Source: Specibacter cremeus
GTDB lineage: Bacteria > Actinomycetota > Actinomycetes > Actinomycetales > Micrococcaceae
DNA: 64,000 bases
NCBI RefSeq assembly: GCF_003946885.1
Contig: NZ_RWKQ01000023.1
Span: forward strand, 869-64,868
Direction of reading: 5' to 3'
A model generated the notes under the pieces. That model ran no database searches, had not been told where the DNA came from, and was given only the letters and a program-made list of their open reading frames with translations. Shown here one piece after another: positions 1 through 64,000 of the stretch. The translations under genes and the position numbers were made by a program. Each line of letters begins with the position of its first letter. The first letter of the stretch is position 1.

Positions 1-212
1 CCGCCGGACCCCTTCACCCACAACAACTCCATAGCCTTCCCCGTCACCGGGTCCGTGGCCGCCCCCTTGGCAGAGGTGTTGCCGCCGGCAAAATTCGTGA
101 TGCGCTTCTCCGCCCCCAGCCGGTTCGACCGGGCAATCAGGTCGGCGACCACCGGATTGGTGACGGCGCCGCCGTCGGTGCGTGCCGGCGTCGTACTTCT
201 TGTGTCAGCCAT
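1..212 (-). CDS. Bifunctional rhamnulose-1-phosphate aldolase / short-chain dehydrogenase, N-terminal part
   Basis: Only the first 70 codons are inside the window; the gene continues leftward past base 1. The protein begins MADTRSTTPARTDGG and contains VADLIARSNRLGAEKRITNFAGGNT in two readable parts: a helix, then the aldolase-type NFAGGNTS turn that opens the class II aldolase domain. In actinobacteria this N-terminus belongs to a fused RhaD/alcohol dehydrogenase that cleaves rhamnulose-1-phosphate and acts on lactaldehyde. The ATG at 212-210 follows an AGGA ribosome site and lies 5 bp after rhaI, so it is the last visible gene of the rhaM-rhaI operon. The fused dehydrogenase half is outside the window and is inferred from family knowledge. 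Confidence 0.8.
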   Translation of the reverse strand, partial: MADTRSTTPARTDGGAVTNPVVADLIARSNRLGAEKRITNFAGGNTSAKGAATDPVTGKAMELLWVKGSG

Positions 213-217
213 GGTTC

Positions 218-1384
218 CTATGCTCCCCATCCGGCCTGGGTCCCACCCACGCGCTCGTCGTTGATTTTCTTCTGGTAGCCGCTGGCGGCGTAGGCCGCGA
301 GCGGATCGGCGGGCAGGCCGCGGGCCTCGCGCCACTGCGCCAGCGCCGGGCGCACGTCGGTGTAGAAGGCGTCCATGAAGACACCGTTCGCGCCGAGCAC
401 GTCGCCGGCCTCCTGCGCCTCCGTGAGCGCGGTCGGGTCCACGAGCAGCGCCCGGAGCAGCATCTCCTGGACGTTGAGCACCGAACGGATCTGGCCGGGG
501 ATCTTCTCCTCGAGGTTGTGGCACTGGTCGAGCATGAGCGCCACCTGCGAGTCCGCCCCGAAGCCGCCGCCACGGACCACCTCGAACAGGATGCGGAACA
601 GCTGGAACGGGTCGGCGGCGCCGACGATCAGGTCGTCATCGGCGTAGAAGCGGGAGTTGAAGTCGAACGAGCCCAGCTTGCCGAGGCGCAGCAGCTGGGC
701 CACGATGAACTCGATGTTGGTGCCCGGCGCGTGGTGGCCGGTGTCCAGGCAGACGACGGCCTTCTCGCCGAGCGCCAGCGTCTGGGCGTAGGCGGTCCCC
801 CAGTCCGGAACGTCCGTGTGGTAGAACGCCGGTTCGAAGAACTTGTATTCGAGCACCAGGCGCTGGTTCGCGCCGAGCCTGGCGTAGATCTGCGCCAGCG
901 AGTCGGCCAGCCGGTCCTGGCGGCCGCGGATGTCGCCCTGGCCGGGGTAGTTCGTGCCGTCGGCCAGCCAGATCTTCAGGTCGCGCGAGCCGGTGGCGTC
1001 CATGACGTCGACGCACTCGAGGTGATGGTCGATCGCCTGGCGGCGGACGGCGGCGTCCACGTGCGTGAGCGAGCCGAACTTGTAGGCGTCGTCCTGGAAC
1101 GTGTTGGAGTTGATGGTGCCCAGTCCCACGCCCAGGCCCTCGGCGTGGGCCTTCAGTGCGGCGTAGTCGTCGACCTTGTCCCACGGGATGTGCAGGGCCA
1201 CGCTCGGGGCCAGGCCGGTCAGTTCGTGCACCTTGGCCACGTCGGCGATCTTCTCCTGCACGGTGCGCGGCGTGCCGGGAGTGCCGAACACCTTGAAGCG
1301 GGTGCCCGAGTTGCCGTAGGCCCACGAGGGGACCTCGATGGCCAGCTCGCCGAGGCGGCCGAGCGCCGCTGCCATGTCCGTCAT
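218..1384 (-). CDS. rhaI: L-rhamnose isomerase (RhaI type)
   Basis: The 388-residue TIM-barrel protein interconverts L-rhamnose and L-rhamnulose in the cytoplasm. Recognisable metal and substrate segments are LEYKFFEPAFY (about residue 200), VCLDTGHHAPGTNIE (about 240), FDFNSRFYADDDL (about 270) and LMLDQCHN (about 310). Length and order fit the Pseudomonas/actinobacterial RhaI family rather than E. coli RhaA. It overlaps rhaM by 4 bp (ATGA) and lies 5 bp before the aldolase gene, so the three are one transcriptional unit. Its substrate should come from the ABC importer and rhamnosidases on the opposite strand. Confidence 0.93.
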   Translation of the reverse strand: MTDMAAALGRLGELAIEVPSWAYGNSGTRFKVFGTPGTPRTVQEKIADVAKVHELTGLAPSVALHIPWDKVDDYAALKAHAEGLGVGLGTINSNTFQDDAYKFGSLTHVDAAVRRQAIDHHLECVDVMDATGSRDLKIWLADGTNYPGQGDIRGRQDRLADSLAQIYARLGANQRLVLEYKFFEPAFYHTDVPDWGTAYAQTLALGEKAVVCLDTGHHAPGTNIEFIVAQLLRLGKLGSFDFNSRFYADDDLIVGAADPFQLFRILFEVVRGGGFGADSQVALMLDQCHNLEEKIPGQIRSVLNVQEMLLRALLVDPTALTEAQEAGDVLGANGVFMDAFYTDVRPALAQWREARGLPADPLAAYAASGYQKKINDERVGGTQAGWGA

Positions 1385-1740
1385 CTGTGCTGTCCTTCGT
1401 TGTCAGTGCCGGCCGCGGCCAGCTGGTCTTCCAGGTTGAACACTTCTTCCATCACGATGAACCCCTCGTCGGGCCTTTGCGCCGAGGCGGGGAACAGTTT
1501 CGCCATCTCGGCCTGCCAGCGGGCGTTGACGTCGGTCAGCGCCATGCGCGCCAGCGCGGCGTTGAAGTCGTCGCACTCGAGGAAGCCGATCAGCAGCCCG
1601 TCGGTGCCGAGATGGAGCGTGTAGTCGTTCCAGCCGGCGTCCTTGAGGGCCCGCAGCATCTCCGGCCAGACCTGTGCATGCGCCTTCCGGTACTCGGGAA
1701 GGTACTTCGGAGCCACGACGGACCGAAAACAAACACGCAA
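1381..1740 (-). CDS. rhaM: L-rhamnose mutarotase
   Basis: The 119-residue protein begins MRVCFRSVVAPKYLPEYRKAHAQVWPEM, divided here as MRVCFRSVVAPKYL and EYRKAHAQVWPEM. It carries the family's conserved Tyr, His and Trp residues in the EYRKAH..VWPEM helix, and IGFLECDDF in a later strand. RhaM interconverts the alpha and beta anomers of L-rhamnose to feed the isomerase. It is first in the reverse operon and overlaps rhaI by 4 bp. Its start faces the divergent LacI gene across 123 bp that contain two tandem palindromic operators. Confidence 0.93.
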   Translation of the reverse strand: MRVCFRSVVAPKYLPEYRKAHAQVWPEMLRALKDAGWNDYTLHLGTDGLLIGFLECDDFNAALARMALTDVNARWQAEMAKLFPASAQRPDEGFIVMEEVFNLEDQLAAAGTDNEGQHR

Positions 1741-1757
1741 TGGGATCGCTCCTTTGT

Positions 1758-1784
1758 TTGAATCGATTCATTGATACGGTTCAA
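1758..1784. promoter_or_regulatory. Tandem LacI-type operators, rhaM/lacI divergent promoter
   Basis: Two 14-bp palindromes lie 13 bp apart: TTGAATCGATTCAT (1758-1771) and TTGATACGGTTCAA (1771-1784). Both share the TTGAA-N4-TTCAA layout with the pair upstream of the ABC transporter at 2952-2981. They begin 18 bp upstream of the rhaM start, where a bound repressor would block the reverse operon. The binding protein is inferred to be the LacI regulator at 1864. Confidence 0.75.
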
Positions 1785-1863
1785 AGTACACTTGACGAAG
1801 AAGCAATGTCAACCATGCCCGCCATGATCACCTCGTCGCCGGGCACAGGAACGGGGAGAATCC

Positions 1864-2871
1864 ATGCGGGCAGCAAGCATCAAGGACGTCGCGAACCATG
1901 CGGGCGTGGCCGTGGGCACGGTTTCCAACGTGCTCAACTACCCCGAGAGAGTTGCCCCGAGGACGCGCAGTCGTGTCCTGGCCTCAATCTCCACACTGGG
2001 CTTTGTTCGCAACGACGTTGCCCGACAGCTGCGCGCAGGCCACAGTCGCACCATTGGGTTGATTGTGCTGGACATTGGCAACCCGTTCTTCTCCTCCCTG
2101 GCACGGGCCGCGGAAGACGCAGCCGCGGACAGCGGCAACGCCGTTGTGCTGGGCAATAGTGGCCACGATTCCCACCGCGAGCTGCACTACATTGACCTCT
2201 TTGAGGAACAGCGCGTACAGGGCGTACTCATCTCCCCCGTTGCCGACATCACCCAGCGGCTCACGGCCCTGGCGGAACGCGGCACCCATGTCATCCTGGT
2301 CGACAGCCCCGCAGGAGAGGGCGCGTTCAGCTCCGTCTCCGTCGACGACGTTTCCGGCGGCTATCTGGCCACGAAACACTTGCTGGGCCTGGGCCGGCGA
2401 CGCATTGCGTTTGTGGCCGGCCCACAGCATTTCCACCAGGTGCGGGACCGCCTGACCGGCACCACTCGCGCCGTGGGGGAAGTGGTGGGAGCCACGCTGG
2501 AAGTGCTCCAGGCCGACGACCTCACCGTACTGGCGGGCCGCGCCATCGGCGATGCACTGGTGCGCCGCGAGCGCGAATCCCTCCCGGACGGGCTGTTCTG
2601 CGCCAACGACCTGCTGGCACTGGGGGTCATGCAGTCCATCACCATGCTGCACAACCTGCGCATCCCGGAGGACGTGGCCTTGGTGGGCTACGACGACATC
2701 GACTTTGCGGCGTCGGCCGTGGTCGCGCTGACCTCCATCCGCCAGCCGACGGCACTGATCGGCCAAACGGCCGTGGAACTGCTTGCGGAGCAGCTCGAGG
2801 ACCCCCAGACCACGCCGCGCTCGGTCGTCTTCAAACCCGAACTGGTGGTCCGCGCCAGCACGAACGGGTAG
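1864..2871 (+). CDS. LacI-family regulator of the rhamnose locus
   Basis: The 335-residue protein has a classic N-terminal LacI headpiece (ASIKDVANHAGVAVGTVSNVLN, read as ASIKDVANHAG and VAVGTVSNVLN), followed by a periplasmic-binding-protein-like effector domain from about residue 60 (TIGLIVLDIGNPFFSS). A GGGGAGA ribosome site precedes the ATG. It is divergent from rhaM and lies upstream of the importer. Tandem palindromes at both flanking promoters indicate autoregulation and control of uptake and catabolism. L-rhamnose or a rhamnose derivative is the likely inducer, by context only. Confidence 0.9.
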   Translation: MRAASIKDVANHAGVAVGTVSNVLNYPERVAPRTRSRVLASISTLGFVRNDVARQLRAGHSRTIGLIVLDIGNPFFSSLARAAEDAAADSGNAVVLGNSGHDSHRELHYIDLFEEQRVQGVLISPVADITQRLTALAERGTHVILVDSPAGEGAFSSVSVDDVSGGYLATKHLLGLGRRRIAFVAGPQHFHQVRDRLTGTTRAVGEVVGATLEVLQADDLTVLAGRAIGDALVRRERESLPDGLFCANDLLALGVMQSITMLHNLRIPEDVALVGYDDIDFAASAVVALTSIRQPTALIGQTAVELLAEQLEDPQTTPRSVVFKPELVVRASTNG

Positions 2872-2951
2872 CGCCGACGCGGGAGACACTCGGGACTGGT
2901 CCATGATTTTCGCCACACTATTGACTATCGACTGCTTATCACTTAGCTTTA

Positions 2952-2981
2952 TTGAAGCGATTCAATTTTGAACCGATTCAA
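2952..2981. promoter_or_regulatory. Tandem LacI-type operators upstream of the ABC importer
   Basis: TTGAAGCGATTCAA (2952-2965) and TTGAACCGATTCAA (2968-2981) match the sites at 1758-1784 in layout and half-sites, spaced 16 bp apart. They sit 47-76 bp before the start of the solute-binding protein, in a locally AT-rich stretch that should contain the promoter. Confidence 0.77.
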
Positions 2982-3027
2982 TGTGATCCGGATGCTCGGA
3001 TTATGGTGCTACTTCAAGGAGGCTTAG

Positions 3028-4332
3028 ATGTTCTCTCGAACGACGGCGACTCGCATTGCCGCTACTCTCGGTGGCGTCGCCCTGTTGGGCGCCACCCTCG
3101 TTGGCTGCTCCTCGGGTGCCTCGGGCACGACGACGATCACGCTCATGGCCGGCGGCAATGATCCCGCCGCAACAAAAACAGCCAAGGACTTCGCCGCGGG
3201 GTTCGAAAAGGCGAACCCGACGATCAAGGTCAAGGTCGACACCCGTCCCGGCGGCACGGACGGCGACAATCTGGTCAAGACGCGTCTGTCGACCGGGTCG
3301 ATGGACGATGTGTTCCTGTACAACTCGGGGTCCCTCTTCCAGGCGCTCCACGCCGATACCCAGCTCCAGCCCCTCACCGACGAGGCCTGGGCGAAGGATG
3401 TCACCGATGACTTCAAGAAAACCGTCAGTACCTCAAAGGCCCTCTACGGGGCGCCCGTGGGGACGTCCTTCAATGGCGGGATCATGTACAACAAGAAGGT
3501 CTACGCGAAGCTCGGCCTGACAGTCCCCACCACATGGGACCAGTTCATCAGCAACAGCGAGAAGATCAAGGCGGCCGGGATCACCCCGGTGCTCGTCTCC
3601 TACGGTGACACCTGGACGAGCCAGCTCTTTGTCCTCGCCGACTTCGCCAATGTCAGCAAGCAGGACCCGAGTTGGGCTGACAATTACACCAACAACAAGG
3701 CCAAGTATGTGAACCCGCCGGCACTGGCCGGCTTCACGCACACGCAGGAGATCTTTGCCAAGGGCCTCATGAACAAGGACTATGCGTCGCTGACCAATGT
3801 GAACGCACTGAAGGAGCTCGCAACGGGAAAAGCGGCCCAGTACCCGATGATCACCGCGGTGATCGGCAACGTGGTGCAAAGCAATCCCGGCCAGGTCAAC
3901 GACATCGGCTACTTCGCAATCCCCTCCGATTCCGGCGAGCCGCAGGCCACCGTGTGGGAACCGGGTGGCGCATACATTCCGAAAACGACCACCGGTGACA
4001 AGCTCACGGCCGCCAAGAAACTCGTGGCCTTCCTGAACTCCCCGGCCGGCTGCGCCATCCAGAACTCGGCCGCTGTTCCTGCCGGTCCGTTCGCCATCAG
4101 CACCTGCAAGCTCCCCAGCGACGCACCGGCGCTGGTCGCCGACGAGCAAAAGTACCAGGACGCCAAGCAGACCGGGTTGGCCCTGGAGTTCCTCTCCCCC
4201 ATCAAGGGCCCGAACCTCGAGAAGATCCTGGTCCAGGTCGGCTCCGGCATCACGGATGCGAAGGCGGGTGCAGCACTCTACGACAACGATGTCAAGGCAC
4301 AGGCCCAGCAGCTGGGTATCGCTGGCTGGTAG
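3028..4332 (+). CDS. ABC transporter extracellular solute-binding lipoprotein (family 1)
   Basis: The 434-residue protein starts with a signal peptide ending in the lipobox LVGC near residue 27, so it is a membrane-anchored lipoprotein facing outside. The mature part follows the family 1 sugar-binding fold (ITLMAGGNDPA, GFEKANPTIKVKV, and a late FLNSPAG segment). An AAGGAGG-like site precedes the ATG. It is followed by two CUT1-type permeases, and rhamnose or rhamnosides are the likely ligand from the neighbouring rhamnosidases and operators. No ATPase gene is present; CUT1 systems often share an MsiK-type ATPase encoded elsewhere. Confidence 0.9.
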   Translation: MFSRTTATRIAATLGGVALLGATLVGCSSGASGTTTITLMAGGNDPAATKTAKDFAAGFEKANPTIKVKVDTRPGGTDGDNLVKTRLSTGSMDDVFLYNSGSLFQALHADTQLQPLTDEAWAKDVTDDFKKTVSTSKALYGAPVGTSFNGGIMYNKKVYAKLGLTVPTTWDQFISNSEKIKAAGITPVLVSYGDTWTSQLFVLADFANVSKQDPSWADNYTNNKAKYVNPPALAGFTHTQEIFAKGLMNKDYASLTNVNALKELATGKAAQYPMITAVIGNVVQSNPGQVNDIGYFAIPSDSGEPQATVWEPGGAYIPKTTTGDKLTAAKKLVAFLNSPAGCAIQNSAAVPAGPFAISTCKLPSDAPALVADEQKYQDAKQTGLALEFLSPIKGPNLEKILVQVGSGITDAKAGAALYDNDVKAQAQQLGIAGW

Positions 4333-4370
4333 TCAATCCTGAGGTCCGGCGCGACTCGTCAGATCTCTCT

Positions 4371-4408
4371 CCGCGGGGCCGGTGTTCGACAACTCGCCGG
4401 CCCCGCGG
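4371..4408 (+). terminator. Intra-operon hairpin after the binding-protein gene
   Basis: A perfect 12-bp stem (CCGCGGGGCCGG at 4371-4382, complement at 4397-4408) encloses a 14-base loop in the 117-bp gap between the binding protein and first permease. There is no T-run, so it is more likely an attenuating or 3'-protecting hairpin that raises binding-protein mRNA over permease mRNA than a full terminator. Confidence 0.6.
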
Positions 4409-4449
4409 AATGCACCATTGCAACGATCTCGACGAGGAGTCAGCAAGTC

Positions 4450-5388
4450 ATGTCGACTGTCAATCCATCGGCCGCAGTTCAAGTGACCGACATCAAACCA
4501 GAAATACCTCCGCTGAAAACGAAGCGGCATCCAATCAAGTCGCACTATCCGACGTGGTTTTTCATTCCGGTGATCGCGCTGTATGTCGTGTTCTTCGCCA
4601 TACCCACTTTCTCGTCGTTCTACTTCTCTCTGACGCGCTGGTCGTTGTTCGACTCGAAGTTCATCGGATTCGGCAACTTCGTCCAGTTCTTCCAGGACCC
4701 GCAGCTGTACACGAGTTTCACCCACACCCTTGTCTATGCCGTCATCACCTCGGGTGCGAAGGTGCTCATCGGTTTCTTCCTGGCATTGCTGCTTACCGGG
4801 CCCATTGTCGCCCGCGGTTATCTTCGCGCCCTCGTCTTCTTCCCGGTGCTGATCTCCACGATCGGCGTCGGCATCATGTGGAAGTCGCTGCTCGATCCGT
4901 TCCATGGCATGGTCAACGCCGCGCTGGGATTCTTCGGCCTGCCCCAGCCTGGCTGGTTCACCGACCCGAACCTCGCGCTCTATTCGATTGCCGGCGTCGA
5001 CATCTGGAAAGGAGTGGGCATTGCCACCGTGATCTTCATGGCAGGGTTCGTCGCCATTCCGAACGAATACTTCGAGGCGGCCCGGATCGACGGGGCCGGT
5101 TCCTGGAAGATCCTGCGCCAGATCACCATCCCGCTCTCCAAGGGTGCCACGGCGACGGTCATCATCCTCTCCCTGATCGGCGGTCTGCGCTCGTTTGACA
5201 TCATCTGGGTGACAACCGGTGGCGGCCCCGGATTCACGAGCGATGTGCTCGCATCCGTCATCTACAAGCAATACCAAGCAGGGTTCTACGGCCTTTCCAC
5301 GGCCGGCAACGTTGTGCTGTTCCTGCTCGTGACGGTGATCATGGTCCCCGTCTCCTACTTCCTGAATAGAAAGACGGTGGAATTGTGA
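4450..5388 (+). CDS. Carbohydrate ABC transporter permease, MalF-like
   Basis: The 312-residue inner-membrane protein has about six hydrophobic helices, the first at FIPVIALYVVFFAIPTF. The EAA loop that docks the ATPase reads EAARIDGAGSWKILRQITIP, about 100 residues before the end. This is the CUT1 MalF/UgpA family, one half of the channel. It overlaps the second permease by 4 bp (GTGA). The substrate is inferred to be a rhamnose-containing sugar. Confidence 0.9.
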   Translation: MSTVNPSAAVQVTDIKPEIPPLKTKRHPIKSHYPTWFFIPVIALYVVFFAIPTFSSFYFSLTRWSLFDSKFIGFGNFVQFFQDPQLYTSFTHTLVYAVITSGAKVLIGFFLALLLTGPIVARGYLRALVFFPVLISTIGVGIMWKSLLDPFHGMVNAALGFFGLPQPGWFTDPNLALYSIAGVDIWKGVGIATVIFMAGFVAIPNEYFEAARIDGAGSWKILRQITIPLSKGATATVIILSLIGGLRSFDIIWVTTGGGPGFTSDVLASVIYKQYQAGFYGLSTAGNVVLFLLVTVIMVPVSYFLNRKTVEL

Positions 5389-6218
5389 CCCGTCAACGCA
5401 GCCGGGCCTGGATCTCCGGCATTATCGCGATCCTGGTCTCCACGGTCGTCTTCGTGGTTCCCTTCGCCTTTGTCTTGCTGCAGGCAGCGAAGACGCCGGC
5501 AGAGGCTTCCAACCTGTCGTTCTCATGGCCCACAAACTTCCAGTTCGCCCAGAATTTCTGGGATACGCTGATCTCGAACGACGGCGTCATTTGGCGGGCA
5601 ATCATCAATAGCGCCGTCCTGACCGTCTGTTCGGTCGCCATCATGGTCGTTCTCTCGGCCATGGCCGGATATGTGCTGTCCCGCAAGAAGAGCAAGTGGG
5701 GGCCTGTCGTCAACTTCTTCGTTCTCGCCGGTCTCATTGTTCCGCCCGCCGTCGTGCCTACCATCTGGGTCCTCCAGGGACTGAAGTTGTTCGGCACCTT
5801 ACCGGGCATGATTCTGGTGGAAGCCACCTTTGGTTTGTCGTTCTGCATCCTGCTGTTCCGGGCATTCATCGGCAACATCCCTCGCGAACTTGACGAGGCG
5901 GCGGTCCTTGACGGCGCCGGCCCCATCAGGCTCTTCTTCAAGGTGGTGCTGCCGCTGCTGCGTCCCGTTGTCGTGACGGTGATCGTGGTCCAGTCGGTGT
6001 TCGTCTTCAACGACTTCGCCGGCCCGCTCTACTTCCTCCCGGGAGACCAAAACGTCACAGTGCAGCTGGCACTCTTCACATTCTCGGGCCAGAACCTGAG
6101 TTTCTACAATCTGCTGTTTATGGCCATCTTCCTCATCACCCTGCCGCCATTGATCGCCTACATCTTCTTCAACCGCCAGATCGTCGCCGGCATGACCAGC
6201 GGCGCGGTCAAAGGCTAA
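5385..6218 (+). CDS. Carbohydrate ABC transporter permease, MalG-like
   Basis: The 277-residue protein is the second channel subunit, starting at a GTG that overlaps the previous stop. It has six predicted helices (for example IIAILVSTVVFVVPFAFVLL) and the EAA loop DEAAVLDGAGPIRLFFKVV near residue 165. It pairs with the MalF-like subunit at 4450. The family normally requires a separate ATPase, which is absent from this locus. Confidence 0.9.
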   Translation: MTRQRSRAWISGIIAILVSTVVFVVPFAFVLLQAAKTPAEASNLSFSWPTNFQFAQNFWDTLISNDGVIWRAIINSAVLTVCSVAIMVVLSAMAGYVLSRKKSKWGPVVNFFVLAGLIVPPAVVPTIWVLQGLKLFGTLPGMILVEATFGLSFCILLFRAFIGNIPRELDEAAVLDGAGPIRLFFKVVLPLLRPVVVTVIVVQSVFVFNDFAGPLYFLPGDQNVTVQLALFTFSGQNLSFYNLLFMAIFLITLPPLIAYIFFNRQIVAGMTSGAVKG

Positions 6219-6258
6219 GCCCGCAATGACAACCACCACTAGCAACGGAGAGGTCCCC

Positions 6259-8544
6259 ATGAATTGGCAAGCCCGCATGATCGCCCCCGACCACGATTTC
6301 GACGGCGCACCGCTGCTCCGCCGTGAATTCACCCTGGACACGGGGCACGGAGCAGTGAGGAAGGCGACCCTGGTGCTCAGCGCGCAAGGCGTCGTCGAGG
6401 CATGGCTCAATGGCCAGCCTGTCTCCAACGACCTCCTGACTCCGGGATGGAGCAGCTACGAGTGGCGTCTGCGTTACCAAAGCCATGACGTGACGGAACT
6501 CCTTAACGAAACAAGCGTCCTCGGCCTGGCGCTGGGCAACGGCTGGTTCCGCGGCCGCCTGGGCTGGTCGGGACGATCGTCTTTCTACGGCTCGGAGCTC
6601 GGTGCATTTGCCCAGTTGGAGGTGGAGTTCGACGACGGCACCCGCCAAGTCATCGCCACCGACTCCGGCTGGACCGCCGGGCCAAGTGCAGTCCTGGCGA
6701 ACGACCTCTACGACGGCCAGACCATCGACGCCCGCCGACGCGACAGCTCCTGGCTCACTGCCGGATTCGCGGGCGAGGGCTGGGTCGGAGTCCACGCGCT
6801 CGAGTTCGACACCTCCATCCTGACGCCGTACGTCGGCCCCAGCGTTTCCCGCTGGAACAAGTTGCCGGTGAAGGAGATCACCACGTCACCTTCCGGCAAG
6901 ACCCTGATCGACTTCGGCCAGAACCTCGTAGGTTGGGTGCGACTCAACGTGCAAGGCGCGGAGGGCTCCGAGGTCACGGTCAGGCACGCCGAGGTCCTGG
7001 AGCACGGCGAACTTGGCACCCGGCCGCTGCGCACGGCGCTCGCCACCGATCGGTTCATCCTCAGCGGTGCGGCCGACGTATTCGAACCGACTTTCACCTT
7101 CCACGGTTTCCGGTACGCCGAGGTGACCGGCTGGCCGGGCGAACTCAAGCCGGAGGACCTGACCGCTGTCGCAATCGGTTCCGAGCTCGAGCGCATCGGC
7201 ACTTTCCGCACTTCGGACCCCATGTTAAACCAGTTCCACGAGAACGTGGTGTGGGGCATGCGAGGCAACTTCGTGGATGTGCCCACCGATTGCCCACAGC
7301 GCGACGAGCGTCTTGGCTGGACGGGGGACATTGCGGCGTTCGCACCGACGGCCGCGTTCCTGTACGACGTCGACTCCTTTCTGTCTGACTGGCTGCGCGA
7401 CCTTTCACTCGAGCAAGCCCACCAAGACGGGATCATCCCCTACGTCGTACCCGATGTGCTGAAGTTCCTTGAACACCCCGGCAGCTTCCCCGATACTGAA
7501 TCCACGGCCATCTGGAGCGACGCCGGCGTCTGGGTTCCATGGGCCCTCTATGAGGCCTACGGTGATGAAACGGTGCTCGAGAACCAATTCGACTCGATGA
7601 CCAGTCACGTACGCCGGGTGAAGTCACTGTTATCACCGAATGGACTCTGGGACACGGGCTTCCAGTTCGGCGACTGGCTCGACCCTGATGCCCCGCCGGA
7701 GGAACCGGCGAAGGCCAAGGCCAACACCGGGGTCGTTGCAACTGCGTGCGCGTATCGGTCGGCGACCATCCTGGCCGACGCCGCGGAAGTGCTTGGGCGC
7801 AACGCGGAGCAAACCGAATTTGCCCAGATCGCGGCGGATCTGCGCGCCGCGTTCAACGAACACTACGTCGACGGCGGCCATGTCTCCAGCGACTGCACCA
7901 CCGTCTACGCACTGGCCATCGTGTTCGGACTGCTCGACGCCTCCGATGATGGCGTCGCTGGCGATCGCCTGGCCGAACTGTGCGCGGAGGCCGGACACAG
8001 GATCTCCACCGGCTTCGCCGGCACGCCGTTTATCACCGATGCGCTCACCAAGACAGGGCACCTCGACACCGCATACAGGCTCCTGCTGGAGCGTGAGTGC
8101 CCGTCATGGCTCTATCCGGTGACCATGGGAGCCACCACCATTTGGGAACGCTGGGACTCGATGCTGCCCGACGGCACCATCAACCCGGGCGAAATGACAT
8201 CGTTCAACCACTACGCACTCGGCGCGGTGGCCGACTGGATGCATCGGGTCATCGGCGGCATCGCGCCCCTCTCCCCCGGATACGCAAAGGTGCTCGTCGC
8301 ACCTCAACCCGGCGGCGAGCTGACCGAAGCCGAAACGACACTCACGACTCGACACGGCCGCATATCCGTGCGGTGGGTCTTGACGGAGGGTCAGCTCGTC
8401 ATCGATGCCGACCTGCCGTCGGGTGTCGAAGGCATCCTCCGTTTGCCAGGACAGGACGACCGCGCGCTCACAGGCGGTCCGGTTAGCGTGTCGGTGCCCT
8501 TCACCCCTTCGCAGCCCGCCGCCGTCGCCCATGCCCATAAATAA
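6259..8544 (+). CDS. Alpha-L-rhamnosidase, GH78
   Basis: The 761-residue protein hydrolyses terminal alpha-L-rhamnose from glycosides. It has N-terminal beta domains (about residues 1-290) and an (alpha/alpha)6 barrel with the GH78 signature PTDCPQRDERLGWTGD (about residue 350) that carries acidic catalytic residues. A C-terminal beta domain begins near SPGYAKVLVAPQPGG. No signal peptide is seen, so it is probably cytoplasmic and acts on imported rhamnosides. The ATG at 6259 is chosen because GGAGAGG lies 5 bases upstream; an in-frame ATG at 6226 (11 residues longer) has only a weak site. The gene follows the permeases closely and is probably co-transcribed. Confidence 0.92.
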   Translation: MNWQARMIAPDHDFDGAPLLRREFTLDTGHGAVRKATLVLSAQGVVEAWLNGQPVSNDLLTPGWSSYEWRLRYQSHDVTELLNETSVLGLALGNGWFRGRLGWSGRSSFYGSELGAFAQLEVEFDDGTRQVIATDSGWTAGPSAVLANDLYDGQTIDARRRDSSWLTAGFAGEGWVGVHALEFDTSILTPYVGPSVSRWNKLPVKEITTSPSGKTLIDFGQNLVGWVRLNVQGAEGSEVTVRHAEVLEHGELGTRPLRTALATDRFILSGAADVFEPTFTFHGFRYAEVTGWPGELKPEDLTAVAIGSELERIGTFRTSDPMLNQFHENVVWGMRGNFVDVPTDCPQRDERLGWTGDIAAFAPTAAFLYDVDSFLSDWLRDLSLEQAHQDGIIPYVVPDVLKFLEHPGSFPDTESTAIWSDAGVWVPWALYEAYGDETVLENQFDSMTSHVRRVKSLLSPNGLWDTGFQFGDWLDPDAPPEEPAKAKANTGVVATACAYRSATILADAAEVLGRNAEQTEFAQIAADLRAAFNEHYVDGGHVSSDCTTVYALAIVFGLLDASDDGVAGDRLAELCAEAGHRISTGFAGTPFITDALTKTGHLDTAYRLLLERECPSWLYPVTMGATTIWERWDSMLPDGTINPGEMTSFNHYALGAVADWMHRVIGGIAPLSPGYAKVLVAPQPGGELTEAETTLTTRHGRISVRWVLTEGQLVIDADLPSGVEGILRLPGQDDRALTGGPVSVSVPFTPSQPAAVAHAHK

Positions 8545-8603
8545 CCCCGAAACGCCAAGACCGACCTCAAGGCCACCTGCGTGGCCGAGGCGACATAGGT
8601 GAT

Positions 8604-8643
8604 GGGGGCATCCAGGCCCGGCACTTCGGATCCGGATGCCCCC
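8604..8643 (+). terminator. Hairpin after the first rhamnosidase
   Basis: A perfect 10-bp stem (GGGGGCATCC at 8604-8613, complement at 8634-8643) encloses a 20-base loop, 60 bp after the rhamnosidase stop. No T-run follows, so it is a plausible GC-rich actinobacterial terminator rather than a canonical one. The next gene begins 177 bp further on. Confidence 0.5.
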
Positions 8644-8819
8644 AGGGCCTGCGCACCAGGTGAGAAGTCTGGACTGGTATTCCGGCGTTCGCGAACCTGC
8701 CGAAAACGGCTTGTCTACCGCCGGCCCAAGCATTCGAGACACCACCGATACTCGAGGCCAGCTCATGGTAGACCGTCCTTCCACGATACAGTCAGCAGGC
8801 GGGTCCATCAGGAGGAAGC

Positions 8820-10961
8820 ATGAACGCCACATCACACAAGCCGGAGTCTCTTCCCCGGAATGCATCTGCTGCAGCCATCCGACGCGCGGCACAGGCATAT
8901 TCCGTCGATCCGCTGCCCGACATGCCGTCGACGCTGGAAGGGTCGATAATTTCGGAAGAGTGGGTATACGCGCAGGGCCAGTACGAACTGGCTATCCTAC
9001 ACCGCTTGGTGAGTGACGGATTCGCAGCGAACAAGTTTGTGCACTACGCCCCCAACTACGGCCACCTGCAAGGCCAGGTCGAGTTCCGCAGACCACTGAC
9101 CGGCGCCGCCGCTGATGTGGAGATCCGCTGCCCCGATACTGTTTTGTTCCAGGTGGATGGCAACTTGCTGAAGCCCTCTGCGACGGACGGCCCACTTCAT
9201 TGGGTCTCCGTACCGGCGGGCAGCCAACACCTCCTGGTACGCGTTCTTGCGGCCGAGAACTGCCCCGCGACGTTCGGTGTGGCTGACGACGGCGCATTCG
9301 TTGCCGGTACCGCGTGGGAAGGGCGAGTCCATGCTGGGCACAATGGCAGGAATTCGACACCATGGCGGCCGACGTTGGGACGTAGGAGCGTGCAAGGTAC
9401 TCCCCCTCACCTACATCGCGAGCCGACAGTCACGCTCAGGCCCGAGCTGGACGGAAACCTATTCACACTGCGGACCCCGGTTCTTGGCCGTCCTGTCATC
9501 TCGTGCACCGGCGTCCCCCGGATCTCGAGCGGAGAGTCCATTCGGGAAGCAATGGCCGCGTCGAAGGTGAGCGAGGCGCGTCACGATCTGCGGCAGTTGC
9601 CGGACGGCCGGTGGACAACGAAGACCGAACTCGGCTTCAAATACCTTGCTATTCACGATGCCAACGTCAGCGACGTCGTCGTGGAGGCATCCGCCCATCC
9701 TGTCCCGCGGCGTGGGGCATTCATCTGCTCCGATGAACGGCTGAACAAGATCTGGTCGATCAGCGCCTACACCCTTCGGCTGTGCATGCACGACTTGATG
9801 ATCGACGGCATCAAGCGCGACCGGATGCCGTGGATGGGTGACCAGGCTATGAACACACTCTCCAACGCCTACACCTTCGCCGAGGGCGGCGTGGCCCGGG
9901 ACGGCCTTGTCGCCTTGGGCCAGCCGCTCCACGGTTACGTGAACGGCATCGCGGACTATTCACTCTGGTGGTTGATCAACGCGTTCTCCTACCAGCGCTA
10001 CTTCGGGGACACTGCCCACCTGCTGCGCGAAAAGGACCACATCCACTCATTCACGCAGAAGCTCGCAGCCTATTCGGATGACCGCGGAGTCTTCCGCCCC
10101 GCTGACGAACCCGACAATTTCGAAGGTGCCGCGGCCTGCGGAATCTTCATCGATTGGGGGGTCAGCGTTGACTCCACCAAAACCTTCACGGCGCTCCAGA
10201 TCCTCTGGTACTGGGCGCTTTGCAGCGCCGCAGAACTTTTGGCGATTGCCGGGCACCATGGGGCCCAACGCTGGAGCGACCTCGCTGACCTGATTGCCCA
10301 GACCCTCAAAGACGAGGCTTGGGATCCTGAGGCTGGGCTCTGGCGTGAGTACTTCGGCGAAGGAAACAAGTCATCTGTCCATGCCAACACATTCGCCGTA
10401 CTCAGCGGCCTCACCCCAGAAGGGACGCCTGGCATCAGGTCCGCCCTTCTTGCTGTTGAACGGGTCGGAACGCCCTTTATGACCTCGTTTGCTCTTCGTG
10501 GCCTCGCCCGGACGGGCGAGCAAGAAGCGGCGATTGAGAGGATACGCACTCTGTGGGGAGGCATGCTCGACGCTGGAGCGCAGACTTTCTGGGAAGAGTT
10601 CGCCACAGTCGACGGAGACCAGTTCGAAATGTACGGGCGGCCTTTTGGAAAGAGCCTCTGCCATGCCTGGAGTTCAGGGCCGGCGGCCATGCTGCCCGAA
10701 ATCGTTCTCGGCATTCGCCCCCTTGCCGATGGATGGAAAGAATTTGAAGTGACCCCATTTTTGGGACTGCTCGACTGGGCGTCCGCGGTGGTCCCGATCC
10801 CCGGCGGCGAAATCACTGTCACCGCGGACAAAGACACTGTCACTGTCGACTTTCCGCCAGGAACCACGCTGAAACTGGCGGGGCACCGAACTCTCGGGCC
10901 ACGCTGCGTCGCCTATCCGATCGATCTGCCACATCAGCACTCCGCCGGTCCTGCAAGCTAA
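8820..10961 (+). CDS. Second GH78-type alpha-L-rhamnosidase
   Basis: The 713-residue protein has an N-terminal beta-rich region, then a six-hairpin barrel with MIDGIKRDRMPWMGDQAMN near residue 335. This matches GH78 except that the usual acidic residue of RDE.xGW is Arg in RDRMPW; this variant is common in one rhamnosidase subgroup. The C-terminal beta domain starts near LADGWKEFEVTPFLG. No signal peptide is visible. A strong AGGAGG site lies 6 bases before the ATG. Its separate hairpin-bounded position suggests its own promoter. The exact linkage cleaved is unknown; a divergent, non-rhamnosidase activity cannot be excluded. Confidence 0.82.
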   Translation: MNATSHKPESLPRNASAAAIRRAAQAYSVDPLPDMPSTLEGSIISEEWVYAQGQYELAILHRLVSDGFAANKFVHYAPNYGHLQGQVEFRRPLTGAAADVEIRCPDTVLFQVDGNLLKPSATDGPLHWVSVPAGSQHLLVRVLAAENCPATFGVADDGAFVAGTAWEGRVHAGHNGRNSTPWRPTLGRRSVQGTPPHLHREPTVTLRPELDGNLFTLRTPVLGRPVISCTGVPRISSGESIREAMAASKVSEARHDLRQLPDGRWTTKTELGFKYLAIHDANVSDVVVEASAHPVPRRGAFICSDERLNKIWSISAYTLRLCMHDLMIDGIKRDRMPWMGDQAMNTLSNAYTFAEGGVARDGLVALGQPLHGYVNGIADYSLWWLINAFSYQRYFGDTAHLLREKDHIHSFTQKLAAYSDDRGVFRPADEPDNFEGAAACGIFIDWGVSVDSTKTFTALQILWYWALCSAAELLAIAGHHGAQRWSDLADLIAQTLKDEAWDPEAGLWREYFGEGNKSSVHANTFAVLSGLTPEGTPGIRSALLAVERVGTPFMTSFALRGLARTGEQEAAIERIRTLWGGMLDAGAQTFWEEFATVDGDQFEMYGRPFGKSLCHAWSSGPAAMLPEIVLGIRPLADGWKEFEVTPFLGLLDWASAVVPIPGGEITVTADKDTVTVDFPPGTTLKLAGHRTLGPRCVAYPIDLPHQHSAGPAS

Positions 10962-11222
10962 GTCTGACCGTGAACGCCAGCACTGGTTCATCAGTCTGAT
11001 GCGACAGTCCCCAACGGCGCCACGCTTCCGCCGGTTGCCGAGGGTGACGAGCAACACAACAGGCTCAGCCGAGCGTCCCCGCCTGGTCTTGCTCAGCTGA
11101 GGAGGGCCGCTCAGCCGGGGGTCTCCTGGAGTTCCGCGTGCGAAGCACCGGGCGAATATTTCGTGCAGCGCCTAGCCTCGAGATTTCATGACGGGGTCGC
11201 GCCCAGGGTGTGCTTAAGCGGC
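10962..11222. other. Intergenic stretch without a recognised gene
   Basis: This is the first part of a 736-bp gene-poor region (10962-11697). No convincing coding frame, hairpin or operator is visible here; the rest of the region is described in the next three entries. Confidence 0.6.
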
Positions 11223-11296
11223 GAAAGGTGCTCCTGAAACAAGGAAAATGGTGTTGTTCACGCACTGTTCCAACCAGCTCAAAAGGAGCACCTTTC
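11223..11296. repeat. 13-bp inverted repeat, possible insertion-sequence end
   Basis: GAAAGGTGCTCCT (11223-11235) and its exact complement (11284-11296) flank a 48-bp AT-richer segment. The right arm contains AGGAG, followed by GTG AAG AAG TCT ACC GGT at 11300. VKKSTG resembles the start of IS1380-type actinobacterial transposases, and the frame then runs straight into an aldo/keto reductase remnant. The reading as a mobile-element scar is inference from this short similarity. Confidence 0.35.
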
Positions 11297-11339
11297 TGGT
11301 GAAGAAGTCTACCGGTCGTACTTTGCAGACGCCCTGGGC

Positions 11340-11492
11340 ATCGTCGTCGTGCCGAAATCGGCCGACCCGCGCCGGTAGCGGCAGAACATCGACATCTTCG
11401 ACTTCGAGCTCACGGCCGCCGAACTGGCGGGGATCTCGGCCCTCGACGCCGGGGCGCCGCCCGCGCTGAACCCCGAGACGTTCGGTCACTGA
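11340..11492 (+). pseudogene. C-terminal remnant of an aldo/keto reductase
   Basis: The frame from 11340 reads IVVVPKSADPRR, then an in-frame TAG, then RQNIDIFDFELTAAELAGIS and ALDAGAPP up to the TGA at 11490. This is the typical C-terminal tail of NADPH aldo/keto reductases (the VPKS..R..EN..FDFEL.A motif). Only about 50 residues remain, and the rest of the enzyme is missing, so this is a decayed fragment. Confidence 0.8.
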
Positions 11493-11514
11493 CTGGCGCC
11501 GTGCCGGAAACGGC

Positions 11515-11577
11515 GATCGAATGATCGATGGATCGGGGTGCGGATGCCCCGCACCCCGATCCATCGATCATTCGATC
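11515..11577. terminator. 29-bp perfect hairpin
   Basis: The left arm 11515-11543 and right arm 11549-11577 are exact reverse complements over 29 bp around a 5-base loop (ATGCC). The stem is internally repetitive (GATCGAATGATCGATGGATC). It could terminate transcription in both directions before the GH42 gene, or be a residual mobile or REP-like element. It has no T-run. Confidence 0.7.
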
Positions 11578-11641
11578 CGCAACCTCGGGGAAAGGAGCTT
11601 CCGCGCGCGGGATGGCTCGTCTAGACTGGCCTGACCGGCTG

Positions 11642-11659
11642 CGGGAATACGCTTTCCCA
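11642..11659. promoter_or_regulatory. LacI-type operator upstream of the GH42 gene
   Basis: The 18-bp site contains GGGAATACGCTTTCCC and lies 39 bp before the beta-galactosidase start. It matches 15 of 18 positions with the operator at 13813-13830, so the same LacI repressor (encoded at 23077) probably binds here. Confidence 0.7.
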
Positions 11660-11697
11660 CCATTCGGCCGGATCCCAGCCGACGCCCGAGGAGCCCC

Positions 11698-13764
11698 ATG
11701 TCCGCCGACACCCGCACCGCCGCGCCCGTCACGCCCGCCGCGCCCGAGACCCGAGCCGCCGACCCCGCCCTCGCCGCCCGGTTCTGGGCCAACGCCGGCG
11801 GCATCGCCTTCGGCGGCGACTACAACCCGGAACAGTGGCCGCGCGAGGTCCACGCCGAAGACCTGGTGCTGATGAAGGAGGCCGGGGTGACGCTGCTGAG
11901 CGTCGGCATCTTCTCCTGGGCGCTGCTGGAGCCGCGTGAGGGCGAGTACGACTTCGGTTGGCTCGACGAGGTCATGGACAACCTGGCCGGCGCCGGCATC
12001 AAGGTGGCGCTGGCCACGGCCACGGCCGCGCCTCCCGCATGGCTGGTGCGCAAGCACCCGGAGATCCTGCCCGTCACCGCCGACGGCACCGTGCTGGGAG
12101 GCGGCTCACGGCGGCACTACACGCCGTCGTCGTCCGCCTACCGGCGCTACGCGACGGGCATCACGCGCGTGATCGCCGAACGCTACAAGGACCACCCGGC
12201 CCTGGCCCTGTGGCACGTCGACAATGAGCTCGGCTGCCACGTCTCCGAGTTCTACGGCGACGAGGACGCGCAGGCGTTCCGCGACTGGCTGGCGCGCCGC
12301 CACGGCACCATCGAGGCGCTGAACGACGCCTGGGGCACGGCGTTTTGGTCGCAGCACTACGCGTCGTTCGACGAGATCCAGCCGCCGCGGGTGGCCCCGA
12401 GCACGCTGAACCCGGGGCAGCAGCTGGATTTCCAGCGCTATTCGTCGTGGGCCCTGATCGACTACTACCGGGCGCTGCTGGCCGTGCTCCGCGAGGTCAC
12501 CCCGCACGTGCCGGCCACCACCAACCTGATGGCGTCCTCGGCCACCCGGTCCATGGACTACTTCGACTGGGCGAGGGACCTGGACGTGATCGCCAACGAC
12601 CACTACCTGGTCGCGGCCGATCCCGACAACCACGTGGAGCTGGCGTTCAGCGCGGACCTCACGCGCGGCATCGCCGGCGGGCGGCCCTGGTTGCTCATGG
12701 AGCACTCGACGTCGGCCGTGAACTGGCAGCCGCGCAACCGGCCCAAGCTGCCTGGGGAGATGCTGCGCAATTCGCTCGCGCATGTGGCGCGCGGCGCCGA
12801 CGCCGTCATGTTCTTCCAATGGCGCCAGAGCTTCGCCGGCTCCGAGAAGTTCCATTCGGCCATGGTGCCGCACGGCGGGAAGGACACGCGCGTGTTCCGC
12901 GAGGTCTGCGAGCTGGGCGCCGCGCTGCGCAGGCTGGCCGAGGTGCAGGGTTCCCTGGTCGAGTCCCGCGTGGCCATCGTGTTCGACTACGAGGCCTGGT
13001 GGGCGGCCGAACTGGACTCGCACCCCAGCGCGGACGTGCGCTACCTGGATATGCTGCGCGACTTCCACGGCTCACTGTTCCGGCGCGGCGTCACGGCCGA
13101 CGTCCTGCACCCCGCGGCGGACCTGTCCGGCTACGACCTGGTGCTGGTGTGCACGTTGTACGCGGTCGACGACGGTGCCGCCGCCAACATCGCCGCCGCG
13201 GCCCGGCGCGGCGCCACGCTGCTGGTCAGCTACTTCAGCGGCATCGTCGACAAACACGACCACGTCCGGCTGGGCGGCTACCCGGGCGCGTTCCGGGACC
13301 TGCTGGGCGTCAGCGTCGAGGAGTTCCACCCGCTGCCGGCCGGCGGCACGGTGGCGCTGGACGACGGCAGCACCGGCTCGGTCTGGAGCGAACAGGTACG
13401 CCTGGCCGGGGCCGAGGCGCCCGCGTCCTTCACCTCCTACCCGCTGGCCGGCGTGCCGGCGCTGACGCGGCATGCGGCCGGGGCCGGGACCGCCTGGTAC
13501 CTGGCCACCCGGCCGGATGCCGCCGCGCTGGATCGGCTCGTGGACCGGCTGTTGGCCGAGTCCGGCGTGGCGCCGGCGGCCGCGGCCGCGCCCGGTGTGG
13601 AGCTGGTGCGCCGGCGCCATCCGGACGGCCGGTCGTACCTGTTCGCACTCAACCATGGCCGGTCCGAGGCCACCGTCGACGCGTCCGGCCGGGAGCTGCT
13701 GGGCGGCGGGCGCTTCACGGGCACCGTGGCTGCCGGCGGCTGCGCCGTGGTCGCCGAGGACTGA
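11698..13764 (+). CDS. Beta-galactosidase, GH42
   Basis: The 688-residue protein has the GH42 architecture: a TIM barrel beginning FGGDYNPEQWP (about residue 40), a trimerisation domain from about residue 425 (SRVAIVFDYEAWWA) and a small C-terminal beta domain. The acid/base Glu is in LWHVDNELG (about residue 178) and the nucleophile Glu in LLMEHSTSAVNWQPRN (about 337). No signal peptide is visible, so it hydrolyses imported beta-galactosides or beta-L-arabinopyranosides in the cytoplasm. A LacI operator precedes it. GH42 members vary in substrate, so the aglycone is unknown. Confidence 0.93.
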   Translation: MSADTRTAAPVTPAAPETRAADPALAARFWANAGGIAFGGDYNPEQWPREVHAEDLVLMKEAGVTLLSVGIFSWALLEPREGEYDFGWLDEVMDNLAGAGIKVALATATAAPPAWLVRKHPEILPVTADGTVLGGGSRRHYTPSSSAYRRYATGITRVIAERYKDHPALALWHVDNELGCHVSEFYGDEDAQAFRDWLARRHGTIEALNDAWGTAFWSQHYASFDEIQPPRVAPSTLNPGQQLDFQRYSSWALIDYYRALLAVLREVTPHVPATTNLMASSATRSMDYFDWARDLDVIANDHYLVAADPDNHVELAFSADLTRGIAGGRPWLLMEHSTSAVNWQPRNRPKLPGEMLRNSLAHVARGADAVMFFQWRQSFAGSEKFHSAMVPHGGKDTRVFREVCELGAALRRLAEVQGSLVESRVAIVFDYEAWWAAELDSHPSADVRYLDMLRDFHGSLFRRGVTADVLHPAADLSGYDLVLVCTLYAVDDGAAANIAAAARRGATLLVSYFSGIVDKHDHVRLGGYPGAFRDLLGVSVEEFHPLPAGGTVALDDGSTGSVWSEQVRLAGAEAPASFTSYPLAGVPALTRHAAGAGTAWYLATRPDAAALDRLVDRLLAESGVAPAAAAAPGVELVRRRHPDGRSYLFALNHGRSEATVDASGRELLGGGRFTGTVAAGGCAVVAED

Positions 13765-13812
13765 CGGTGGTCCCGGCCACGGATTCCGCCGTGTTTTTTG
13801 TCCGAGACGATG

Positions 13813-13830
13813 CGAGAAAACGCTTTCTCA
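13813..13830. promoter_or_regulatory. LacI-type operator upstream of the oxidoreductase fusion
   Basis: CGAGAAAACGCTTTCTCA is a near-perfect palindrome that matches the complement of the site at 22958-22975 at 17 of 18 positions. It lies between the GH42 stop and the fusion-gene start, 53 bp before the latter. Confidence 0.8.
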
Positions 13831-13882
13831 CGTACTCTGAAACCACATTGCAGGCGCCGCCCACCCCAGAAACGGAGACCGC

Positions 13883-15895
13883 ATGACCAGCACCAACACC
13901 TCGCCCCACACCGGAGACGCGCCCGTTGCCGGGCACCCCGCGCCGCGGCCGCGCATCGCCCTGGTGGGCGTGCACGGCTTCGGCGCCCACCACCTGGCCA
14001 ACCTCGACCGGCTCGCGGAGGCCGGGGTGCTGGAGCTGGTGGCCGTGGCCGACCCGAACCCGCCGGAGACCGGGCGCCTGGGCCCCGGCGTAAGGGTGTT
14101 CGACACGCTCGAGACCCTGCTGGGCGCCGGCGTGGCCCCGGACGTCGTCATCATCGCCACGCCCATCCACACACACGCGGTCCTGGGGCTGGCGGCACTG
14201 GCCGCGGGCGCGGACCTGTACCTGGAAAAACCCGCCACCGCCTCGTTCGCCCAATTCGAGCAGCTGCGTGACGCGTCCGCGGCCGCCGGGCGCAGCGTGC
14301 AGATCGGCTTCCAATCCCTGGGCTCACTGGCGCTGCCGGCGCTGGCCCACCTCGTCGACGCCGGCACGCTGGGCATCATCCGGCACGTCTCCGCCACTGG
14401 CCAGTGGGTGCGCGACAAGGCCTACTACCGGCGCTCGCGCTGGGCGGGGCGGCGCACCCTGGACGGCGTGGACGTGGTGGACGGGGTGACCACCAACCCG
14501 CTGGCGCACGCCGTGGCCACGGCGCTGCACATCGCCGGCATCGACTCCGCCGAGGCCATCAGCAGCGTGGAAACCGACCTGTACCGGGCCCACGACATCG
14601 AAGGCGACGACACGTCCGTGGTGCGCATCAAGCCGGCGGCCGGCCCCGCCGTCGTGAGTGCCCTGACCGTATGCGCGGCGGATGACGGCGACCCGTTCGT
14701 CACCGTCCACGGCACCGCCGGCACGGCCGTGTTCCACTACACCCGCGACATCCTCACCGTCACCGACAACGCCGGCACCCGGACCGAGACGTACGGCCGC
14801 ACCGACCTGCTCGAGAACCTGCTCGCGCACCGCGCCGACGGCACGCCGCTGCTCTCCTCGCTGGCGAACAGCGGGGCGTTCATGCGCGTGCTCGAAGCGG
14901 TGCGCACCGCCGAGGACCCCGCCCCGATCCCGGCCCGGCACCTCACCTGGGTCGGCGAGGGCGAACAGGCCCACCCGGTGGTCGCCGGCATCGCCGAGTG
15001 GATCCAGCGGGCGACGACGGCGGCCGCCACCTTCAGCGAGCTCGGCGCCCCCTGGGCCCGGCCCGCCCCCACGACCGCCGTGGCCAGCCTCGACGGCCGG
15101 GTGCTGGCCCGCGAGGCCGGCGGCGGGTCCGTGGCTCCGACGCTGTCCCCGCGCCCGTACCTGCACCCGGTCACCACCATCGCCGGGGTGGCCGTCACCG
15201 ACGCCATGCCCGCCGACCACGCCTGGCACCTGGGTGCCGGCGTCGCCATCCAGGACGTCAACGGCGTCAACTTCTGGGGCGGCCGGACCTACCGGCGCGA
15301 AACCACCGGCTACGTGTGGCGGCCCGACCACGGGCGCATCACGCTCACCGGTGCGTCCGCCACCGCCACCGCCCGCACCGAAGCACTCACCTGGACCGGC
15401 CCCGACGGCGTGGACCTGCTGGTCGAGACCCGTACATGGTCTTGGCGGGCGCTGGACGCGGCGGCCTGGCGGCTGGAGGTGACATTCACGCTGACGCCCG
15501 CTGGACCCGACGCCGTGACCCTGGGCAGCCCGGGCTCCAACGGCCGGGAGGGCGGCGGTTACGGCGGATTCTTCTGGCGGCTGCCCGCCTGCCGCGGCGT
15601 GTACGTTCGCACTGCCAACGGCGCCGGCGAGGACGCCGTGCGCGGCAGCCGCGCCCCGTGGCTGGCGTGGAGCGGCCAGTTCGTCGACGGCCCGGCCACC
15701 CTGGTGTTCACGGCACAGGACGGTGATCCGTGGTTCGTGCGCGTCGAGGGCTACCCGGGAGTCGGCTCGGCCCTGGCCTGGGACTCCACGGTCCGGCTGG
15801 AACCGGGTGAATCGCTGACCCGCTCCGTCGGCATCATCGTGGCCGACGGCACCGTCGGCAATGACCAGATCGACACGTGGACGGGCTCGCGATGA
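13883..15895 (+). CDS. Gfo/Idh/MocA oxidoreductase fused to a DUF6807 (PmoA-like) domain
   Basis: The 670-residue protein has an N-terminal Rossmann domain (RIALVGVHGFGAHHLANLDRL, cut here to RIALVGVHGFGAHH, about residue 28) with the family EKPATASF motif near residue 115, giving an NAD(P)-dependent sugar oxidoreductase of about 370 residues. From about residue 415 a second domain begins (SPRPYLHPVTTIAG, then HHLGAGVAIQDVNG-like WHLGAGVAIQDVNGVNFWGG) that matches the DUF6807 family, once called methane oxygenase PmoA. Both functions probably act on the same sugar pool. The domain is usually encoded separately; the fusion is unusual. The gene overlaps the next by ATGA. Confidence 0.83.
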   Translation: MTSTNTSPHTGDAPVAGHPAPRPRIALVGVHGFGAHHLANLDRLAEAGVLELVAVADPNPPETGRLGPGVRVFDTLETLLGAGVAPDVVIIATPIHTHAVLGLAALAAGADLYLEKPATASFAQFEQLRDASAAAGRSVQIGFQSLGSLALPALAHLVDAGTLGIIRHVSATGQWVRDKAYYRRSRWAGRRTLDGVDVVDGVTTNPLAHAVATALHIAGIDSAEAISSVETDLYRAHDIEGDDTSVVRIKPAAGPAVVSALTVCAADDGDPFVTVHGTAGTAVFHYTRDILTVTDNAGTRTETYGRTDLLENLLAHRADGTPLLSSLANSGAFMRVLEAVRTAEDPAPIPARHLTWVGEGEQAHPVVAGIAEWIQRATTAAATFSELGAPWARPAPTTAVASLDGRVLAREAGGGSVAPTLSPRPYLHPVTTIAGVAVTDAMPADHAWHLGAGVAIQDVNGVNFWGGRTYRRETTGYVWRPDHGRITLTGASATATARTEALTWTGPDGVDLLVETRTWSWRALDAAAWRLEVTFTLTPAGPDAVTLGSPGSNGREGGGYGGFFWRLPACRGVYVRTANGAGEDAVRGSRAPWLAWSGQFVDGPATLVFTAQDGDPWFVRVEGYPGVGSALAWDSTVRLEPGESLTRSVGIIVADGTVGNDQIDTWTGSR

Positions 15896-16983
15896 GCGTC
15901 GCGGGAGTCGAGTCGCCGGCCCGGCAGGCCGTGCTCGACCGCGCGGCCAAACGGGACCGCGTGCTGGAGATCCTGGCCCGTGCCGGCCGTGACAGTGTCC
16001 TGCTGACCAGCCATACGGCCGTCAGCTGGTACCTTGACGGCAGCCGGGTGGGCATCTCACTGGCCGGCGATCCGGTGGCCGCCGTGCTCGTCACGGGCGA
16101 CGGCGACCACCTGGTCACGTTCAACAACGAGGCTGCCCGGCTGGCCGCCGAGGAGGTGCCCGTCGGCGTCGAGATCCACCAGGTGCCATGGTATGGGTCG
16201 TTGACGGATGTGGCCTGCTGGTACGGCCCCGGGGTGTCCCCCGCGGCGGAGGCCGAGCTGGCCGAACCGCTGCGCCTGGCCCGGCGGGCCTTGCTGCCGG
16301 GCGAGCTGGCCAGGTATGGGACGCTGTGCCGGGACACCTCCGCGGTGCTGACCGACGTGTTGACCGGGGTCACGCCCCAGACAACGGAGCGGCGCCTGGT
16401 GGCCGAACTCGGCGGCCGCATCGTCGCCGCCGGCGCCGATCCCCTGGTGCTGCTGGCGAACGGCGCGTCCCGGTCCGGATTCCGCCACCCACTGCCGACG
16501 GACACGGTCCTGGGCCGGCGGGCCATGGCCGTCGTCTGCGCGCGCCGGGACGGCATGATCGCCAACGTCACCCGCTGGGTCCGCTTCGACGCCTCGACCC
16601 CGGACGAGCTGGATGCCGAGGCGCGCATCGCGGCCGTTGAGGCGGACATCTTCGCCGCAACGGTGCCGGGGGCAGCCGTGCGGGACATCCTGGCCGCGAT
16701 CCGCCGCTCCTACGAGCGCCATGGCTTCGGCCCGGACCAGTGGCGGCTGCACCACCAGGGCGGCCCGGCCGGGTACGCCGGGCGGGACCCGCGGGCCACG
16801 GACGCCGTGGCCGACGCCGTCGTGGCCAACCAGCCGTTCACGTGGAATCCGTCCGGGCCGGGCGTGAAGATCGAGGACACGGTCCTGCTGGAGGCGGCCG
16901 GAATCCGGCCGCTGAGCATGGATCCGCGCTGGCCGGTGACGGACGTCAACGGACTCCCCCGCCCGGTCACCCTCCAGCTGTAG
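15892..16983 (+). CDS. M24-type (creatinase/aminopeptidase P fold) protein with degenerate metal site
   Basis: The 363-residue protein has an N-terminal creatinase-like domain (about 1-150) and a pita-bread fold C-terminal domain. The usual metal ligands are altered: the first two Asp positions read VVCARRDGMIANVTR, with Cys and Asn instead, and the usual EPG glutamate is Asn in WNPSGPG. Only the last IEDT Glu and a His in HHQGGPAGY remain. I chose the ATG at 15892 for the ATGA overlap with the fusion gene. It is likely not a peptidase and may bind or isomerise a sugar-pathway intermediate; the true role is unknown. Confidence 0.8.
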   Translation: MSVAGVESPARQAVLDRAAKRDRVLEILARAGRDSVLLTSHTAVSWYLDGSRVGISLAGDPVAAVLVTGDGDHLVTFNNEAARLAAEEVPVGVEIHQVPWYGSLTDVACWYGPGVSPAAEAELAEPLRLARRALLPGELARYGTLCRDTSAVLTDVLTGVTPQTTERRLVAELGGRIVAAGADPLVLLANGASRSGFRHPLPTDTVLGRRAMAVVCARRDGMIANVTRWVRFDASTPDELDAEARIAAVEADIFAATVPGAAVRDILAAIRRSYERHGFGPDQWRLHHQGGPAGYAGRDPRATDAVADAVVANQPFTWNPSGPGVKIEDTVLLEAAGIRPLSMDPRWPVTDVNGLPRPVTLQL

Positions 16984-17030
16984 CGGCGCCACCATGGCCG
17001 AAGCAACCGTGGATAACCCGGATGGTTGGA

Positions 17031-18476
17031 CTATTGCAGGACGCCGTCGACTCGGCGCGGGATGCCCAGCGGGTTGTCCTCTCGCAGCGCGGCCGGCAGC
17101 AGCGCCGCGGGTGCGTCCTGGTAGGCGACCGGGCGCAGGAACCGCCGCACCGCCGTGGCGCCCACCGACGTGAACAGCGAGGTCGTCGCCGGCCACGGCC
17201 CGCCGTGCTGCTGTGCCCAGTTGACGGCCACGCCCGTGGGCCAACCGGCGAACAGCACGCGCCCGGCCAGCCCGGACAGCTGCGCCACCAGGGTACCGAC
17301 GTCCTCCCCCTCCTCGGCGTGGATGGTGGCGGTCAGACTGCCGGGCACCAGCGCCAGCGCGGCGGCCAGCTCGGCGTCGTCCCGGTACTCGACCAGCAGC
17401 GTCGTCGGACCGAAGCATTCCTCGAGCAGTTCCGCCGGCCGGGCGATCACGTTCGCCGCCGTCGTGGCGAACACCACCGGCGCGGCCCCGTCCGCCACCG
17501 CATCCTGGGCGGTCGCGCCGGAAAGCACGACGACGTCGGGCCGGCTTGCCAGCGCGGCAAGCCCCTGCGGGTACGCCCGCGCGATCCGGTCGGTGAGCAA
17601 CGGGGCGGGGGCCGCGTCGGACAGCGCCGCGGCCAGATCGGCGCCGAACGAGGTGCCGGCCGGGACGAACACGAGCCCCGGCTTGGTGCAGAACTGCCCG
17701 GCGCCCAGCGTGAATGACCCGGCCAGGCCGGTCACGAGTTCGGCCCCGCGCGCGGCGATGGCGGCCGGGGTGATGACGACGGGATTCAGGCTGCCCAGCT
17801 CACCGTAGAACGGGATGGGGTCCGGGCGCGCGGCGGCCAGGTCGAACAGGGCGCGCCCGCCGGGGATCGAACCCGTGAACCCGACCGCCTGGACGGCCGG
17901 GTCCTGCACGAGCGCGGTGCCGGCTGCCCGGCCCTCGACGAGGGCGAAGATGCCGTCGGGGGCGCCGGCCGCGGCCAGGGCGTCCGCCACGATCCCGGCG
18001 GTGCGGCGGGACAGTTCCAGGTGCCCGGAGTGCGCCTTGACGATCACCGGGCAGCCGACCGCCAGCGCGGACGCCGTGTCCCCGCCGGCCACCGAGAACG
18101 CGAACGGGAAGTTCGACGCCGAGAACACGGCCACCGGGCCCAGCGGGCGCAGCATGCGGCGCAGGTCCGGCGACGGCGGCACGGAATCCGGGTTGGCGTG
18201 CTCGATCACGGCCTCCAGGTAGGAGCCCTCCGTGATGACGCGGGCGAAGAGGCGCAGCTGGCCGGTGGTGCGGGCCACCTCGCCGGTGAGCCGATCCGGG
18301 CCCAGCCGGGTTTCGGCGTCGGCGAGGGCCACGAGTTCGGCCGTGTTGGCGTCCAGCGCGTCGGCCACGGCGTGCAGCCAGCCGGCGCGTTCGGCGTCGG
18401 TGGCCGCCGCGGCGGGTCCTGCGGCGGTGCGGGCGGCGGCGGTCACGGTGGCCAGGTCTTGCGTAACGGTTTCCAT
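17031..18476 (-). CDS. Alpha-ketoglutarate semialdehyde dehydrogenase (aldehyde dehydrogenase family)
   Basis: The 481-residue protein oxidises 2,5-dioxopentanoate to 2-oxoglutarate. It shows the ALDH catalytic Glu in FYGELGSLNP and Cys in LGAGQFCTKPG, and an N-terminal cofactor region (FSASNFPFAFSVAGGDTAS). These segments are characteristic of the KGSADH branch. It is last in the reverse operon, 15 bp after the dehydratase gene. With the KdgD-type enzyme it completes the oxidative aldarate route to the TCA cycle. Confidence 0.9.
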   Translation of the reverse strand: METVTQDLATVTAAARTAAGPAAAATDAERAGWLHAVADALDANTAELVALADAETRLGPDRLTGEVARTTGQLRLFARVITEGSYLEAVIEHANPDSVPPSPDLRRMLRPLGPVAVFSASNFPFAFSVAGGDTASALAVGCPVIVKAHSGHLELSRRTAGIVADALAAAGAPDGIFALVEGRAAGTALVQDPAVQAVGFTGSIPGGRALFDLAAARPDPIPFYGELGSLNPVVITPAAIAARGAELVTGLAGSFTLGAGQFCTKPGLVFVPAGTSFGADLAAALSDAAPAPLLTDRIARAYPQGLAALASRPDVVVLSGATAQDAVADGAAPVVFATTAANVIARPAELLEECFGPTTLLVEYRDDAELAAALALVPGSLTATIHAEEGEDVGTLVAQLSGLAGRVLFAGWPTGVAVNWAQQHGGPWPATTSLFTSVGATAVRRFLRPVAYQDAPAALLPAALREDNPLGIPRRVDGVLQ

Positions 18477-18491
18477 GGGTGTTCCCGGGAT

Positions 18492-19586
18492 CTATAGGTT
18501 GGTGGTGGTCTCGGCAAATGTCTCGGCGAAATCGAACCCGAGGCCCGGGGCGCCGGTGCCGGTCAGCCGGCCGTGGCCGATGGTGACCGGGGACGGTCCG
18601 GCCAGGATGCCGAGCTGGTCGAAGGAGGCGTCCTCGACGTCCTCGACCGCGACGGCGTCGGCCAGCGTCAACGCCAGCTGCCCGGACAATTCCGGCAAAA
18701 GGTGCGGCGCCACGGCGATGTGGTGTGTGCGCGCCAGTTCCACGATGCGCCGGAATGGCGTGATGCCGCCGACCCGGACGATGTTGGGCTGGATGACGTC
18801 CACGGCCGCGGCCTCGATGAAGTCGCGGAAGCGATAGATGGTGTGGACGTTCTCGCCCAACGCGATCGGCACGGGTGAGTGCTTGCGCAGTTGGCGGTAC
18901 GCCCACAGGTCGTCGGCCCGGATCGGCTCCTCCAGCCAGTGCAGGTTGAACTGCTCCAGCCGGGCCAGGGCGCGGACTGTGGTGGGCAGGTCCCAGCGCT
19001 GGTTGGCGTCGATCATGAGCCGCCGGTCCGGGCCGATCACGTCCCGCACCGCGGCGACCCGCTCGATGTCTTCGGCGATCGAGGGCTTGCCCACCTTGAT
19101 CTTCACCGCCTCGTGGCCGGCGGCCACCCAGCGGCGGGCCTGCGCCACGAGATCCGCGAGCGGGTAGTGCAGGTTCACCCCGGAGCCGTACACCTCCACG
19201 GAGTCACGGCGTTGCCCGAGCAGGCCGGCCACGGACGTGCCGGCGCGCCGTGCCGCGGCATCCCAGAGGGCCAGGTCCAGCCCGGCCATGGCGATGGTGG
19301 TCAGCCCGCCGCCGCCGGCCTCGTGCAGGCGCAGCCACAGCCCATCCCACACGGCTTCCGGCTCGGCGGGGCGCCCGGTGGCGAACGGGGCGATGTCGTG
19401 GTCCAGCAGCGCCTTGACCGCGTGTGGGCCGATCGTCGGCGTCCAGGCGAACCCGTGGCCGGTGCCCCCGTCGGAGAGCTCGACGTCGGTGACGATCACG
19501 TGGTTCTCCGGCGCCTCCGCACCCCAGCTGCGCCGCAACGGCACGGTCAGCAGCCGGGTGCGCAGTCCGGTGATGGTGGTAGTCAT
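18492..19586 (-). CDS. Enolase-superfamily sugar acid dehydratase (mandelate racemase-like)
   Basis: The 364-residue protein has the enolase capping domain, then a barrel with KIKVGK (catalytic Lys pair, about residue 165), metal ligands in MIDANQRWD, LEEPI and LGENVH, and PHLLPE near the end. Members dehydrate sugar acids such as glucarate, galactarate or pentonates. The KIK plus late His pattern is of the mandelate racemase subgroup. It overlaps the KdgD gene by 4 bp. Substrate is unresolved: hexarate if KdgD is correct, or an L-arabinonate/xylonate route if the partner acts on a ketodeoxypentonate. Confidence 0.85.
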   Translation of the reverse strand: MTTTITGLRTRLLTVPLRRSWGAEAPENHVIVTDVELSDGGTGHGFAWTPTIGPHAVKALLDHDIAPFATGRPAEPEAVWDGLWLRLHEAGGGGLTTIAMAGLDLALWDAAARRAGTSVAGLLGQRRDSVEVYGSGVNLHYPLADLVAQARRWVAAGHEAVKIKVGKPSIAEDIERVAAVRDVIGPDRRLMIDANQRWDLPTTVRALARLEQFNLHWLEEPIRADDLWAYRQLRKHSPVPIALGENVHTIYRFRDFIEAAAVDVIQPNIVRVGGITPFRRIVELARTHHIAVAPHLLPELSGQLALTLADAVAVEDVEDASFDQLGILAGPSPVTIGHGRLTGTGAPGLGFDFAETFAETTTNL

Positions 19587-20491
19587 CGGGCCCCGGCCAG
19601 CTCGTGGCCCTTGGCCAGGATGGCCTTGAGCCGGACCTCCTGCTCCGGTGTGGGGTCCACCAGCGGCGGGCGGACGGAGCCCACCGGCAGGCCGGCCAGG
19701 CGCAGGCCCGCCTTGATGAGGGACACGCCGAAGCCGGGCGTCTCGTCGCGCAGGCGCACCAGCGGCACGTAGAAGCCCTCCAGCAGCGCCGCACGGCGGT
19801 CCTCGTCGCCGTCGACGTAGGCGCGGTGGTACGCCGTCGCGATTTCCGGAGCCATGGCGAACGCGGCCGACGAGTACAGCGGGATGCCCAGGCCCCGGTA
19901 GGCGCCCTGGGTCAGTTCCGCGGTGAGCAGGCCGTTGAAGAAAAGGAAGTCGGTGCGCCCGGTGGCCCGCACGGCGGAAACGATCTCCTGGGCCGCGCCC
20001 ACGTCGCCCACGCCGTCCTTGAAACCGATCACCTTCGGGTTGGCCGCCAGCGCCGCCATGGCGTCGGCCGTGAACCTCGCATTGGCGCGGTGGTACACGA
20101 TGACCGGCAGGGGCGTGGCATCGGCGATCGCCTCGACGTAGGCGATGAGCCCGGCCACGGGCGCGCCCACCAGGTATGGCGGGAGCACCAGCAGCGCGTC
20201 GGCGCCGGCCTGCTCGGCCACCCGGGCGGCTGCGAGCGCGTGGCCCAGCGGCCCGCCGGCACCGGCCACCACGGGCACGGCCCCGGCGACGACCTCGACG
20301 GCGGCCCGCACCACGGTGCCGATCTCCTCCAGGGCCAGGGCGTGGAACTCGCCCGTGCCGCAGGCCGGGAACACGCCGCCGGGCCCGTGCGGCAGGCGGG
20401 AGGCGATGTGCTCCTTGAGCAGGGCGACGTCGACCTCGTCGGTCTCGGTGAACGGGGTGACGGGGAAGAACAGGACTCCGTTGAATTCCAT
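19583..20491 (-). CDS. kdgD: 5-dehydro-4-deoxyglucarate dehydratase-type enzyme (DHDPS/NAL family)
   Basis: The 302-residue barrel uses a Schiff-base Lys in VIGFKDGVGD (about residue 183) and a Tyr in VIVYHRANA (about 154). The N-terminus FPVTPF.. and FPACGTGEFHAL are diagnostic of KdgD, which forms 2-oxoglutarate semialdehyde from 5-dehydro-4-deoxyglucarate with loss of water and CO2. It starts 10 bp after the SDR gene and overlaps the enolase-family gene by 4 bp. An alternative is a ketodeoxy-arabinonate dehydratase, which has the same fold and also yields the semialdehyde. Confidence 0.85.
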   Translation of the reverse strand: MEFNGVLFFPVTPFTETDEVDVALLKEHIASRLPHGPGGVFPACGTGEFHALALEEIGTVVRAAVEVVAGAVPVVAGAGGPLGHALAAARVAEQAGADALLVLPPYLVGAPVAGLIAYVEAIADATPLPVIVYHRANARFTADAMAALAANPKVIGFKDGVGDVGAAQEIVSAVRATGRTDFLFFNGLLTAELTQGAYRGLGIPLYSSAAFAMAPEIATAYHRAYVDGDEDRRAALLEGFYVPLVRLRDETPGFGVSLIKAGLRLAGLPVGSVRPPLVDPTPEQEVRLKAILAKGHELAGAR

Positions 20492-20500
20492 GGAAGGCTC

Positions 20501-21430
20501 CTAGCGGGCGATCGCGGAGACCGCGGCGGGGGTGGTGGACAATTCGGTGCGCCAGCTGCGCGTGGGCTCCCAGCCGAGGACCGCACGGGCCTTGGCGATG
20601 GAGAATGCCGGCGCCGTGCCGGTGAGGCCGGCGGCGAGCGCCGCGCTGCCGGGCACGAAGCGCGGCAGCAGCGCGGCCAGCGGCTCGGTGGCCAGGGCGT
20701 CCGCCGCCCCGACGAAGAACGTCTGGGCGTTCTCGATGTCCGCCATGCGCTCGAGCAGCACGGCCAGGAAGTCGGCCACGTCGCGGGCGTCCACATAGTT
20801 GAACAGCGCCGGGGCGGACAGTGCGGGGTCGGCCAGCCGTTCAGCCAGCGTGTGCCCCTGCTGCGTCGGCGCGCCGGCCCATTCCTCCGGCGAGATGACG
20901 AAGCAGGGGCGGAACGCCGCGTACCGCAGGCCGCGCGTGTCGGCCGTGGCGAACATGGCCATGACCTGTTCGGCGATGTGCTTGGAGAGCGCGTACGCGT
21001 TCCACGGCCTCGGGGTGGTGCGCTCGTCCAGCGGGAAAGCCTCGGGCAACCAGCCGGCCGGGTTGCCATAGCCGAGCACCGTGGGGCTGGACGCCGTGAT
21101 GATCCGCGCGACGCCCGCCTCGGTAGCGGCGCCCAGCACGTTGTACGCCAGCAGCGTGTTCGTCTTGAGTATCACGTCCTCGGGGGCGCTGAACGGCACG
21201 GCGATGGCGGCCAGGTGGATCACCGCGTCCGGGGTGTGCCGGGCCATGACGGCCCGCACGGCCGCGGCGTCGAGCAGGTCGACCGATTCCTGGACGACGC
21301 CGTCGAACGCGGGGTCCACGGGCAGCGGGTCGCGGTCGATCGAGACGACCGCGTGCCCGGCGGCGGCGAATCCGGCCACGACGCTGCGTCCCAACCGCCC
21401 GGATCCGCCGGTGACGAGGATGGTGCTCAT
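20501..21430 (-). CDS. NAD-dependent epimerase/dehydratase (extended SDR), possible uronate or aldose dehydrogenase
   Basis: The 309-residue Rossmann protein has TGGSGRLGRS at residue 7, the catalytic ASSP Ser and YALSK Tyr-Lys pair (about residue 155). The ATG at 21430 is chosen because it overlaps the previous stop and begins MSTILVTGGSG; any longer frame lacks support. Position between an oxidoreductase and the aldarate enzymes suggests it oxidises a uronate or aldose to a lactone, like uronate dehydrogenase, but it is longer than that family (about 265) and could be an epimerase. Confidence 0.85.
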   Translation of the reverse strand: MSTILVTGGSGRLGRSVVAGFAAAGHAVVSIDRDPLPVDPAFDGVVQESVDLLDAAAVRAVMARHTPDAVIHLAAIAVPFSAPEDVILKTNTLLAYNVLGAATEAGVARIITASSPTVLGYGNPAGWLPEAFPLDERTTPRPWNAYALSKHIAEQVMAMFATADTRGLRYAAFRPCFVISPEEWAGAPTQQGHTLAERLADPALSAPALFNYVDARDVADFLAVLLERMADIENAQTFFVGAADALATEPLAALLPRFVPGSAALAAGLTGTAPAFSIAKARAVLGWEPTRSWRTELSTTPAAVSAIAR

Positions 21431-22866
21431 GCCCGGTCCCGCGTGGAGTCCCGCTTGGACAGGTCCGCACCCAGGCCCAGGTCCGCGATCCGCACGGGCA
21501 GGCCGGTGGCCAGCGATTCGTTGCCGGCGATGCCGACCGCCACGGACCGCAAGCCGTCCAGATAGCCGGACGGGCGGCCCAGCGGGTCCGCGCCGGGGCC
21601 GTTGAACAGGTCGGAAAGCAGCAGCACGTCGCCGCCGCCGTGCCCGCCCTCGCCGTTGACGATTCTCACCTCGCGGGCGGCCTCCCAGTGCCGCTGGACC
21701 ACCAGGCGCTCGCCGTTGCGGCGCACGGCGTCGTCCTCCTCGATGGGCGTGGCGCTGGGATCCAGCACGGTCTTCGCGTCCCCTCTGGTGACGACGGCGG
21801 CGCGCTCCACGACCTCGAGTTCGGCCCGTCCCTCGGTGCCGTTGACGCAAACCCGGTAGCCCTCCCAGGGGCTGTGCGCGTTCAGCGAGTAGCTCAGCGT
21901 GGGGCCGCCGTCGTAGTCCACCACCAGGGCCAGGTTGTCCTCGATGGTGATGCCGGGGCCGAACACGTCCTGGTCGCGGATGTACCCGTCGAGCGCTTCG
22001 TTGTCCAGATAGAGGGCCTTGAGCTTGGCGTCCTCGCGCAGGTCCAGCGCGAACGGGTCATGGCCACCCGAGTCGTTGGTGCCGCGGGCCGGCCGGTCGC
22101 CCAGGCCGCGCGCGGCGGCATTCGTCTCACCGTAGAAGCGAAGCCCGCCGGAGGCGAACACGCGCGCGGGGACGTCGTCGATCCACCAGTTCACCAGGTC
22201 GAAGTGGTGCGAGGCCTTGTGGATGAGCAGGCCGCCGGAGTTCTGCTTCTGGCGGTGCCAGCGCCGGAAGTAGTCGGCGCCGTGCACGGTGTCCAGCATC
22301 CAGTTGAAGTCGATCGAGGTGACCGTGCCGATCGCGCCGCCCTGGATGAGCTGCTTCAGCGCGCTGTTGCGCGGCGAATACCGGTAATTGAAGGTCACGA
22401 CGACGTTGCGCCCGGTTTCGCCGATGGCCTCGGTGATCCGCCGGCAGCCGTCGGCAGTGATGGTCAGCGGTTTTTCAACGACGACGTCGGCACCGGCACG
22501 CAGCGCGGTGACGATGTAGTCGGCGTGGGTGAAGTCCGGCGTCGTGATGATGACCCGGTCGATCGCCTGGCCGCGGATGACGCCGGCCAGCTCGGCCGGG
22601 TCAAAGGACGCGGGCGGCGCCGCGCCGGCCTCCTCGCGCAACCCGGCGAGCAGGCCGCGGTAGTAGCCGACGCGGCCGGCGTTGACGTCGCCGATGGCCA
22701 CCAGCTCCGCCACGTCGGCGTGGGCGCCGAGGATGGCGCGCATGTACATCTCCGAACGCGAGCCGGTGCCGACCAGCACAACCCGGGATCTGGCGCCGGT
22801 TCCGGCTCCCGCCTGCGCCGGGTTGTGCTGGTCGGCGCCGGCGGGGGATGCCACTGTATTCCTCAT
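21427..22866 (-). CDS. Gfo/Idh/MocA family oxidoreductase
   Basis: The 479-residue protein has the nucleotide fold at SRVVLVGTGSRSEMY (about residue 28) and the EKPLTITADG motif (about 132). Two conserved catalytic-type residues are in LIHKASHHFDLVNWW (about 215). It is the first gene of the reverse operon and probably oxidises the sugar released by the GH42 enzyme or a derivative. The first about 27 residues, before the Rossmann strand, are Ala/Gly rich and are partly encoded by an inverted copy of the nucleotide-fold sequence (see 22768-22836), so the start may be recently altered. Confidence 0.87.
   Translation of the reverse strand: MRNTVASPAGADQHNPAQAGAGTGARSRVVLVGTGSRSEMYMRAILGAHADVAELVAIGDVNAGRVGYYRGLLAGLREEAGAAPPASFDPAELAGVIRGQAIDRVIITTPDFTHADYIVTALRAGADVVVEKPLTITADGCRRITEAIGETGRNVVVTFNYRYSPRNSALKQLIQGGAIGTVTSIDFNWMLDTVHGADYFRRWHRQKQNSGGLLIHKASHHFDLVNWWIDDVPARVFASGGLRFYGETNAAARGLGDRPARGTNDSGGHDPFALDLREDAKLKALYLDNEALDGYIRDQDVFGPGITIEDNLALVVDYDGGPTLSYSLNAHSPWEGYRVCVNGTEGRAELEVVERAAVVTRGDAKTVLDPSATPIEEDDAVRRNGERLVVQRHWEAAREVRIVNGEGGHGGGDVLLLSDLFNGPGADPLGRPSGYLDGLRSVAVGIAGNESLATGLPVRIADLGLGADLSKRDSTRDRA
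22768..22836. repeat. 19-bp inverted repeat spanning the oxidoreductase N-terminus
   Basis: Arms 22768-22786 and 22818-22836 are perfect complements of 19 bp, extendable to 24 bp with one mismatch (22763-22841). The right arm encodes the extra N-terminal ADQHNP residues, the left arm the glycine-rich nucleotide strand. In the mRNA it would form a strong hairpin beginning about 25 bases after the start codon and could lower translation. Confidence 0.75.
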
Positions 22867-22957
22867 GGGGTCAACTGCCCTTTCCAGGTTCGTCGTCGGC
22901 GGCCGTTGTCACCGGTCCACCCTGTTCTTCATCGTGGGCGAAGCATGGGATAAGATC

Positions 22958-22975
22958 TGAGAAAGCGTTTTCTCA
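22958..22975. promoter_or_regulatory. LacI-type operator between the reverse operon and lacI
   Basis: TGAGAAAGCGTTTTCTCA is an 18-bp near-perfect palindrome in the 210-bp divergent region. It is 92 bp upstream of the reverse operon start and about 100 bp upstream of the regulator. Copies at 13813 (17/18) and 11642 define the regulon. Confidence 0.83.
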
Positions 22976-23076
22976 AACCGTTGTAAGCTTTCTATCAACA
23001 GTCCGGGCGTCCCGTCAACAGGTGCCGCACCCCGCACCAGTGGGCAGGACCGACCCGGAGACCGAAAGGGGTCACG

Positions 23077-24087
23077 ATGGCCAGGGGCACACTCAATCGA
23101 CGCGTGGGCATTTCCGATGTCGCGGAGAAGGCGGGCGTATCGCTGGCCACCGTCTCGCGCGTGATGAACGGCAACTTCACGGTCGCCGCGGACATCGCGG
23201 AACGGGTGCGGGCCGTGGCCACGGAGTTGAACTACCAGCCCAACCCGACCGGGCGGAACCTGGCCCGCGGCAAGACCGACACGATCGGCGTCGTCGTCCC
23301 CGACCTGGGGAACCCCACGTTCCAGACGGTGCTGCGCGGCGTCAGCCGCGCGGCCGCACAGGACGGCTACCGCGTGCTGATCGCGGACTCGTCGGAGGTG
23401 TCCAGCGAGGAGTCGATCCTGGCCGGCGAGGCGCGCCGGCGCTGTGACGGCGTCGTATTGTGCGCGCCGCGCATGAGCGACGCCGAGCTGGCCGAGCTGG
23501 CACCGACCCTGCACCCGCTGGTGCTGGTCAACCGCACGACGGCGGATCCGTCACCCAGTCTCACGGTGGACTACGGCCGGGGCATCCAGGACCTGGCCGC
23601 ACACCTGGTGGACCTGGGGCACACCCGCCTCGCGTTTTCGGCCGGGCCGGCCAACAGCGCGTCGAACGCGCTGCGGCTGGCCGGGCTGGAGACCTTCATG
23701 TCCGCCCACCCCGGCGTCGAGCTGCAAATCCTGCCGGGCGGGTCGACGTTCGAGGACGGCCACGCCTCCGCCGACGCCGTCCTTGCGTCCGGCGCCACGG
23801 GCATCCTGGCCTTCAACGACCTCACCGCCATGGGCCTGCTCAGCGCCCTGAACGAGCGGGGCGTGAACGTGCCGGCGGACGTCTCACTGACAGGTTTCGA
23901 CGACATCCAGTTCGCGGCCTACACGACGCCGCCGTTGACCACCGCCGCGGTGCCCAGCATGGATGTGGGCGAGCAGGCCTGGCGCCAGATGCGGGCCCTG
24001 CTGAACGACACGGACATCCCCGATCCCGCCCTGGTCTTCGCCCCCCACATCGTCGTCCGGGGCAGCACGGGACCCGCGCCCCGGTAA
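23077..24087 (+). CDS. LacI-family regulator of the GH42/aldarate regulon
   Basis: The 336-residue protein has the LacI headpiece GISDVAEKAGVSLATVSRVMNG (read as GISDVAEKAG and VSLATVSRVMNG) with hinge region YQPNPTGRNLARGKT, then an effector domain (TIGVVVPDLGNPTFQ, about residue 68). AAAGGGG lies before the ATG. It is divergent from the Gfo operon and convergent with gdhA. The three matching operators suggest it represses all three units, with a sugar of the pathway as inducer; the inducer cannot be told from sequence. Confidence 0.9.
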   Translation: MARGTLNRRVGISDVAEKAGVSLATVSRVMNGNFTVAADIAERVRAVATELNYQPNPTGRNLARGKTDTIGVVVPDLGNPTFQTVLRGVSRAAAQDGYRVLIADSSEVSSEESILAGEARRRCDGVVLCAPRMSDAELAELAPTLHPLVLVNRTTADPSPSLTVDYGRGIQDLAAHLVDLGHTRLAFSAGPANSASNALRLAGLETFMSAHPGVELQILPGGSTFEDGHASADAVLASGATGILAFNDLTAMGLLSALNERGVNVPADVSLTGFDDIQFAAYTTPPLTTAAVPSMDVGEQAWRQMRALLNDTDIPDPALVFAPHIVVRGSTGPAPR

Positions 24088-24160
24088 CGCGGCCCTCAAC
24101 GACAGACCACCGACACGTGGCGATGGCCGGCCACCCGCCGTCGGAGCCGTCAACCGAAAG

Positions 24161-24194
24161 CGGTGCCCGGGTTCGCTGCGAAACCCGGGCACCG
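24161..24194. terminator. Bidirectional terminator hairpin between lacI and gdhA
   Basis: A 13-bp perfect stem (CGGTGCCCGGGTT at 24161-24173, complement 24182-24194) with an 8-base loop sits between the two convergent genes. On the gdhA strand it is followed by CTTTCGGTT, a weak U-tract. Confidence 0.8.
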
Positions 24195-24217
24195 CCGTCG
24201 TCCTTGGTGCGTATGCG

Positions 24218-25606
<1,389 letters not shown>

Positions 25607-25705
25607 TCACGAGCAGTTTTCCAGCCACGTCGCCGGGGAGCCAATTTTTCTCTGAATGCGGGACGATCTGCAGGATCGTTCCGAAATTACCGGTCTATTG
25701 CGGGC

Positions 25706-26197
25706 TTAATCCCGTTTGCGCCCGAACTTCCGCTTGGGCAGGTTGGCCAGCAGGTCGGCGGCCTTGTTGGCGGCGCGCCCGACACTGCGGCTGATCTGCT
25801 GCTGGACCGTACCCTCATGGTCCACCCGGCCGGCGATCGGGGCCAGCGTCTGGCGCACCGGATCTCCATCCGGCACGGGTGAGTCGGCCGGCAGCTCGTC
25901 GGCCGGCTCCCCGGCCGGGGCGGCCGAGGCCTGGGCGCCGGCGCCCAGGCCGGTCAGCCAGGCGGCCACATGGTGCAGCGGGGCGGCGTTGAGGCTGTAG
26001 AAGCGTTTCTGCCCCTGCGCCCGCATGGCCACGAGGCCCGATTCGCGCAGGACGCGCAGGTGCTTGGACACGGTGGGCTGGGAGACGCCGAGTTCCTCCA
26101 CGAGCTGCCCCACGGACTTGTGCTCGTCGGCGAGGGCGTCCAGGATGTCACGCCGGGTCGCCTCGGCTATGACGGCGAAAACATCTTCAATGGCCAT
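25706..26197 (-). CDS. ArsR-family winged-helix transcriptional regulator
   Basis: The 163-residue protein has an N-terminal winged helix (ATRRDILDALADEHKSVGQL, then LGVSQPTVSKHLRVLRESGLV, about residues 12-60) and a disordered acidic/Ala-rich linker. The C-terminal stretch QQQISRSVGRAANKAADLL ends in a basic tail. No metal-binding Cys pair is visible, so it is not obviously metal responsive. It stands alone between gdhA and the AcuC gene; its targets are unknown. Confidence 0.85.
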   Translation of the reverse strand: MAIEDVFAVIAEATRRDILDALADEHKSVGQLVEELGVSQPTVSKHLRVLRESGLVAMRAQGQKRFYSLNAAPLHHVAAWLTGLGAGAQASAAPAGEPADELPADSPVPDGDPVRQTLAPIAGRVDHEGTVQQQISRSVGRAANKAADLLANLPKRKFGRKRD

Positions 26198-26231
26198 CCC
26201 CCCACCCTAGCGACATATGCGTGGGACGGCA

Positions 26232-27443
26232 TCAGTCGAACCACGGGTCCAGCCCGTACAGCGGGAACACTTCCTTCCGGGTCGCCATGACGGCCCGGTC
26301 AACCGCGTCCCCGGGGTTGTAGCCGGCCTCCCACGACCGCCACCACGTGTCGGCGTCCTCGCCCATCAGCCGTGGCGCCTCGACCCCGTACCGGTCCCTG
26401 ACGTATTGCCGCCACGGTTCGGGTACCGGCGTCCGCAACGGGACGGGCTGGCCGGACACGATGGCCATCAGGTGGGACCAGGCGCGCGGCACCACGTCCA
26501 CCACCCTGTAGCCGCCGCCGCCCACGGCAATCCAGCGGTCCTCGCACACAACGGCCGCGAGTCCGCCGATGCTCAGCGCCGCCTCCCGCTGGCCGTCCAC
26601 GGACGTGTTCAGGTGGGCCAGGCCATCGTCCCGGTGCGAGTCGCAACCGTGCTGGCTGACGATCACGTCGGGTTCGAAGGCCCTGACCAGCTGGGGCACG
26701 ACGGCGTGGAACGCGCGCAGCCAGCCGGCGTCGCCGGTCCCGGCCGGCAATGCCACGTTGACGGCCGAGCCCCGGGCGCCCGGCCCGCCGATCTCATTGG
26801 CGAAGCCCGTGCCGGGGAACAGTGTCAGCCCGCTTTCGTGCAGTGAGATGGTGAGCACCCGCGGTTCGTCCCAGAAGATCTCCTGCGTGCCGTCGCCGTG
26901 GTGGGCGTCGATGTCGATGTACGCCACTTTCCCCACGCCCGCATCCAGCAGGCGGGCCACGGCCAGCGCGGCGTCGTTGTAGATGCAGAACCCCGCGGCG
27001 TGGTCGCGGCCGGCATGGTGCATGCCGCCGGCGAAGTTCACCGCCCGCACGGAGGACCCTGTGAGCACGGCGTCCGCGGCCACGAGGGACCCGCCGGCCA
27101 GCCGCGCGCTGGCCGCGTGCATGCCGGCGAACGCCGGGTCGTCCTCCGTGCCCAGGCCCAGGGCCGGGAACGATCGCGACGGGTCCTCCCCCACCGCGTG
27201 AACGGCGGCGATGAAGTCGCGCCCGTGCACCCGGGCCAGCTCGTCGTCGGAGGCCACATAGGCCCCGACCACGCGCACGGACGGGCGGGCCAGGATACCC
27301 AACTGCTCCGCCAACCGGGACGTCAGCTCCAGGCGCACCGGCGACATGGGGTGCCCGGGACCGAAGTTGTATGCGGTCATGGCCGGATCGCAGACTATGC
27401 TTGTCGGGACGGCCGTTGGCCCGGGGCTCGCGAAGGATGACAT
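26232..27443 (-). CDS. AcuC-type histone deacetylase family protein
   Basis: The 403-residue protein carries the class I HDAC active-site signatures: NFAGGMHHAGRD (tandem His, about 140), YIDIDAHHGDGTQ (Asp/His zinc ligands, about 173) and the GGGGYRV Tyr loop (about 300). AcuC proteins deacetylate lysine side chains, such as those of acetyl-CoA synthetase, in Bacillus and others. The ATG at 27443 faces the potassium transporter divergently, with only 52 bp between starts. A substrate here is not evident from the neighbours. Confidence 0.88.
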   Translation of the reverse strand: MSSFASPGPTAVPTSIVCDPAMTAYNFGPGHPMSPVRLELTSRLAEQLGILARPSVRVVGAYVASDDELARVHGRDFIAAVHAVGEDPSRSFPALGLGTEDDPAFAGMHAASARLAGGSLVAADAVLTGSSVRAVNFAGGMHHAGRDHAAGFCIYNDAALAVARLLDAGVGKVAYIDIDAHHGDGTQEIFWDEPRVLTISLHESGLTLFPGTGFANEIGGPGARGSAVNVALPAGTGDAGWLRAFHAVVPQLVRAFEPDVIVSQHGCDSHRDDGLAHLNTSVDGQREAALSIGGLAAVVCEDRWIAVGGGGYRVVDVVPRAWSHLMAIVSGQPVPLRTPVPEPWRQYVRDRYGVEAPRLMGEDADTWWRSWEAGYNPGDAVDRAVMATRKEVFPLYGLDPWFD

Positions 27444-27495
27444 CCCTCACAGGCTACCGAACAAGCGGCCGATCCTGCCGTATCAGGCACGGGGC

Positions 27496-28935
27496 ATGAC
27501 GCGCGGTCGAGGAGGTGCTTGCGGGGCATTGGCCACCACTACAAACCGCGCTACCCGCTCTGTCGCGGACCGCCTGTCGTTCATCGTCGCCATCCGCGAC
27601 TTCGTCGACCGGGTCGCCAACAGTTCCCCCGCCCGGCTGGCCCTCATCGTGTTCGCCCTGGTCATCCTCGCGTTCACGCTCGTGCTCGGCCTGCCAATGT
27701 CCGCCGCCGACGGCAAGGCCACGGCCTTCCATGACGCCCTGTTCACGGCCGCCTCGGCCGTCTGCGTGACCGGGCTGACCACGGTGTCCACGGCGTTGCA
27801 CTGGTCGTTCTTCGGCCAGCTGGTCATCCTGATCGGCATCTTCGTCGGCGGCTTGGGCATCCTGACCCTGGCCTCGCTGATGTCCCTCATGGTCAGCAAG
27901 CGCCTGGGCGTGCGCGGCAAGCTCATCGCCCAGGAGGCCATGAACGCCGGCCGGCTCGGCGAGGTCGGCACGCTGCTGCGCATCGTCATCACCACCTCCG
28001 TGGCCGTCGAGCTGATCCTGGCGCTCGTGCTGGCGCCGCGCTTCCTGATCCTGGGCGAAACCCTGCCGCAGGCCATCTGGCATGCGGCGTTCTACTCGAT
28101 CTCCGCGTTCAACAACGCCGGCTTCACCCCGCACTCCGACGGCGTGGTGCCGTATGAGTCGGACCTGTGGGTCCTCATCCCGCTCATGGTGGGCGGCTTC
28201 ATCGGCTCGCTCGGCTTTCCCGTCATGATGGTGCTGCTGACCGCCCGCCACCACGTGCGCAGGTGGACGCTGCACGCGAAACTGACCGTCCAGGTCTCGC
28301 TCATGCTGCTCGCGGCCGGGGCCATCCTCTGGGGCGCGTTCGAGTGGACCAACCCGGCCACCATTGGCGGCATGAGCGTCGGGGACAAGATCACGCACTC
28401 CATCTTCGCCTCCGTCATGACCCGCTCGCTGGGCTTCAACCTGGTGAACATGGACTCCATGCACTCCTCCACCATGCTGCTCACGGACGCGCTCATGTTC
28501 GTTGGCGGCGGCTCCGCCTCAACGGCCGGCGGCATCAAGGTCACCACGCTGGCCGTCATGTTCCTGGCCATCGTGGCGGAGGGCCGCGGCGACAACGACG
28601 TGAAGGTGTACGGGCGCACCATCCCGCAGGGCACCATGCGCGTGGCCATCTCCGTCATCGTGATGGGTGCCACGTTCGTCATGGTCGCGACCGGGCTGCT
28701 GCTGGCCATCAGCGGCCAGAGCCTGGACCGCGTGTTGTTCGAGACGATTTCCGCCTTTGCCACCGTGGGACTGAGCACGGGGCTCAGCGGCGAGCTGCCG
28801 CCGTCGGGCGTGTATGTGCTCGCCGCCATGATGTTCTTCGGCCGCGTCGGCTCCATCACACTGGCCGCCGCGCTGGCCCTGCGCCAACGCCGCCAGCTGT
28901 ACCACTACCCGGAAGAAAGGCCGATCATTGGCTGA
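27496..28935 (+). CDS. Potassium channel subunit, TrkH/KtrB family
   Basis: The 479-residue membrane protein has the four pore-loop repeats of Trk/Ktr channels: CVTGLTTV, FNNAGFTPHSDG, TRSLGFNLV and TVGLSTGLSG. The third, with TRSLGFN, is typical. Length fits KtrB more than TrkH. I use the ATG at 27496; a TTG at 27529 further from an AGGAGG site is the alternative. Upstream in-frame codons overlap the divergent AcuC gene and are not used. It ends overlapping the regulatory subunit by 8 bp. Confidence 0.9.
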   Translation: MTRGRGGACGALATTTNRATRSVADRLSFIVAIRDFVDRVANSSPARLALIVFALVILAFTLVLGLPMSAADGKATAFHDALFTAASAVCVTGLTTVSTALHWSFFGQLVILIGIFVGGLGILTLASLMSLMVSKRLGVRGKLIAQEAMNAGRLGEVGTLLRIVITTSVAVELILALVLAPRFLILGETLPQAIWHAAFYSISAFNNAGFTPHSDGVVPYESDLWVLIPLMVGGFIGSLGFPVMMVLLTARHHVRRWTLHAKLTVQVSLMLLAAGAILWGAFEWTNPATIGGMSVGDKITHSIFASVMTRSLGFNLVNMDSMHSSTMLLTDALMFVGGGSASTAGGIKVTTLAVMFLAIVAEGRGDNDVKVYGRTIPQGTMRVAISVIVMGATFVMVATGLLLAISGQSLDRVLFETISAFATVGLSTGLSGELPPSGVYVLAAMMFFGRVGSITLAAALALRQRRQLYHYPEERPIIG

Positions 28936-29614
28936 CAAACCCACCTCCAGCAACCGTCCGCCGCACAACGCCCCCGTGCTTGTCATCGGCCTGGGCCGCT
29001 TCGGTTCGGCCACGGCCGCGCAACTGGTCAAGCAGGGCCGGGAAGTGCTGGCGATCGAACGCGACCCGGCGCTCGTGCAGAAGTGGGCCGGGGCGCTCAC
29101 GCACGTGGTGGAGGCCGACGCGACCAACATCGACGCGCTGCGGCAACTCGGCGCACAGGACTTCAGCTCCGCCGTCGTCGGCGTCGGCACCTCGATCGAG
29201 TCAAGCGTGCTCATCACCGTCAACCTGGTGGACCTGGGCATCGAGCACCTGTGGGTCAAGGCGATCACGCACTCGCACGGCAAGATCCTGACCCGCATCG
29301 GCGCCAACCATGTCATCTACCCGGAGGCCGACGCCGGCGTGCGCGCCGCGCACCTGGTGGGCGGGCGCATGCTGGACTTCATCGAGTTCGACGACGACTT
29401 CGCGATCGTGAAGATGTACCCGCCGAAGGAGACACAGGGGTTCACGCTGGAGCAGTCGAAGGTGCGCTCCAAGTACGGCATCACCGTGGTGGGCGTGAAG
29501 AGCCCGGGCGAGGATTTCACGTACGCGCAGCCGGACACGCGGGTCTCCAGCCGCGACATGCTGATCGTCTCCGGCCACGTCGACCTGCTCGAACGGTTCG
29601 CGGCCCGGCCCTGA
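28928..29614 (+). CDS. Potassium channel regulatory subunit, TrkA/KtrA family
   Basis: The 228-residue cytoplasmic protein has a single RCK_N Rossmann domain (VLVIGLGRFGSATA, residue 16) and an RCK_C domain (from about residue 145). It uses a TTG start at 28928, placed after GAAAGG at 28915 and overlapping the channel stop. It forms the gating ring for the KtrB-type channel, binding nucleotides and c-di-AMP in known homologues. One RCK domain pair matches KtrA rather than the tandem TrkA of E. coli. Confidence 0.9.
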   Translation: MADKPTSSNRPPHNAPVLVIGLGRFGSATAAQLVKQGREVLAIERDPALVQKWAGALTHVVEADATNIDALRQLGAQDFSSAVVGVGTSIESSVLITVNLVDLGIEHLWVKAITHSHGKILTRIGANHVIYPEADAGVRAAHLVGGRMLDFIEFDDDFAIVKMYPPKETQGFTLEQSKVRSKYGITVVGVKSPGEDFTYAQPDTRVSSRDMLIVSGHVDLLERFAARP

Positions 29615-29666
29615 CCTCACGTTTGTCGGCCCGCCGGCGTCTACCTGTCACAGGAAGGGAGACATC

Positions 29667-30161
29667 ATGCAGCACGGCATCATCGACTCGCCGCTGGGCC
29701 CGCTCACGGCGGTGAGGAACGACGGCGGTGTGTGCGCCCTGTACATGGCGCGGCACGTGCGTCGGCCGGGTCGGGAGACGATGGGTGAACGCTCGGATGG
29801 GGCGTTCGCCGACGTGGCCGAACAGCTCGCCGAGTACTTCGCCCGCGAACGGCGCACCTTCGACCTTCCGCTGGCGCCCGTGGGGAACCCGTTCCAGCAG
29901 CGTGTGTGGGCGGCGCTGCGACTGATCCCGTACGGCACGACGTGCAGCTATGGCGACCTGGCCGCGTCCCTGGGCGACCGGTCCATGGCGCAGGCCGTCG
30001 GGTCGGCGAACGGGCGGAACCCGATCAGCATCATCGTCCCCTGCCACCGGGTGGTCGGCGCGGACGGGTCCCTGGTGGGCTACGCCGGCGGCTTGGACCG
30101 CAAGCAGTTCCTGCTCGAGCTGGAGGATCCCAGGCGGACCCACACCGAGGCGTTGTTTTGA
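29667..30161 (+). CDS. ogt: Methylated-DNA-protein cysteine methyltransferase
   Basis: The 164-residue Ogt-type suicide protein transfers the alkyl group of O6-methylguanine to its active-site Cys in VPCHRVVGADG (about residue 126). The DNA-binding helix-turn-helix reads PYGTTCSYGDLAASLG. AGGAAGGGAG precedes the ATG. It is the first gene of a three-gene operon with an ECF sigma factor and a second, longer methyltransferase. Confidence 0.93.
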   Translation: MQHGIIDSPLGPLTAVRNDGGVCALYMARHVRRPGRETMGERSDGAFADVAEQLAEYFARERRTFDLPLAPVGNPFQQRVWAALRLIPYGTTCSYGDLAASLGDRSMAQAVGSANGRNPISIIVPCHRVVGADGSLVGYAGGLDRKQFLLELEDPRRTHTEALF

Positions 30162-30727
30162 CGCCCGCTCCCACGCTGCCGCCCTTCGAATTCGTCGTCG
30201 AGGCCCATGGTGCCGCCGTGTTGCGCGTGTGCCGGGCCCTGGTGGGGGTCCAGGACGCCGACGACGTGTGGCAGGAGACGTTCCTGGCCGCGCTGCGCGC
30301 CTACCCGGAGTCCGCCGGGGTGCGCAACCGTGAGGCCTGGCTCGTCACGATCGCCCGGAACAAGGCCACCGACCACCACCGCAAGGCCGGCCGGCTGCCG
30401 GTGCCGGTCGATCACCAGGCCGTCGCGGGTCTCGATTCCGGGGTGCCGGCCCCAGGCGTTCCGCGGCCGGCGGCGGGCGGCGATGACGCCGTCGTCCGCG
30501 CCGTGGCCGCCGGTGAGACGGCCACCGTCCTGTGGGCGGCGATCGGCGCGCTGCCGCCCAGGCAGCGCGAGGCGGTCGTGTACCACCACCTGGCCGGCCT
30601 GCCCCATGCCGAGGCGGCCACATTGATGGGCGGCAACGCGGCCGCCGCCCGGCGCGCGGCGGCGGACGGCATGAGGTCCTTGCGCGCGGCGCTGCAGGGC
30701 ACGGGATTCGACGGGAAGGATGTGTGA
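30158..30727 (+). CDS. ECF-type RNA polymerase sigma factor
   Basis: The 189-residue protein has region 2 (FVVEAHGAAVLRVCRALVG, DDVWQETFLAALRAYP, about residues 10-50) and region 4 (ALPPRQREAVVYHHLAGLPHAEAA, split here into ALPPRQREAVVYHH and LAGLPHAEAA, about 130-155). The TTG at 30158 overlaps the ogt stop and follows GAGG by 7 bases; no ATG fits. It overlaps the next gene as TGATG. No separate anti-sigma gene is visible. Co-transcription with two alkyltransferases suggests a DNA-alkylation response sigma. Confidence 0.87.
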   Translation: MTPAPTLPPFEFVVEAHGAAVLRVCRALVGVQDADDVWQETFLAALRAYPESAGVRNREAWLVTIARNKATDHHRKAGRLPVPVDHQAVAGLDSGVPAPGVPRPAAGGDDAVVRAVAAGETATVLWAAIGALPPRQREAVVYHHLAGLPHAEAATLMGGNAAAARRAAADGMRSLRAALQGTGFDGKDV

Positions 30728-31341
30728 TGGCACGGTTGCCGATTGAGCTTGCCGACCTGGCCGCGGGCGAGGACGCGTCACTGCACCGGCTGCGCGCCTT
30801 GTTGGGTGCCGCGGCGGGGGCCCAGGGCCTGGTCGATGTGGCGTACCGCGTGGTCGACTCCCCCGTGGGCCCGCTGCTGCTGGCCGGTACGGAGGCCGGG
30901 CTGGTGCGGGTCGCGTTCGAACGGGAGGGGCACGACGACGTGCTGGAGTTCCTGTCCGCCGCGATCAGCCCGCGGGTGCTGGCCGAGCCGGCGCGGCTCG
31001 ACCCGGCGGCCCGGGAACTGGACGAGTACTTCGCCGGCCGGCGGCAGGTGTTCGACCTGCCGCTGGACTTCCGGCTGGCCACCGGGTTCCGCCGCGAGGT
31101 CCTGGCCCACCTGCCCGAGATCGGCTACGGGCACACGGCCAGCTACGCGGGCGTGGCCGCCCTGACGTCCAGCCCGCGGGCCGTCCGGGCCGTGGGGACC
31201 GCCTGCGCCCGGAACCCGCTGCCCCTGGTCGTGCCGTGCCACCGCGTGGTCCGGGCCGACGGCAGCCCGGGCGGCTACGTGGGCGGGGCGGACGCGAAAT
31301 CCCTGCTGCTGCGCTTCGAGGCCGGGCGCCTGCGCCCGTAG
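30727..31341 (+). CDS. Second methylated-DNA-protein cysteine methyltransferase with N-terminal extension
   Basis: The 204-residue protein has a C-terminal Ogt domain with the PCHRVVRADG active-site motif (about residue 166). The N-terminus (LADLAAGEDASLHRLRALLGAAAG, read as LADLAAGEDASL and HRLRALLG) adds about 35 residues before the first methyltransferase strand VDVAYRVVDSPVGPLLLAG. It overlaps the sigma gene by one A (TGATG). The extension is where an anti-sigma-like contact could sit, which is inference from gene order only. Confidence 0.88.
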   Translation: MARLPIELADLAAGEDASLHRLRALLGAAAGAQGLVDVAYRVVDSPVGPLLLAGTEAGLVRVAFEREGHDDVLEFLSAAISPRVLAEPARLDPAARELDEYFAGRRQVFDLPLDFRLATGFRREVLAHLPEIGYGHTASYAGVAALTSSPRAVRAVGTACARNPLPLVVPCHRVVRADGSPGGYVGGADAKSLLLRFEAGRLRP

Positions 31342-31344
31342 CGG

Positions 31345-32178
31345 TCAGGCCCCCAACTCGGCCGTGATCTGGGCGGCGCGGGCGGCGGCGGCACGGGCCC
31401 CGGCGGCCACGATGCCCGGCAGACCCTGCGCGTCGAACGTGGCGATGGCCTGCTCCGTGGTGCCGTTGGGGCTGGTGACGCCCCGGCGCAACGCCGTCGC
31501 GTCGGCGCCCGGCTCGGCCAGCATGAGGCCCGCCCCGGCCACGGTCTCGCGGGCCAGCACGGCCGCGATGCCCTCGTCGAGGCCGAACCCGACGGCCGCG
31601 GCGGCCATGGCCTCGGCCAGGTAGAACGCGTAGGCGGGGCCGGAACCGCTGATGGCGGACACGGCGTCCTGCTGCTCCTCCGGCACATCCAGCACGATCC
31701 CGGCCCCGTCGAAGATCTGGTGTGCGGCGGCCAGGTGGGAGGCGGCGGCGTGCGTGCCGGCGGACAGTGCCACGACACCGCGGCCCACCGTCAGGGGCGT
31801 GTTCGGCATGGATCGCACGACCGGCTGGCCAGGGCGCAGCGCCGCCTCCAGCTGCGCCACGGACACGGCGGCCGCCACGCTGACGACGACGGCGCCCGGC
31901 TCGAGCGCGTCGGCCACCTCCCGGCACAGGGCCGCGATGCCGACCGGCTTGACGGCCAGGATGACGACGGCGGCGCCCACGACGGCCTGGACATTGGCCT
32001 GGTCGTCCTCCTGGGAGGCGATCGCCGTGACCCCGTGGCGCTGGGCCAGCTCGTTGGCGCGTTCCGGCCGGCGCACCGTGACGACGACGTTCGTGGGGTC
32101 GGTCCCGGCGGACAGCAGGCCGGTCAGGATGGCTTCGCCCATGGAGCCGCAGCCGAGGAATGCAATCTTTTTGCTCAT
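31345..32178 (-). CDS. proC: Pyrroline-5-carboxylate reductase
   Basis: The 277-residue enzyme makes proline from pyrroline-5-carboxylate with NAD(P)H. Visible are the Rossmann turn FLGCGSMGEAI (residue 7), ILAVKP (about 70), MPNTP (about 115) and the C-terminal helix ISGSGPAYAFYLAEAM with GVTSPNGTTEQAI. The ATG at 32178 is used because MSKKIAFLGCG is the family N-terminus; an upstream in-frame start adds a non-conserved 22 residues. Its gene ends 3 bp from the methyltransferase stop (convergent). Confidence 0.94.
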   Translation of the reverse strand: MSKKIAFLGCGSMGEAILTGLLSAGTDPTNVVVTVRRPERANELAQRHGVTAIASQEDDQANVQAVVGAAVVILAVKPVGIAALCREVADALEPGAVVVSVAAAVSVAQLEAALRPGQPVVRSMPNTPLTVGRGVVALSAGTHAAASHLAAAHQIFDGAGIVLDVPEEQQDAVSAISGSGPAYAFYLAEAMAAAAVGFGLDEGIAAVLARETVAGAGLMLAEPGADATALRRGVTSPNGTTEQAIATFDAQGLPGIVAAGARAAAARAAQITAELGA

Positions 32179-32309
32179 GGCTCCATCTTTGACGGTGCGC
32201 CCCGGTGGTGGCAATCCGCCGCCGCACCGGAGGCGCGCACCCACCGATTGCCAGCCTTTTCCCAGCGTCGCGCAAGGCTTCGTTCAGAGTCGATCCATAG
32301 AGTCATGAC

Positions 32310-32430
32310 TACCTCATAGAGGTGCGAGTGATGACGGATTGGAAGCCGGTTTCGGCTTCCCGTCCACGCGCCGGAGACCGGGCAGTGATTCCCCCAAGAG
32401 CTGGCCCCGTCTCCGGCGCCCTCTCATTTA
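32310..32430 (+). ncRNA. Candidate structured RNA, copy A
   Basis: Copy A starts with a 25-base head (32310-32334) shared almost identically with copy B. An 8-bp hairpin with a 4-base loop follows (GGAAGCCG 32341-32348, complement 32353-32360), then an 11-bp stem (32368-32378 with 32409-32419). The loop of the second stem includes five consecutive C (32391-32395). It ends with CTCATTTA. No open frame fits. It may be a small RNA with a C-rich loop and terminator, read on the + strand. Confidence 0.5.
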
Positions 32431-32570
32431 AGCGGCCATCCATGTGAATGCCGGCCTGGGCGTCGACACGCGCATGGACATCCACTCTCGTTTACTGGCA
32501 CTGTTCGATTAATGGGGAACACCCAGCTTCCACTCCGGCGATTCCCAACGTGAGCCCCTAATGTTTTAGT

Positions 32571-32695
32571 TACCTCATAAAAGGTGCGAGTGATGATCGG
32601 ACTGGTCCTGTCCTGAGAACCAGTCAAATCGCCGGAGAACTCGCCAGCGTTTCCCCCCATCCGCTGGCCATATGTTCTCCGGCGATTTCGCTTTT
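32571..32695 (+). ncRNA. Candidate structured RNA, copy B
   Basis: Copy B repeats the head at 32571-32596, with one extra A and two substitutions relative to copy A. Its 7-bp hairpin is 32600-32606/32619-32625, and its large 15-bp stem is 32626-32640/32674-32688. A 7-bp inner stem (GCCAGCG 32643-32649) surrounds a 12-base loop containing six C (32653-32658). It ends CGCTTTTAA, a good U-tract. Structure is conserved although loop and stem sequences differ from copy A, as expected for a functional RNA. Confidence 0.55.
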
Positions 32696-32704
32696 AAGGC
32701 CCGT

Positions 32705-32850
32705 CGGTGATTGAGCCTGCCACGGGTCTCGACAAGCTCGACCACCGGTGATTGAGCCTGTCGAAATCACGGGGTCTCGACAAGCTCGACCACCGGTGAT
32801 TGAGCCTGTCACGGGTCTCGACGAGCTCGACCACCGCAGCTCGACCACCG
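32705..32850. repeat. Three-copy tandem array of a dispersed intergenic repeat
   Basis: Copies at 32705-32745, 32746-32793 and 32794-32834 each begin CGGTGATTGAGCCTG and end GACAAGCTCGACCAC or GACGAGCTCGACCAC. Lengths are 41, 48 and 41 bp; a partial copy follows (32838-32850). Related single copies occur at 47799-47819 and, inside a coding region, at 55893-55921. The unit is partly palindromic (CTCGACAAGCTCGA). No cas genes and no unique spacers exist. Confidence 0.9.
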
Positions 32851-32854
32851 CACC

Positions 32855-33676
32855 CTACGGAAGCGTCTGGCCCAGGTGCACGCGGGCGAACTCGAGCGTC
32901 TCCGCCAGCCACTCCTCGCGTTGACCGGCGCCCTTGGCCTTGCGTGTGGAGATCTCGGCGACCACGGCGCCGTCGAACCCGTTGCCGGCCACATGGGCGA
33001 GCACCGCCGCGCAGGCCTGGTTGCCGTGGCCGGGGATCAGGTGCTGGTCCTTGCCGTTGGACGTGCCGTCGGTCAGGTGGATGTGCCGCAGCCGCTCGCC
33101 CAGCGACATGATCGCGTCCAGGCTGTTCGCCTCGGCTGTCGCGGCATGGGAGAAGTCCCACGTCACATCCGCGTAGTCGAGCGGCACCGGGTCCCAGTGC
33201 GGCAGGTACGCCAGCGCCTCGCGCCCGCGCACGCGCCACGGGTACATGTTCTCCACGGCGATGCGCACCCCGAACGTGTCGGCGATGTCGCGCACGCCGT
33301 GCGCGAACGTTTCGGCGTAGTCGTTCTGCCACCGGAACGGTGGATGGACGACGACGACGTCGGCACCCACCTCCACGGCCATCTGCGCCGAGCGCTGGAT
33401 CTTGTTCCAGGGGCTCCCCCACACCTGCTGTGTCAGCAGCAGGGTCGGGGCGTGGATGGCGAGGATCGGCTGGTCGTACCGCTCGGCCAGCTGCAGCAGG
33501 GCGTGCGCGTCCTGGCTCGTGCCGTTGTGCGTGACCAGCACCTCCACGCCGTCGTAGCCCAGGTCGGCGGCAACCGCGAACCCGTCGTGGACGGTCAGCG
33601 GGTACACCGAGGCGGTCGACAAGGCCACCGGGATGTCCCGGTGGCCGGAGGCTGGCGTCGAGGTTTCCATGCTCAC
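32855..33676 (-). CDS. Sugar phosphate isomerase/epimerase-like TIM barrel protein
   Basis: The 273-residue AP-endonuclease-2 fold protein has metal-site segments VLVTHNG, VHPPFRWQ, VENMYPWRV, DFSHAATAE and HIHLTDGTSNGKDQHLIPGHGN. The last, with paired His and Gly-His, is family-specific. It could act on inositol, sugars or cell-wall derivatives; no substrate is inferable. It overlaps the Ppx/GppA stop by 4 bp and its stop lies 4 bp from the tandem repeat array. Confidence 0.82.
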   Translation of the reverse strand: MSMETSTPASGHRDIPVALSTASVYPLTVHDGFAVAADLGYDGVEVLVTHNGTSQDAHALLQLAERYDQPILAIHAPTLLLTQQVWGSPWNKIQRSAQMAVEVGADVVVVHPPFRWQNDYAETFAHGVRDIADTFGVRIAVENMYPWRVRGREALAYLPHWDPVPLDYADVTWDFSHAATAEANSLDAIMSLGERLRHIHLTDGTSNGKDQHLIPGHGNQACAAVLAHVAGNGFDGAVVAEISTRKAKGAGQREEWLAETLEFARVHLGQTLP

Positions 33677-34662
33677 ACCGCCCGGGCGTTCTTCAGTTTC
33701 CGGGACACGTGCGCGGGCGGCTCCAGCGGACCTTCGAACATGAGCTGGTCGAGCCGGCGCAGGATGAGTCCCTCACGCAGCGCCCACGGGCTGATCTGCA
33801 GCGACTGGACCTTGAACAGTTCCAGCGCCGTCTGCGCCACCAGCGCCCCGGCCAGCACCTGCTTGGCCCGGGCGTGCGACACGCCGGGCAGGTGCAGGCG
33901 GTCGTCGGAGGACATGGCGGACAACCGCTGGCTCCACAAACCCAGGTCGGTCAGGTGCAGTTCGCGCCGCACATAAGGTCCCATGGCCGACGGCGCCGCG
34001 CCGGCAACGCGCGCCAGCGCCCGGAAAGACTTGGAGGAGCCGGTGACGACATTCGGCGCACCCAGCGCGCCGACCCGTGCCACGGGCTCCTTCAACGTCG
34101 CCTTGATGTGCCGGCGCAGCTCCTTGACGCTCTTGGCCGTCGGCGGGTCCCCCGCCAACCAGTCACGGGTCAGCCGTCCCGCCCCCAAGGGCACGGAATA
34201 GGCGACGTCGGGCAGCTCGTTGGCGCCCTGGGCGATCTCGAACGAGCCGCCGCCGATGTCCAGGTTCAGGATGGTTCCGGCGCCCCATCCGTGCCAGCGG
34301 CGGATGGCGAAGAACGTCATGGCCGACTCCTCCTCGCCGGTGAGCTCCGTCAGGCGCACGGTCGTCTCGTGCTGCACCCGCTCCAGCACGGCGGCACCGT
34401 TCGTCGATTCCCGGATCGCCGACGTGCAGAACGCCAGCAGGTCCTTGGCCTTGTGCTTGGCCGCAAACTCCCATGCCTCGAGGATGAACTCGATCAGCTC
34501 GTGCTGGCCGTCCTCGGTGATGTTGCCGTCCGCGTCCAGGTACGCGACCAGGCTCAAGGACCGCTTGTGCGACGCGTACGGCACGGGCATCGCGCCGGGC
34601 CGTGCGTCCACGAGCAGCAGGTGCACGGTGTTGGACCCGATGTCGAGTACGCCTAGTCTCAT
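33673..34662 (-). CDS. Ppx/GppA-family phosphatase
   Basis: The 329-residue ASKHA-fold protein begins MRLGVLDIGSNTVHLLLVDA, the exact family N-terminus, with EEE catalytic region and GGGSFEIAQG (about residue 140). Exopolyphosphatase or ppGpp pyrophosphatase activity is expected. I use the ATG at 34662 because of this N-terminus; an ATG at 34689 would add nine residues. It overlaps the isomerase gene and lies 51 bp downstream of topA on the same strand. Confidence 0.9.
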   Translation of the reverse strand: MRLGVLDIGSNTVHLLLVDARPGAMPVPYASHKRSLSLVAYLDADGNITEDGQHELIEFILEAWEFAAKHKAKDLLAFCTSAIRESTNGAAVLERVQHETTVRLTELTGEEESAMTFFAIRRWHGWGAGTILNLDIGGGSFEIAQGANELPDVAYSVPLGAGRLTRDWLAGDPPTAKSVKELRRHIKATLKEPVARVGALGAPNVVTGSSKSFRALARVAGAAPSAMGPYVRRELHLTDLGLWSQRLSAMSSDDRLHLPGVSHARAKQVLAGALVAQTALELFKVQSLQISPWALREGLILRRLDQLMFEGPLEPPAHVSRKLKNARAV

Positions 34663-34713
34663 GTGCCCATTATTGCGCGTCAGGGCCATCGTGACGTGCC
34701 GCTCCCGTGCCGG

Positions 34714-37455
34714 CTACTTCCTGGCCGCCACCTTCCGCTTGGCAGGGGCTTTCGCGGGGCGCTTGGCCGGACCACGTTCACGCTTCTCGGCGAGGAGTTC
34801 GACGGCGCGTTCGGCCGTCAGCTCGGCCACGTCCGTGTCACGCGGGACGGTGATGTTCGTGACGCCGTCGGTCACGTACGGGCCGAACCGGCCCTCCTTG
34901 ACGACGATCTTCTTGCCGGAGACCGGGTCCTCGCCGAATTCGGCCAGCGGGGCCACGGCGGCGCGGGCGCCGCGCTGCTTCGGCTGCGAGTAGATCTCCA
35001 GGGCCTGCTCGAGCGTGATCGTGAAGATCTCGTCCTCGGTGCCAATCGAGCGGGAGTCCGTGCCCTTCTTCAGGTACGGGCCGAACCGGCCGTTCTGCAC
35101 CGTGATCTCCACGCCCTCGGCGTCGGCACCCAGCACGCGGGGCAGGCTCATCAGGGCCAGCGCCTCATCGAGGGTCACGGTGTCCACGGTCATCGTCTTG
35201 AACAACGAGCCGGTGCGCGGCTTGACCTTGACCGGCTTCTTCGGCGGCTTGGGCTTGCCGTTCTTGTAGTACTCGACGGGCTGGTTGGCCAGCTCCTCGG
35301 CCGTCGGCTCCGGGATCACCTCGGTCACGTACGCGCCGTACCGGCCGTTCTTCGCCACGACGGTGCGCCCGGTGGCGGCGTCGGTGCCGAGCACGCGCTC
35401 CTCGGGGGCGGCGGTCTCCATGAGTTCCTGCGCCTTCGCGGGCGTCAGCTCATCCGGGGCCAGGTCCTCGGGCACGTTGGCGCGGGCCGACTCGATGACC
35501 TCCCCGGTCTTCGGGTCGAGCGTGGGAACCGTGCTTTCCAGGTAGGGGCCGAACTTGCCCACGCGCAGCACCAGGGTGTCCGTGATGGGCAGCGAGTTGA
35601 TCTCCCGGGCGTCGATCTCACCCAGGTTGTTGACGATGCCCAGCAGGCCGGCATCCTCGTCGCCACCGAAGTAGAAGTGCTTGAGCCAGTCCGAGCCCTG
35701 TTCCTGGCCGTTCGCGATCCGGTCCAGCCCGGTCTCCATGGCGGCGGTGAACTTGTAGTCCACGTAGTCGCCGAAGTGCCGCTCGAGCAGCCGGATCACG
35801 GAGAACGCCACCCAACTGGGCACCAGCGCGGATCCCTGCTTGCGCACATAGCCGCGGTCCATGATGGTCGACAGGGTCGACGCGTACGTGGACGGGCGGC
35901 CGATCTCCCGGTCCTCCATCTCCTTCGTCAGCGACGCCTCGGTGAAGCGCGGCGGCGGGGACGTCTCGTGCCCGGCGGCGCGCACATCGCTGGCCGTCAG
36001 CGCATCCGATTCCTGCACGTTCGGCAGCCGGCGGTCCGAGTCGTCGGAGTCATTGCGGGACTCGTCACGGCCCTCCTCGTACGCGGCCAGGAAACCGCGG
36101 AATGTGATGACGGTACCGGAGGCCGAGAACTCGGCATCGCGCCCGTCGCTCGCCTGGGCACCCAACCGGATGGTCGCCGTCGAGCCCTTCGCGTCGGCCA
36201 TCTGGGACGCAACCGTGCGCTTCCAGATCAGCTCGTACAGCTTGAATTCGTCGCCCTTGAGCGAGGAGGCGACCTGCGCCGGGGTGCGGAACGAGTCGCC
36301 GGCGGGGCGGATGGCCTCGTGCGCCTCCTGGGCGTTGGCGCTCTTGTTCGCGTAGACGCGCTTGGACGCCGGCACGAACTCGGGCCCGTACAGCTCGGAG
36401 GCCTGGCGGCGGGCGGCGTTGACGGCCTCGTTGCTCAGTGCGGACGAGTCGGTACGCATATAGGTGATGTAGCCGTTTTCATACAGCCGCTGGGCGACCT
36501 GCATGGTCGATTTGGAGCTGAAGCGCAGCTTGCGTCCGGCCTCCTGCTGGAGGGTCGACGTCGTGAACGGCGCCGCGGGCCGGCGCGTGTAGGGCTTGTG
36601 CTCGACGGAGCGGACCGTGAAGTCGGCGTGTTGCAGCGCGGCCGCGAGCGACGTCGCGGCGGCCTCATCCAGGTGGGCGACGTTCCGGGCCGTGAGCTGG
36701 CCGGCGTCGTTGAAGTCGCGGCCGGAGGCGACGCGGCGGCCGTCGACGGCGACCAGCTTGGCGTTGAACGCGTCCCCGGCTTCGGCGGCCGGGGCGAACG
36801 TGCCCAGCAGGTCCCAGTAGGACGCGGCGCGGAAGGCCATGCGCTCCCGTTCGCGGTCCACGACCATGCGGGTGACCACGGACTGGACGCGCCCGGCGGA
36901 CAGGCCGCGGGAGACCTTGCGCCACAGTACCGGGGAGATCTCGTAGCCGTACAGCCGGTCCAGCACGCGGCGGGTCTCCTGTGCGTCGACCAGGTCGGTG
37001 TTGATGGCGCGCAGTTCGCCGAGGGCGCGCTGCAGCGACTCCTTCGTGATCTCGGAGAACGTCATGCGGTGCACGGGCACCTTGGGCTTGAGCACCTCGA
37101 GCAGGTGCCACGCGATGGCCTCGCCCTCGCGGTCCCCATCGGTTGCGAGGTAGAGTTCGTCGGCGTCCTTGAGCGCGGCCTTGAGCTCGGCGACCTTTTT
37201 CTTCTTGTCCGGGGACACCACGTAGTACGGCTTGAACCCGTTCTCGAGGTCGACCGCGAACTTGCCGATGGAGGACTTCTTCAGCTCCGCGGGCAGGTCC
37301 GACGGCTGTGGCAGGTCGCGGATGTGGCCGATGGAGGCGTCCACGACGAAACCCTCGCCCAGGTACTTGCCAATGGTCTTGCTCTTGGCCGGTGACTCGA
37401 CGATGACAAGTTTCTTGCCGGTCTTGGGCTTGCCGGCTGCTGCCTTGGTTGGCAC
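34714..37455 (-). CDS. topA: DNA topoisomerase I
   Basis: The 913-residue enzyme relaxes negatively supercoiled DNA. It has a TOPRIM domain (LVIVESPAKSKTIGKYLG, DREGEAIAWH) and the catalytic Tyr in GYITYMRTDSS (about residue 330). Four short C-terminal repeats of the form GRFGPYL.G or RYGAYV follow from about residue 590, and a Lys/Ala/Pro basic tail ends in KVAARK. A GTG at 37455 follows AGGAG by 5 bases and begins VPTKAAAGKPKTGKK. Upstream in-frame codons are not conserved and are excluded. Confidence 0.97.
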   Translation of the reverse strand: MPTKAAAGKPKTGKKLVIVESPAKSKTIGKYLGEGFVVDASIGHIRDLPQPSDLPAELKKSSIGKFAVDLENGFKPYYVVSPDKKKKVAELKAALKDADELYLATDGDREGEAIAWHLLEVLKPKVPVHRMTFSEITKESLQRALGELRAINTDLVDAQETRRVLDRLYGYEISPVLWRKVSRGLSAGRVQSVVTRMVVDRERERMAFRAASYWDLLGTFAPAAEAGDAFNAKLVAVDGRRVASGRDFNDAGQLTARNVAHLDEAAATSLAAALQHADFTVRSVEHKPYTRRPAAPFTTSTLQQEAGRKLRFSSKSTMQVAQRLYENGYITYMRTDSSALSNEAVNAARRQASELYGPEFVPASKRVYANKSANAQEAHEAIRPAGDSFRTPAQVASSLKGDEFKLYELIWKRTVASQMADAKGSTATIRLGAQASDGRDAEFSASGTVITFRGFLAAYEEGRDESRNDSDDSDRRLPNVQESDALTASDVRAAGHETSPPPRFTEASLTKEMEDREIGRPSTYASTLSTIMDRGYVRKQGSALVPSWVAFSVIRLLERHFGDYVDYKFTAAMETGLDRIANGQEQGSDWLKHFYFGGDEDAGLLGIVNNLGEIDAREINSLPITDTLVLRVGKFGPYLESTVPTLDPKTGEVIESARANVPEDLAPDELTPAKAQELMETAAPEERVLGTDAATGRTVVAKNGRYGAYVTEVIPEPTAEELANQPVEYYKNGKPKPPKKPVKVKPRTGSLFKTMTVDTVTLDEALALMSLPRVLGADAEGVEITVQNGRFGPYLKKGTDSRSIGTEDEIFTITLEQALEIYSQPKQRGARAAVAPLAEFGEDPVSGKKIVVKEGRFGPYVTDGVTNITVPRDTDVAELTAERAVELLAEKRERGPAKRPAKAPAKRKVAARK

Positions 37456-37571
37456 GGTACTCCTACGGGAAATGACGAATTCGCCTTGAGGGCCCTGCTC
37501 GGGCCTAATCCACCATAGTATTACCGCCTTGGGGTGCGGGAACGAAATCGTGTACCCACCCGGCCCCTTGG

Positions 37572-38093
37572 CTATTGGCCCGGCGGGACCTCCGGGACCA
37601 TGATCATGGTGACGTGCGTGTGGCGGGCGGCGCCGCCGTCGTCCGACTCCTCGGCGGCATCGCTGAGGTCCCGGTAGCGCCGCTCCAGCACGTCGAAATC
37701 GTCGGCGAACTGCTGTGCCTGCTCCTTCGTGAGCAGGAACTTGCTGTTCGAGAGGACGAACACCGGCCGGGTCTCCTCCGTGAACTGCTCGGAGTAGGCC
37801 AGCGCCCGCATGACCCGGTCGCGGGCCGCCCCAAGCGTGACCTCCATGAACGAGGAGCTGACGAGCTCGGACGCCTGGCGCAGGCTGCCGATGTTCAGTG
37901 AGTCGCCCGCGGCCCTCCAGTAGCGTTCCCGGCCGTCGCCGCCGGCCTCGGCGCGCACCACATAGCCCCACTTCTCCAAGGCGCGCAGGTGGTAGCTCAT
38001 GGCGCTGGGCGTCAGGCCGAACCGGCGGGCCAATTCGGTTGCCGTGTGGAGGCGCGTCGAGCTGTAGAACTCGTCGACGACCTCGAGGCGCAC
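37572..38093 (-). CDS. ArsR-like winged-helix regulator, probably 5'-truncated
   Basis: The 173-residue frame begins at GTG with VRLEVVDEFYSSTRLHTATE in two parts (VRLEVVDEFYSS, TRLHTATELARRFGLT), the middle of the ArsR winged helix. Full-length relatives usually carry about 20 more residues ending HPVRLEV. Here the codons just upstream (GCAHK) are interrupted by a junction with a decayed MFS gene, so the N-terminus is probably lost. The C-terminal half is an alpha-helical dimerisation region. Confidence 0.65.
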   Translation of the reverse strand: MRLEVVDEFYSSTRLHTATELARRFGLTPSAMSYHLRALEKWGYVVRAEAGGDGRERYWRAAGDSLNIGSLRQASELVSSSFMEVTLGAARDRVMRALAYSEQFTEETRPVFVLSNSKFLLTKEQAQQFADDFDVLERRYRDLSDAAEESDDGGAARHTHVTMIMVPEVPPGQ

Positions 38094-38100
38094 CTTGTGC

Positions 38101-38139
38101 GCGCAACCGCCTGTGGCGCAACCGCTTGTGGCGCAACCG
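38101..38139. repeat. 15-bp tandem repeat at the ArsR/MFS junction
   Basis: GCGCAACCGCCTGTG (38101-38115), GCGCAACCGCTTGTG (38116-38130) and GCGCAACCG (38131-38139) follow each other exactly. They encode RNRLW units that resemble the LWRNRDF start of MFS transporters, so this is a local duplication at the fusion point. Confidence 0.8.
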
Positions 38140-38656
38140 TGATTTCGTCCTCGCCGGGACGGCCCGGTTCATCGCGGCCGTCGGATATGGCGCCATCATC
38201 GTCGCCGTCCTGCTGCAGCTGCAATCCAGCATCGCCGGCCGCGAGGGGGTGTGGGCCGTGGCCGTGTCCATGGCCGCCTCCATGGCGCTGCCGGGCTTCT
38301 CGCTGCCCGTGCTGTTCGCCCTCACGGTGGTGCTCGAGGCCGCGCTCGCCGTCGCCTCGCCCACGTGGCAGGCGCTGCTGCCGCGGATCGTCGGGGAGGA
38401 CCGGACCCCACGGGCCGTGGGATCCATGCAGGCCACCCTCATGCTGGCCCAGCTGGCCGGACCGGCCGCTTGACGGCCTGCGGATCCTGAACCGGGACAG
38501 GCTGTTGCGCGCCGTCCTGGCCGGAAGCATGTTCGTGGTGCTGGCTGCCGAGGCCATCAACGTTCTCGACGTGTTCTTGGCCCGAGAGACCCTCGGCGCC
38601 ACGGCGGCACAATATGGCCTGCTGGCCGCGACCATCGGTGCGGGTCGACGCGCCGG
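38126..38656 (+). pseudogene. Decayed MFS transporter
   Basis: The frame starts LWRNRDFVLAGTARFIAAVG at 38126, runs to a TGA at 38471, and the same protein continues in another frame (LDGLRILNRDRLLRAVLAGS, FVVLAAEAINVLD) to about 38656. The transporter order is compressed: about two N-terminal helices are followed at once by ASMALPGFSLPVLFALTVVL, so a large internal deletion is also present. It runs into the 3' end of the isochorismatase gene. Confidence 0.82.
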
Positions 38657-39244
38657 CTATGCCGTGGCCGACTCCCGCGACGTGTCCCGTGCCAGGAAAT
38701 CGGCGCTCGTAACCACCCGGACCATGGGCGAGAGCAGCTCGAGCAAGGCCAGCGTCTGCACCTGGGCCTCGTCGCTGACCGCGGCGCAGGCATCGGCGAC
38801 GACGGTGACGTACCGCCCGGCGTCGACCGCCCCCAGCGCCGTGGAGAGGACGCAGCAGTCCGTCGCCACGCCGGTGAGCACCATTTCGGCTCCGGCCGGG
38901 ACCAGCGCCGCAAGCTCCGGCCCCCACTTGGAAAACGTCGTCTTGGAGATGGTCTCGCTGCCCGGGGGGACGTCCATCGTGATGTCCCATTCCGGCGCAT
39001 CTTCCGGCAGCGACATCTCATCCCATCGCTGGTAATAGGCCTGCCAGGCTCCTTGCTGGTCCTGCGGATTCGCAATGAAACGGGTGAATACGGTGGGCCC
39101 GGTGATCGAGGCACCCAGCGCCTCGATCACCGGTACAACCTCGTCATAGCGCGGGACGCACCACTGGCTGGTGCTCGCCTGGAAGCCGCTCTGCATGTCG
39201 ATGACCACCAGCACTGTGGGCCGGTCCATTGACTGGGCACTCAT
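38657..39244 (-). CDS. Isochorismatase-family cysteine hydrolase
   Basis: The 195-residue alpha/beta protein has the triad expected of the family: Asp in VLVVIDMQSGFQ (residue 15), Lys near ETISKTTFSKWG, and Cys in LTGVATDCCVLSTA (about residue 130). Such hydrolases act on amides and carbamoyl groups (RutB, N-carbamoylsarcosine amidase, nicotinamidase). It overlaps the NCS1 permease gene by 4 bp. It is a likely amide or carbamate hydrolase of the ring-opening pathway. Confidence 0.85.
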   Translation of the reverse strand: MSAQSMDRPTVLVVIDMQSGFQASTSQWCVPRYDEVVPVIEALGASITGPTVFTRFIANPQDQQGAWQAYYQRWDEMSLPEDAPEWDITMDVPPGSETISKTTFSKWGPELAALVPAGAEMVLTGVATDCCVLSTALGAVDAGRYVTVVADACAAVSDEAQVQTLALLELLSPMVRVVTSADFLARDTSRESATA

Positions 39245-40707
39245 GCGTTTTCGCCCTGGGCGACGGCGGCCAGATGATCCTTGGAACCTTCATGTGGCAG
39301 AAGTTCCGCTTCGAGGGCAAAGTGCCTCACCTTGGAGATCGGACGAAGCTTGTACGTGGCGAGGTAAACCACCACGGCGATGGCGGCGGCCACGAACATG
39401 CTCAGATCGCCGGCCTTCGGAAAGGCCGCTGCGAACGGACCGGTGTACAGCGAGGACACCCAGAACGGCATCGAGCCGACGACGCCCGCCGCCCAAGCGA
39501 CGAAGCCCCACTCGAATTTCCGGGTTTTGTCGAAGAGTTGTGCCATTCCCTGCTTGGTCCGGCGAACGCCCAGGTAGTAGTCGCAGATCAGCACGGTGGC
39601 AAACGGGGCGATGAAGTACGCCGTCAGGTTCAGGAAGACGCTGAAGCCCTCATAGATGCCGTGCTGTCCCCACAGGGCCACCAAGTACGAGGCCGCGCAG
39701 ATGAGGACAACGCCCGTGCTGCGCTTGATCGGCACACCCATGGTCTGGATCGAGATGGCGCCGCCATACACGTTCAGGAAGTTCTGCGAGAAGGAGGAGA
39801 TGGCGATGGTGAGCAGGCCAGGGATCGCCCACGGTCCCATCAGCTGGTTCAGCGCCGTGATCGGGTCCGAGCTGCTGGCGGTTCCGGACAGGATCACGCC
39901 GACAATGCCCATCCAGGCGACGGTGACGAAGTTGCCGAGCATGGTGAAGATGCCGGCGTTGCGGCGGGTGGCCTTGGTGTCCGGCAGGTAGCGGGAGTAG
40001 TCCGAGGCGAAGGGCAGCCACGCGACCAGGAAGGCGAGGAAGTAGCCGAAGAACGTGATCCAGCTGCCGGCGCCCAGGAAGCCTTCGGCGTGCGGGTTCG
40101 CGTTGAGGGCAACGCCGCCACGGGACACGGTGACGACGGTGATCATGATGAACGCGAGGAACAGCACGATGGCCAGGATCCGCTGCAGGAAGTGGATCAG
40201 GTTGTAGCCGATGACGGCGACCAGCAGCTGCAGCAGCATGAGCACCAGGGCGGTCAGCCAGAACGGCAGGTTCGTCAGTTCGGCGATGGCCTTGCCGCCC
40301 AGGATCACCGTCACGGCGGCCCAGCCGACGCCGGCGAAGACATTCACGTAGGCCACGGGAAAGAGGTTCCCGATGAAGCCCAGCGGCCCACGCGCCTGCA
40401 TTTGCTGGGGCACGCCCAGCCGAACCCCCATCCGGGACATGATGCCCATGGTGACCGAGCCGATGAACGCGCCGGCAATGATTGCCGTCACAGCGCCGAA
40501 CATGGACAGCCCGAAGTAGGTTGCGCTGAAGCCCAGCACGATGATGGGGAAGTTCATTCCCGCGGCGAACCAGATGAAGAACTGCGAACTCGCCTTGCCG
40601 TGCCGTTCCACCTCGGGGATGTGCTCGACGCCGTAGGGCTCCACCTTGGTCAGGCTGTCCCGGTAGCCCCGGTCAGCGGCGGTACTTGACTCGTCTACTC
40701 TCGCCAT
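39241..40707 (-). CDS. NCS1-family nucleobase/N-heterocycle permease
   Basis: The 488-residue membrane protein has about twelve helices and NCS1 segments: FFIWFAAGMNFPIIVLG near residue 42, GPLGFIGNLFPVAY, and DYSRYLPDTKATRR near residue 240. The family imports cytosine, allantoin, hydantoins, uracil and vitamin-like heterocycles with Na+ or H+. It is immediately before the hydrolase gene and is the best clue to the nature of the substrate. Confidence 0.9.
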   Translation of the reverse strand: MARVDESSTAADRGYRDSLTKVEPYGVEHIPEVERHGKASSQFFIWFAAGMNFPIIVLGFSATYFGLSMFGAVTAIIAGAFIGSVTMGIMSRMGVRLGVPQQMQARGPLGFIGNLFPVAYVNVFAGVGWAAVTVILGGKAIAELTNLPFWLTALVLMLLQLLVAVIGYNLIHFLQRILAIVLFLAFIMITVVTVSRGGVALNANPHAEGFLGAGSWITFFGYFLAFLVAWLPFASDYSRYLPDTKATRRNAGIFTMLGNFVTVAWMGIVGVILSGTASSSDPITALNQLMGPWAIPGLLTIAISSFSQNFLNVYGGAISIQTMGVPIKRSTGVVLICAASYLVALWGQHGIYEGFSVFLNLTAYFIAPFATVLICDYYLGVRRTKQGMAQLFDKTRKFEWGFVAWAAGVVGSMPFWVSSLYTGPFAAAFPKAGDLSMFVAAAIAVVVYLATYKLRPISKVRHFALEAELLPHEGSKDHLAAVAQGENA

Positions 40708-40896
40708 GGTCCTAAGTCCTTTTTCTCTTGGCTTTCGGCAGCAGCGTGCTGCCCAGCGTCACGGTCACCGACGTTGGTGCCGTGTACTGTCGTGGAATTG
40801 TGCTTTTAGGGTGTGGTGCACCCAGACCCTGGCCGGCGTTGTGCCGTGGGTGCTGCGGTGCGTGGGGGGGCGTGGGCGGTCGGTGCCCGCGGGTGG

Positions 40897-41589
40897 CTAG
40901 TCCTGCCTGGGGACGGAGTCCATCATGACTTCGCGGGCGGAACTCCAGACATGGTCCTTCATGGCCAGTTCGGCGCCAACGCCGTCCTTTTGGGCAATCA
41001 GTTCCAGGACCCGCCGGTGTTCGGCGGTGGAGGCGGCCAGCCGGCCGGGGTGCTGGACGGAGCGCAGCACCAGCCGGTGGTAGGCCAGCTGGTTCATCAG
41101 GGTTCGGTAATGTTCGGCCAGTTTGCGGTTGTCGGAGCCGGCGACGATTGTCTCGTGGAAGTCGTGCACCAGGCTGGCGTAGGCGGCGCTGTCGTCGCGC
41201 TGCACCGCCAATTCGGAAGCCTCGACATTGGCCCGGAGCGCATCCAGTTCGGGGATGTGCCCGCGCCGCGCCATCAACCGGGCGGCCATGCCTTCCAAGG
41301 TTTCCTTGACCTCAAACATTTCAAGGATTTCCCGCCGGGTGATTTCCCGGACGAAGGTGCCAACCTTCGGCCGGATCTCCACCAGGCCCTCAATCTGCAA
41401 TTGCTTGAGCGCTTCGCGGACGGGGGTCCGGCTGACCTCAAAGTATTCGGCCAGCTTTACTTCGGAGAGCGCCGTGCCCGGCGTGTAGTCGCCGCCCAGG
41501 ACCAGGTCGCGGATCCGGTCCAGCAGGGCGACGTCGTCGTTCAACATGCTCTGTCCTGCTGTGTTCTGGGTCACGATGCTCTCTTGCAT
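40897..41589 (-). CDS. GntR-family regulator with FCD ligand domain
   Basis: The 230-residue protein has an N-terminal GntR winged helix (LGGDYTPGTALSEVKLAEYF, VSRTPVREALKQLQIEGLVE; about residues 30-75) and the alpha-helical FCD domain (residues 90-220) with His and Asp metal or effector ligands (DFHETIVAGSDN, HRRVLELI). It lies between two parts of the island and its start codon is overlapped by a copy of the TTGCATGGTAG motif, as in autoregulation. Confidence 0.9.
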   Translation of the reverse strand: MQESIVTQNTAGQSMLNDDVALLDRIRDLVLGGDYTPGTALSEVKLAEYFEVSRTPVREALKQLQIEGLVEIRPKVGTFVREITRREILEMFEVKETLEGMAARLMARRGHIPELDALRANVEASELAVQRDDSAAYASLVHDFHETIVAGSDNRKLAEHYRTLMNQLAYHRLVLRSVQHPGRLAASTAEHRRVLELIAQKDGVGAELAMKDHVWSSAREVMMDSVPRQD

Positions 41590-41748
41590 GGTAGAAACTC
41601 TATTTAGTCTCGGATGGGTCTGTCAATAGCTTTTCCAACATTTGCCCCTATCACCCGGCTAAACCTTGGCATTCCGGGAATCACAGGGCCTGCGACACAC
41701 AACCGTCCGTGGCATACAAGGAATGCCGCCAGCGGTCGTACCATACAA
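41584..41748. promoter_or_regulatory. Candidate GntR operator motif, two copies
   Basis: TTGCATGGTAG at 41584-41594 covers the gntR start codon, and GTACCATACAA (complement of TTGTATGGTAC) at 41738-41748 lies 3 bp from the tautomerase stop. Two more copies flank the divergent promoter at 46597 and 46788. The motif carries the half-site GGTA expected for FCD-type GntR sites. Confidence 0.6.
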
Positions 41749-41750
41749 GC

Positions 41751-41951
41751 TCAGTGGGGCAGGGCGTCCATTTCGGCCAGCGTGAGGTCACCCGTGGCCC
41801 AGTGGGCCCTGGGGATCTCGCGCACAATCACCCGGATGTGTTCGGGTTTGGCGTTGACGGTGCGCTCCACAGCGGCGTGGAGCTCGTGGATCATGGCGCG
41901 GATCTGCTCGGGGGTGCGCCCGGCAGAGACGGAAACCTCAATCAGCGGCAT
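41751..41951 (-). CDS. 4-oxalocrotonate tautomerase-like protein
   Basis: The 66-residue protein starts MPLIEVSVSAGRTPEQIRAM; after Met removal Pro1 is the catalytic base of the 4-OT family, with Arg residues in the VIVREIPRAHW segment. It isomerises enol/keto forms of unsaturated dicarboxylates or aldehydes. It starts 2 bp after the aldehyde dehydrogenase stop and is the last gene of the reverse operon. Confidence 0.87.
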   Translation of the reverse strand: MPLIEVSVSAGRTPEQIRAMIHELHAAVERTVNAKPEHIRVIVREIPRAHWATGDLTLAEMDALPH

Positions 41952-41953
41952 GC

Positions 41954-43441
41954 TCAGCTCCTCATGATGAAGGGGTCGGCCACCGGTTCCTCATTGGTGT
42001 TGATCCACACGCTCTTGATCCGGGTGTATTCGCGGATGGTTTCGGTGCCGTGTTCCACACCCACCCCGCTGTTCTTGAATCCCTGCCGCGGGGACATGGG
42101 AGACATGGCGCGGTAGGTGTTGACCCAGATGGTGCCGGCGTCCAGCCGGCCGGCCAGCCGGTGCGCCCGGGAGAGGTTCTGCGTCCACAGCCCCGCGGCC
42201 AGGCCGTATTGGGTGTCGTTGGCCAGCCGCAGCACCTCCTCCTCGGTCTCAAAGGCCATGATGGCCGCGACGGGGCCGAAGATCTCCTCCCGGACCACGC
42301 GCATGGAATTGTCCACATCGGTCAGCACGGTGGGTTCGTAGAAGTAACCGCCCAGACCGGCGTCGGTGGTGCGGCCGCCGGTGAGCACCCTGGCACCCTC
42401 GCTGACGCCCAGGTCCACGTAGCCGGCCACCTTGTCCCGCTGGTCGGCAAAGGCCAACGGGCCCAGCTCGGTGGCATCGGCCAGCGGATCGCCGATCACG
42501 ATGGACCGTGCGCGATCGGTGACGCGCTCCAGCAGTTCGTCGTAGACGGACTTGTGCGCAAAGACCCGGCTGCCGGCGATGCAGGTCTGGCCGGCGGCGG
42601 CGAAGATTCCGGCCACCACGCCCATGGACGCATTGGCGATGTTCGCGTCGTCGAACACGATGTTCGGGGACTTGCCGCCCAGTTCCAGCGTGGAGCCGAT
42701 GAAGCGCGACGCCGTGCTGGCCGCGATCCGCGACCCTGTCAGGGTGCTGCCGGTGAAGGAGATCTTGGCCAGCTTCGGATGCTCCACCAGGGCCGCCCCG
42801 GCCTCGGCGCCGAAGCCGGTGACCACGTTGACCACGCCCGGCGGGAAGCCCGCCTCGGCGGTCAGCTCGGCCAGCCGCAGCACGGTGGCGGAGGTGTATT
42901 CGGAGGGCTTGATGACCATGGTGTTGCCGGCGGCCAGCGCCGGGGCCAGTTTGCTGGTGGTCAGCGTCAGCGGCGAGTTCCACGGCGTGATGGCGCCCAC
43001 CACGCCCAGCGGCTCGCGGACGGTGTAGTTGAGCACGCGCCGGTCCGAGGTGGGGATCACATCGCCCTGGATCTTGTCCGCCAGGCCGGCGTAGTAATAG
43101 TAGTACTCCGGCAGGGTGGCCATCTGGGCGCGCATTTCACGCAGCAGCTTGCCGTTGTCCAGCGTTTCCATCCGGGCCAGCTCTTCGGCGTGCTCGCCGA
43201 TCAGATCTCCGAGGCGGCGCAGCAGGTGCCCGCGTTTGGTCTGGCTCAGGTCCCGCCAGCGTGGATCCTCGAAGGCCGTCTGGGCGGCATTGACCGCCTT
43301 CGAGACGTCCTCGGCGTTGCCGCGGGCCGCCGAATACAGCACGTCCAGGGTGGCGGGATTGGTGCTCTCGAAGTATTCGCCAGAGGACGGTGCCACCCAT
43401 TCGGCGCCGATGTAGTGCTGGTATTTCTGGTTATTCGCCAT
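41954..43441 (-). CDS. Aldehyde dehydrogenase
   Basis: The 495-residue NAD(P)-dependent enzyme has the cofactor loop GVVGAITPWNSPL (about 150), the Glu in TLELGGKSPN (about 255) and the Cys in AAAGQTCIAGSR (about 290). Its overall pattern is of the betaine/succinate semialdehyde dehydrogenase clade. It would oxidise the aldehyde released by ring opening. Its start overlaps the alpha/beta hydrolase stop by 11 bp. Confidence 0.9.
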   Translation of the reverse strand: MANNQKYQHYIGAEWVAPSSGEYFESTNPATLDVLYSAARGNAEDVSKAVNAAQTAFEDPRWRDLSQTKRGHLLRRLGDLIGEHAEELARMETLDNGKLLREMRAQMATLPEYYYYYAGLADKIQGDVIPTSDRRVLNYTVREPLGVVGAITPWNSPLTLTTSKLAPALAAGNTMVIKPSEYTSATVLRLAELTAEAGFPPGVVNVVTGFGAEAGAALVEHPKLAKISFTGSTLTGSRIAASTASRFIGSTLELGGKSPNIVFDDANIANASMGVVAGIFAAAGQTCIAGSRVFAHKSVYDELLERVTDRARSIVIGDPLADATELGPLAFADQRDKVAGYVDLGVSEGARVLTGGRTTDAGLGGYFYEPTVLTDVDNSMRVVREEIFGPVAAIMAFETEEEVLRLANDTQYGLAAGLWTQNLSRAHRLAGRLDAGTIWVNTYRAMSPMSPRQGFKNSGVGVEHGTETIREYTRIKSVWINTNEEPVADPFIMRS

Positions 43442-44180
43442 TGAATTTCTCTCTGATGAAGGTTGTCAGGGCCGCAGCAAACTCCTGCGGCTTTTCCACC
43501 GGCAGCATGTGCCGGGCCGCCGGGACCACGACGGCGGTGCAGTCCGGCATGGCTGTGGCCAGCCGCTGCGTCATCTCCGGGGTGGACCCCGGGTCCAGCT
43601 CGCCGGTGATGGCCAGCGACGGCACCGCGATCCGGCCCAGTTCCGGGCCGATCTCGGCATCGCCGGTGGCGAAGACCCGGTAGCAGTTCAGATAGGACTG
43701 GACGTTGTTGGCCAGCAGCGTGGATTCCGTGGCGGCCACCAGTGCCGGGTCCGCGGCGGCACCGGTTTCCGGCCGGGCCGGGAACCAGCGCTGCAGCGAG
43801 GCGGCCACACTGGCCGGGAAGTCCGCGGCCGCGGCCTCCAGCCTGCCCAGGACCGCCGTCCGCTCCGCCTGGGTGCGCCGGCAGACCGAACTCACCGAGC
43901 TCAGGCTGGCCACCAGTTCCGGACGGTAGCGGGCAATGTGCTGGGCCACCAGGGCGCCGAGGGAGAACCCCACCAGGTGGGTTCCCGGCGCAAGCCGCGC
44001 CGCGACGTCGCCGGCCATCGCCGCCAGGGTGATGCCGTCCCGGGCCGGCGGCTGGCTGCCGTGGCCCGGCAGGTCCAGCGCCGTGACCTCGAAATGCTCG
44101 GCCAGCAGCGCGGCGGCGGGTGCCCACATGGTGTGGTCCAGCCCGACGCCGTGCAGCAGGACAACCTGTGCCTTGCCCAT
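43431..44180 (-). CDS. Alpha/beta hydrolase
   Basis: The 249-residue protein has the oxyanion motif LLHGVGLDHTMW (residue 8), nucleophile Ser in VGFSLGALVA (about 92), acid Asp in GELDPGST (about 195) and His in RHMLPVEKP (about 225). It resembles RutD and enol-lactonase-type hydrolases. Placed between the DUF1185 genes and the aldehyde dehydrogenase, it may cleave an amide, enamide or lactone intermediate. Confidence 0.87.
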   Translation of the reverse strand: MGKAQVVLLHGVGLDHTMWAPAAALLAEHFEVTALDLPGHGSQPPARDGITLAAMAGDVAARLAPGTHLVGFSLGALVAQHIARYRPELVASLSSVSSVCRRTQAERTAVLGRLEAAAADFPASVAASLQRWFPARPETGAAADPALVAATESTLLANNVQSYLNCYRVFATGDAEIGPELGRIAVPSLAITGELDPGSTPEMTQRLATAMPDCTAVVVPAARHMLPVEKPQEFAAALTTFIREKFNGE

Positions 44181-44185
44181 GCCGG

Positions 44186-44737
44186 CTACTGCTCGGTGGA
44201 GAGGTCAGCCAGGCGCTGCTGCGGACGGCCCTGCGAGGCGGCGGCGAGCGCAATGACCAGCTCATCCGGGTGCGGCGCATCGGCAATCCGGACCTCGATG
44301 CTCTGGTGGTGCGAGCGGATGGTGGCGTCGGTGATGTGCTTGAGCGGAATGTCGAAGGCAACCCCGGCCGGTCCGCGCTTTTCCACCGCGGGCAGCAAGG
44401 TGGTGGCGTTGGCCGCCTTGCGGAAGTGGTCGCCGAACTTGAGCGTGTGGATCAGCGCCGAGCCGTGCTCGATCTCGCCGTTGAGCCCCACGATGGCCGC
44501 CTTGCCGTAGGCCTGGGCCGGGGCGTCCAGCGCCTCCAGCACGGCCGGGGCCAGCAACGCGCCCACGTCCGAGGCGGTGGCCTCGATGCCCGGGGCCAGG
44601 TCCTCCACGAAGCCCTGTCCCTTCCACGGGTTCTCAATCACGGCAGCCACAATGGCCACCCGGGCCGGCGGCGAGACCTCGCGGCCACCCTCACTGGTGA
44701 TTTCCTCGACAATGGTGACAATCTTGCGTACCTTCAT
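44186..44737 (-). CDS. DUF1185 (amino acid synthesis family) protein, shorter paralogue
   Basis: The 183-residue protein contains IENPWKGQGFVEDL, KAAIVGLNGEIEHGSALIH and the HP/HHQSIEVRIADAPHPDEL segment, cut here as EVRIADAPHPDEL, which matches the PF06684-like DUF1185 family. The enzymatic role of this family is not established. It overlaps its own paralogue gene by 4 bp, so the two are translated together. Confidence 0.75.
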   Translation of the reverse strand: MKVRKIVTIVEEITSEGGREVSPPARVAIVAAVIENPWKGQGFVEDLAPGIEATASDVGALLAPAVLEALDAPAQAYGKAAIVGLNGEIEHGSALIHTLKFGDHFRKAANATTLLPAVEKRGPAGVAFDIPLKHITDATIRSHHQSIEVRIADAPHPDELVIALAAASQGRPQQRLADLSTEQ

Positions 44738-45387
44738 GCCAGTACACGCTCCAAATCTTCTGCTCGAACTGTGGGGTCGGTCTTGCGGTCGCCGATCCGG
44801 GCGTGCGGGCGCGGCCCGGTGGAGGCCGCGGCAATGATGACAATCTCATCGGCCCGCGGGCCGTCGGAAATCCGGGCGGTTACCGTCTGGTAGTGGCTGC
44901 GGGTGGCCGCCTGGGACTTGTGCCACATCGGCACCACCAGGGTCTCCCCCGCCTCGGCCCGGGCGTCGGCGAAGCAGATGATGGACTCGCCACCCAGGAA
45001 TTCGCGCATCAGGTTGCCGAAGTACGGGGTGTGGATCAATGCCCCGCCGTGTTCGATCTCTCCCCCGGTGCCGACAATGGCGGCCTTGCCGAAGGCCTCG
45101 ATCCGCTCTACGCCACCCAGGGCGTCGATCAGCTTGTCGGTCAGTAACCTGGCCAGTTGCGGTGCCACGGCCACCGTGGCCGCGGACAGGTCTTGCGTCG
45201 GGCCGGTGCCCAGCCAGGGATTGCGGATGACGGCGGCCACGGTGGCACGCTGTGCGGGACGCTCCGGCCGGCCGCCGTTTTCGGTGAGCACCTCCTCACG
45301 GTAGACGACCACCTTGCGCAGGCCGGCCGCCGTGAAGTCGGGGCGGACCACGGGGCTGGATTGCACGGGGCTGGATTGCTCAGTCAA
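44734..45387 (-). CDS. DUF1185 (amino acid synthesis family) protein, longer paralogue
   Basis: The 217-residue protein shares IRNPWLGTGPTQDL, AAIVGTGGEIEHGGALIH and ISDGPRADEIVII with its neighbour, but has about 20 extra N-terminal residues and a short C-terminal tail. Its start overlaps the monooxygenase stop by 8 bp. A duplicated pair suggests a heteromer. The function is unknown. Confidence 0.75.
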   Translation of the reverse strand: MTEQSSPVQSSPVVRPDFTAAGLRKVVVYREEVLTENGGRPERPAQRATVAAVIRNPWLGTGPTQDLSAATVAVAPQLARLLTDKLIDALGGVERIEAFGKAAIVGTGGEIEHGGALIHTPYFGNLMREFLGGESIICFADARAEAGETLVVPMWHKSQAATRSHYQTVTARISDGPRADEIVIIAAASTGPRPHARIGDRKTDPTVRAEDLERVLA

Positions 45388-46498
45388 ACTGCGGCTTCAC
45401 TTTCTCGGAGAACAGTTCCAGGCTGCGCATGGCTTTCTTGTGGTTCAGTCCCGGGTGCGTGGTCCAGAGCATCATGTGTTCCAGGCCCACCTCGCGCTGG
45501 AGTTCGTCGATCTTTTCGGCCACATACTCCGGTGTGCCCACCAGCATGTTGCGCTCCATCAGGAAGTCGAAGTCCAGTTTGTGGGCCTCGGTGAGCTCTT
45601 CGCCCTCTTCCATCATGTTGCCCAGGCCGCGCCAGTGCGTGATCCATTTGTAGGAGTTCATGACGGCCTCTTCGAATTCCTCGCGGGCCTGCTCCATGGT
45701 GTCCGCTACGTAGACATCGCGGACCAGGGCAATGCCCTCGCCCAGCGGAACGTCGCGGCCCTGGGCCTCGGAGGCGGACTGGCGGTACAGCTCAAAGCGC
45801 GGCTTCAGCGCGGACACCGGCGGCAGCCAGAAGATGCCCTGGATGCCGTCGCGGCCGGCGTTTTGGATGGAACGCGGGGTGTCGATGACCTGCCAGAGCG
45901 GCATTTCCTTCTGGAACGGCTTGGGAATCACGGACATCTTGGTGATCACACCGTCTTCGGTGAAATCGCTGGTGGCCGGGGACATCGGATGGTTCCACTT
46001 CACGCCCGGCTTGGGGAATTCGTAGAAGCGGCCCTTGTGGCTGAAGAACTCCTCGGTCCAGGCCTTCTTCATGATCTCGAGCGTTTCCTCGAACAAGGCC
46101 CGGTTCTGCTCCTGGTCGCGCGGATCGGCCAGTTCGTTCAGGTTCAGCGCCTCGCGGCCATACAGCCCGCGGCCCACCCCCACCTCGACGCGGCCGTCCG
46201 AGAGCTGGTCCAACAGGGCCAGGTCCTCGGCCAGGCGCAGCGGATGCCAGAAGGTGGCGATGGCGGCGGCCTGGCCTATCCGGATGGTGGACGTGCGGGC
46301 GGCGATGTCCGTGCCCATCAACACCGGATTCGGCGTGAGCTCCTGACCCTCATGGCCGAAGTGGTGCTCGGTGTACCAGGTGGACCAGAAGCCGTGCTCC
46401 TCGGCGGACTGGGCGTATTCGCGGGCATCCTTCATGTGCTGGTTGTAGTTCTTCAGGTCCCCGGGGGCGCCGAGTGCGTGGAAGATGGAGAAGCGCAT
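45380..46498 (-). CDS. Luciferase-like (LLM class) flavin-dependent monooxygenase
   Basis: The 372-residue TIM-barrel protein begins MRFSIFHALGAPGDLKNYN, with TWYTEHHFGHEG (about 40), the FMN segment RIGQAAAIATFWHPLRLAED and VGVGRGLYGREAL. A GAAAGG precedes the ATG at 46498; the longer in-frame start at 46654 adds non-conserved sequence. It needs reduced flavin from the reductase at 47256. The same class opens pyrimidine (RutA), pyridine and trigonelline rings. Confidence 0.88.
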   Translation of the reverse strand: MRFSIFHALGAPGDLKNYNQHMKDAREYAQSAEEHGFWSTWYTEHHFGHEGQELTPNPVLMGTDIAARTSTIRIGQAAAIATFWHPLRLAEDLALLDQLSDGRVEVGVGRGLYGREALNLNELADPRDQEQNRALFEETLEIMKKAWTEEFFSHKGRFYEFPKPGVKWNHPMSPATSDFTEDGVITKMSVIPKPFQKEMPLWQVIDTPRSIQNAGRDGIQGIFWLPPVSALKPRFELYRQSASEAQGRDVPLGEGIALVRDVYVADTMEQAREEFEEAVMNSYKWITHWRGLGNMMEEGEELTEAHKLDFDFLMERNMLVGTPEYVAEKIDELQREVGLEHMMLWTTHPGLNHKKAMRSLELFSEKVKPQFD

Positions 46499-46827
46499 CG
46501 TAAAACCTTTCGATCCGTGCTGTACTGCCCGAGCGGGCGTTGTGAGGTTCGCAATGAAGATTGCTGCGGCCGTGCCGACGTCACCGCCAACATCGCTTGC
46601 ATGGTACAGACTATAGATGTTGAAATTCGGCCACGTCAACGGCCGACCGATCATTGGCGTCCCAACAGTTCGCGGTAGTCGCTGAAATCAAAGGGAATTC
46701 GCCGTTCTGAACCGGGTCCCGCGGACTCCATTCCGCAGGCACGAGAGGGGCGATCTTGACGTTCCCATGTGACGTGTCTTACCGTTACTACCATGCAACA
46801 GCAGTCAACGAGGAGGAGAGTCACCGC
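46499..46827. promoter_or_regulatory. Divergent promoter region with two GntR motif copies
   Basis: This 329-bp gap separates the monooxygenase operon and the SnoaL/flavin reductase operon. TTGCATGGTAC (46597-46607) is about 100 bp from the monooxygenase start and CTACCATGCAA (46788-46798) is 29 bp from the SnoaL-like start. The repeats are identical over 10 of 11 bases in opposite orientation. No further gene is visible. Confidence 0.65.
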
Positions 46828-47256
46828 ATGGCACAGGAATCAGAGCTGAAGGCCCGAGTCCGCCGGGTCTGGCACGCGGCCTGGGATGACGGCGACGTCG
46901 ATGCCCTCGACGCGCTGCTGGCCGAGGACTACAGCCGCACGACGCACGGATCCGACAAGCCACTGGCCGCCGACGAATTCAAGGACGCCATCCGGGCCAC
47001 CCGTCGAGCCTTCCCCGACCTGGCGACCACCATTGAAGACCTCATCGAAGAGGACGGCCACCTGGCCATTTTCTGGTCCAGCACCGGAACGCACCGCGAC
47101 GAACTGTTCGGCGTCCCGGCCACCAACCGGCGGGTCTTGACCTACGGTTCCAATTTCTGCACCTTCGAGGACGGACGGCTCAGCCGGGAACGCGTCACCT
47201 GGGACCCCCGCCACTTGCTGACCGCCCTCGGCATCACCTCACTGGGAGAAGACTAA
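46828..47256 (+). CDS. SnoaL-like / ester cyclase-fold protein
   Basis: The 142-residue alpha+beta-barrel protein has segments LDALLAEDYSRTTHG, ATRRAFPDLATTIEDLI and FWSSTGTHRDELFGVPATNRRV, in which the conserved His/Asp pair of NTF2-like cyclases is present. The ATG at 46828 follows AGGAGGAG; an upstream ATG at 46756 lacks such a site. It overlaps the reductase start by one base. It may protect or tautomerise a reactive pathway intermediate. Confidence 0.8.
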   Translation: MAQESELKARVRRVWHAAWDDGDVDALDALLAEDYSRTTHGSDKPLAADEFKDAIRATRRAFPDLATTIEDLIEEDGHLAIFWSSTGTHRDELFGVPATNRRVLTYGSNFCTFEDGRLSRERVTWDPRHLLTALGITSLGED

Positions 47257-47780
47257 TGACCGACGCCATTTCCGCCCCGCTGCTCAACGAGCCCGATCCG
47301 GACCTGATGAAGGGCTTCAACCGCCAGTTCGTCACCGGCGTCACGGTGGTCACCACCAAGGACGGGGACAGGGCCCGCGGTCTGGCCGTCAACGCCTACG
47401 CCTCGATCTCACTGGACCCGCCGCTGATCATGGTGTGCATCCAGCGCACCTCCTCCACCTACCCGGCGCTGCACGCGGCCACGCATTTGGGCGTGAACAT
47501 CCTCGCCAACGACCAGCGCGACGTCGTGTCCGTGTTCGCCTCCAAGGCCGAGGACAAGTTCGCCACCATCGACTGGCACGAAGGCCCGCATGGTTCACCC
47601 CTGATCAACGGATCGGCGGCCATGCTGGAGGCGGAGATCCGGGAGCGTTTCCAGGCCAAAACCCACACGGTCTTCATCTGCCGCGTCCGCCACGCCGACG
47701 TCAATGACAAATCCCCCATGGTCTACAAGGCCGGTCGCTTCTTTGACGGTGCGGACCTGACCGAACTGCCCAAGGAGTAA
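47256..47780 (+). CDS. Flavin reductase
   Basis: The 174-residue FMN-binding split-barrel protein has FVTGVTVVTTKDGDRARGLA, SISLDPPLIMVCIQR and the GSPLINGSAA segment characteristic of HpaC/RutF reductases. It supplies reduced flavin to the luciferase-like monooxygenase divergently encoded upstream. TAATG links it to the SnoaL gene. A repeat unit follows its stop. Confidence 0.93.
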   Translation: MTDAISAPLLNEPDPDLMKGFNRQFVTGVTVVTTKDGDRARGLAVNAYASISLDPPLIMVCIQRTSSTYPALHAATHLGVNILANDQRDVVSVFASKAEDKFATIDWHEGPHGSPLINGSAAMLEAEIRERFQAKTHTVFICRVRHADVNDKSPMVYKAGRFFDGADLTELPKE

Positions 47781-47798
47781 CCGGCGTTTCACCCGGCC

Positions 47799-47819
47799 GG
47801 GTCTCGACGGGCTCGACCA
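47799..47819. repeat. Single copy of the dispersed repeat
   Basis: GGGTCTCGACGGGCTCGACC lies 19 bp after the flavin reductase stop, between two convergent genes. It shares 18 of 20 positions with the array at 32705 and the copy at 55893. Confidence 0.85.
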
Positions 47820-47828
47820 GCGACGAAC

Positions 47829-49463
47829 CTACTCGGCCGGCAGCAGGAACCCGTCCCTGACCAGGCTGCGCACGCCGTCCTGCAGGCCGTCGGCGAACGC
47901 GTCGTCGTCGCGCTCCAGCAGGGCGGCGAGCGCGGCGATGAGCTGGCCCACGGTCAGGTCGCCGTCGCTGGCCGAGACGAACCCGGCCAGCTCGGTGGTC
48001 AGGATGACCGTGCGACGCAGCCCGGCGCCCTGGCGCAGCAGGATCACGCCCGGATGCTCCGCTCCGGGCCTCTGGTGGCGTTCCTCGGTGACGTCCCCGG
48101 CCACGATGAGGCGCTCCGCGGCCAGCGTCGGGTGCGCGTCGAGCCACGCCTCGCGGTCCAGCGCGTCGGCCAGGTGCGGCCCGATCGGCTCCTCGATCGG
48201 GTACAGGATCTCCTCGAATCGGGTGCCGGTGCCCAGCGGCTCCGGGGCCGTGGCGGCGGAAACGGGGCGGCGCAGCAGGATGTGGCCGAAGCCGATCCCC
48301 GTCACGTGCCGGGACTCGAAATCCTCCAGGTAGTCGGCGTAGGCGGCGGCGAACAGGGCCGGGTCCCGTCCCTCCGAGGCGTCCTGCAGCCACGTCTCGG
48401 CATACGTGCCGGGGCTGACCTGCTCGCGCTGGATGAACCAGGCCTGGACGTCCTCCCGCACCCACCGCCGCGGGCGGGCCGACCACGGGGCCGGCGCGCC
48501 GTCGTCGTCCCTGCCGACCTCCCAGTTGCCGAGCATCTGCGCGATGCCGCCGGGGGCCAGGATGGCGGGCAGGTCGTGGACGAGCAGGGCGACGATGGCA
48601 TCGCCGACGCGGCCGCCGTCGCGGTACGTGAACTGGTCCGCCGGCGCCTCGCCGCGGTGGCGCGGGGTGATGACAAACGGCGGGTTGGACACGACCAGGT
48701 CGAACGTCTCCCCCTGCACCGGCTCGAGCAGGCTGCCGCGGCGCAGCGAGATGCGCGAGTCCGGGTTGGCCGGGTCGAAATCGGCCGGGCCCAGCCCCAG
48801 CGCGGCGGCGTTGAGCATGAGGTTGAAGCGTGTGAACGCAAGAGCGCGCTCGGAGATGTCCGTGGCCACGACCGACTGGGCGTGGTGGAGCAGGTGGAAC
48901 GTCTGGATGCCGCAGCCGGTTCCGAGGTCCAGGGCGCGGCCGACCACGCGGCGGATGGTGCCCTGAGCGAGCGTGAGCGAGGCCCGGCCGATGCCGAGCA
49001 CGTGGTCGCGGCGCAGCACGCCCGGGCGCTGGTGGGCGCCGAGGTCGCTGGCCACCCACAGGTCCGCACCGGCACCGCCATCGGTGTCGGCCGGCCAGCC
49101 GTAGGGTCGAAGGTCGACGGCGGCGCGCACCAGGGCGGACTGGTGCGCCGACTCGATGAGGCCCAGGGCCAGCAGGTTGTCGACCCCGCTTGCGGGCAGG
49201 GCCTTGGCGAGCGCGTCGAGGGGGACCGGCTCGGCCAGCAGCCACAGCCGGGTCACAACGGCCAGCGGGGTGGTGTTCTCGCGCAGGACCAGCGAGGCCG
49301 GCACAGGCTGGTCCCGGCCCAGGGCGTCGTGGGCCTCCGGGCCGAGGAGGCGCGCCACGGCGTCAACGGTGTAGTCCAGGGCCGTCAGGTCCGCGGCGAG
49401 AGCGCGGACCTGCTCCGGCCGGTCGCTGCGCGGCGCGTCGGGCACGGCGGAGAAGTCGTTCAT
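47829..49463 (-). CDS. SAM-dependent methyltransferase with DUF7059-type N-terminal domain
   Basis: The 544-residue protein has an N-terminal alpha-helical region (1-160), then a class I methyltransferase domain with ALDLGTGCGIQTFHLL (about 190) and the catalytic VVSNPPFVI motif (about 265) that is shared with release-factor and rRNA N-methyltransferases. A long C-terminal part follows. I use the ATG at 49463, which begins MNDFSAVPDAPRSDRP. Substrate is unknown; RNA or protein glutamine is likely. Confidence 0.88.
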   Translation of the reverse strand: MNDFSAVPDAPRSDRPEQVRALAADLTALDYTVDAVARLLGPEAHDALGRDQPVPASLVLRENTTPLAVVTRLWLLAEPVPLDALAKALPASGVDNLLALGLIESAHQSALVRAAVDLRPYGWPADTDGGAGADLWVASDLGAHQRPGVLRRDHVLGIGRASLTLAQGTIRRVVGRALDLGTGCGIQTFHLLHHAQSVVATDISERALAFTRFNLMLNAAALGLGPADFDPANPDSRISLRRGSLLEPVQGETFDLVVSNPPFVITPRHRGEAPADQFTYRDGGRVGDAIVALLVHDLPAILAPGGIAQMLGNWEVGRDDDGAPAPWSARPRRWVREDVQAWFIQREQVSPGTYAETWLQDASEGRDPALFAAAYADYLEDFESRHVTGIGFGHILLRRPVSAATAPEPLGTGTRFEEILYPIEEPIGPHLADALDREAWLDAHPTLAAERLIVAGDVTEERHQRPGAEHPGVILLRQGAGLRRTVILTTELAGFVSASDGDLTVGQLIAALAALLERDDDAFADGLQDGVRSLVRDGFLLPAE

Positions 49464-49691
49464 GGTGCCAAGCGTAGTGAACGCGGCGCCGGGGAGGGGC
49501 ATCCCGGACGCTCCCTCGCGTCACGGCGTGCATCCGGCCAGAGTGCGGGGGGGGCGGCCGCCGGATCCCGCCCCGGCGCGAACGTCCACCGCACCACCAG
49601 GGCAGCGGCATGGATACCTGCTTGCCATGAGAACCGGGCCTCGCCACCCGCCCCGGCGAGGTCGCGAAATCTGCGAATCGGCTATTGCTTC

Positions 49692-49727
49692 TTGAATCGT
49701 TTCATGCTCTACTGGAAAGCGCTTGCC
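49692..49727. promoter_or_regulatory. Two LacI-type operator candidates upstream of the MHS transporter
   Basis: TTGAATCGTTTCAT (49692-49705) matches the rhamnose operator at 1758 in 13 of 14 bases. GGAAAGCGCTTGCC (49714-49727) resembles the general LacI palindrome and the GH42-regulon sites. They lie 68-103 bp before the transporter start in a 331-bp gap (49464-49794) with no other gene. Confidence 0.6.
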
Positions 49728-49794
49728 CATAGTGCCGATTTGCCCCACATGGCGGTGAGCCGGTGATTGTCGGAGAATATTTTTGGAGGGTCCC

Positions 49795-51153
49795 ATGCAC
49801 GACGAAGTGCCCGAATCGACTGCCGCGACGCGGACCGTACACGTCCGCTCGATGTCGCGGCGTGCGGCCGCGAGCGGATGGGTCGGAAGCGCCCTCGAAT
49901 ACTACGACTTCACGATCTACGCCGCCGCCGCGGCCCTCGTGTTCCCGCAGATCTTCTTCCCCAAGGGCAACCCGACGGTTGCGCTCATCGCGTCACTGGC
50001 CACCTACGGCGTCGGCTACGTCGCCCGCCCCATTGGCGCGTTCGTCTTGGGTAACCTGGGCGACCGGCACGGGCGCAAGAATATCCTCGTGTTCGCCATG
50101 CTGCTCATGGGCGCGTCCACCTTCGCCGTCGGATTGCTGCCGACGTACGCCCAGATCGGGTTCTGGGCACCGCTGCTGCTCGTCGTCCTGCGACTCGTGC
50201 AGGGATTCGCCGTCGCCGGCGAGCTCGGCGGGGCCAGTGCCATGATCGTCGAGCATTCCCCGAGTGGCCGGCGCGGCTTCTATGCCAGCCTCAGCCTCCA
50301 GGGCACGCAGGCCGGCAGCATCCTCGCGTCCGCCAGCTTCATCCCGTTGTCGGCCGCCCTTCCCGCATCCGCCTTCGACGCGTGGGGCTGGCGCATCCCG
50401 TTCCTGCTGAGCGTCGTCGTCATCATCGCCGGGCTGGTCATTCGCAGCCGCGTCGACGAGACCCCGGCGTTCCTGGCCGAGGCGCAACAGGGCAAGAGGG
50501 CCAAGGTGCCCGCGCTCCGGGTGTTCCGGGAGAACGGCGGCACCGTCGTGCGCGCCATCTGCATGGGCCTGGCCAACGTCATCGGGATCACCGTCGTCGT
50601 CTTCGGCACGGCGTACGCCACCCAGCCCGCGTACGGCATCAAGATGAGCCCGTCCACCTATCTGTGGATGCCCGTGCTCGCCAACCTCGTCGCCGTCGTG
50701 CTGATCCCGTTCTTCGGCCGGCTCTCGGACCGGATCGGGCGCCGGCCGCTGATGATCTTCGGCCCCGTGGCCGCGGGCGTGTTGGCGTTCCCGTACCTGT
50801 ATGCCGTCAGCCAGAAGAACGTCCCGCTCACCGTCGTCCTCGCCGTCCTCATGTTCGGCGTGCTCTACCAGATATGGAATGCGACGTTCGCCAGCTTCTT
50901 CCAGGAGCTGTTCCCCACGCGCACCCGCGTGACCGGATTCGCGATCTCGCAGAACCTGGCCCTGCTGCTCACCGCGTTCCTGCCGAGCATCTTCACGCTC
51001 GTCGCGCCGCCGGGGGCGAACGTGACGCTGATCGTCGGGTCGCTCACGCTGCTGTTGTCGCTGGTCTCCGCCGCGGCCGCCTGGCTGTCGCGGGAGACGG
51101 CCAAGCTGGACATCCCCGAGCTGGACACTGCCCGCGCCGGGCACGGACGCTAA
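49795..51153 (+). CDS. MFS transporter, MHS (metabolite:H+ symporter) type
   Basis: The 452-residue protein has twelve helices and MHS marks: SALEYYDFTIYAAAAALVF (residue 33), GYVARPIGAFVLGNLGDRHGRK (cut to GYVARPIGAFVLGNLGDRH, about 75) and GELGGASAMIVEHSPSGRRG. Members import citrate, ketoglutarate, shikimate, proline-betaine or dicarboxylates. The ATG at 49795 follows GGAGGG by 4 bases. LacI-like operators upstream link it to sugar acid use. Confidence 0.9.
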   Translation: MHDEVPESTAATRTVHVRSMSRRAAASGWVGSALEYYDFTIYAAAAALVFPQIFFPKGNPTVALIASLATYGVGYVARPIGAFVLGNLGDRHGRKNILVFAMLLMGASTFAVGLLPTYAQIGFWAPLLLVVLRLVQGFAVAGELGGASAMIVEHSPSGRRGFYASLSLQGTQAGSILASASFIPLSAALPASAFDAWGWRIPFLLSVVVIIAGLVIRSRVDETPAFLAEAQQGKRAKVPALRVFRENGGTVVRAICMGLANVIGITVVVFGTAYATQPAYGIKMSPSTYLWMPVLANLVAVVLIPFFGRLSDRIGRRPLMIFGPVAAGVLAFPYLYAVSQKNVPLTVVLAVLMFGVLYQIWNATFASFFQELFPTRTRVTGFAISQNLALLLTAFLPSIFTLVAPPGANVTLIVGSLTLLLSLVSAAAAWLSRETAKLDIPELDTARAGHGR

Positions 51154-51163
51154 GGGGCGTACC

Positions 51164-51244
51164 ATGGTCCCCATGTACGTGAGCCAGCGATTTAGCAGCC
51201 CTCGGCCGTTTGCGGCCGCCGGGGCCTGTTCGCTGACGCGCTGA
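51164..51244 (+). CDS. Candidate leader peptide upstream of the PheS-like ligase
   Basis: A 26-residue frame (MVPMYVSQRFSSPRPFAAA and seven more) begins 6 bases after AAGGGG. It contains two TTT Phe codons, unusual in this TTC-rich genome. After the stop, GGCCG-TTTG-CGGCC (51204-51217) and a GGGCGG...CCGCCC hairpin with a TTTT tract can form before the ligase start. This is the layout of ribosome-mediated attenuation. Conservation is untested. Confidence 0.45.
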   Translation: MVPMYVSQRFSSPRPFAAAGACSLTR

Positions 51245-51305
51245 GTCCGGGTGGCCGGGCGGCCGGGGGTTTTCCGCCCATCCCGCCTCCCGAAGGATCC
51301 ACCCC

Positions 51306-52430
51306 ATGCACACCCATCTCTCCCTGGCCGAACTCAATGCCGCCCTGGCACTGCCCGATTTGAGCGACCCTGCCGTCACCGCGCAGCCGCACGCCATGAC
51401 CCTGCTGTTGGACGACGTCGTGGCCGCCCTCACCGCCCGGTGGCACATCCCGTCCCGCACGCACCGGCTCAGCCCGCTGGTGGCCACGCGCGACAACTAC
51501 GACCGGCTCGGGTACCGCGCCGACGACATCACCCGGGATTCGCGCTACTCCCGGCATGTCAGCCCGACCGTCATGCTGCGCAGCCACACGACCGCCGGGA
51601 TCCCGGCCCTGCTCGATTCGCTGCGCGGCGAACAGGACCGCCACGACGTGCTGCACGTGCTTCCCGGACTCGTGTACCGGCGTGACGCCGTCGACCGGAC
51701 CCACGTGGGCGCGCCGCACCAGGTGGATCTGTGGCGGCTGCAGGCCCGCGGACTGCCGGACGAGCGCGAGCTGCAGTCCATGATGGCCGCAGTCGTCGAC
51801 GCCGTGCTGCCGGGCGCACGCTGGCGGGCCACCCCGAGCACCCACTCGTATACGACGGCCGGGGCGCAGCTGGACGTGTCCGTGGGCGGGCAGTGGCTGG
51901 AACTGGCCGAATGCGGACTGGTCGCGGCGTCCGTGCTGCGCGGGGCCGGGCTGGACCCGCGGCGCTGGGGCGGGCTGGCGCTGGGCCTGGGACTGGACCG
52001 GGCGCTCATGCTGCGCAAGGGCATCGACGACATCCGCCTGCTCCGCTCAACCGACCCGCGCGTGCAGGCCCAACTGCACGACCTTGAGCCCTACCGGCCG
52101 GTCTCCGCGATGCCGCCCATGCGCCGCGACTTGTCGCTGGTATGTGCCGCCGACGCGGATCCCGAGACGCTGGGCGACGCGGCCCGCACCGCACTGGGTC
52201 CGGAGGCGGACGCACTGGCCTCCCTCGACGTCCTCGAGGTCACGCCGCGGGACGCGCTGCCTGCGGCCGCCGTGCGCCGGCTTGGCATGGCCCCCGGACA
52301 GGCCAACGTCTTGGTGCGCCTGACCCTGCAATCGCTGGACCGGACCCTGACTGCGGCCGAGGCGAACGCGCTCCGGAACCGGGTCTACGTGGCCCTGCAT
52401 GAGGGTCCCGTGGCGGAGCTCATCGCGTGA
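51306..52430 (+). CDS. srmL: PheS-like ligase with C-terminal FDX-ACB domain
   Basis: The 374-residue protein combines a class II aminoacyl-tRNA synthetase core of phenylalanine type (LVATRDNYDRLGYRADD, TVMLRSHTTAGIPALL, TPSTHSYTTAGAQLDVSVGG, GLALGLGLDRALMLRKG; last is motif 3) with a C-terminal anticodon-binding-like domain (about residues 280-374, PMRRDLSLVCAADADPETLG). This layout resembles mitochondrial monomeric PheRS. Genuine PheST genes are not here. The family is annotated as a ligase of unknown substrate. Confidence 0.83.
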   Translation: MHTHLSLAELNAALALPDLSDPAVTAQPHAMTLLLDDVVAALTARWHIPSRTHRLSPLVATRDNYDRLGYRADDITRDSRYSRHVSPTVMLRSHTTAGIPALLDSLRGEQDRHDVLHVLPGLVYRRDAVDRTHVGAPHQVDLWRLQARGLPDERELQSMMAAVVDAVLPGARWRATPSTHSYTTAGAQLDVSVGGQWLELAECGLVAASVLRGAGLDPRRWGGLALGLGLDRALMLRKGIDDIRLLRSTDPRVQAQLHDLEPYRPVSAMPPMRRDLSLVCAADADPETLGDAARTALGPEADALASLDVLEVTPRDALPAAAVRRLGMAPGQANVLVRLTLQSLDRTLTAAEANALRNRVYVALHEGPVAELIA

Positions 52431-52433
52431 GGG

Positions 52434-53327
52434 TCAGGCCGGGCAACCGTCGGGGCAGCGCAGTGTCTCGGCGGCGCCGGCGCAGCCCGCGCAGTACAGG
52501 CTCAACGTGCGGCATGACGGGTTGGCGCAGTTCTCGAACTTGCTGGTCGGCGCCGTGCAGCGCACGCAGCGCCCGATCGTGGCGGCGTCGTCGCTGAATT
52601 CGACGTGCATGCGTTTGTCGAACACATACAGCGAGCCCTCCCACAGTCCGGTGTCCTTGAATGCCTCGCCGTACCGGACAATGCCGCCGTCCAGCTGGTA
52701 CACCTCGGAAAACCCGCGGTTGATCATGAGGGAGCTGAGCACCTCGCAGCGGATCCCGCCCGTGCAGTAGGTGACGATCGGCTTGTCCTTGAGCGCGTCG
52801 TACTTGCCGGAGTCGAGTTCGGCGATGAAGTCGTGCGTCGTCGCCACGTCCGGCACCACGGCGTTCCTGAATTTGCCGATCTGCGCCTCGAACGCGTTGC
52901 GGCCGTCGAAGAACACCACTTCTTCCCCCCTGGACTGCTTCACCGCGACCAGCTCGTGCAGTTGCTCCGGCGCCAGGTGCGTGCCGCCACCCACCACGCC
53001 GTGCTCGTCCACGACCAGCTCGCCCGGGGCGCCGAAGCTGACCAGTTCGTCGCGGACCTTCACGCTCAGGCGCGGGAAGTCGTCCGCGCCGCCGTCCGAG
53101 AATTTCACGTCGATGCCGTGGAAGCCGCGGTATTCGCGCGTCGTCTTCACGTACTGCTTGACCGCGTCCAGCTCGCCGCCGACGGTCGCGTTGATGCCGT
53201 CGCCGGAGATGATGATGCGCCCGCGCAGGCCCAGCTTCTCGCAGAGCGCGCGCTGCCACAGCCGCACCGCGTCGGGGTCCTTGACGGGGGTGAAGCCGTA
53301 GAAAAGCACGATTCGGTTCAAAGCCAC
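52434..53327 (-). CDS. trhO: tRNA uridine(34) hydroxylase
   Basis: The 297-residue rhodanese-family protein has an N-terminal ferredoxin-like domain ([17 protein letters not shown]), a rhodanese domain with active Cys in [11 protein letters not shown] (about residue 190), and two C-terminal Cys pairs ([23 protein letters not shown]) of zinc-finger type. TrhO makes 5-hydroxyuridine at tRNA position 34. It converges with the ligase gene, 3 bp apart. Confidence 0.93.
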
Positions 53328-53461
53328 GCCCTTAAGGGTACGTGTCGGCGCCGGTTCCCTCCCCCGGCGTAAGGGATGGACGACGGCGGCAGGGGCGTCC
53401 CGCCGTCGTCCATCTGTTCCGCTGCGGTCTGGTGACGCGCCGGCGATGGGAGAATGGGGGC

Positions 53462-55792
53462 GTGCCCGCCGACAACACGCTGCTCCGCCTGCTGGGGCGC
53501 ACCGACGACCCGCCGCAGCTGCAGCATGTGCGGCGCATTCCGGCGCGCGCGGCCGAGACCGTGGCCTGGCCGGCGTGGGCGCATCCGGACCTGGTCACGG
53601 CCTACGGAATGCTGGGCGTGCACGAGCCGTGGCGGCACCAGGTCGACGGCGCGAACCTGGCCCACGGCGGCGCCCATGTGGTCATCGCCACGGGGACGGC
53701 GTCGGGGAAGTCGCTCGCCTACCAGCTGCCGGCGCTCGACGCCGTGCACCGGGCGGAGCTGCGCATTCGCGAGAATCCGGGCCGGCTGGACCCCGACGGG
53801 GCGTGCGTCCTGTACCTGGCGCCGACGAAGGCGCTGGCCGCCGACCAGCTGCAGGCCCTGTCCGCGCTCAAGCTGCCGACGCTGCGCGCCGCCACCTACG
53901 ACGGCGACACCGAACCGGGCGACAGGCGCTGGATCCGCGACCACGCGAACTTCGTGCTGTGCAATCCGGACATGCTGCACTACGGCGTACTGCCGAACCA
54001 CCCGTGGTGGGCCCGGTTCCTGCGCCGGCTCAAGTACGTGATCATCGACGAGGCGCACAGCTACCGGGGCGTGTTCGGCTCCAATGTGGCGAACCTGCTG
54101 CGCAGGCTGCTGCGGATCTGCGCGCACTACGGGGCGGAGCCGGTGTTCATGGGCGCGTCCGCGACGGCGTCGAGTCCGCAGACGTCGTTCGCGCGGCTGA
54201 TCGGGGCGCCCGTGCAGGCCGTGACGGCCGACTGTTCCCCACACGGGTCCACGGTCGTGGCGTTCTGGGAACCGGAGCTGACCGAGCTGAAGGGCGAGAA
54301 CGGGGCCAGGTCGCGGCGCACGGCGATCGCCGAGACATCCGACCTGTTGGCGAACCTCGTCGCGGCCAGGGTGCGCACCATCGCGTTCATCAAGTCCCGG
54401 CGCGGCGCCGAGACGATCGCCGGGACGACGCGCCGGCTCCTGGACGAGGTCGACCCGAGCCTGCCGGACCGGATCGCCGCCTACCGCTCCGGGTACCTGC
54501 CGGAGGAGCGGCGGGCGCTGGAGGCGTCGCTGCGCTCGGGCGAGCTGCTCGGGGTCGCCAGCACGTCCGCGCTGGAGCTGGGCATCGACATCTCCGGGCT
54601 GGACGCCGTGCTGGTGGCCGGCTGGCCGGGCACGCGGGCGTCGCTGTTCCAGCAGATCGGCCGCGCCGGACGGGCCGGGCAGGATGCGCTGGCCGCGTTC
54701 GTGGCCAGCGACGACCCGCTCGACACGTACCTGGTCCACCACCCGGAGGCCATCTTCGACGTGCCCGTCGAGGCGACCGTGTTCGACCCGTTGAACCCGT
54801 ACGTGCTGGGCCCGCACCTGTGCGCCGCGGCGGCCGAGCTGCCGCTGCGCCCCGAGGACTTCGGCTTGTTCGGGCCGACAACCTCTGGCCTGCTGGACAA
54901 GCTGGTGGCCGACGGGTTCCTGCGCCGCCGGCCGGCCGGCTGGTTCTGGACGCACCCGCAGAGCGCGGCGGACCTGGTGAGCCTGCGGGCCGACGGCGGC
55001 GGGCCGATCAGCATCGTCGAGGCCGACACGGGCGCGCTGCTGGGCACCATGGACTCGCCACAGGCGCACTACCAGGCGCACACGGGCGCCGTGTATGTGC
55101 ACCAGGGCGCGTCCTACGTGGTGGAGGACCTGAACGAGGAGGACCACTGCGCCATGGTGCGCCGGGCCAATCCCGACTACTACACGACGGCCCGCGACGT
55201 CACCCAGATCGAGGTGGTCGAGTCGCTGCGGCACGAGGTCTGGGGCCCCGTGGAGGTTCACTTCGGCGAGGTTCAGGTGACCACCCAGGTGGTGTCGTTC
55301 CAGCGCAAGGCGTTCATCTCCAACGAGGTGCTCGGCGAGGAACCGCTGACACTGGGTGCCCGCGACCTGTTCACGAAGGCCGTCTGGTTCACCATGGACA
55401 ACCGCACACTGCTGCAGGGCGGTCTGGTGGAGCCCGAGTTCCCCGGCGCCCTGCACGCGGCCGAGCACGCCGCCATCGGCCTGTTGCCGCTGGTGGCCTC
55501 GAGCGACAGGTGGGATGTGGGCGGCGTGTCCACGGCCCTGCATGCCGACACCGGCCAGCCGACCGTGTTCGTGTACGACGGCCACCCGGGCGGGGCCGGG
55601 TTCGCCGAGCGCGGCTTCGACATGGCGCGGACGTGGCTGGCGGCCACGCGGGACGCAATCCGCGCCTGCGAATGTGATGCCGGCTGCCCGTCCTGCGTGC
55701 AGTCCCCCAAATGCGGCAACAAGAACAACCCGCTGTCCAAGGCCGGTGCGGTCCGGTGGCTGGACATCGTGCTGGGCCATTCAGCGGACTGA
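53462..55792 (+). CDS. MrfA/YprA-like DEAD/DEAH helicase with DUF1998
   Basis: The 776-residue protein has DEAD-type motifs ([15 protein letters not shown] Walker [22 protein letters not shown] Walker B, GASATAS), a helicase C domain ([11 protein letters not shown]) and a C-terminal DUF1998 region with the four-Cys cluster [16 protein letters not shown] near the end. MrfA repairs mitomycin-C damage in Bacillus. The GTG at 53462 follows GGGAG; the longer frame from 53342 is not conserved. Confidence 0.9.
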
Positions 55793-55800
55793 GCGGTTCG

Positions 55801-55815
55801 TCTGCCCTCGGCAGA
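55801..55815. promoter_or_regulatory. PopR-type operator upstream of the XRE regulator
   Basis: TCTGCC-CTC-GGCAGA is a perfect 6-bp dyad with a 3-bp spacer, 41 bp before the regulator start. It equals the core of the TGTCTGCC-N3-GGCAGACA palindrome bound by PopR in Streptomyces lividans. Two degenerate copies lie upstream of the clpP pair at 57527-57556. Confidence 0.78.
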
Positions 55816-55855
55816 ACGCCTCCGCAACGGCCCGGGTTCGTGCCTACTGTGGACC

Positions 55856-56227
55856 ATGAGTGAGAACGCGAGAATCTACCAGCTGCCGGGTCCACGGGGT
55901 CTCGACAGGCTCGACCACCGGCCGGAACCGCTGTGGCGGGAGGTACTCGGGCACCGGCTCCGACGGTTGCGGTTGCATCGCGGCGAGACGCTGCTCGAGA
56001 CCGCCGCGGCGGCCGGCATCTCGCCGCAGTACCTCTCCGAGATCGAACGCGGCCGCAAGGAACCGTCCAGTGAGATGATCGCCGCCGTCGCCGGGGCGCT
56101 CGACACCGACCTGCTCGACCTGACGGAACAGGTGACCGCGGAACTGCGGCGTGAGTCCCGGGCCGCACCGTTGGAGCCCACACCGTCCCGGGCGACCACC
56201 CAGGCCATGCTGGCGCTGGCCGCCTAA
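55856..56227 (+). CDS. XRE-family regulator of ClgR/PopR type
   Basis: The 123-residue protein has a helix-turn-helix (LGHRLRRLRLHRGETLLETA, AAAGISPQYLSEIERGRKE, PSSEMIAAVAGALD; residues 31-90) in the exact arrangement of ClgR and PopR regulators, which activate clpP operons. The PRGLDRLDHR residues near position 13-22 come from a dispersed intergenic repeat (55893-55921), so its N-terminus is extended or changed. It converges with the clpP genes (5 bp apart). Confidence 0.87.
   Translation: MSENARIYQLPGPRGLDRLDHRPEPLWREVLGHRLRRLRLHRGETLLETAAAAGISPQYLSEIERGRKEPSSEMIAAVAGALDTDLLDLTEQVTAELRRESRAAPLEPTPSRATTQAMLALAA
55893..55921. repeat. Dispersed repeat inside a coding region
   Basis: A 29-bp unit beginning CACGGGGTCTCGACAGGCTC matches the copy at 32768-32796 in 28 of 29 positions. 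It is in frame and supplies part of the N-terminal linker of the XRE regulator. Confidence 0.9.
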
Positions 56228-56232
56228 ACGGC

Positions 56233-56874
56233 TCACGCGCTGCGTGCCAACAGGGCCGGCGCCCGTGGTGCCGCTCCTGCGGCGGGCGCCCGGGGTGCCA
56301 GGACCTCGTCGATCAACCCGTAGTCGAGGGCGGCCCGGGGCGTGAACACGCGGTCCCGGTCCGTGTCGTGGCGCAGCGCCTCAATGCTCTGGCCCGTGTG
56401 TGCCGCCAGGATCTCCTCGATCTCGGCACGAATGCGCACCACCTCGTCCGCCTGCAGGATCAGGTCGGGGATCGGGCCCCGGCCCTGGGCGGCCGGTTGG
56501 TGGAGCACGACGCGCGTGTGCGGGAGGACCGCCCGCCGGCCCGGTGCGCCGGCGGCCAGGAGCACGGCCCCGGCGGCCATCGCCTGGCCGACGCAGGTTG
56601 TCGCCACGGGCGCCCGGATGTATTGCATGGTGTCGTAGACGGCCAGCATCGAGGTCATGTCCCCGCCCTCGCAATTGATGTACAGGTTGATCTCCCGGTC
56701 GGGGCCGGCCGCCTCGAGGTGCAGCAACTGCGCGATCAGCGTGTTGGCGACACCGGCATCGATGGCCGTGCCCAGGTACACGATGCGCTCGGTGAGCAGG
56801 TGCGAGTACACGTCCATGATGCGCTCCCCGCGGGGGTGTTCGGCGATGACGTTGGGAATCGTGTAGCCGCTCAT
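56233..56874 (-). CDS. ClpP-family subunit lacking the catalytic serine
   Basis: The 213-residue protein keeps the fold and two triad residues (HQPAAQG His; HDTDRDRVFTPRAALDYG Asp), but the usual GQAASMGA serine motif reads GQAMAAGAVLL, with Ala in place of Ser. It should be proteolytically dead (ClpR-like), as in some plastid and second actinobacterial ClpP rings. A basic-free C-terminal tail extends about 25 residues beyond typical ClpP. It overlaps the active subunit by 4 bp. Confidence 0.88.
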   Translation of the reverse strand: MSGYTIPNVIAEHPRGERIMDVYSHLLTERIVYLGTAIDAGVANTLIAQLLHLEAAGPDREINLYINCEGGDMTSMLAVYDTMQYIRAPVATTCVGQAMAAGAVLLAAGAPGRRAVLPHTRVVLHQPAAQGRGPIPDLILQADEVVRIRAEIEEILAAHTGQSIEALRHDTDRDRVFTPRAALDYGLIDEVLAPRAPAAGAAPRAPALLARSA

Positions 56875-57485
56875 GCGTCCACTCCAAGCCCGATCCGCCG
56901 CTTGCGGGCGGGCATGATCTGTTCGAAATTGTCGACGATGTGGTCGACGAAACCGTAGTCCAGGGCCTCGGCCGCCGTGTACCAGCGGTCATGCAGCGAA
57001 TCGTCGAAGATGCGTTGCAGCGGCTGGCCGGTGTCCTCGGCGATGAGCCCGAGCACGGTGTCGCGGGTCAGGCGCAGGTCGTTGGCCTGGACCTCGACCT
57101 CTACGGCGGAGCCGCCGATCCCGGCGGATCCCTGGTGCATGAGCACGCGGGAATGCGGCAGCGCGTGCCTCTTGCCCGGGGTGCCGGCCGAGAGCAGGAA
57201 CTGGCCGGCACTGCAGGCGATGCCGAGCACCAGCGTGGATACGTCGCATGGCACCAGGCGCATCAGGTCGCGCAACGCCAGCATGGCCGGCACCGACCCG
57301 CCCGGCGAGTGGATCCACAACGCGACATCCGATGTGGCGTCCTCGACCGCCAGCCCGGCGAGCTGGGCCGCCAGCAGGGTGCCGTTGTCGTCGTCCAGGA
57401 CGCCGTCGAGCACCAGGATCCGTCGTTGCAGCAATTGGTCACGGGCCAGCGGGCTGAAGACCGGTGGCTTGTTGTTCTCGTCCAT
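56871..57485 (-). CDS. clpP: ATP-dependent Clp protease proteolytic subunit
   Basis: The 204-residue subunit retains Ser in GIACSAGQFLLSAG (about residue 98), His in MHQGSAG and Asp in DSLHDRWYTAAEALDYG. This Ser context (CSAG) differs from the usual ASMG. GGAGG lies upstream of the ATG at 57485. It and the 56233 subunit probably form a mixed ring. Two PopR-like sites precede it. Confidence 0.93.
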   Translation of the reverse strand: MDENNKPPVFSPLARDQLLQRRILVLDGVLDDDNGTLLAAQLAGLAVEDATSDVALWIHSPGGSVPAMLALRDLMRLVPCDVSTLVLGIACSAGQFLLSAGTPGKRHALPHSRVLMHQGSAGIGGSAVEVEVQANDLRLTRDTVLGLIAEDTGQPLQRIFDDSLHDRWYTAAEALDYGFVDHIVDNFEQIMPARKRRIGLGVDA

Positions 57486-57526
57486 GCCTCCAGCGTGCAA
57501 CCCAGCCGGCCAAAAGGCCCGGGAAT

Positions 57527-57556
57527 GCTGCCGAGGGCGGATCTGCCCACGGCGGA
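57527..57556. promoter_or_regulatory. Two abutting PopR-like operators upstream of clpP
   Basis: GCTGCC-GAG-GGCGGA (57527-57541) and TCTGCC-CAC-GGCGGA (57542-57556) are adjacent 15-bp sites, 42-71 bp before the clpP start. Both keep the 6-3-6 layout of the perfect site at 55801. Confidence 0.68.
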
Positions 57557-57589
57557 TCGGGCCCCTGGCGTGGCCGCGTTCCGGTCCCC

Positions 57590-58000
57590 TCACCCCGGGA
57601 GGACGGAGTCCGGCGGCGGGCCCGCCCGCGCGTGACCCGTGGCCGCCGGCAGCAACGGCGGCCCGCGAACCTCCGTGCGAACCTCAACGATCTCGCCCCG
57701 CGTTCCCTCGATCGTGCAGGCCGCGAGGCGTGCCCCGTTGCGTCCGGCGACCTCGCCCGCCACCCGGCACGGTTCGCCGGGCGCCAGCCCCCGGGCCGCA
57801 TCCGCGGCGGCCAGGGCCGACTGGTCGGCGGCGGTCGCGGCGCGACGAGCCGCCACCGCGGCCTGCGCGAGCAGGAGAACGGAGGCCAGCAGGATCATCA
57901 GGACCATGACCAAACCCACGACCAGCACGGTTCCGGCACCCCGCTCCGTGGCCCGCACACAGCGGCGACCGGCGTTCCTACGCGGGGACCCATGGCGCAT
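57590..58000 (-). CDS. Rv3654c-type TadE-like membrane protein
   Basis: The 136-residue protein has one membrane helix (TVLVVGLVMVLMILLASVLLL, given here as TVLVVGLVMVLMILLASV) after a short basic N-terminus, followed by a Cys-containing extracytoplasmic region (EPCRVAGEVAG, AACTIEG). Position last in the Tad cluster matches M. tuberculosis Rv3654c. It overlaps the preceding gene by 23 bp. Confidence 0.82.
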   Translation of the reverse strand: MRHGSPRRNAGRRCVRATERGAGTVLVVGLVMVLMILLASVLLLAQAAVAARRAATAADQSALAAADAARGLAPGEPCRVAGEVAGRNGARLAACTIEGTRGEIVEVRTEVRGPPLLPAATGHARAGPPPDSVLPG

Positions 58001-58565
58001 CTCCGCCTCCTGTCCGGATGGGGCCGCCAGCCTTGGAATCCTGCCGCCCGGTCATGTGCCGCCCGGGCGGACCGGCCCGGGGGCCGATCTCCGCGGACCG
58101 CGGTCCCGCCGTGTCCGGCCCCGCTGCGGGCCGTTCGGCCGGCAGCTGACCGGTTCCCTTGAGCGTCTCGAGCCTGGCCGACGCCGTCGCGTGCTGCGAC
58201 CACGCCACCAGCGCGGACAGCGGACCCGTCACGCGCCCGGACACGGTGACCGTGGCGTAGCCGTCGGCGACGCCGATCGACGCGCTGGAGCCGCTGCCCG
58301 CGATGTTGCCGATGGTGTTCTGGACCAGGCTCGTGGCGTCGCCGCGAGCCAGTCCGCGTGCCCCGGCCGCCGCCGCCTCCTCCAGCCGCAATTGCTGGAT
58401 GCCAACGCCGGCACCCAACATCAGCAAGGCCAGCAGCGCGGTCACCGCCGGCAGCGCCACGGCCAGTTCGGCCGTCACGGACCCGCGGGACCGCTGCCCG
58501 GGTGCGGGGTCCGGGCCGTCGGCCCGCCGATGCCGCAGCCCGTTGTGAACATGTTCAACCACCAT
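57978..58565 (-). CDS. TadE-family pilus assembly protein
   Basis: The 195-residue protein carries GSVTAELAVALPAVTALLAL, a TadE-type N-terminal helix, then an extracytoplasmic domain. The ATG at 58565 is chosen from the frame running into the helix; it has only a weak ribosome site. Rv3655c is the counterpart. It lies 11 bp downstream of the DUF4244 gene. Confidence 0.83.
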   Translation of the reverse strand: MVVEHVHNGLRHRRADGPDPAPGQRSRGSVTAELAVALPAVTALLALLMLGAGVGIQQLRLEEAAAAGARGLARGDATSLVQNTIGNIAGSGSSASIGVADGYATVTVSGRVTGPLSALVAWSQHATASARLETLKGTGQLPAERPAAGPDTAGPRSAEIGPRAGPPGRHMTGRQDSKAGGPIRTGGGDAPWVPA

Positions 58566-58576
58566 GACGGCCACCG

Positions 58577-58882
58577 TCAGAAACTCAGGGCCGTCCGGAT
58601 GATGTTCAGCAGGAAGCCGCGCACCTCGTCGCTCTTGAGGATCACGACCAGCAGGCCGGCGAATCCAACGGCCGCCAGCGTGGCGATCGCGTACTCGGCC
58701 GTGGCCATCCCGGCCTCCGACCGCCAGCGCCGGGTGTGCCGCCTGGCGACGGGCGGTTCGCTGGCGGCGCCAGGACGGATCTCCCGCACGTTGTCGGGCC
58801 CGCCGCCCTCCTCGGAGGCATCGGGCCCGGTACCGTGCTCGGCGACCCCACCGGCCGCACCGGATTCGTGCATGCTTTCCAT
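58577..58882 (-). CDS. DUF4244 Flp-pilin-like protein
   Basis: The 101-residue protein has a charged N-terminus, then MATAEYAIATLAAVGFAGLL, a Flp-type pilin helix starting after the GMATAEYA cleavage-like site. GGGAG precedes the ATG at 58882. It is the likely major pilin (Rv3656c type). A three-fold 11-bp repeat lies upstream. Confidence 0.85.
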   Translation of the reverse strand: MESMHESGAAGGVAEHGTGPDASEEGGGPDNVREIRPGAASEPPVARRHTRRWRSEAGMATAEYAIATLAAVGFAGLLVVILKSDEVRGFLLNIIRTALSF

Positions 58883-58909
58883 GGCAACTCCCTTGTTCAC
58901 GTGACCTTG

Positions 58910-58942
58910 TTCTCGCGACGTTCTCGCGACGTTCTCGCAACC
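58910..58942. repeat. Three tandem 11-bp repeats upstream of the pilin gene
   Basis: TTCTCGCGACG occurs at 58910-58920 and 58921-58931, followed by TTCTCGCAACC at 58932-58942. The group is 28 bp before the pilin start, where it could bind a regulator or be slippage-prone. Confidence 0.75.
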
Positions 58943-59061
58943 ACCGCTCGTGCGCTGGTCCGCCAACTCTTCGCCGGCCCTCCGCCCCGGGCCAGCCGAC
59001 ACCGGCACCCGGTGGACAGCACCTCGTCGCGTCCCCCATGTGGAGGACGGGCCGCAACGGT

Positions 59062-59619
59062 TCACAGCGCCGGCATCATGGCGACGACCACCGGCACCAC
59101 GCCGAGGCAGACGAACGCGGGCAACGAGCACAGGCCCAGGGGGATCACCAGTTTCACCCCGAGGGCCCCGGCGCGGCGTTCCGCGTCCCGGTGCGCGCCC
59201 CGGCGCAGTTGCGCCGACTCGGCGTACAGCAGCGACGCCGCGGGCGCGCCCGTCAGTGCCGCCAGGGACAGGGCCCTGTACAGGCCTGCCAATGCCCCGC
59301 TCCCCCGCACCGGCTCCCAGGCGTGCTCCCACGACGCGCCGATCGACAGGCCGGCCACGACCACGGCCAGTCCGTCCCTGATTTCCGGCGCCGCCACAGC
59401 GGCAACGATCTTCAGGGCCCGTGGCACGGACACGCCCGCGTCCAGCGCGGCGCCGAGCAGTTCCAGCAGCATGGGAAGGTCGTCGATCCGGCTGCCATCC
59501 GCTGGACCCGGCGCCGATCCGGAGGGGAGCGCCCGTACCATGGCCGGCGTCAAGCGGGCCGGACCAGACAACAACCAGCAGGCCATGGCGGCCGGCAGGA
59601 AAACGGCCAGGGAGCTCAC
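59062..59619 (-). CDS. TadC-like type II secretion F family protein
   Basis: The 185-residue membrane protein starts at a GTG overlapping the TadB stop (GTGA), preceded by GGGGAG. It contains the F-domain segments LLELLGAALDAGVSVPRALK and YRALSLAALTGAPAASLL and closing helices VIPLGLCSLPAFVCLGVVP. It forms the inner-membrane platform with TadB (Rv3657c position). Confidence 0.88.
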   Translation of the reverse strand: MSSLAVFLPAAMACWLLSGPARLTPAMVRALPSGSAPGPADGSRIDDLPMLLELLGAALDAGVSVPRALKIVAAVAAPEIRDGLAVVVAGLSIGASWEHAWEPVRGSGALAGLYRALSLAALTGAPAASLLYAESAQLRRGAHRDAERRAGALGVKLVIPLGLCSLPAFVCLGVVPVVVAMMPAL

Positions 59620-60341
59620 GACCTGCTCCCCGCGGCCGAGACAATGAGCCGCGTGGACCACCACCGGCCCAGGAGCATCAGGGTGAGACCGGCGGCCGCA
59701 GCCGCCCAACCCACTGGGGTTGAGGTCAGCACCCTGACGGGGTCGACGCCCATGGCCATGCCCAGTGCCAATCCGAGGACGGGCAGCCACGTCAGCAGCC
59801 GCACGGTCGCCCGCGGCCCGGCCAGCGCCGTTCGGCGTTGCGCGGCGGCGTCCATGTCGGACTCCAGGCTGGCCGCGAATCGGGTGAGGACGGCGGCCAG
59901 CGGCGCGCCGCTGGCCGCCGAGACGTCCAGGCAGGCCGCCAAGGACCTCCACGCCACAAGATCGGACCGGTGCGCGGCCGCCCCACCGGGCGTCGAGACG
60001 GCGCACGTGGCCCGGATGGCGTCCCCGGCCGACAGGCCCATGCCGGTGACCCGTTCAACGGCGCGGACGACGGGTGCGTGCGGCGAGCATGGGTCCGCTC
60101 CTTCGAGCACCGTGGCCAGATCCTCCCACAGGCGGGGGCCGGACCGGCCGGCGGCGAGCAGCGCCGCCAGTTGCCGCACGAGCCGGACCATGCCGGCGCC
60201 GGCCTCGTCCGCCGCAGCCGTCCGAGGTGGCCGCCGGCGGCCGGCGGTCCGCCCCCGCCGCGTCATCCATGGCCGGGTCGAACCGGCCAGCAACCAGGCG
60301 GCGGCCGCGGCGAGCAAGAACACGGCCGTCTCGACGCCCAT
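59616..60341 (-). CDS. TadB-like type II secretion F family protein
   Basis: The 241-residue membrane protein begins MGVETAVFLLAAAAAWLLAG, with the F domain at LRQLAALLAAGRSGPRLWED-like VRQLAALLAAGRSGPRLWED and C-terminal helices. Its ATG overlaps the ATPase stop by one base (TAATG). It is the Rv3658c counterpart. Confidence 0.88.
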   Translation of the reverse strand: MGVETAVFLLAAAAAWLLAGSTRPWMTRRGRTAGRRRPPRTAAADEAGAGMVRLVRQLAALLAAGRSGPRLWEDLATVLEGADPCSPHAPVVRAVERVTGMGLSAGDAIRATCAVSTPGGAAAHRSDLVAWRSLAACLDVSAASGAPLAAVLTRFAASLESDMDAAAQRRTALAGPRATVRLLTWLPVLGLALGMAMGVDPVRVLTSTPVGWAAAAAGLTLMLLGRWWSTRLIVSAAGSRS

Positions 60342-61567
60342 TAGGCTGCCTGCCGATCGAGGAGGCCGGGGTCCAGCCCCAGTCGCGCAGCCAACACCGC
60401 CCACCCCGGGCCCCGGCTCACCTCCGCCGCCGGCCCGGACGCCGCGGGCCCCGGCGCCGCGAGCACCGCGGGAGTCACGTCCAGCTCCCCCGCCACCAAC
60501 CGCACGACGCCCACCTGGGCGACAAAACGCCGGCCGCCGCGACGCGCCACATGCAGCACCACGTCCAGGGCGCTGGCCGCCTGCATCGCCACCGCGTGGC
60601 GGTCGAGTCCGGCGAGCGCGCCCAGAGCAGCCAGCCGGGCCGGCACATCGGCCGCCCCGTTGGCGTGGACGGTGCCGCCACCGCCGCTGTGTCCCGTGTT
60701 CAGGGCCATCAGCAGCTCCCGGACTTCCGGTCCCCGGCACTCGCCGACGACGAGCCGCCCCGGGTTCATGCGCAGCGCCTGCCGGACGAGTTCGGCCAGG
60801 TCGATCCCGCCGGTGCCCTCGGCGTTGGCGTGACGGGCCTCGAGCGTCACCACGTGCGGATGACGCGGGGTGAGTTCCGCGGCGTCCTCGATCAGGACGA
60901 GGCGTTCGGTTGCCGGGCACAGACCCAGCATGGTCGAGAGCAGCGTCGTCTTGCCCGCCCCGGTGGCGCCGCTGACCAGAAAACTCGCCCGGACGTCGAT
61001 GATGGCCCGGATGACGTCCGCCATGACGGGGTGCACCGCACCCGAGTCGACCAGCTCGGCCAGGGTGAACACGGAGTCCCGTGCCAACCGGATGGACAGC
61101 AGGGTCCCGGTGGCCGATATGGGCGGCAGCACGGCATGCACCCGGTAGCCGGTGTCCAGCCGAACGTCCACGCATGGCGACGAGTCGTCGAGGCGTCGCC
61201 CGCCCGCCGCGACAAGCCGGACGGCGAGCGCGCGCAACGCGTCCTCGCCGTCGAAGCGCGCGAGGACGCGTTCGGGGCCGTGTCCGCGATCGAGCCACAC
61301 GGAGTCCGGGGCGTTGACGAAAATGTCCGTCACGAGCGGGTCGGCCGCCAGGTCCTGCAGCGGGCCGAGGCCGTTCAGCTCGGCCGTGATCCGGTCCATG
61401 GCCGCCAGCGACCCGGCCGCGCCGAGCAGGTGTCCGCTGTCCCGCACGGCAGCGGCAACGCGCAAGTCGGTGACGGGGCCGGCCTGGGACAGCACGCGGC
61501 GGCGCACCGAATCCATCAGGGCGGGGTCGACGGCGGCCGGGTCCGGCGCCGCCCCGTGCCGGTTCAC
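60341..61567 (-). CDS. TadA/CpaF-family pilus assembly ATPase
   Basis: The 408-residue ATPase has Walker A VSGATGAGKTTLLS (about residue 190), the Asp box LVLIEDAAELTPRHPH, and GTVHANGA. A GTG at 61567 overlaps the MinD-like stop; it begins VNRHGAAPDPAAVD. It energises pilin assembly (Rv3659c). Confidence 0.92.
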   Translation of the reverse strand: MNRHGAAPDPAAVDPALMDSVRRRVLSQAGPVTDLRVAAAVRDSGHLLGAAGSLAAMDRITAELNGLGPLQDLAADPLVTDIFVNAPDSVWLDRGHGPERVLARFDGEDALRALAVRLVAAGGRRLDDSSPCVDVRLDTGYRVHAVLPPISATGTLLSIRLARDSVFTLAELVDSGAVHPVMADVIRAIIDVRASFLVSGATGAGKTTLLSTMLGLCPATERLVLIEDAAELTPRHPHVVTLEARHANAEGTGGIDLAELVRQALRMNPGRLVVGECRGPEVRELLMALNTGHSGGGGTVHANGAADVPARLAALGALAGLDRHAVAMQAASALDVVLHVARRGGRRFVAQVGVVRLVAGELDVTPAVLAAPGPAASGPAAEVSRGPGWAVLAARLGLDPGLLDRQAA

Positions 61568-62775
61568 GGCTCCGTCCCCGTCGCGCGCATGCCATCCCCG
61601 CCGGCCAGGACGGCATCGAGCACGGCCGCCAGGAACCGGCGCACGGCCCGCCCGGACGCCAGTTCGGCCAATCGTCCGGCTTCGGTGGCGGCCGCCGCGC
61701 GGCGCAGCACGGGGAGCGACCCCAGGCACGGCGCTCCGACGGCCCGGGCGACAAGCTCCGCATCGAGCCCCTCACGCAGCGGACCGCGCACCACCAGGGC
61801 AACCGGCACGGGTGGCATCTCGGCCAGTAGCCGCGTCGCCGCGGCCGCGGCCCGAAGCCGGGCGGGGACCACCATCAGCAGCACGTCACAGTGTCCGCCG
61901 AGGGCCGCAAGCGCCTCCCGCGACCGGCCCACATCCACCACGGCCAGGCCGTAGCCGTGCCGGGCGGCACGCAGCACCTCGCCGCCCACCCGGCCCGACC
62001 CGGCCCCCGGAGGCGCAGCGCGACCCGGAACCGCCTCGTGGGCCACGGGGAATCGGGCACCCCACGACAGCAGCGAGCAGCCGTGGACGGCCGGCAGCGA
62101 TGCGGCGAGCTGGCCCGGGTTGATGGCGCCAGCCGCGTTGACGATGTCCGGCCAGCGCAGGCCTGGCAGGTCCGCCGCATCCAGGGCCAAGTCCAACCCG
62201 CCGCCCCACTCGTCGCCGTCGACCAACAGCGTCGACACGCCCGCCGCGGCGGCGCCCACAGCCAGGAGCGCGGACAGGGTCGACGCGCCGGACCCGCCAC
62301 AGCCGCCGATCACGCCGACCACGGCCCCGGTGGCCGCCGGGTCACGCAACCGGGCCAGGTGTTCGGCAAGCCAGTGCGCCGCCTGCGGCAGCACGGCGAC
62401 GCGGTCGGCCCCCGTGCCGGACGCCCGTTCCCACACGCGGGCGGCGTCGGCGTCCAGCCCGACGACCACCAGTGGACCCGACCAGCCGGCGGGCACCCCG
62501 CCCATGTCCGTGCCGACCAGCAGGGCGGCGGCGTCGGCCCACACGGCGACGGCCCGTTCCCACGACTCCACGACCACCAATTCGACGGCGGCCGCCGCGG
62601 CGACGCGACCGACCTCTCCCTGGACGGCCGGAGACCCGCAGACCAGCACCACCGACGCCGACTGCGCCGGCAGCCACGACGGCGAACCACCCGCAACAAA
62701 GCCACCCCCGGCCGGCGCGCCGCCGCGCCACCCGGCCCGCCGTCGTCGTCCGTTGGCCACCGCTTCCGCACCCAT
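61564..62775 (-). CDS. Septum-site-determining/CpaE-like MinD-family ATPase
   Basis: The 403-residue protein has a deviant Walker A-like GVIGGCGGSGASTLSALLAV (about residue 165) and LLVDGDEWGGGLDL, of the SsdA/CpaE type. It precedes the TadA ATPase as Rv3660c does and probably positions the apparatus. No prepilin peptidase gene is in the cluster. It starts 152 bp from the divergent polymerase. Confidence 0.85.
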   Translation of the reverse strand: MGAEAVANGRRRRAGWRGGAPAGGGFVAGGSPSWLPAQSASVVLVCGSPAVQGEVGRVAAAAAVELVVVESWERAVAVWADAAALLVGTDMGGVPAGWSGPLVVVGLDADAARVWERASGTGADRVAVLPQAAHWLAEHLARLRDPAATGAVVGVIGGCGGSGASTLSALLAVGAAAAGVSTLLVDGDEWGGGLDLALDAADLPGLRWPDIVNAAGAINPGQLAASLPAVHGCSLLSWGARFPVAHEAVPGRAAPPGAGSGRVGGEVLRAARHGYGLAVVDVGRSREALAALGGHCDVLLMVVPARLRAAAAATRLLAEMPPVPVALVVRGPLREGLDAELVARAVGAPCLGSLPVLRRAAAATEAGRLAELASGRAVRRFLAAVLDAVLAGGDGMRATGTEP

Positions 62776-62927
62776 GAGACCACCATCCGCCGGGCCGGTC
62801 GCCGAATCCAGCGCGCCCGGGAGCCCTGTGGACAGCCGCGCGGCGCGGCGGCCGTGTGGAGGACCGCCACCGCCCCACCCAAACCCATCTTCGAAACGAA
62901 CCGGCCAATCCAGTGGACAATGGAGAT

Positions 62928-64000
62928 ATGTACGTATTGTTGGCGGCCTCCCCGGATCCGGCCGTGGTCGAGCTGCACCCACTCGACGCCGCCGGCACGC
63001 CGCAGGGGCCGGCAACAACCGTCCAAAGGCAAGAGCTGGCAAATGCCGTCCGGGCGCGGGAAGCGGACCGGCGGCCGCGCTGGGTGTGGGACCGTGCCCA
63101 GCACTGGTACCCGGCCCTGCTGGCGGCCGGCGTGGGCGTGGAGCGCTGCCACGACCTGGCCCTGTGCCGGAACATCCTCATCCACTCCACATACGCCGCG
63201 GGCACCGGCTACGCCGCCACCCGCGCACCCGTCCCGGTGGTCACCGACGCCGAACCGGAACGCCGCCCGGCACAGCAGGAGAGCCTGTTCGAGCGGCCCG
63301 CGCAGCGGCAGGGCCCGGCGGCGACGGAGCTGATTGCCGAGCTGGCCGGACAGCTGCGGGCCGTCGCCGGTTCGACCCACCCGGACCGGCTGACCCTGCT
63401 GCTCGCGGCCGAATCCGCCGCCGCCCTGGTCGCGGCGGAGATGCAGCATGCCGGCGTCCCCTGGCGGGAGGACATCCACCGCGCGCTGCTCGCCGAGCAC
63501 CTGGGCCGGCAGCCGGCCGGCACGGCGCGGCCGCAACGCATGGAGGAACTGGCCGTCATGCTCCGCGACGCCTTGGGTGCGCCGGCGTTGAACCCGGACT
63601 CCCCCCTCGAGCTCATGCGCGCGCTGCACCGGGCCGGCATCGACGCCAAGTCGACCAGGTCCTGGGAGCTGCGCGAATTCACGCACCCCGCCATCGAGCC
63701 GCTGCTGGCCTACCGGAAGCTGAGCCGGCTGTTCACGGCGAACGGCTGGGCATGGCTCGACGCGTGGGTGCACGATGGCCGCTTCCACTCGGAGTATGTG
63801 GTGGGCGGGGTCGTGTCCGGGCGGTGGGCCTCCCGCGGCGGCGGCGCCTTGCAGATACCGCGGCAGATCCGGGCCGCCGCGCATGCCGAGCCGGGCCACA
63901 AGCTGATCGTGGCCGACGCCGCGCAGCTGGAACCACGGGTCCTGATCGCACTGGCCCAGGATGCGAAGATGGCCGAGGCCGCGCGCGGGAAGGACCTGTA
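62928..64000 (+). CDS. Bifunctional 3'-5' exonuclease / DNA polymerase, 5' part
   Basis: The frame begins MYVLLAASPDPAVVELHPLD after GGAG and continues past the window end (357 codons seen). Only a degenerate N-terminal exonuclease-like region is followed by polymerase family A segments: ELREFTHPAIEPLLAYRKLS, DGRFHSEYVVGGVVSGRWAS and the palm motif HKLIVADAAQLEPRVLIALA. It matches the small actinobacterial PolA-like enzyme rather than PolA itself. It is divergent from the Tad cluster. Confidence 0.87.
   Translation, partial: MYVLLAASPDPAVVELHPLDAAGTPQGPATTVQRQELANAVRAREADRRPRWVWDRAQHWYPALLAAGVGVERCHDLALCRNILIHSTYAAGTGYAATRAPVPVVTDAEPERRPAQQESLFERPAQRQGPAATELIAELAGQLRAVAGSTHPDRLTLLLAAESAAALVAAEMQHAGVPWREDIHRALLAEHLGRQPAGTARPQRMEELAVMLRDALGAPALNPDSPLELMRALHRAGIDAKSTRSWELREFTHPAIEPLLAYRKLSRLFTANGWAWLDAWVHDGRFHSEYVVGGVVSGRWASRGGGALQIPRQIRAAAHAEPGHKLIVADAAQLEPRVLIALAQDAKMAEAARGKDL

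Follow-up and report, generated by a model that had tools for sequence, protein, structure and literature searches.

Among the closest described systems are the CiaRH-controlled csRNAs of pneumococci, which are several similar intergenic small RNAs (sRNAs), each provided with a promoter carrying a response-regulator direct repeat, and the 6C RNAs, whose C-rich loops pair with G-rich ribosome-binding sites. In Listeria, the LhrC sRNAs are controlled by LisRK and use C/U-rich stretches to bind mRNA and impede its translation (PMC4132741). Mcr7 of Mycobacterium tuberculosis, a PhoP-dependent non-coding RNA, is reported to be structured and to have a 33-nt unstructured loop (PMC4038636). The PhoP of this organism binds TCACAGC repeats whose spacer is strictly 4 bp, i.e., with an 11-bp period, and tri- and tetra-repeats are bound more tightly (PMC4832192).

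Here, we discuss two predicted sRNA genes in a 64,000-nucleotide stretch of the genome of Specibacter cremeus (hereafter, the window). They belong to a family of the Micrococcaceae which is distinct from 6C and LhrC, is apparently undescribed and would extend the response-regulator-controlled sibling sRNAs by a new common head and a new lineage; the open-licence literature yielded no account of the head or of a family of this sort. Several sibling intergenic genes per genome and response-regulator-type direct repeats in the promoters (weaker in the window copies) are shared with the LhrC and csRNA kind. Both likenesses are by description: the csRNAs are from Firmicutes and have another repeat, that of CiaR, and LhrC1–5 are from a phylum other than that of the Micrococcaceae. 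The multicopy siblings and LisRK dependence of the latter (PMC4132741) would be paralleled by the siblings and promoter repeats found here, the present RNAs differing in their conserved 5′ head and in C-loops sitting atop a long terminator-like stem. Mcr7, too, is likened by description, in that a direct-repeat promoter of the PhoP type drives a non-coding RNA.

Two tandem predicted sRNA genes beside proC

Both elements lie in a 676-bp gap between proC (31345–32178, minus strand) and a TIM-barrel gene (32855–33676, minus strand); what the sequence-only reading of this DNA had called a gene desert is an ordinary intergenic gap. Within it, positions 32248–32698 hold two complete tandem predicted sRNA genes on the plus strand, in each of which a promoter and a conserved 5′ head precede a hairpin, a long C-loop hairpin and a U-rich tail. 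The heads, described in that reading as nearly identical stretches of about 25 bases some 260 bp apart, are spaced by 261 bp (32311–32334 and 32572–32596) and identical except in the loop; the small hairpin, the long stem whose loop holds five or six C, and the U-tract are likewise seen in both copies. While the RNA elements had been recognised correctly, the promoters upstream of them (32248–32303 and 32509–32564) had been overlooked. A covariance model of the −10-plus-head region (R1) finds two matches only, copies 1 and 2, in the window and in the entire host genome.

Copy 1 is preceded by a direct-repeat array with 11-bp spacing (32248–32288), delimited by the family consensus and comprising TTGCCAGC (32248), TTCCCAGC (32259), a degenerate unit (32270) and CGTTCAGA (32281). 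The −10 hexamer TAGAGT (32298–32303) follows from the family promoter alignment, and transcription would be expected to start about 5–8 nt downstream of it, at the head. The head itself (32311–32334; R1, 50.8 bits, E 3e-10) consists of the hairpin ACCUC-AUA-GAGGU and the adjoining GCGAGUGAUGA, and is succeeded in the predicted fold by hairpin 1 (32336–32365), by a long terminator-like stem (32368–32419) with a five-C loop (32391–32395), and by a weakly U-rich 3′ tail (32420–32432; CCUCUCAUUUAAG).

In copy 2, the upstream array (32509–32549) is recognisable in CACCCAGC (32520) and TTCCCAAC (32542), its other units being degenerate, and the same alignment places the −10 hexamer TAATGT at 32559–32564. 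The head (32572–32596; R1, 54.2 bits, E 5e-11), an ACCU-loop-AGGU hairpin again followed by GCGAGUGAUGA, leads into hairpin 1 (32600–32625; GACUGGU..ACCAGUC), a long terminator-like stem (32626–32688) with the loop UUUCCCCCCAUC containing six C (32653–32658), and a 3′ U-tract (32689–32698; CGCUUUUAAG). In both window copies, a C-run is present in the long hairpin and absent from hairpin 1. Directly 3′ of copy 2 (32722–32840), a ~45-bp repeat (GGTGATTGAGCCTGTCGAAATCACGGGGTCTCGACAAGCTCGACCACC) is present three times in direct orientation, and it recurs singly at 47801 and 55899, with a chance expectation of none; related sequence is also found at two other loci of the same genome (L241 and L078).

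Folding is considerably more stable than that of dinucleotide shuffles (z of −4.81 for copy 1 and −6.08 for copy 2), with 0 of 200 shuffles as good. The sequence-only reading had stated that sequence changes preserve pairing and had named covariation among homologues as a point to check, and homologues do covary. In ten orthologues of copy 1, 17 of 35 pairs are changed on both sides (8 of 12 in hairpin 1, nine of 18 in the long stem), amounting to 35 double-change cells against 11.1 in shuffles, and controls with slid partners collapse. In 22 orthologues of copy 2, both sides are changed in eight of 34 pairs (four of eight in hairpin 1; four of 22 in the long stem, where most other pairs are invariant), giving 23 double-change cells against 6.4, and pairing drops from 96% to at most 48% once partners are slid. 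For either copy, none of 500 shuffles reached the observed count. G-U pairs outnumber A-C combinations 31 to 3 in the copy 1 orthologues, which designates the plus strand as the RNA; since the corresponding counts for copy 2 (14 versus 18) are ambiguous, the strand assignment rests on the copy 1 orthologues together with the promoters and the U-tails. That the two tandem candidates are structured RNA genes is, thus, borne out by the folding scores and strongly supported by covariation, by conservation of the head across the family and of the promoters, by ends that resemble terminators and by downstream genes that are mostly convergent.

The head family in the Micrococcaceae

The covariance search in related genomes, as had been proposed, revealed a family in the Micrococcaceae. 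By BLAST and pattern searches, the head is present in 22 of 22 other genomes of the same genus and in most genera of the family; an exact pattern recovers it from 154 of 295 Micrococcaceae genomes, covering 26 of 32 genera, with a reversed-pattern control yielding none. In an order-wide sample, R1 matches 22 of 24 Micrococcaceae genomes and none of 273 others, and in a class-wide sample of 395 genomes it has no match outside this family; the two samples partly overlap. About 660 genome searches outside the Micrococcaceae did not return the head. The matches listed include Arthrobacter, Paenarthrobacter, Pseudarthrobacter, Glutamicibacter, Micrococcus, Kocuria, Citricoccus, Zhihengliuella, Auritidibacter, Galactobacter and others, by which the family is assigned to the Micrococcaceae. 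Other pattern matches among those listed (Rhizobium, Salinigranum, Rhodococcus and the like) are without the promoter and are regarded as chance. Two public records, L116 (contig JABBNV010000125.1, titled Acidobacteria) and L098 (titled Sporosarcina beigongshangi), combine a head and a proC synteny that are Micrococcaceae-like and, hence, look misbinned or misnamed.

The host has two copies, other genomes up to eight. Tandem copies within one locus are always on the same strand and often 150–250 bp apart; in multicopy genomes (G032:C14, G235:C3, G067:C5, G061:C6/C12), many copies crowd into stretches of about 100 kb and mostly share a strand, which suggests local duplication. The locus between proC and TIM/ppx is kept across genera in Arthrobacter-type genomes, with ProC identity down to ~56%, while other genera carry copies at other sites; this conserved synteny at proC rules out a mobile repeat as the explanation of the window copies.

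Across 129 non-redundant members, AGGUGCGAGUGAU is the near-invariant part of the head, a statement which rests on the variants found by the model, because the pattern used to gather the 129 members itself fixes most letters of AGGUGCGAGUGAU; the model-found variants keep GUGCGAGUGA and lose the AUG that follows. Within the head hairpin ACCU/AGGU, variation is mainly from U-A to U-G and from A-U to G-U, with a U-A to C-G change in L272 and ACCUU/AAGGU in L249 and L267, and the length of the loop varies by several nucleotides among members. These pair-keeping changes together with the variable loop length fit an RNA better than a DNA-binding site. The sequence 3′ of the head is unconserved, and the bodies can be as small as one 40-nt hairpin or comprise two hairpins, some having C-loops and others none. 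Of the 129 bodies, 84 contain unpaired runs of five or more C, as opposed to 13.7 in shuffles, while an unpaired G5 is seen in one; the context of the C-runs is consistent, with mostly UUU-CCCCC(C)-A flanks, i.e., UUUCCCCC(C)A. About one third of the bodies (e.g., several Glutamicibacter members) are without a C5 loop, so that pairing through such a loop cannot serve every member.

Promoter repeats and the candidate regulator

When the promoters of the 129 members are aligned on the −10 hexamer (TAnnGT, at a near-fixed distance), four direct repeats TTCMCAGC emerge at −50, −39, −28 and −17. Individual promoters carry up to four units in an exact 11-bp period; the window arrays are imperfect, copy 1 retaining two or three well-preserved units and copy 2 two. 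In motif and spacing, the family repeats match the Mycobacterium PhoP box of 7-bp TCACAGC-like units with 4-bp spacers. They differ from the motif of Streptomyces MtrA (PMC5650626).

The host encodes a response regulator (L300, on C45) whose best match among solved structures is M. tuberculosis PhoP (7e-87, 294 bits), the next response regulator scoring 181 bits. Its recognition helix (SIVESYISYLRRK, compared with NVVESYVSYLRRK in M. tuberculosis PhoP) keeps the equivalents of E215, S216, Y217 and Y220, while N212 is replaced by S and V213 by I. L300 would, thus, be the candidate regulator of these promoters, an assignment weakened by a second PhoP-like response regulator (L303, on C56) and an MtrA (L304) in the host. 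The recognition helices of L300 and L303 differ slightly (SIVESYISYLRRK versus NIVELYISYLRKK). Genome-wide, a two-unit box is not enriched over the control in the host. A PhoP-box-like repeat (TTCCCAGAAAGTTCCCAG) with a TAGACT hexamer downstream was seen elsewhere in the same genome (L243, ~1501–1517, on C28), ahead of a gene for a peptide-binding ABC-transporter lipoprotein; this promoter is a possible further target of the same regulator.

Known RNA families, alternative readings and proposed function

Searches of Rfam 15 at gathering score gave no match, either in the window or at eight further member loci, and relaxed thresholds return on the window chance microRNA and snoRNA matches and a ROSE-like minus-strand match far below cut-off. 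It is very unlikely that the RNAs are divergent members of the Rfam 6C family (RF01066), a reading which their actinobacterial origin, their hairpins with C-rich loops and the two C-loops following the head in L016, L056 and L133 would favour: the comparison with 6C, which had been proposed in the sequence-only reading, gives no match to RF01066 in the window up to E 10 or in the two-C-loop members L133 and L056 up to E 1, most members have at most one C-loop, and genuine 6C matches in relatives are without the head. Moreover, 6C consists of two consecutive C-loop hairpins and has no ACCUC..AGGUGCGAGUGAU head, whereas the window RNAs combine the head with one C-loop hairpin, and the two kinds occupy separate loci. 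An element of G017 scores 24.7 bits with RF01066, below its gathering score of 47 bits. Relatives also contain 6C-like RNAs with two or three consecutive C-loop hairpins that are without the head, namely L065 (G032), which passes the RF01066 cut-off, L067 (G027), just below it, and L072 (G026), well below. Xanthomonas sX13 (RF02232) is an sRNA with C-rich loops as well, yet it is from a different phylum and without the head; its sub-threshold score with L133 (19.5 bits against 50) is at chance level.

A short translated leader or dual-function RNA, with AGGUG as Shine-Dalgarno sequence and AUGA as start, would explain why the spacing AGGUG-N6-AUG is ideal in most members; it is scarcely plausible, however, given that the AUG is replaced in model-found members (GAUUG, GAUAA, GAUC, GAGACC), that frames from the AUG are no longer than another frame and that the bodies are unconserved in sequence. 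As the AUG frame has no coding signal, the head is no start site. Hardly any room is left for a riboswitch or attenuator acting in cis as a leader of the gene that follows, or for a mere terminator between convergent genes. The terminator-like 3′ stem and a co-oriented next gene in 28 of 112 members are in keeping with it, but the gene that follows is oppositely oriented in the window and in 84 of 112 members, each copy has its own promoter, and a mere terminator needs no head, promoter or conserved loop. The mostly opposite orientation of the downstream gene and the individual promoters identify the copies as independent genes, not leaders.

More serious, and still to be judged as doubtful, is the possibility that the RNAs act mainly via the head, with AGGUGCGAGUGAU binding a protein (an RNA chaperone, a ribosomal protein or the transcription machinery) and the bodies being interchangeable stabilising terminators. 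It would account for the near-invariance of the head alone, next to bodies that vary in hairpin number and C-loops, and it is compatible with the absence of Hfq from the host and 17 relatives (18 genomes). A conserved antisense target of the head was not found, since a perfect 11-nt match recurs at no common gene among 12 genus members. Complementarity of the head to its own 3′ tail (48% of tails versus 25% with shuffled heads) is at p ~0.04 and positionally inconsistent. The protein partner is, however, hypothetical, and the enrichment of C5+ loops in their constant context needs a reason of its own.

We favour a multicopy family of trans-acting sRNAs under PhoP-type control, which would use their C-rich loops to silence mRNAs; to this reading, we assign a probability of roughly 0.7. 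The evidence is sequence-based, comprising the structure with its covariation, the head, the repeats in the promoters, an arrangement that is independent of downstream genes at most loci, the distribution of the family and the host PhoP homologue, from which we infer transcription, PhoP binding, loop–target pairing and the role of the head. The two tandem siblings would encode independent intergenic trans-acting sRNAs of ~120–130 nt, transcribed rightwards from their own promoters, where a PhoP-type response regulator of the OmpR/PhoB family would bind the upstream 11-bp repeats and activate transcription upon its signal. The RNA would begin at the head with a short hairpin and a single-stranded GCGAGUGAU, a common handle of all siblings for stability or for a protein partner, and the exposed UUUCCCCC(C)A loop would pair with G-rich ribosome-binding sites and block translation of the target; siblings with different bodies could provide dosage and different targets. 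Because Hfq is absent, pairing would either do without a chaperone or depend on a different protein. The host encodes a KhpA-type KH protein, for which the head may be a handle. More speculatively, the head could be the site at which a dedicated RNA-binding partner docks in the Hfq-less Micrococcaceae, a family-wide tag uniting structurally unrelated bodies in one PhoP-type-controlled network.

Given the shared near-invariant head, the frequent run-of-C loops and the PhoP-type promoters, the family is probably a set of switchable gene silencers whose promoters look wired to a PhoP-type stress sensor. It touches on the poorly understood field of post-transcriptional control in Hfq-less high-GC Gram-positive bacteria and looks both large and countable, its members running into the hundreds among bacteria that are common in soil and on skin. 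With what looks like a clear promoter code and a single conserved recognition element, it opens two questions to direct testing: which factor takes the place of Hfq in these bacteria, and whether multicopy sRNAs are the means by which PhoP-type systems act outside the mycobacteria.
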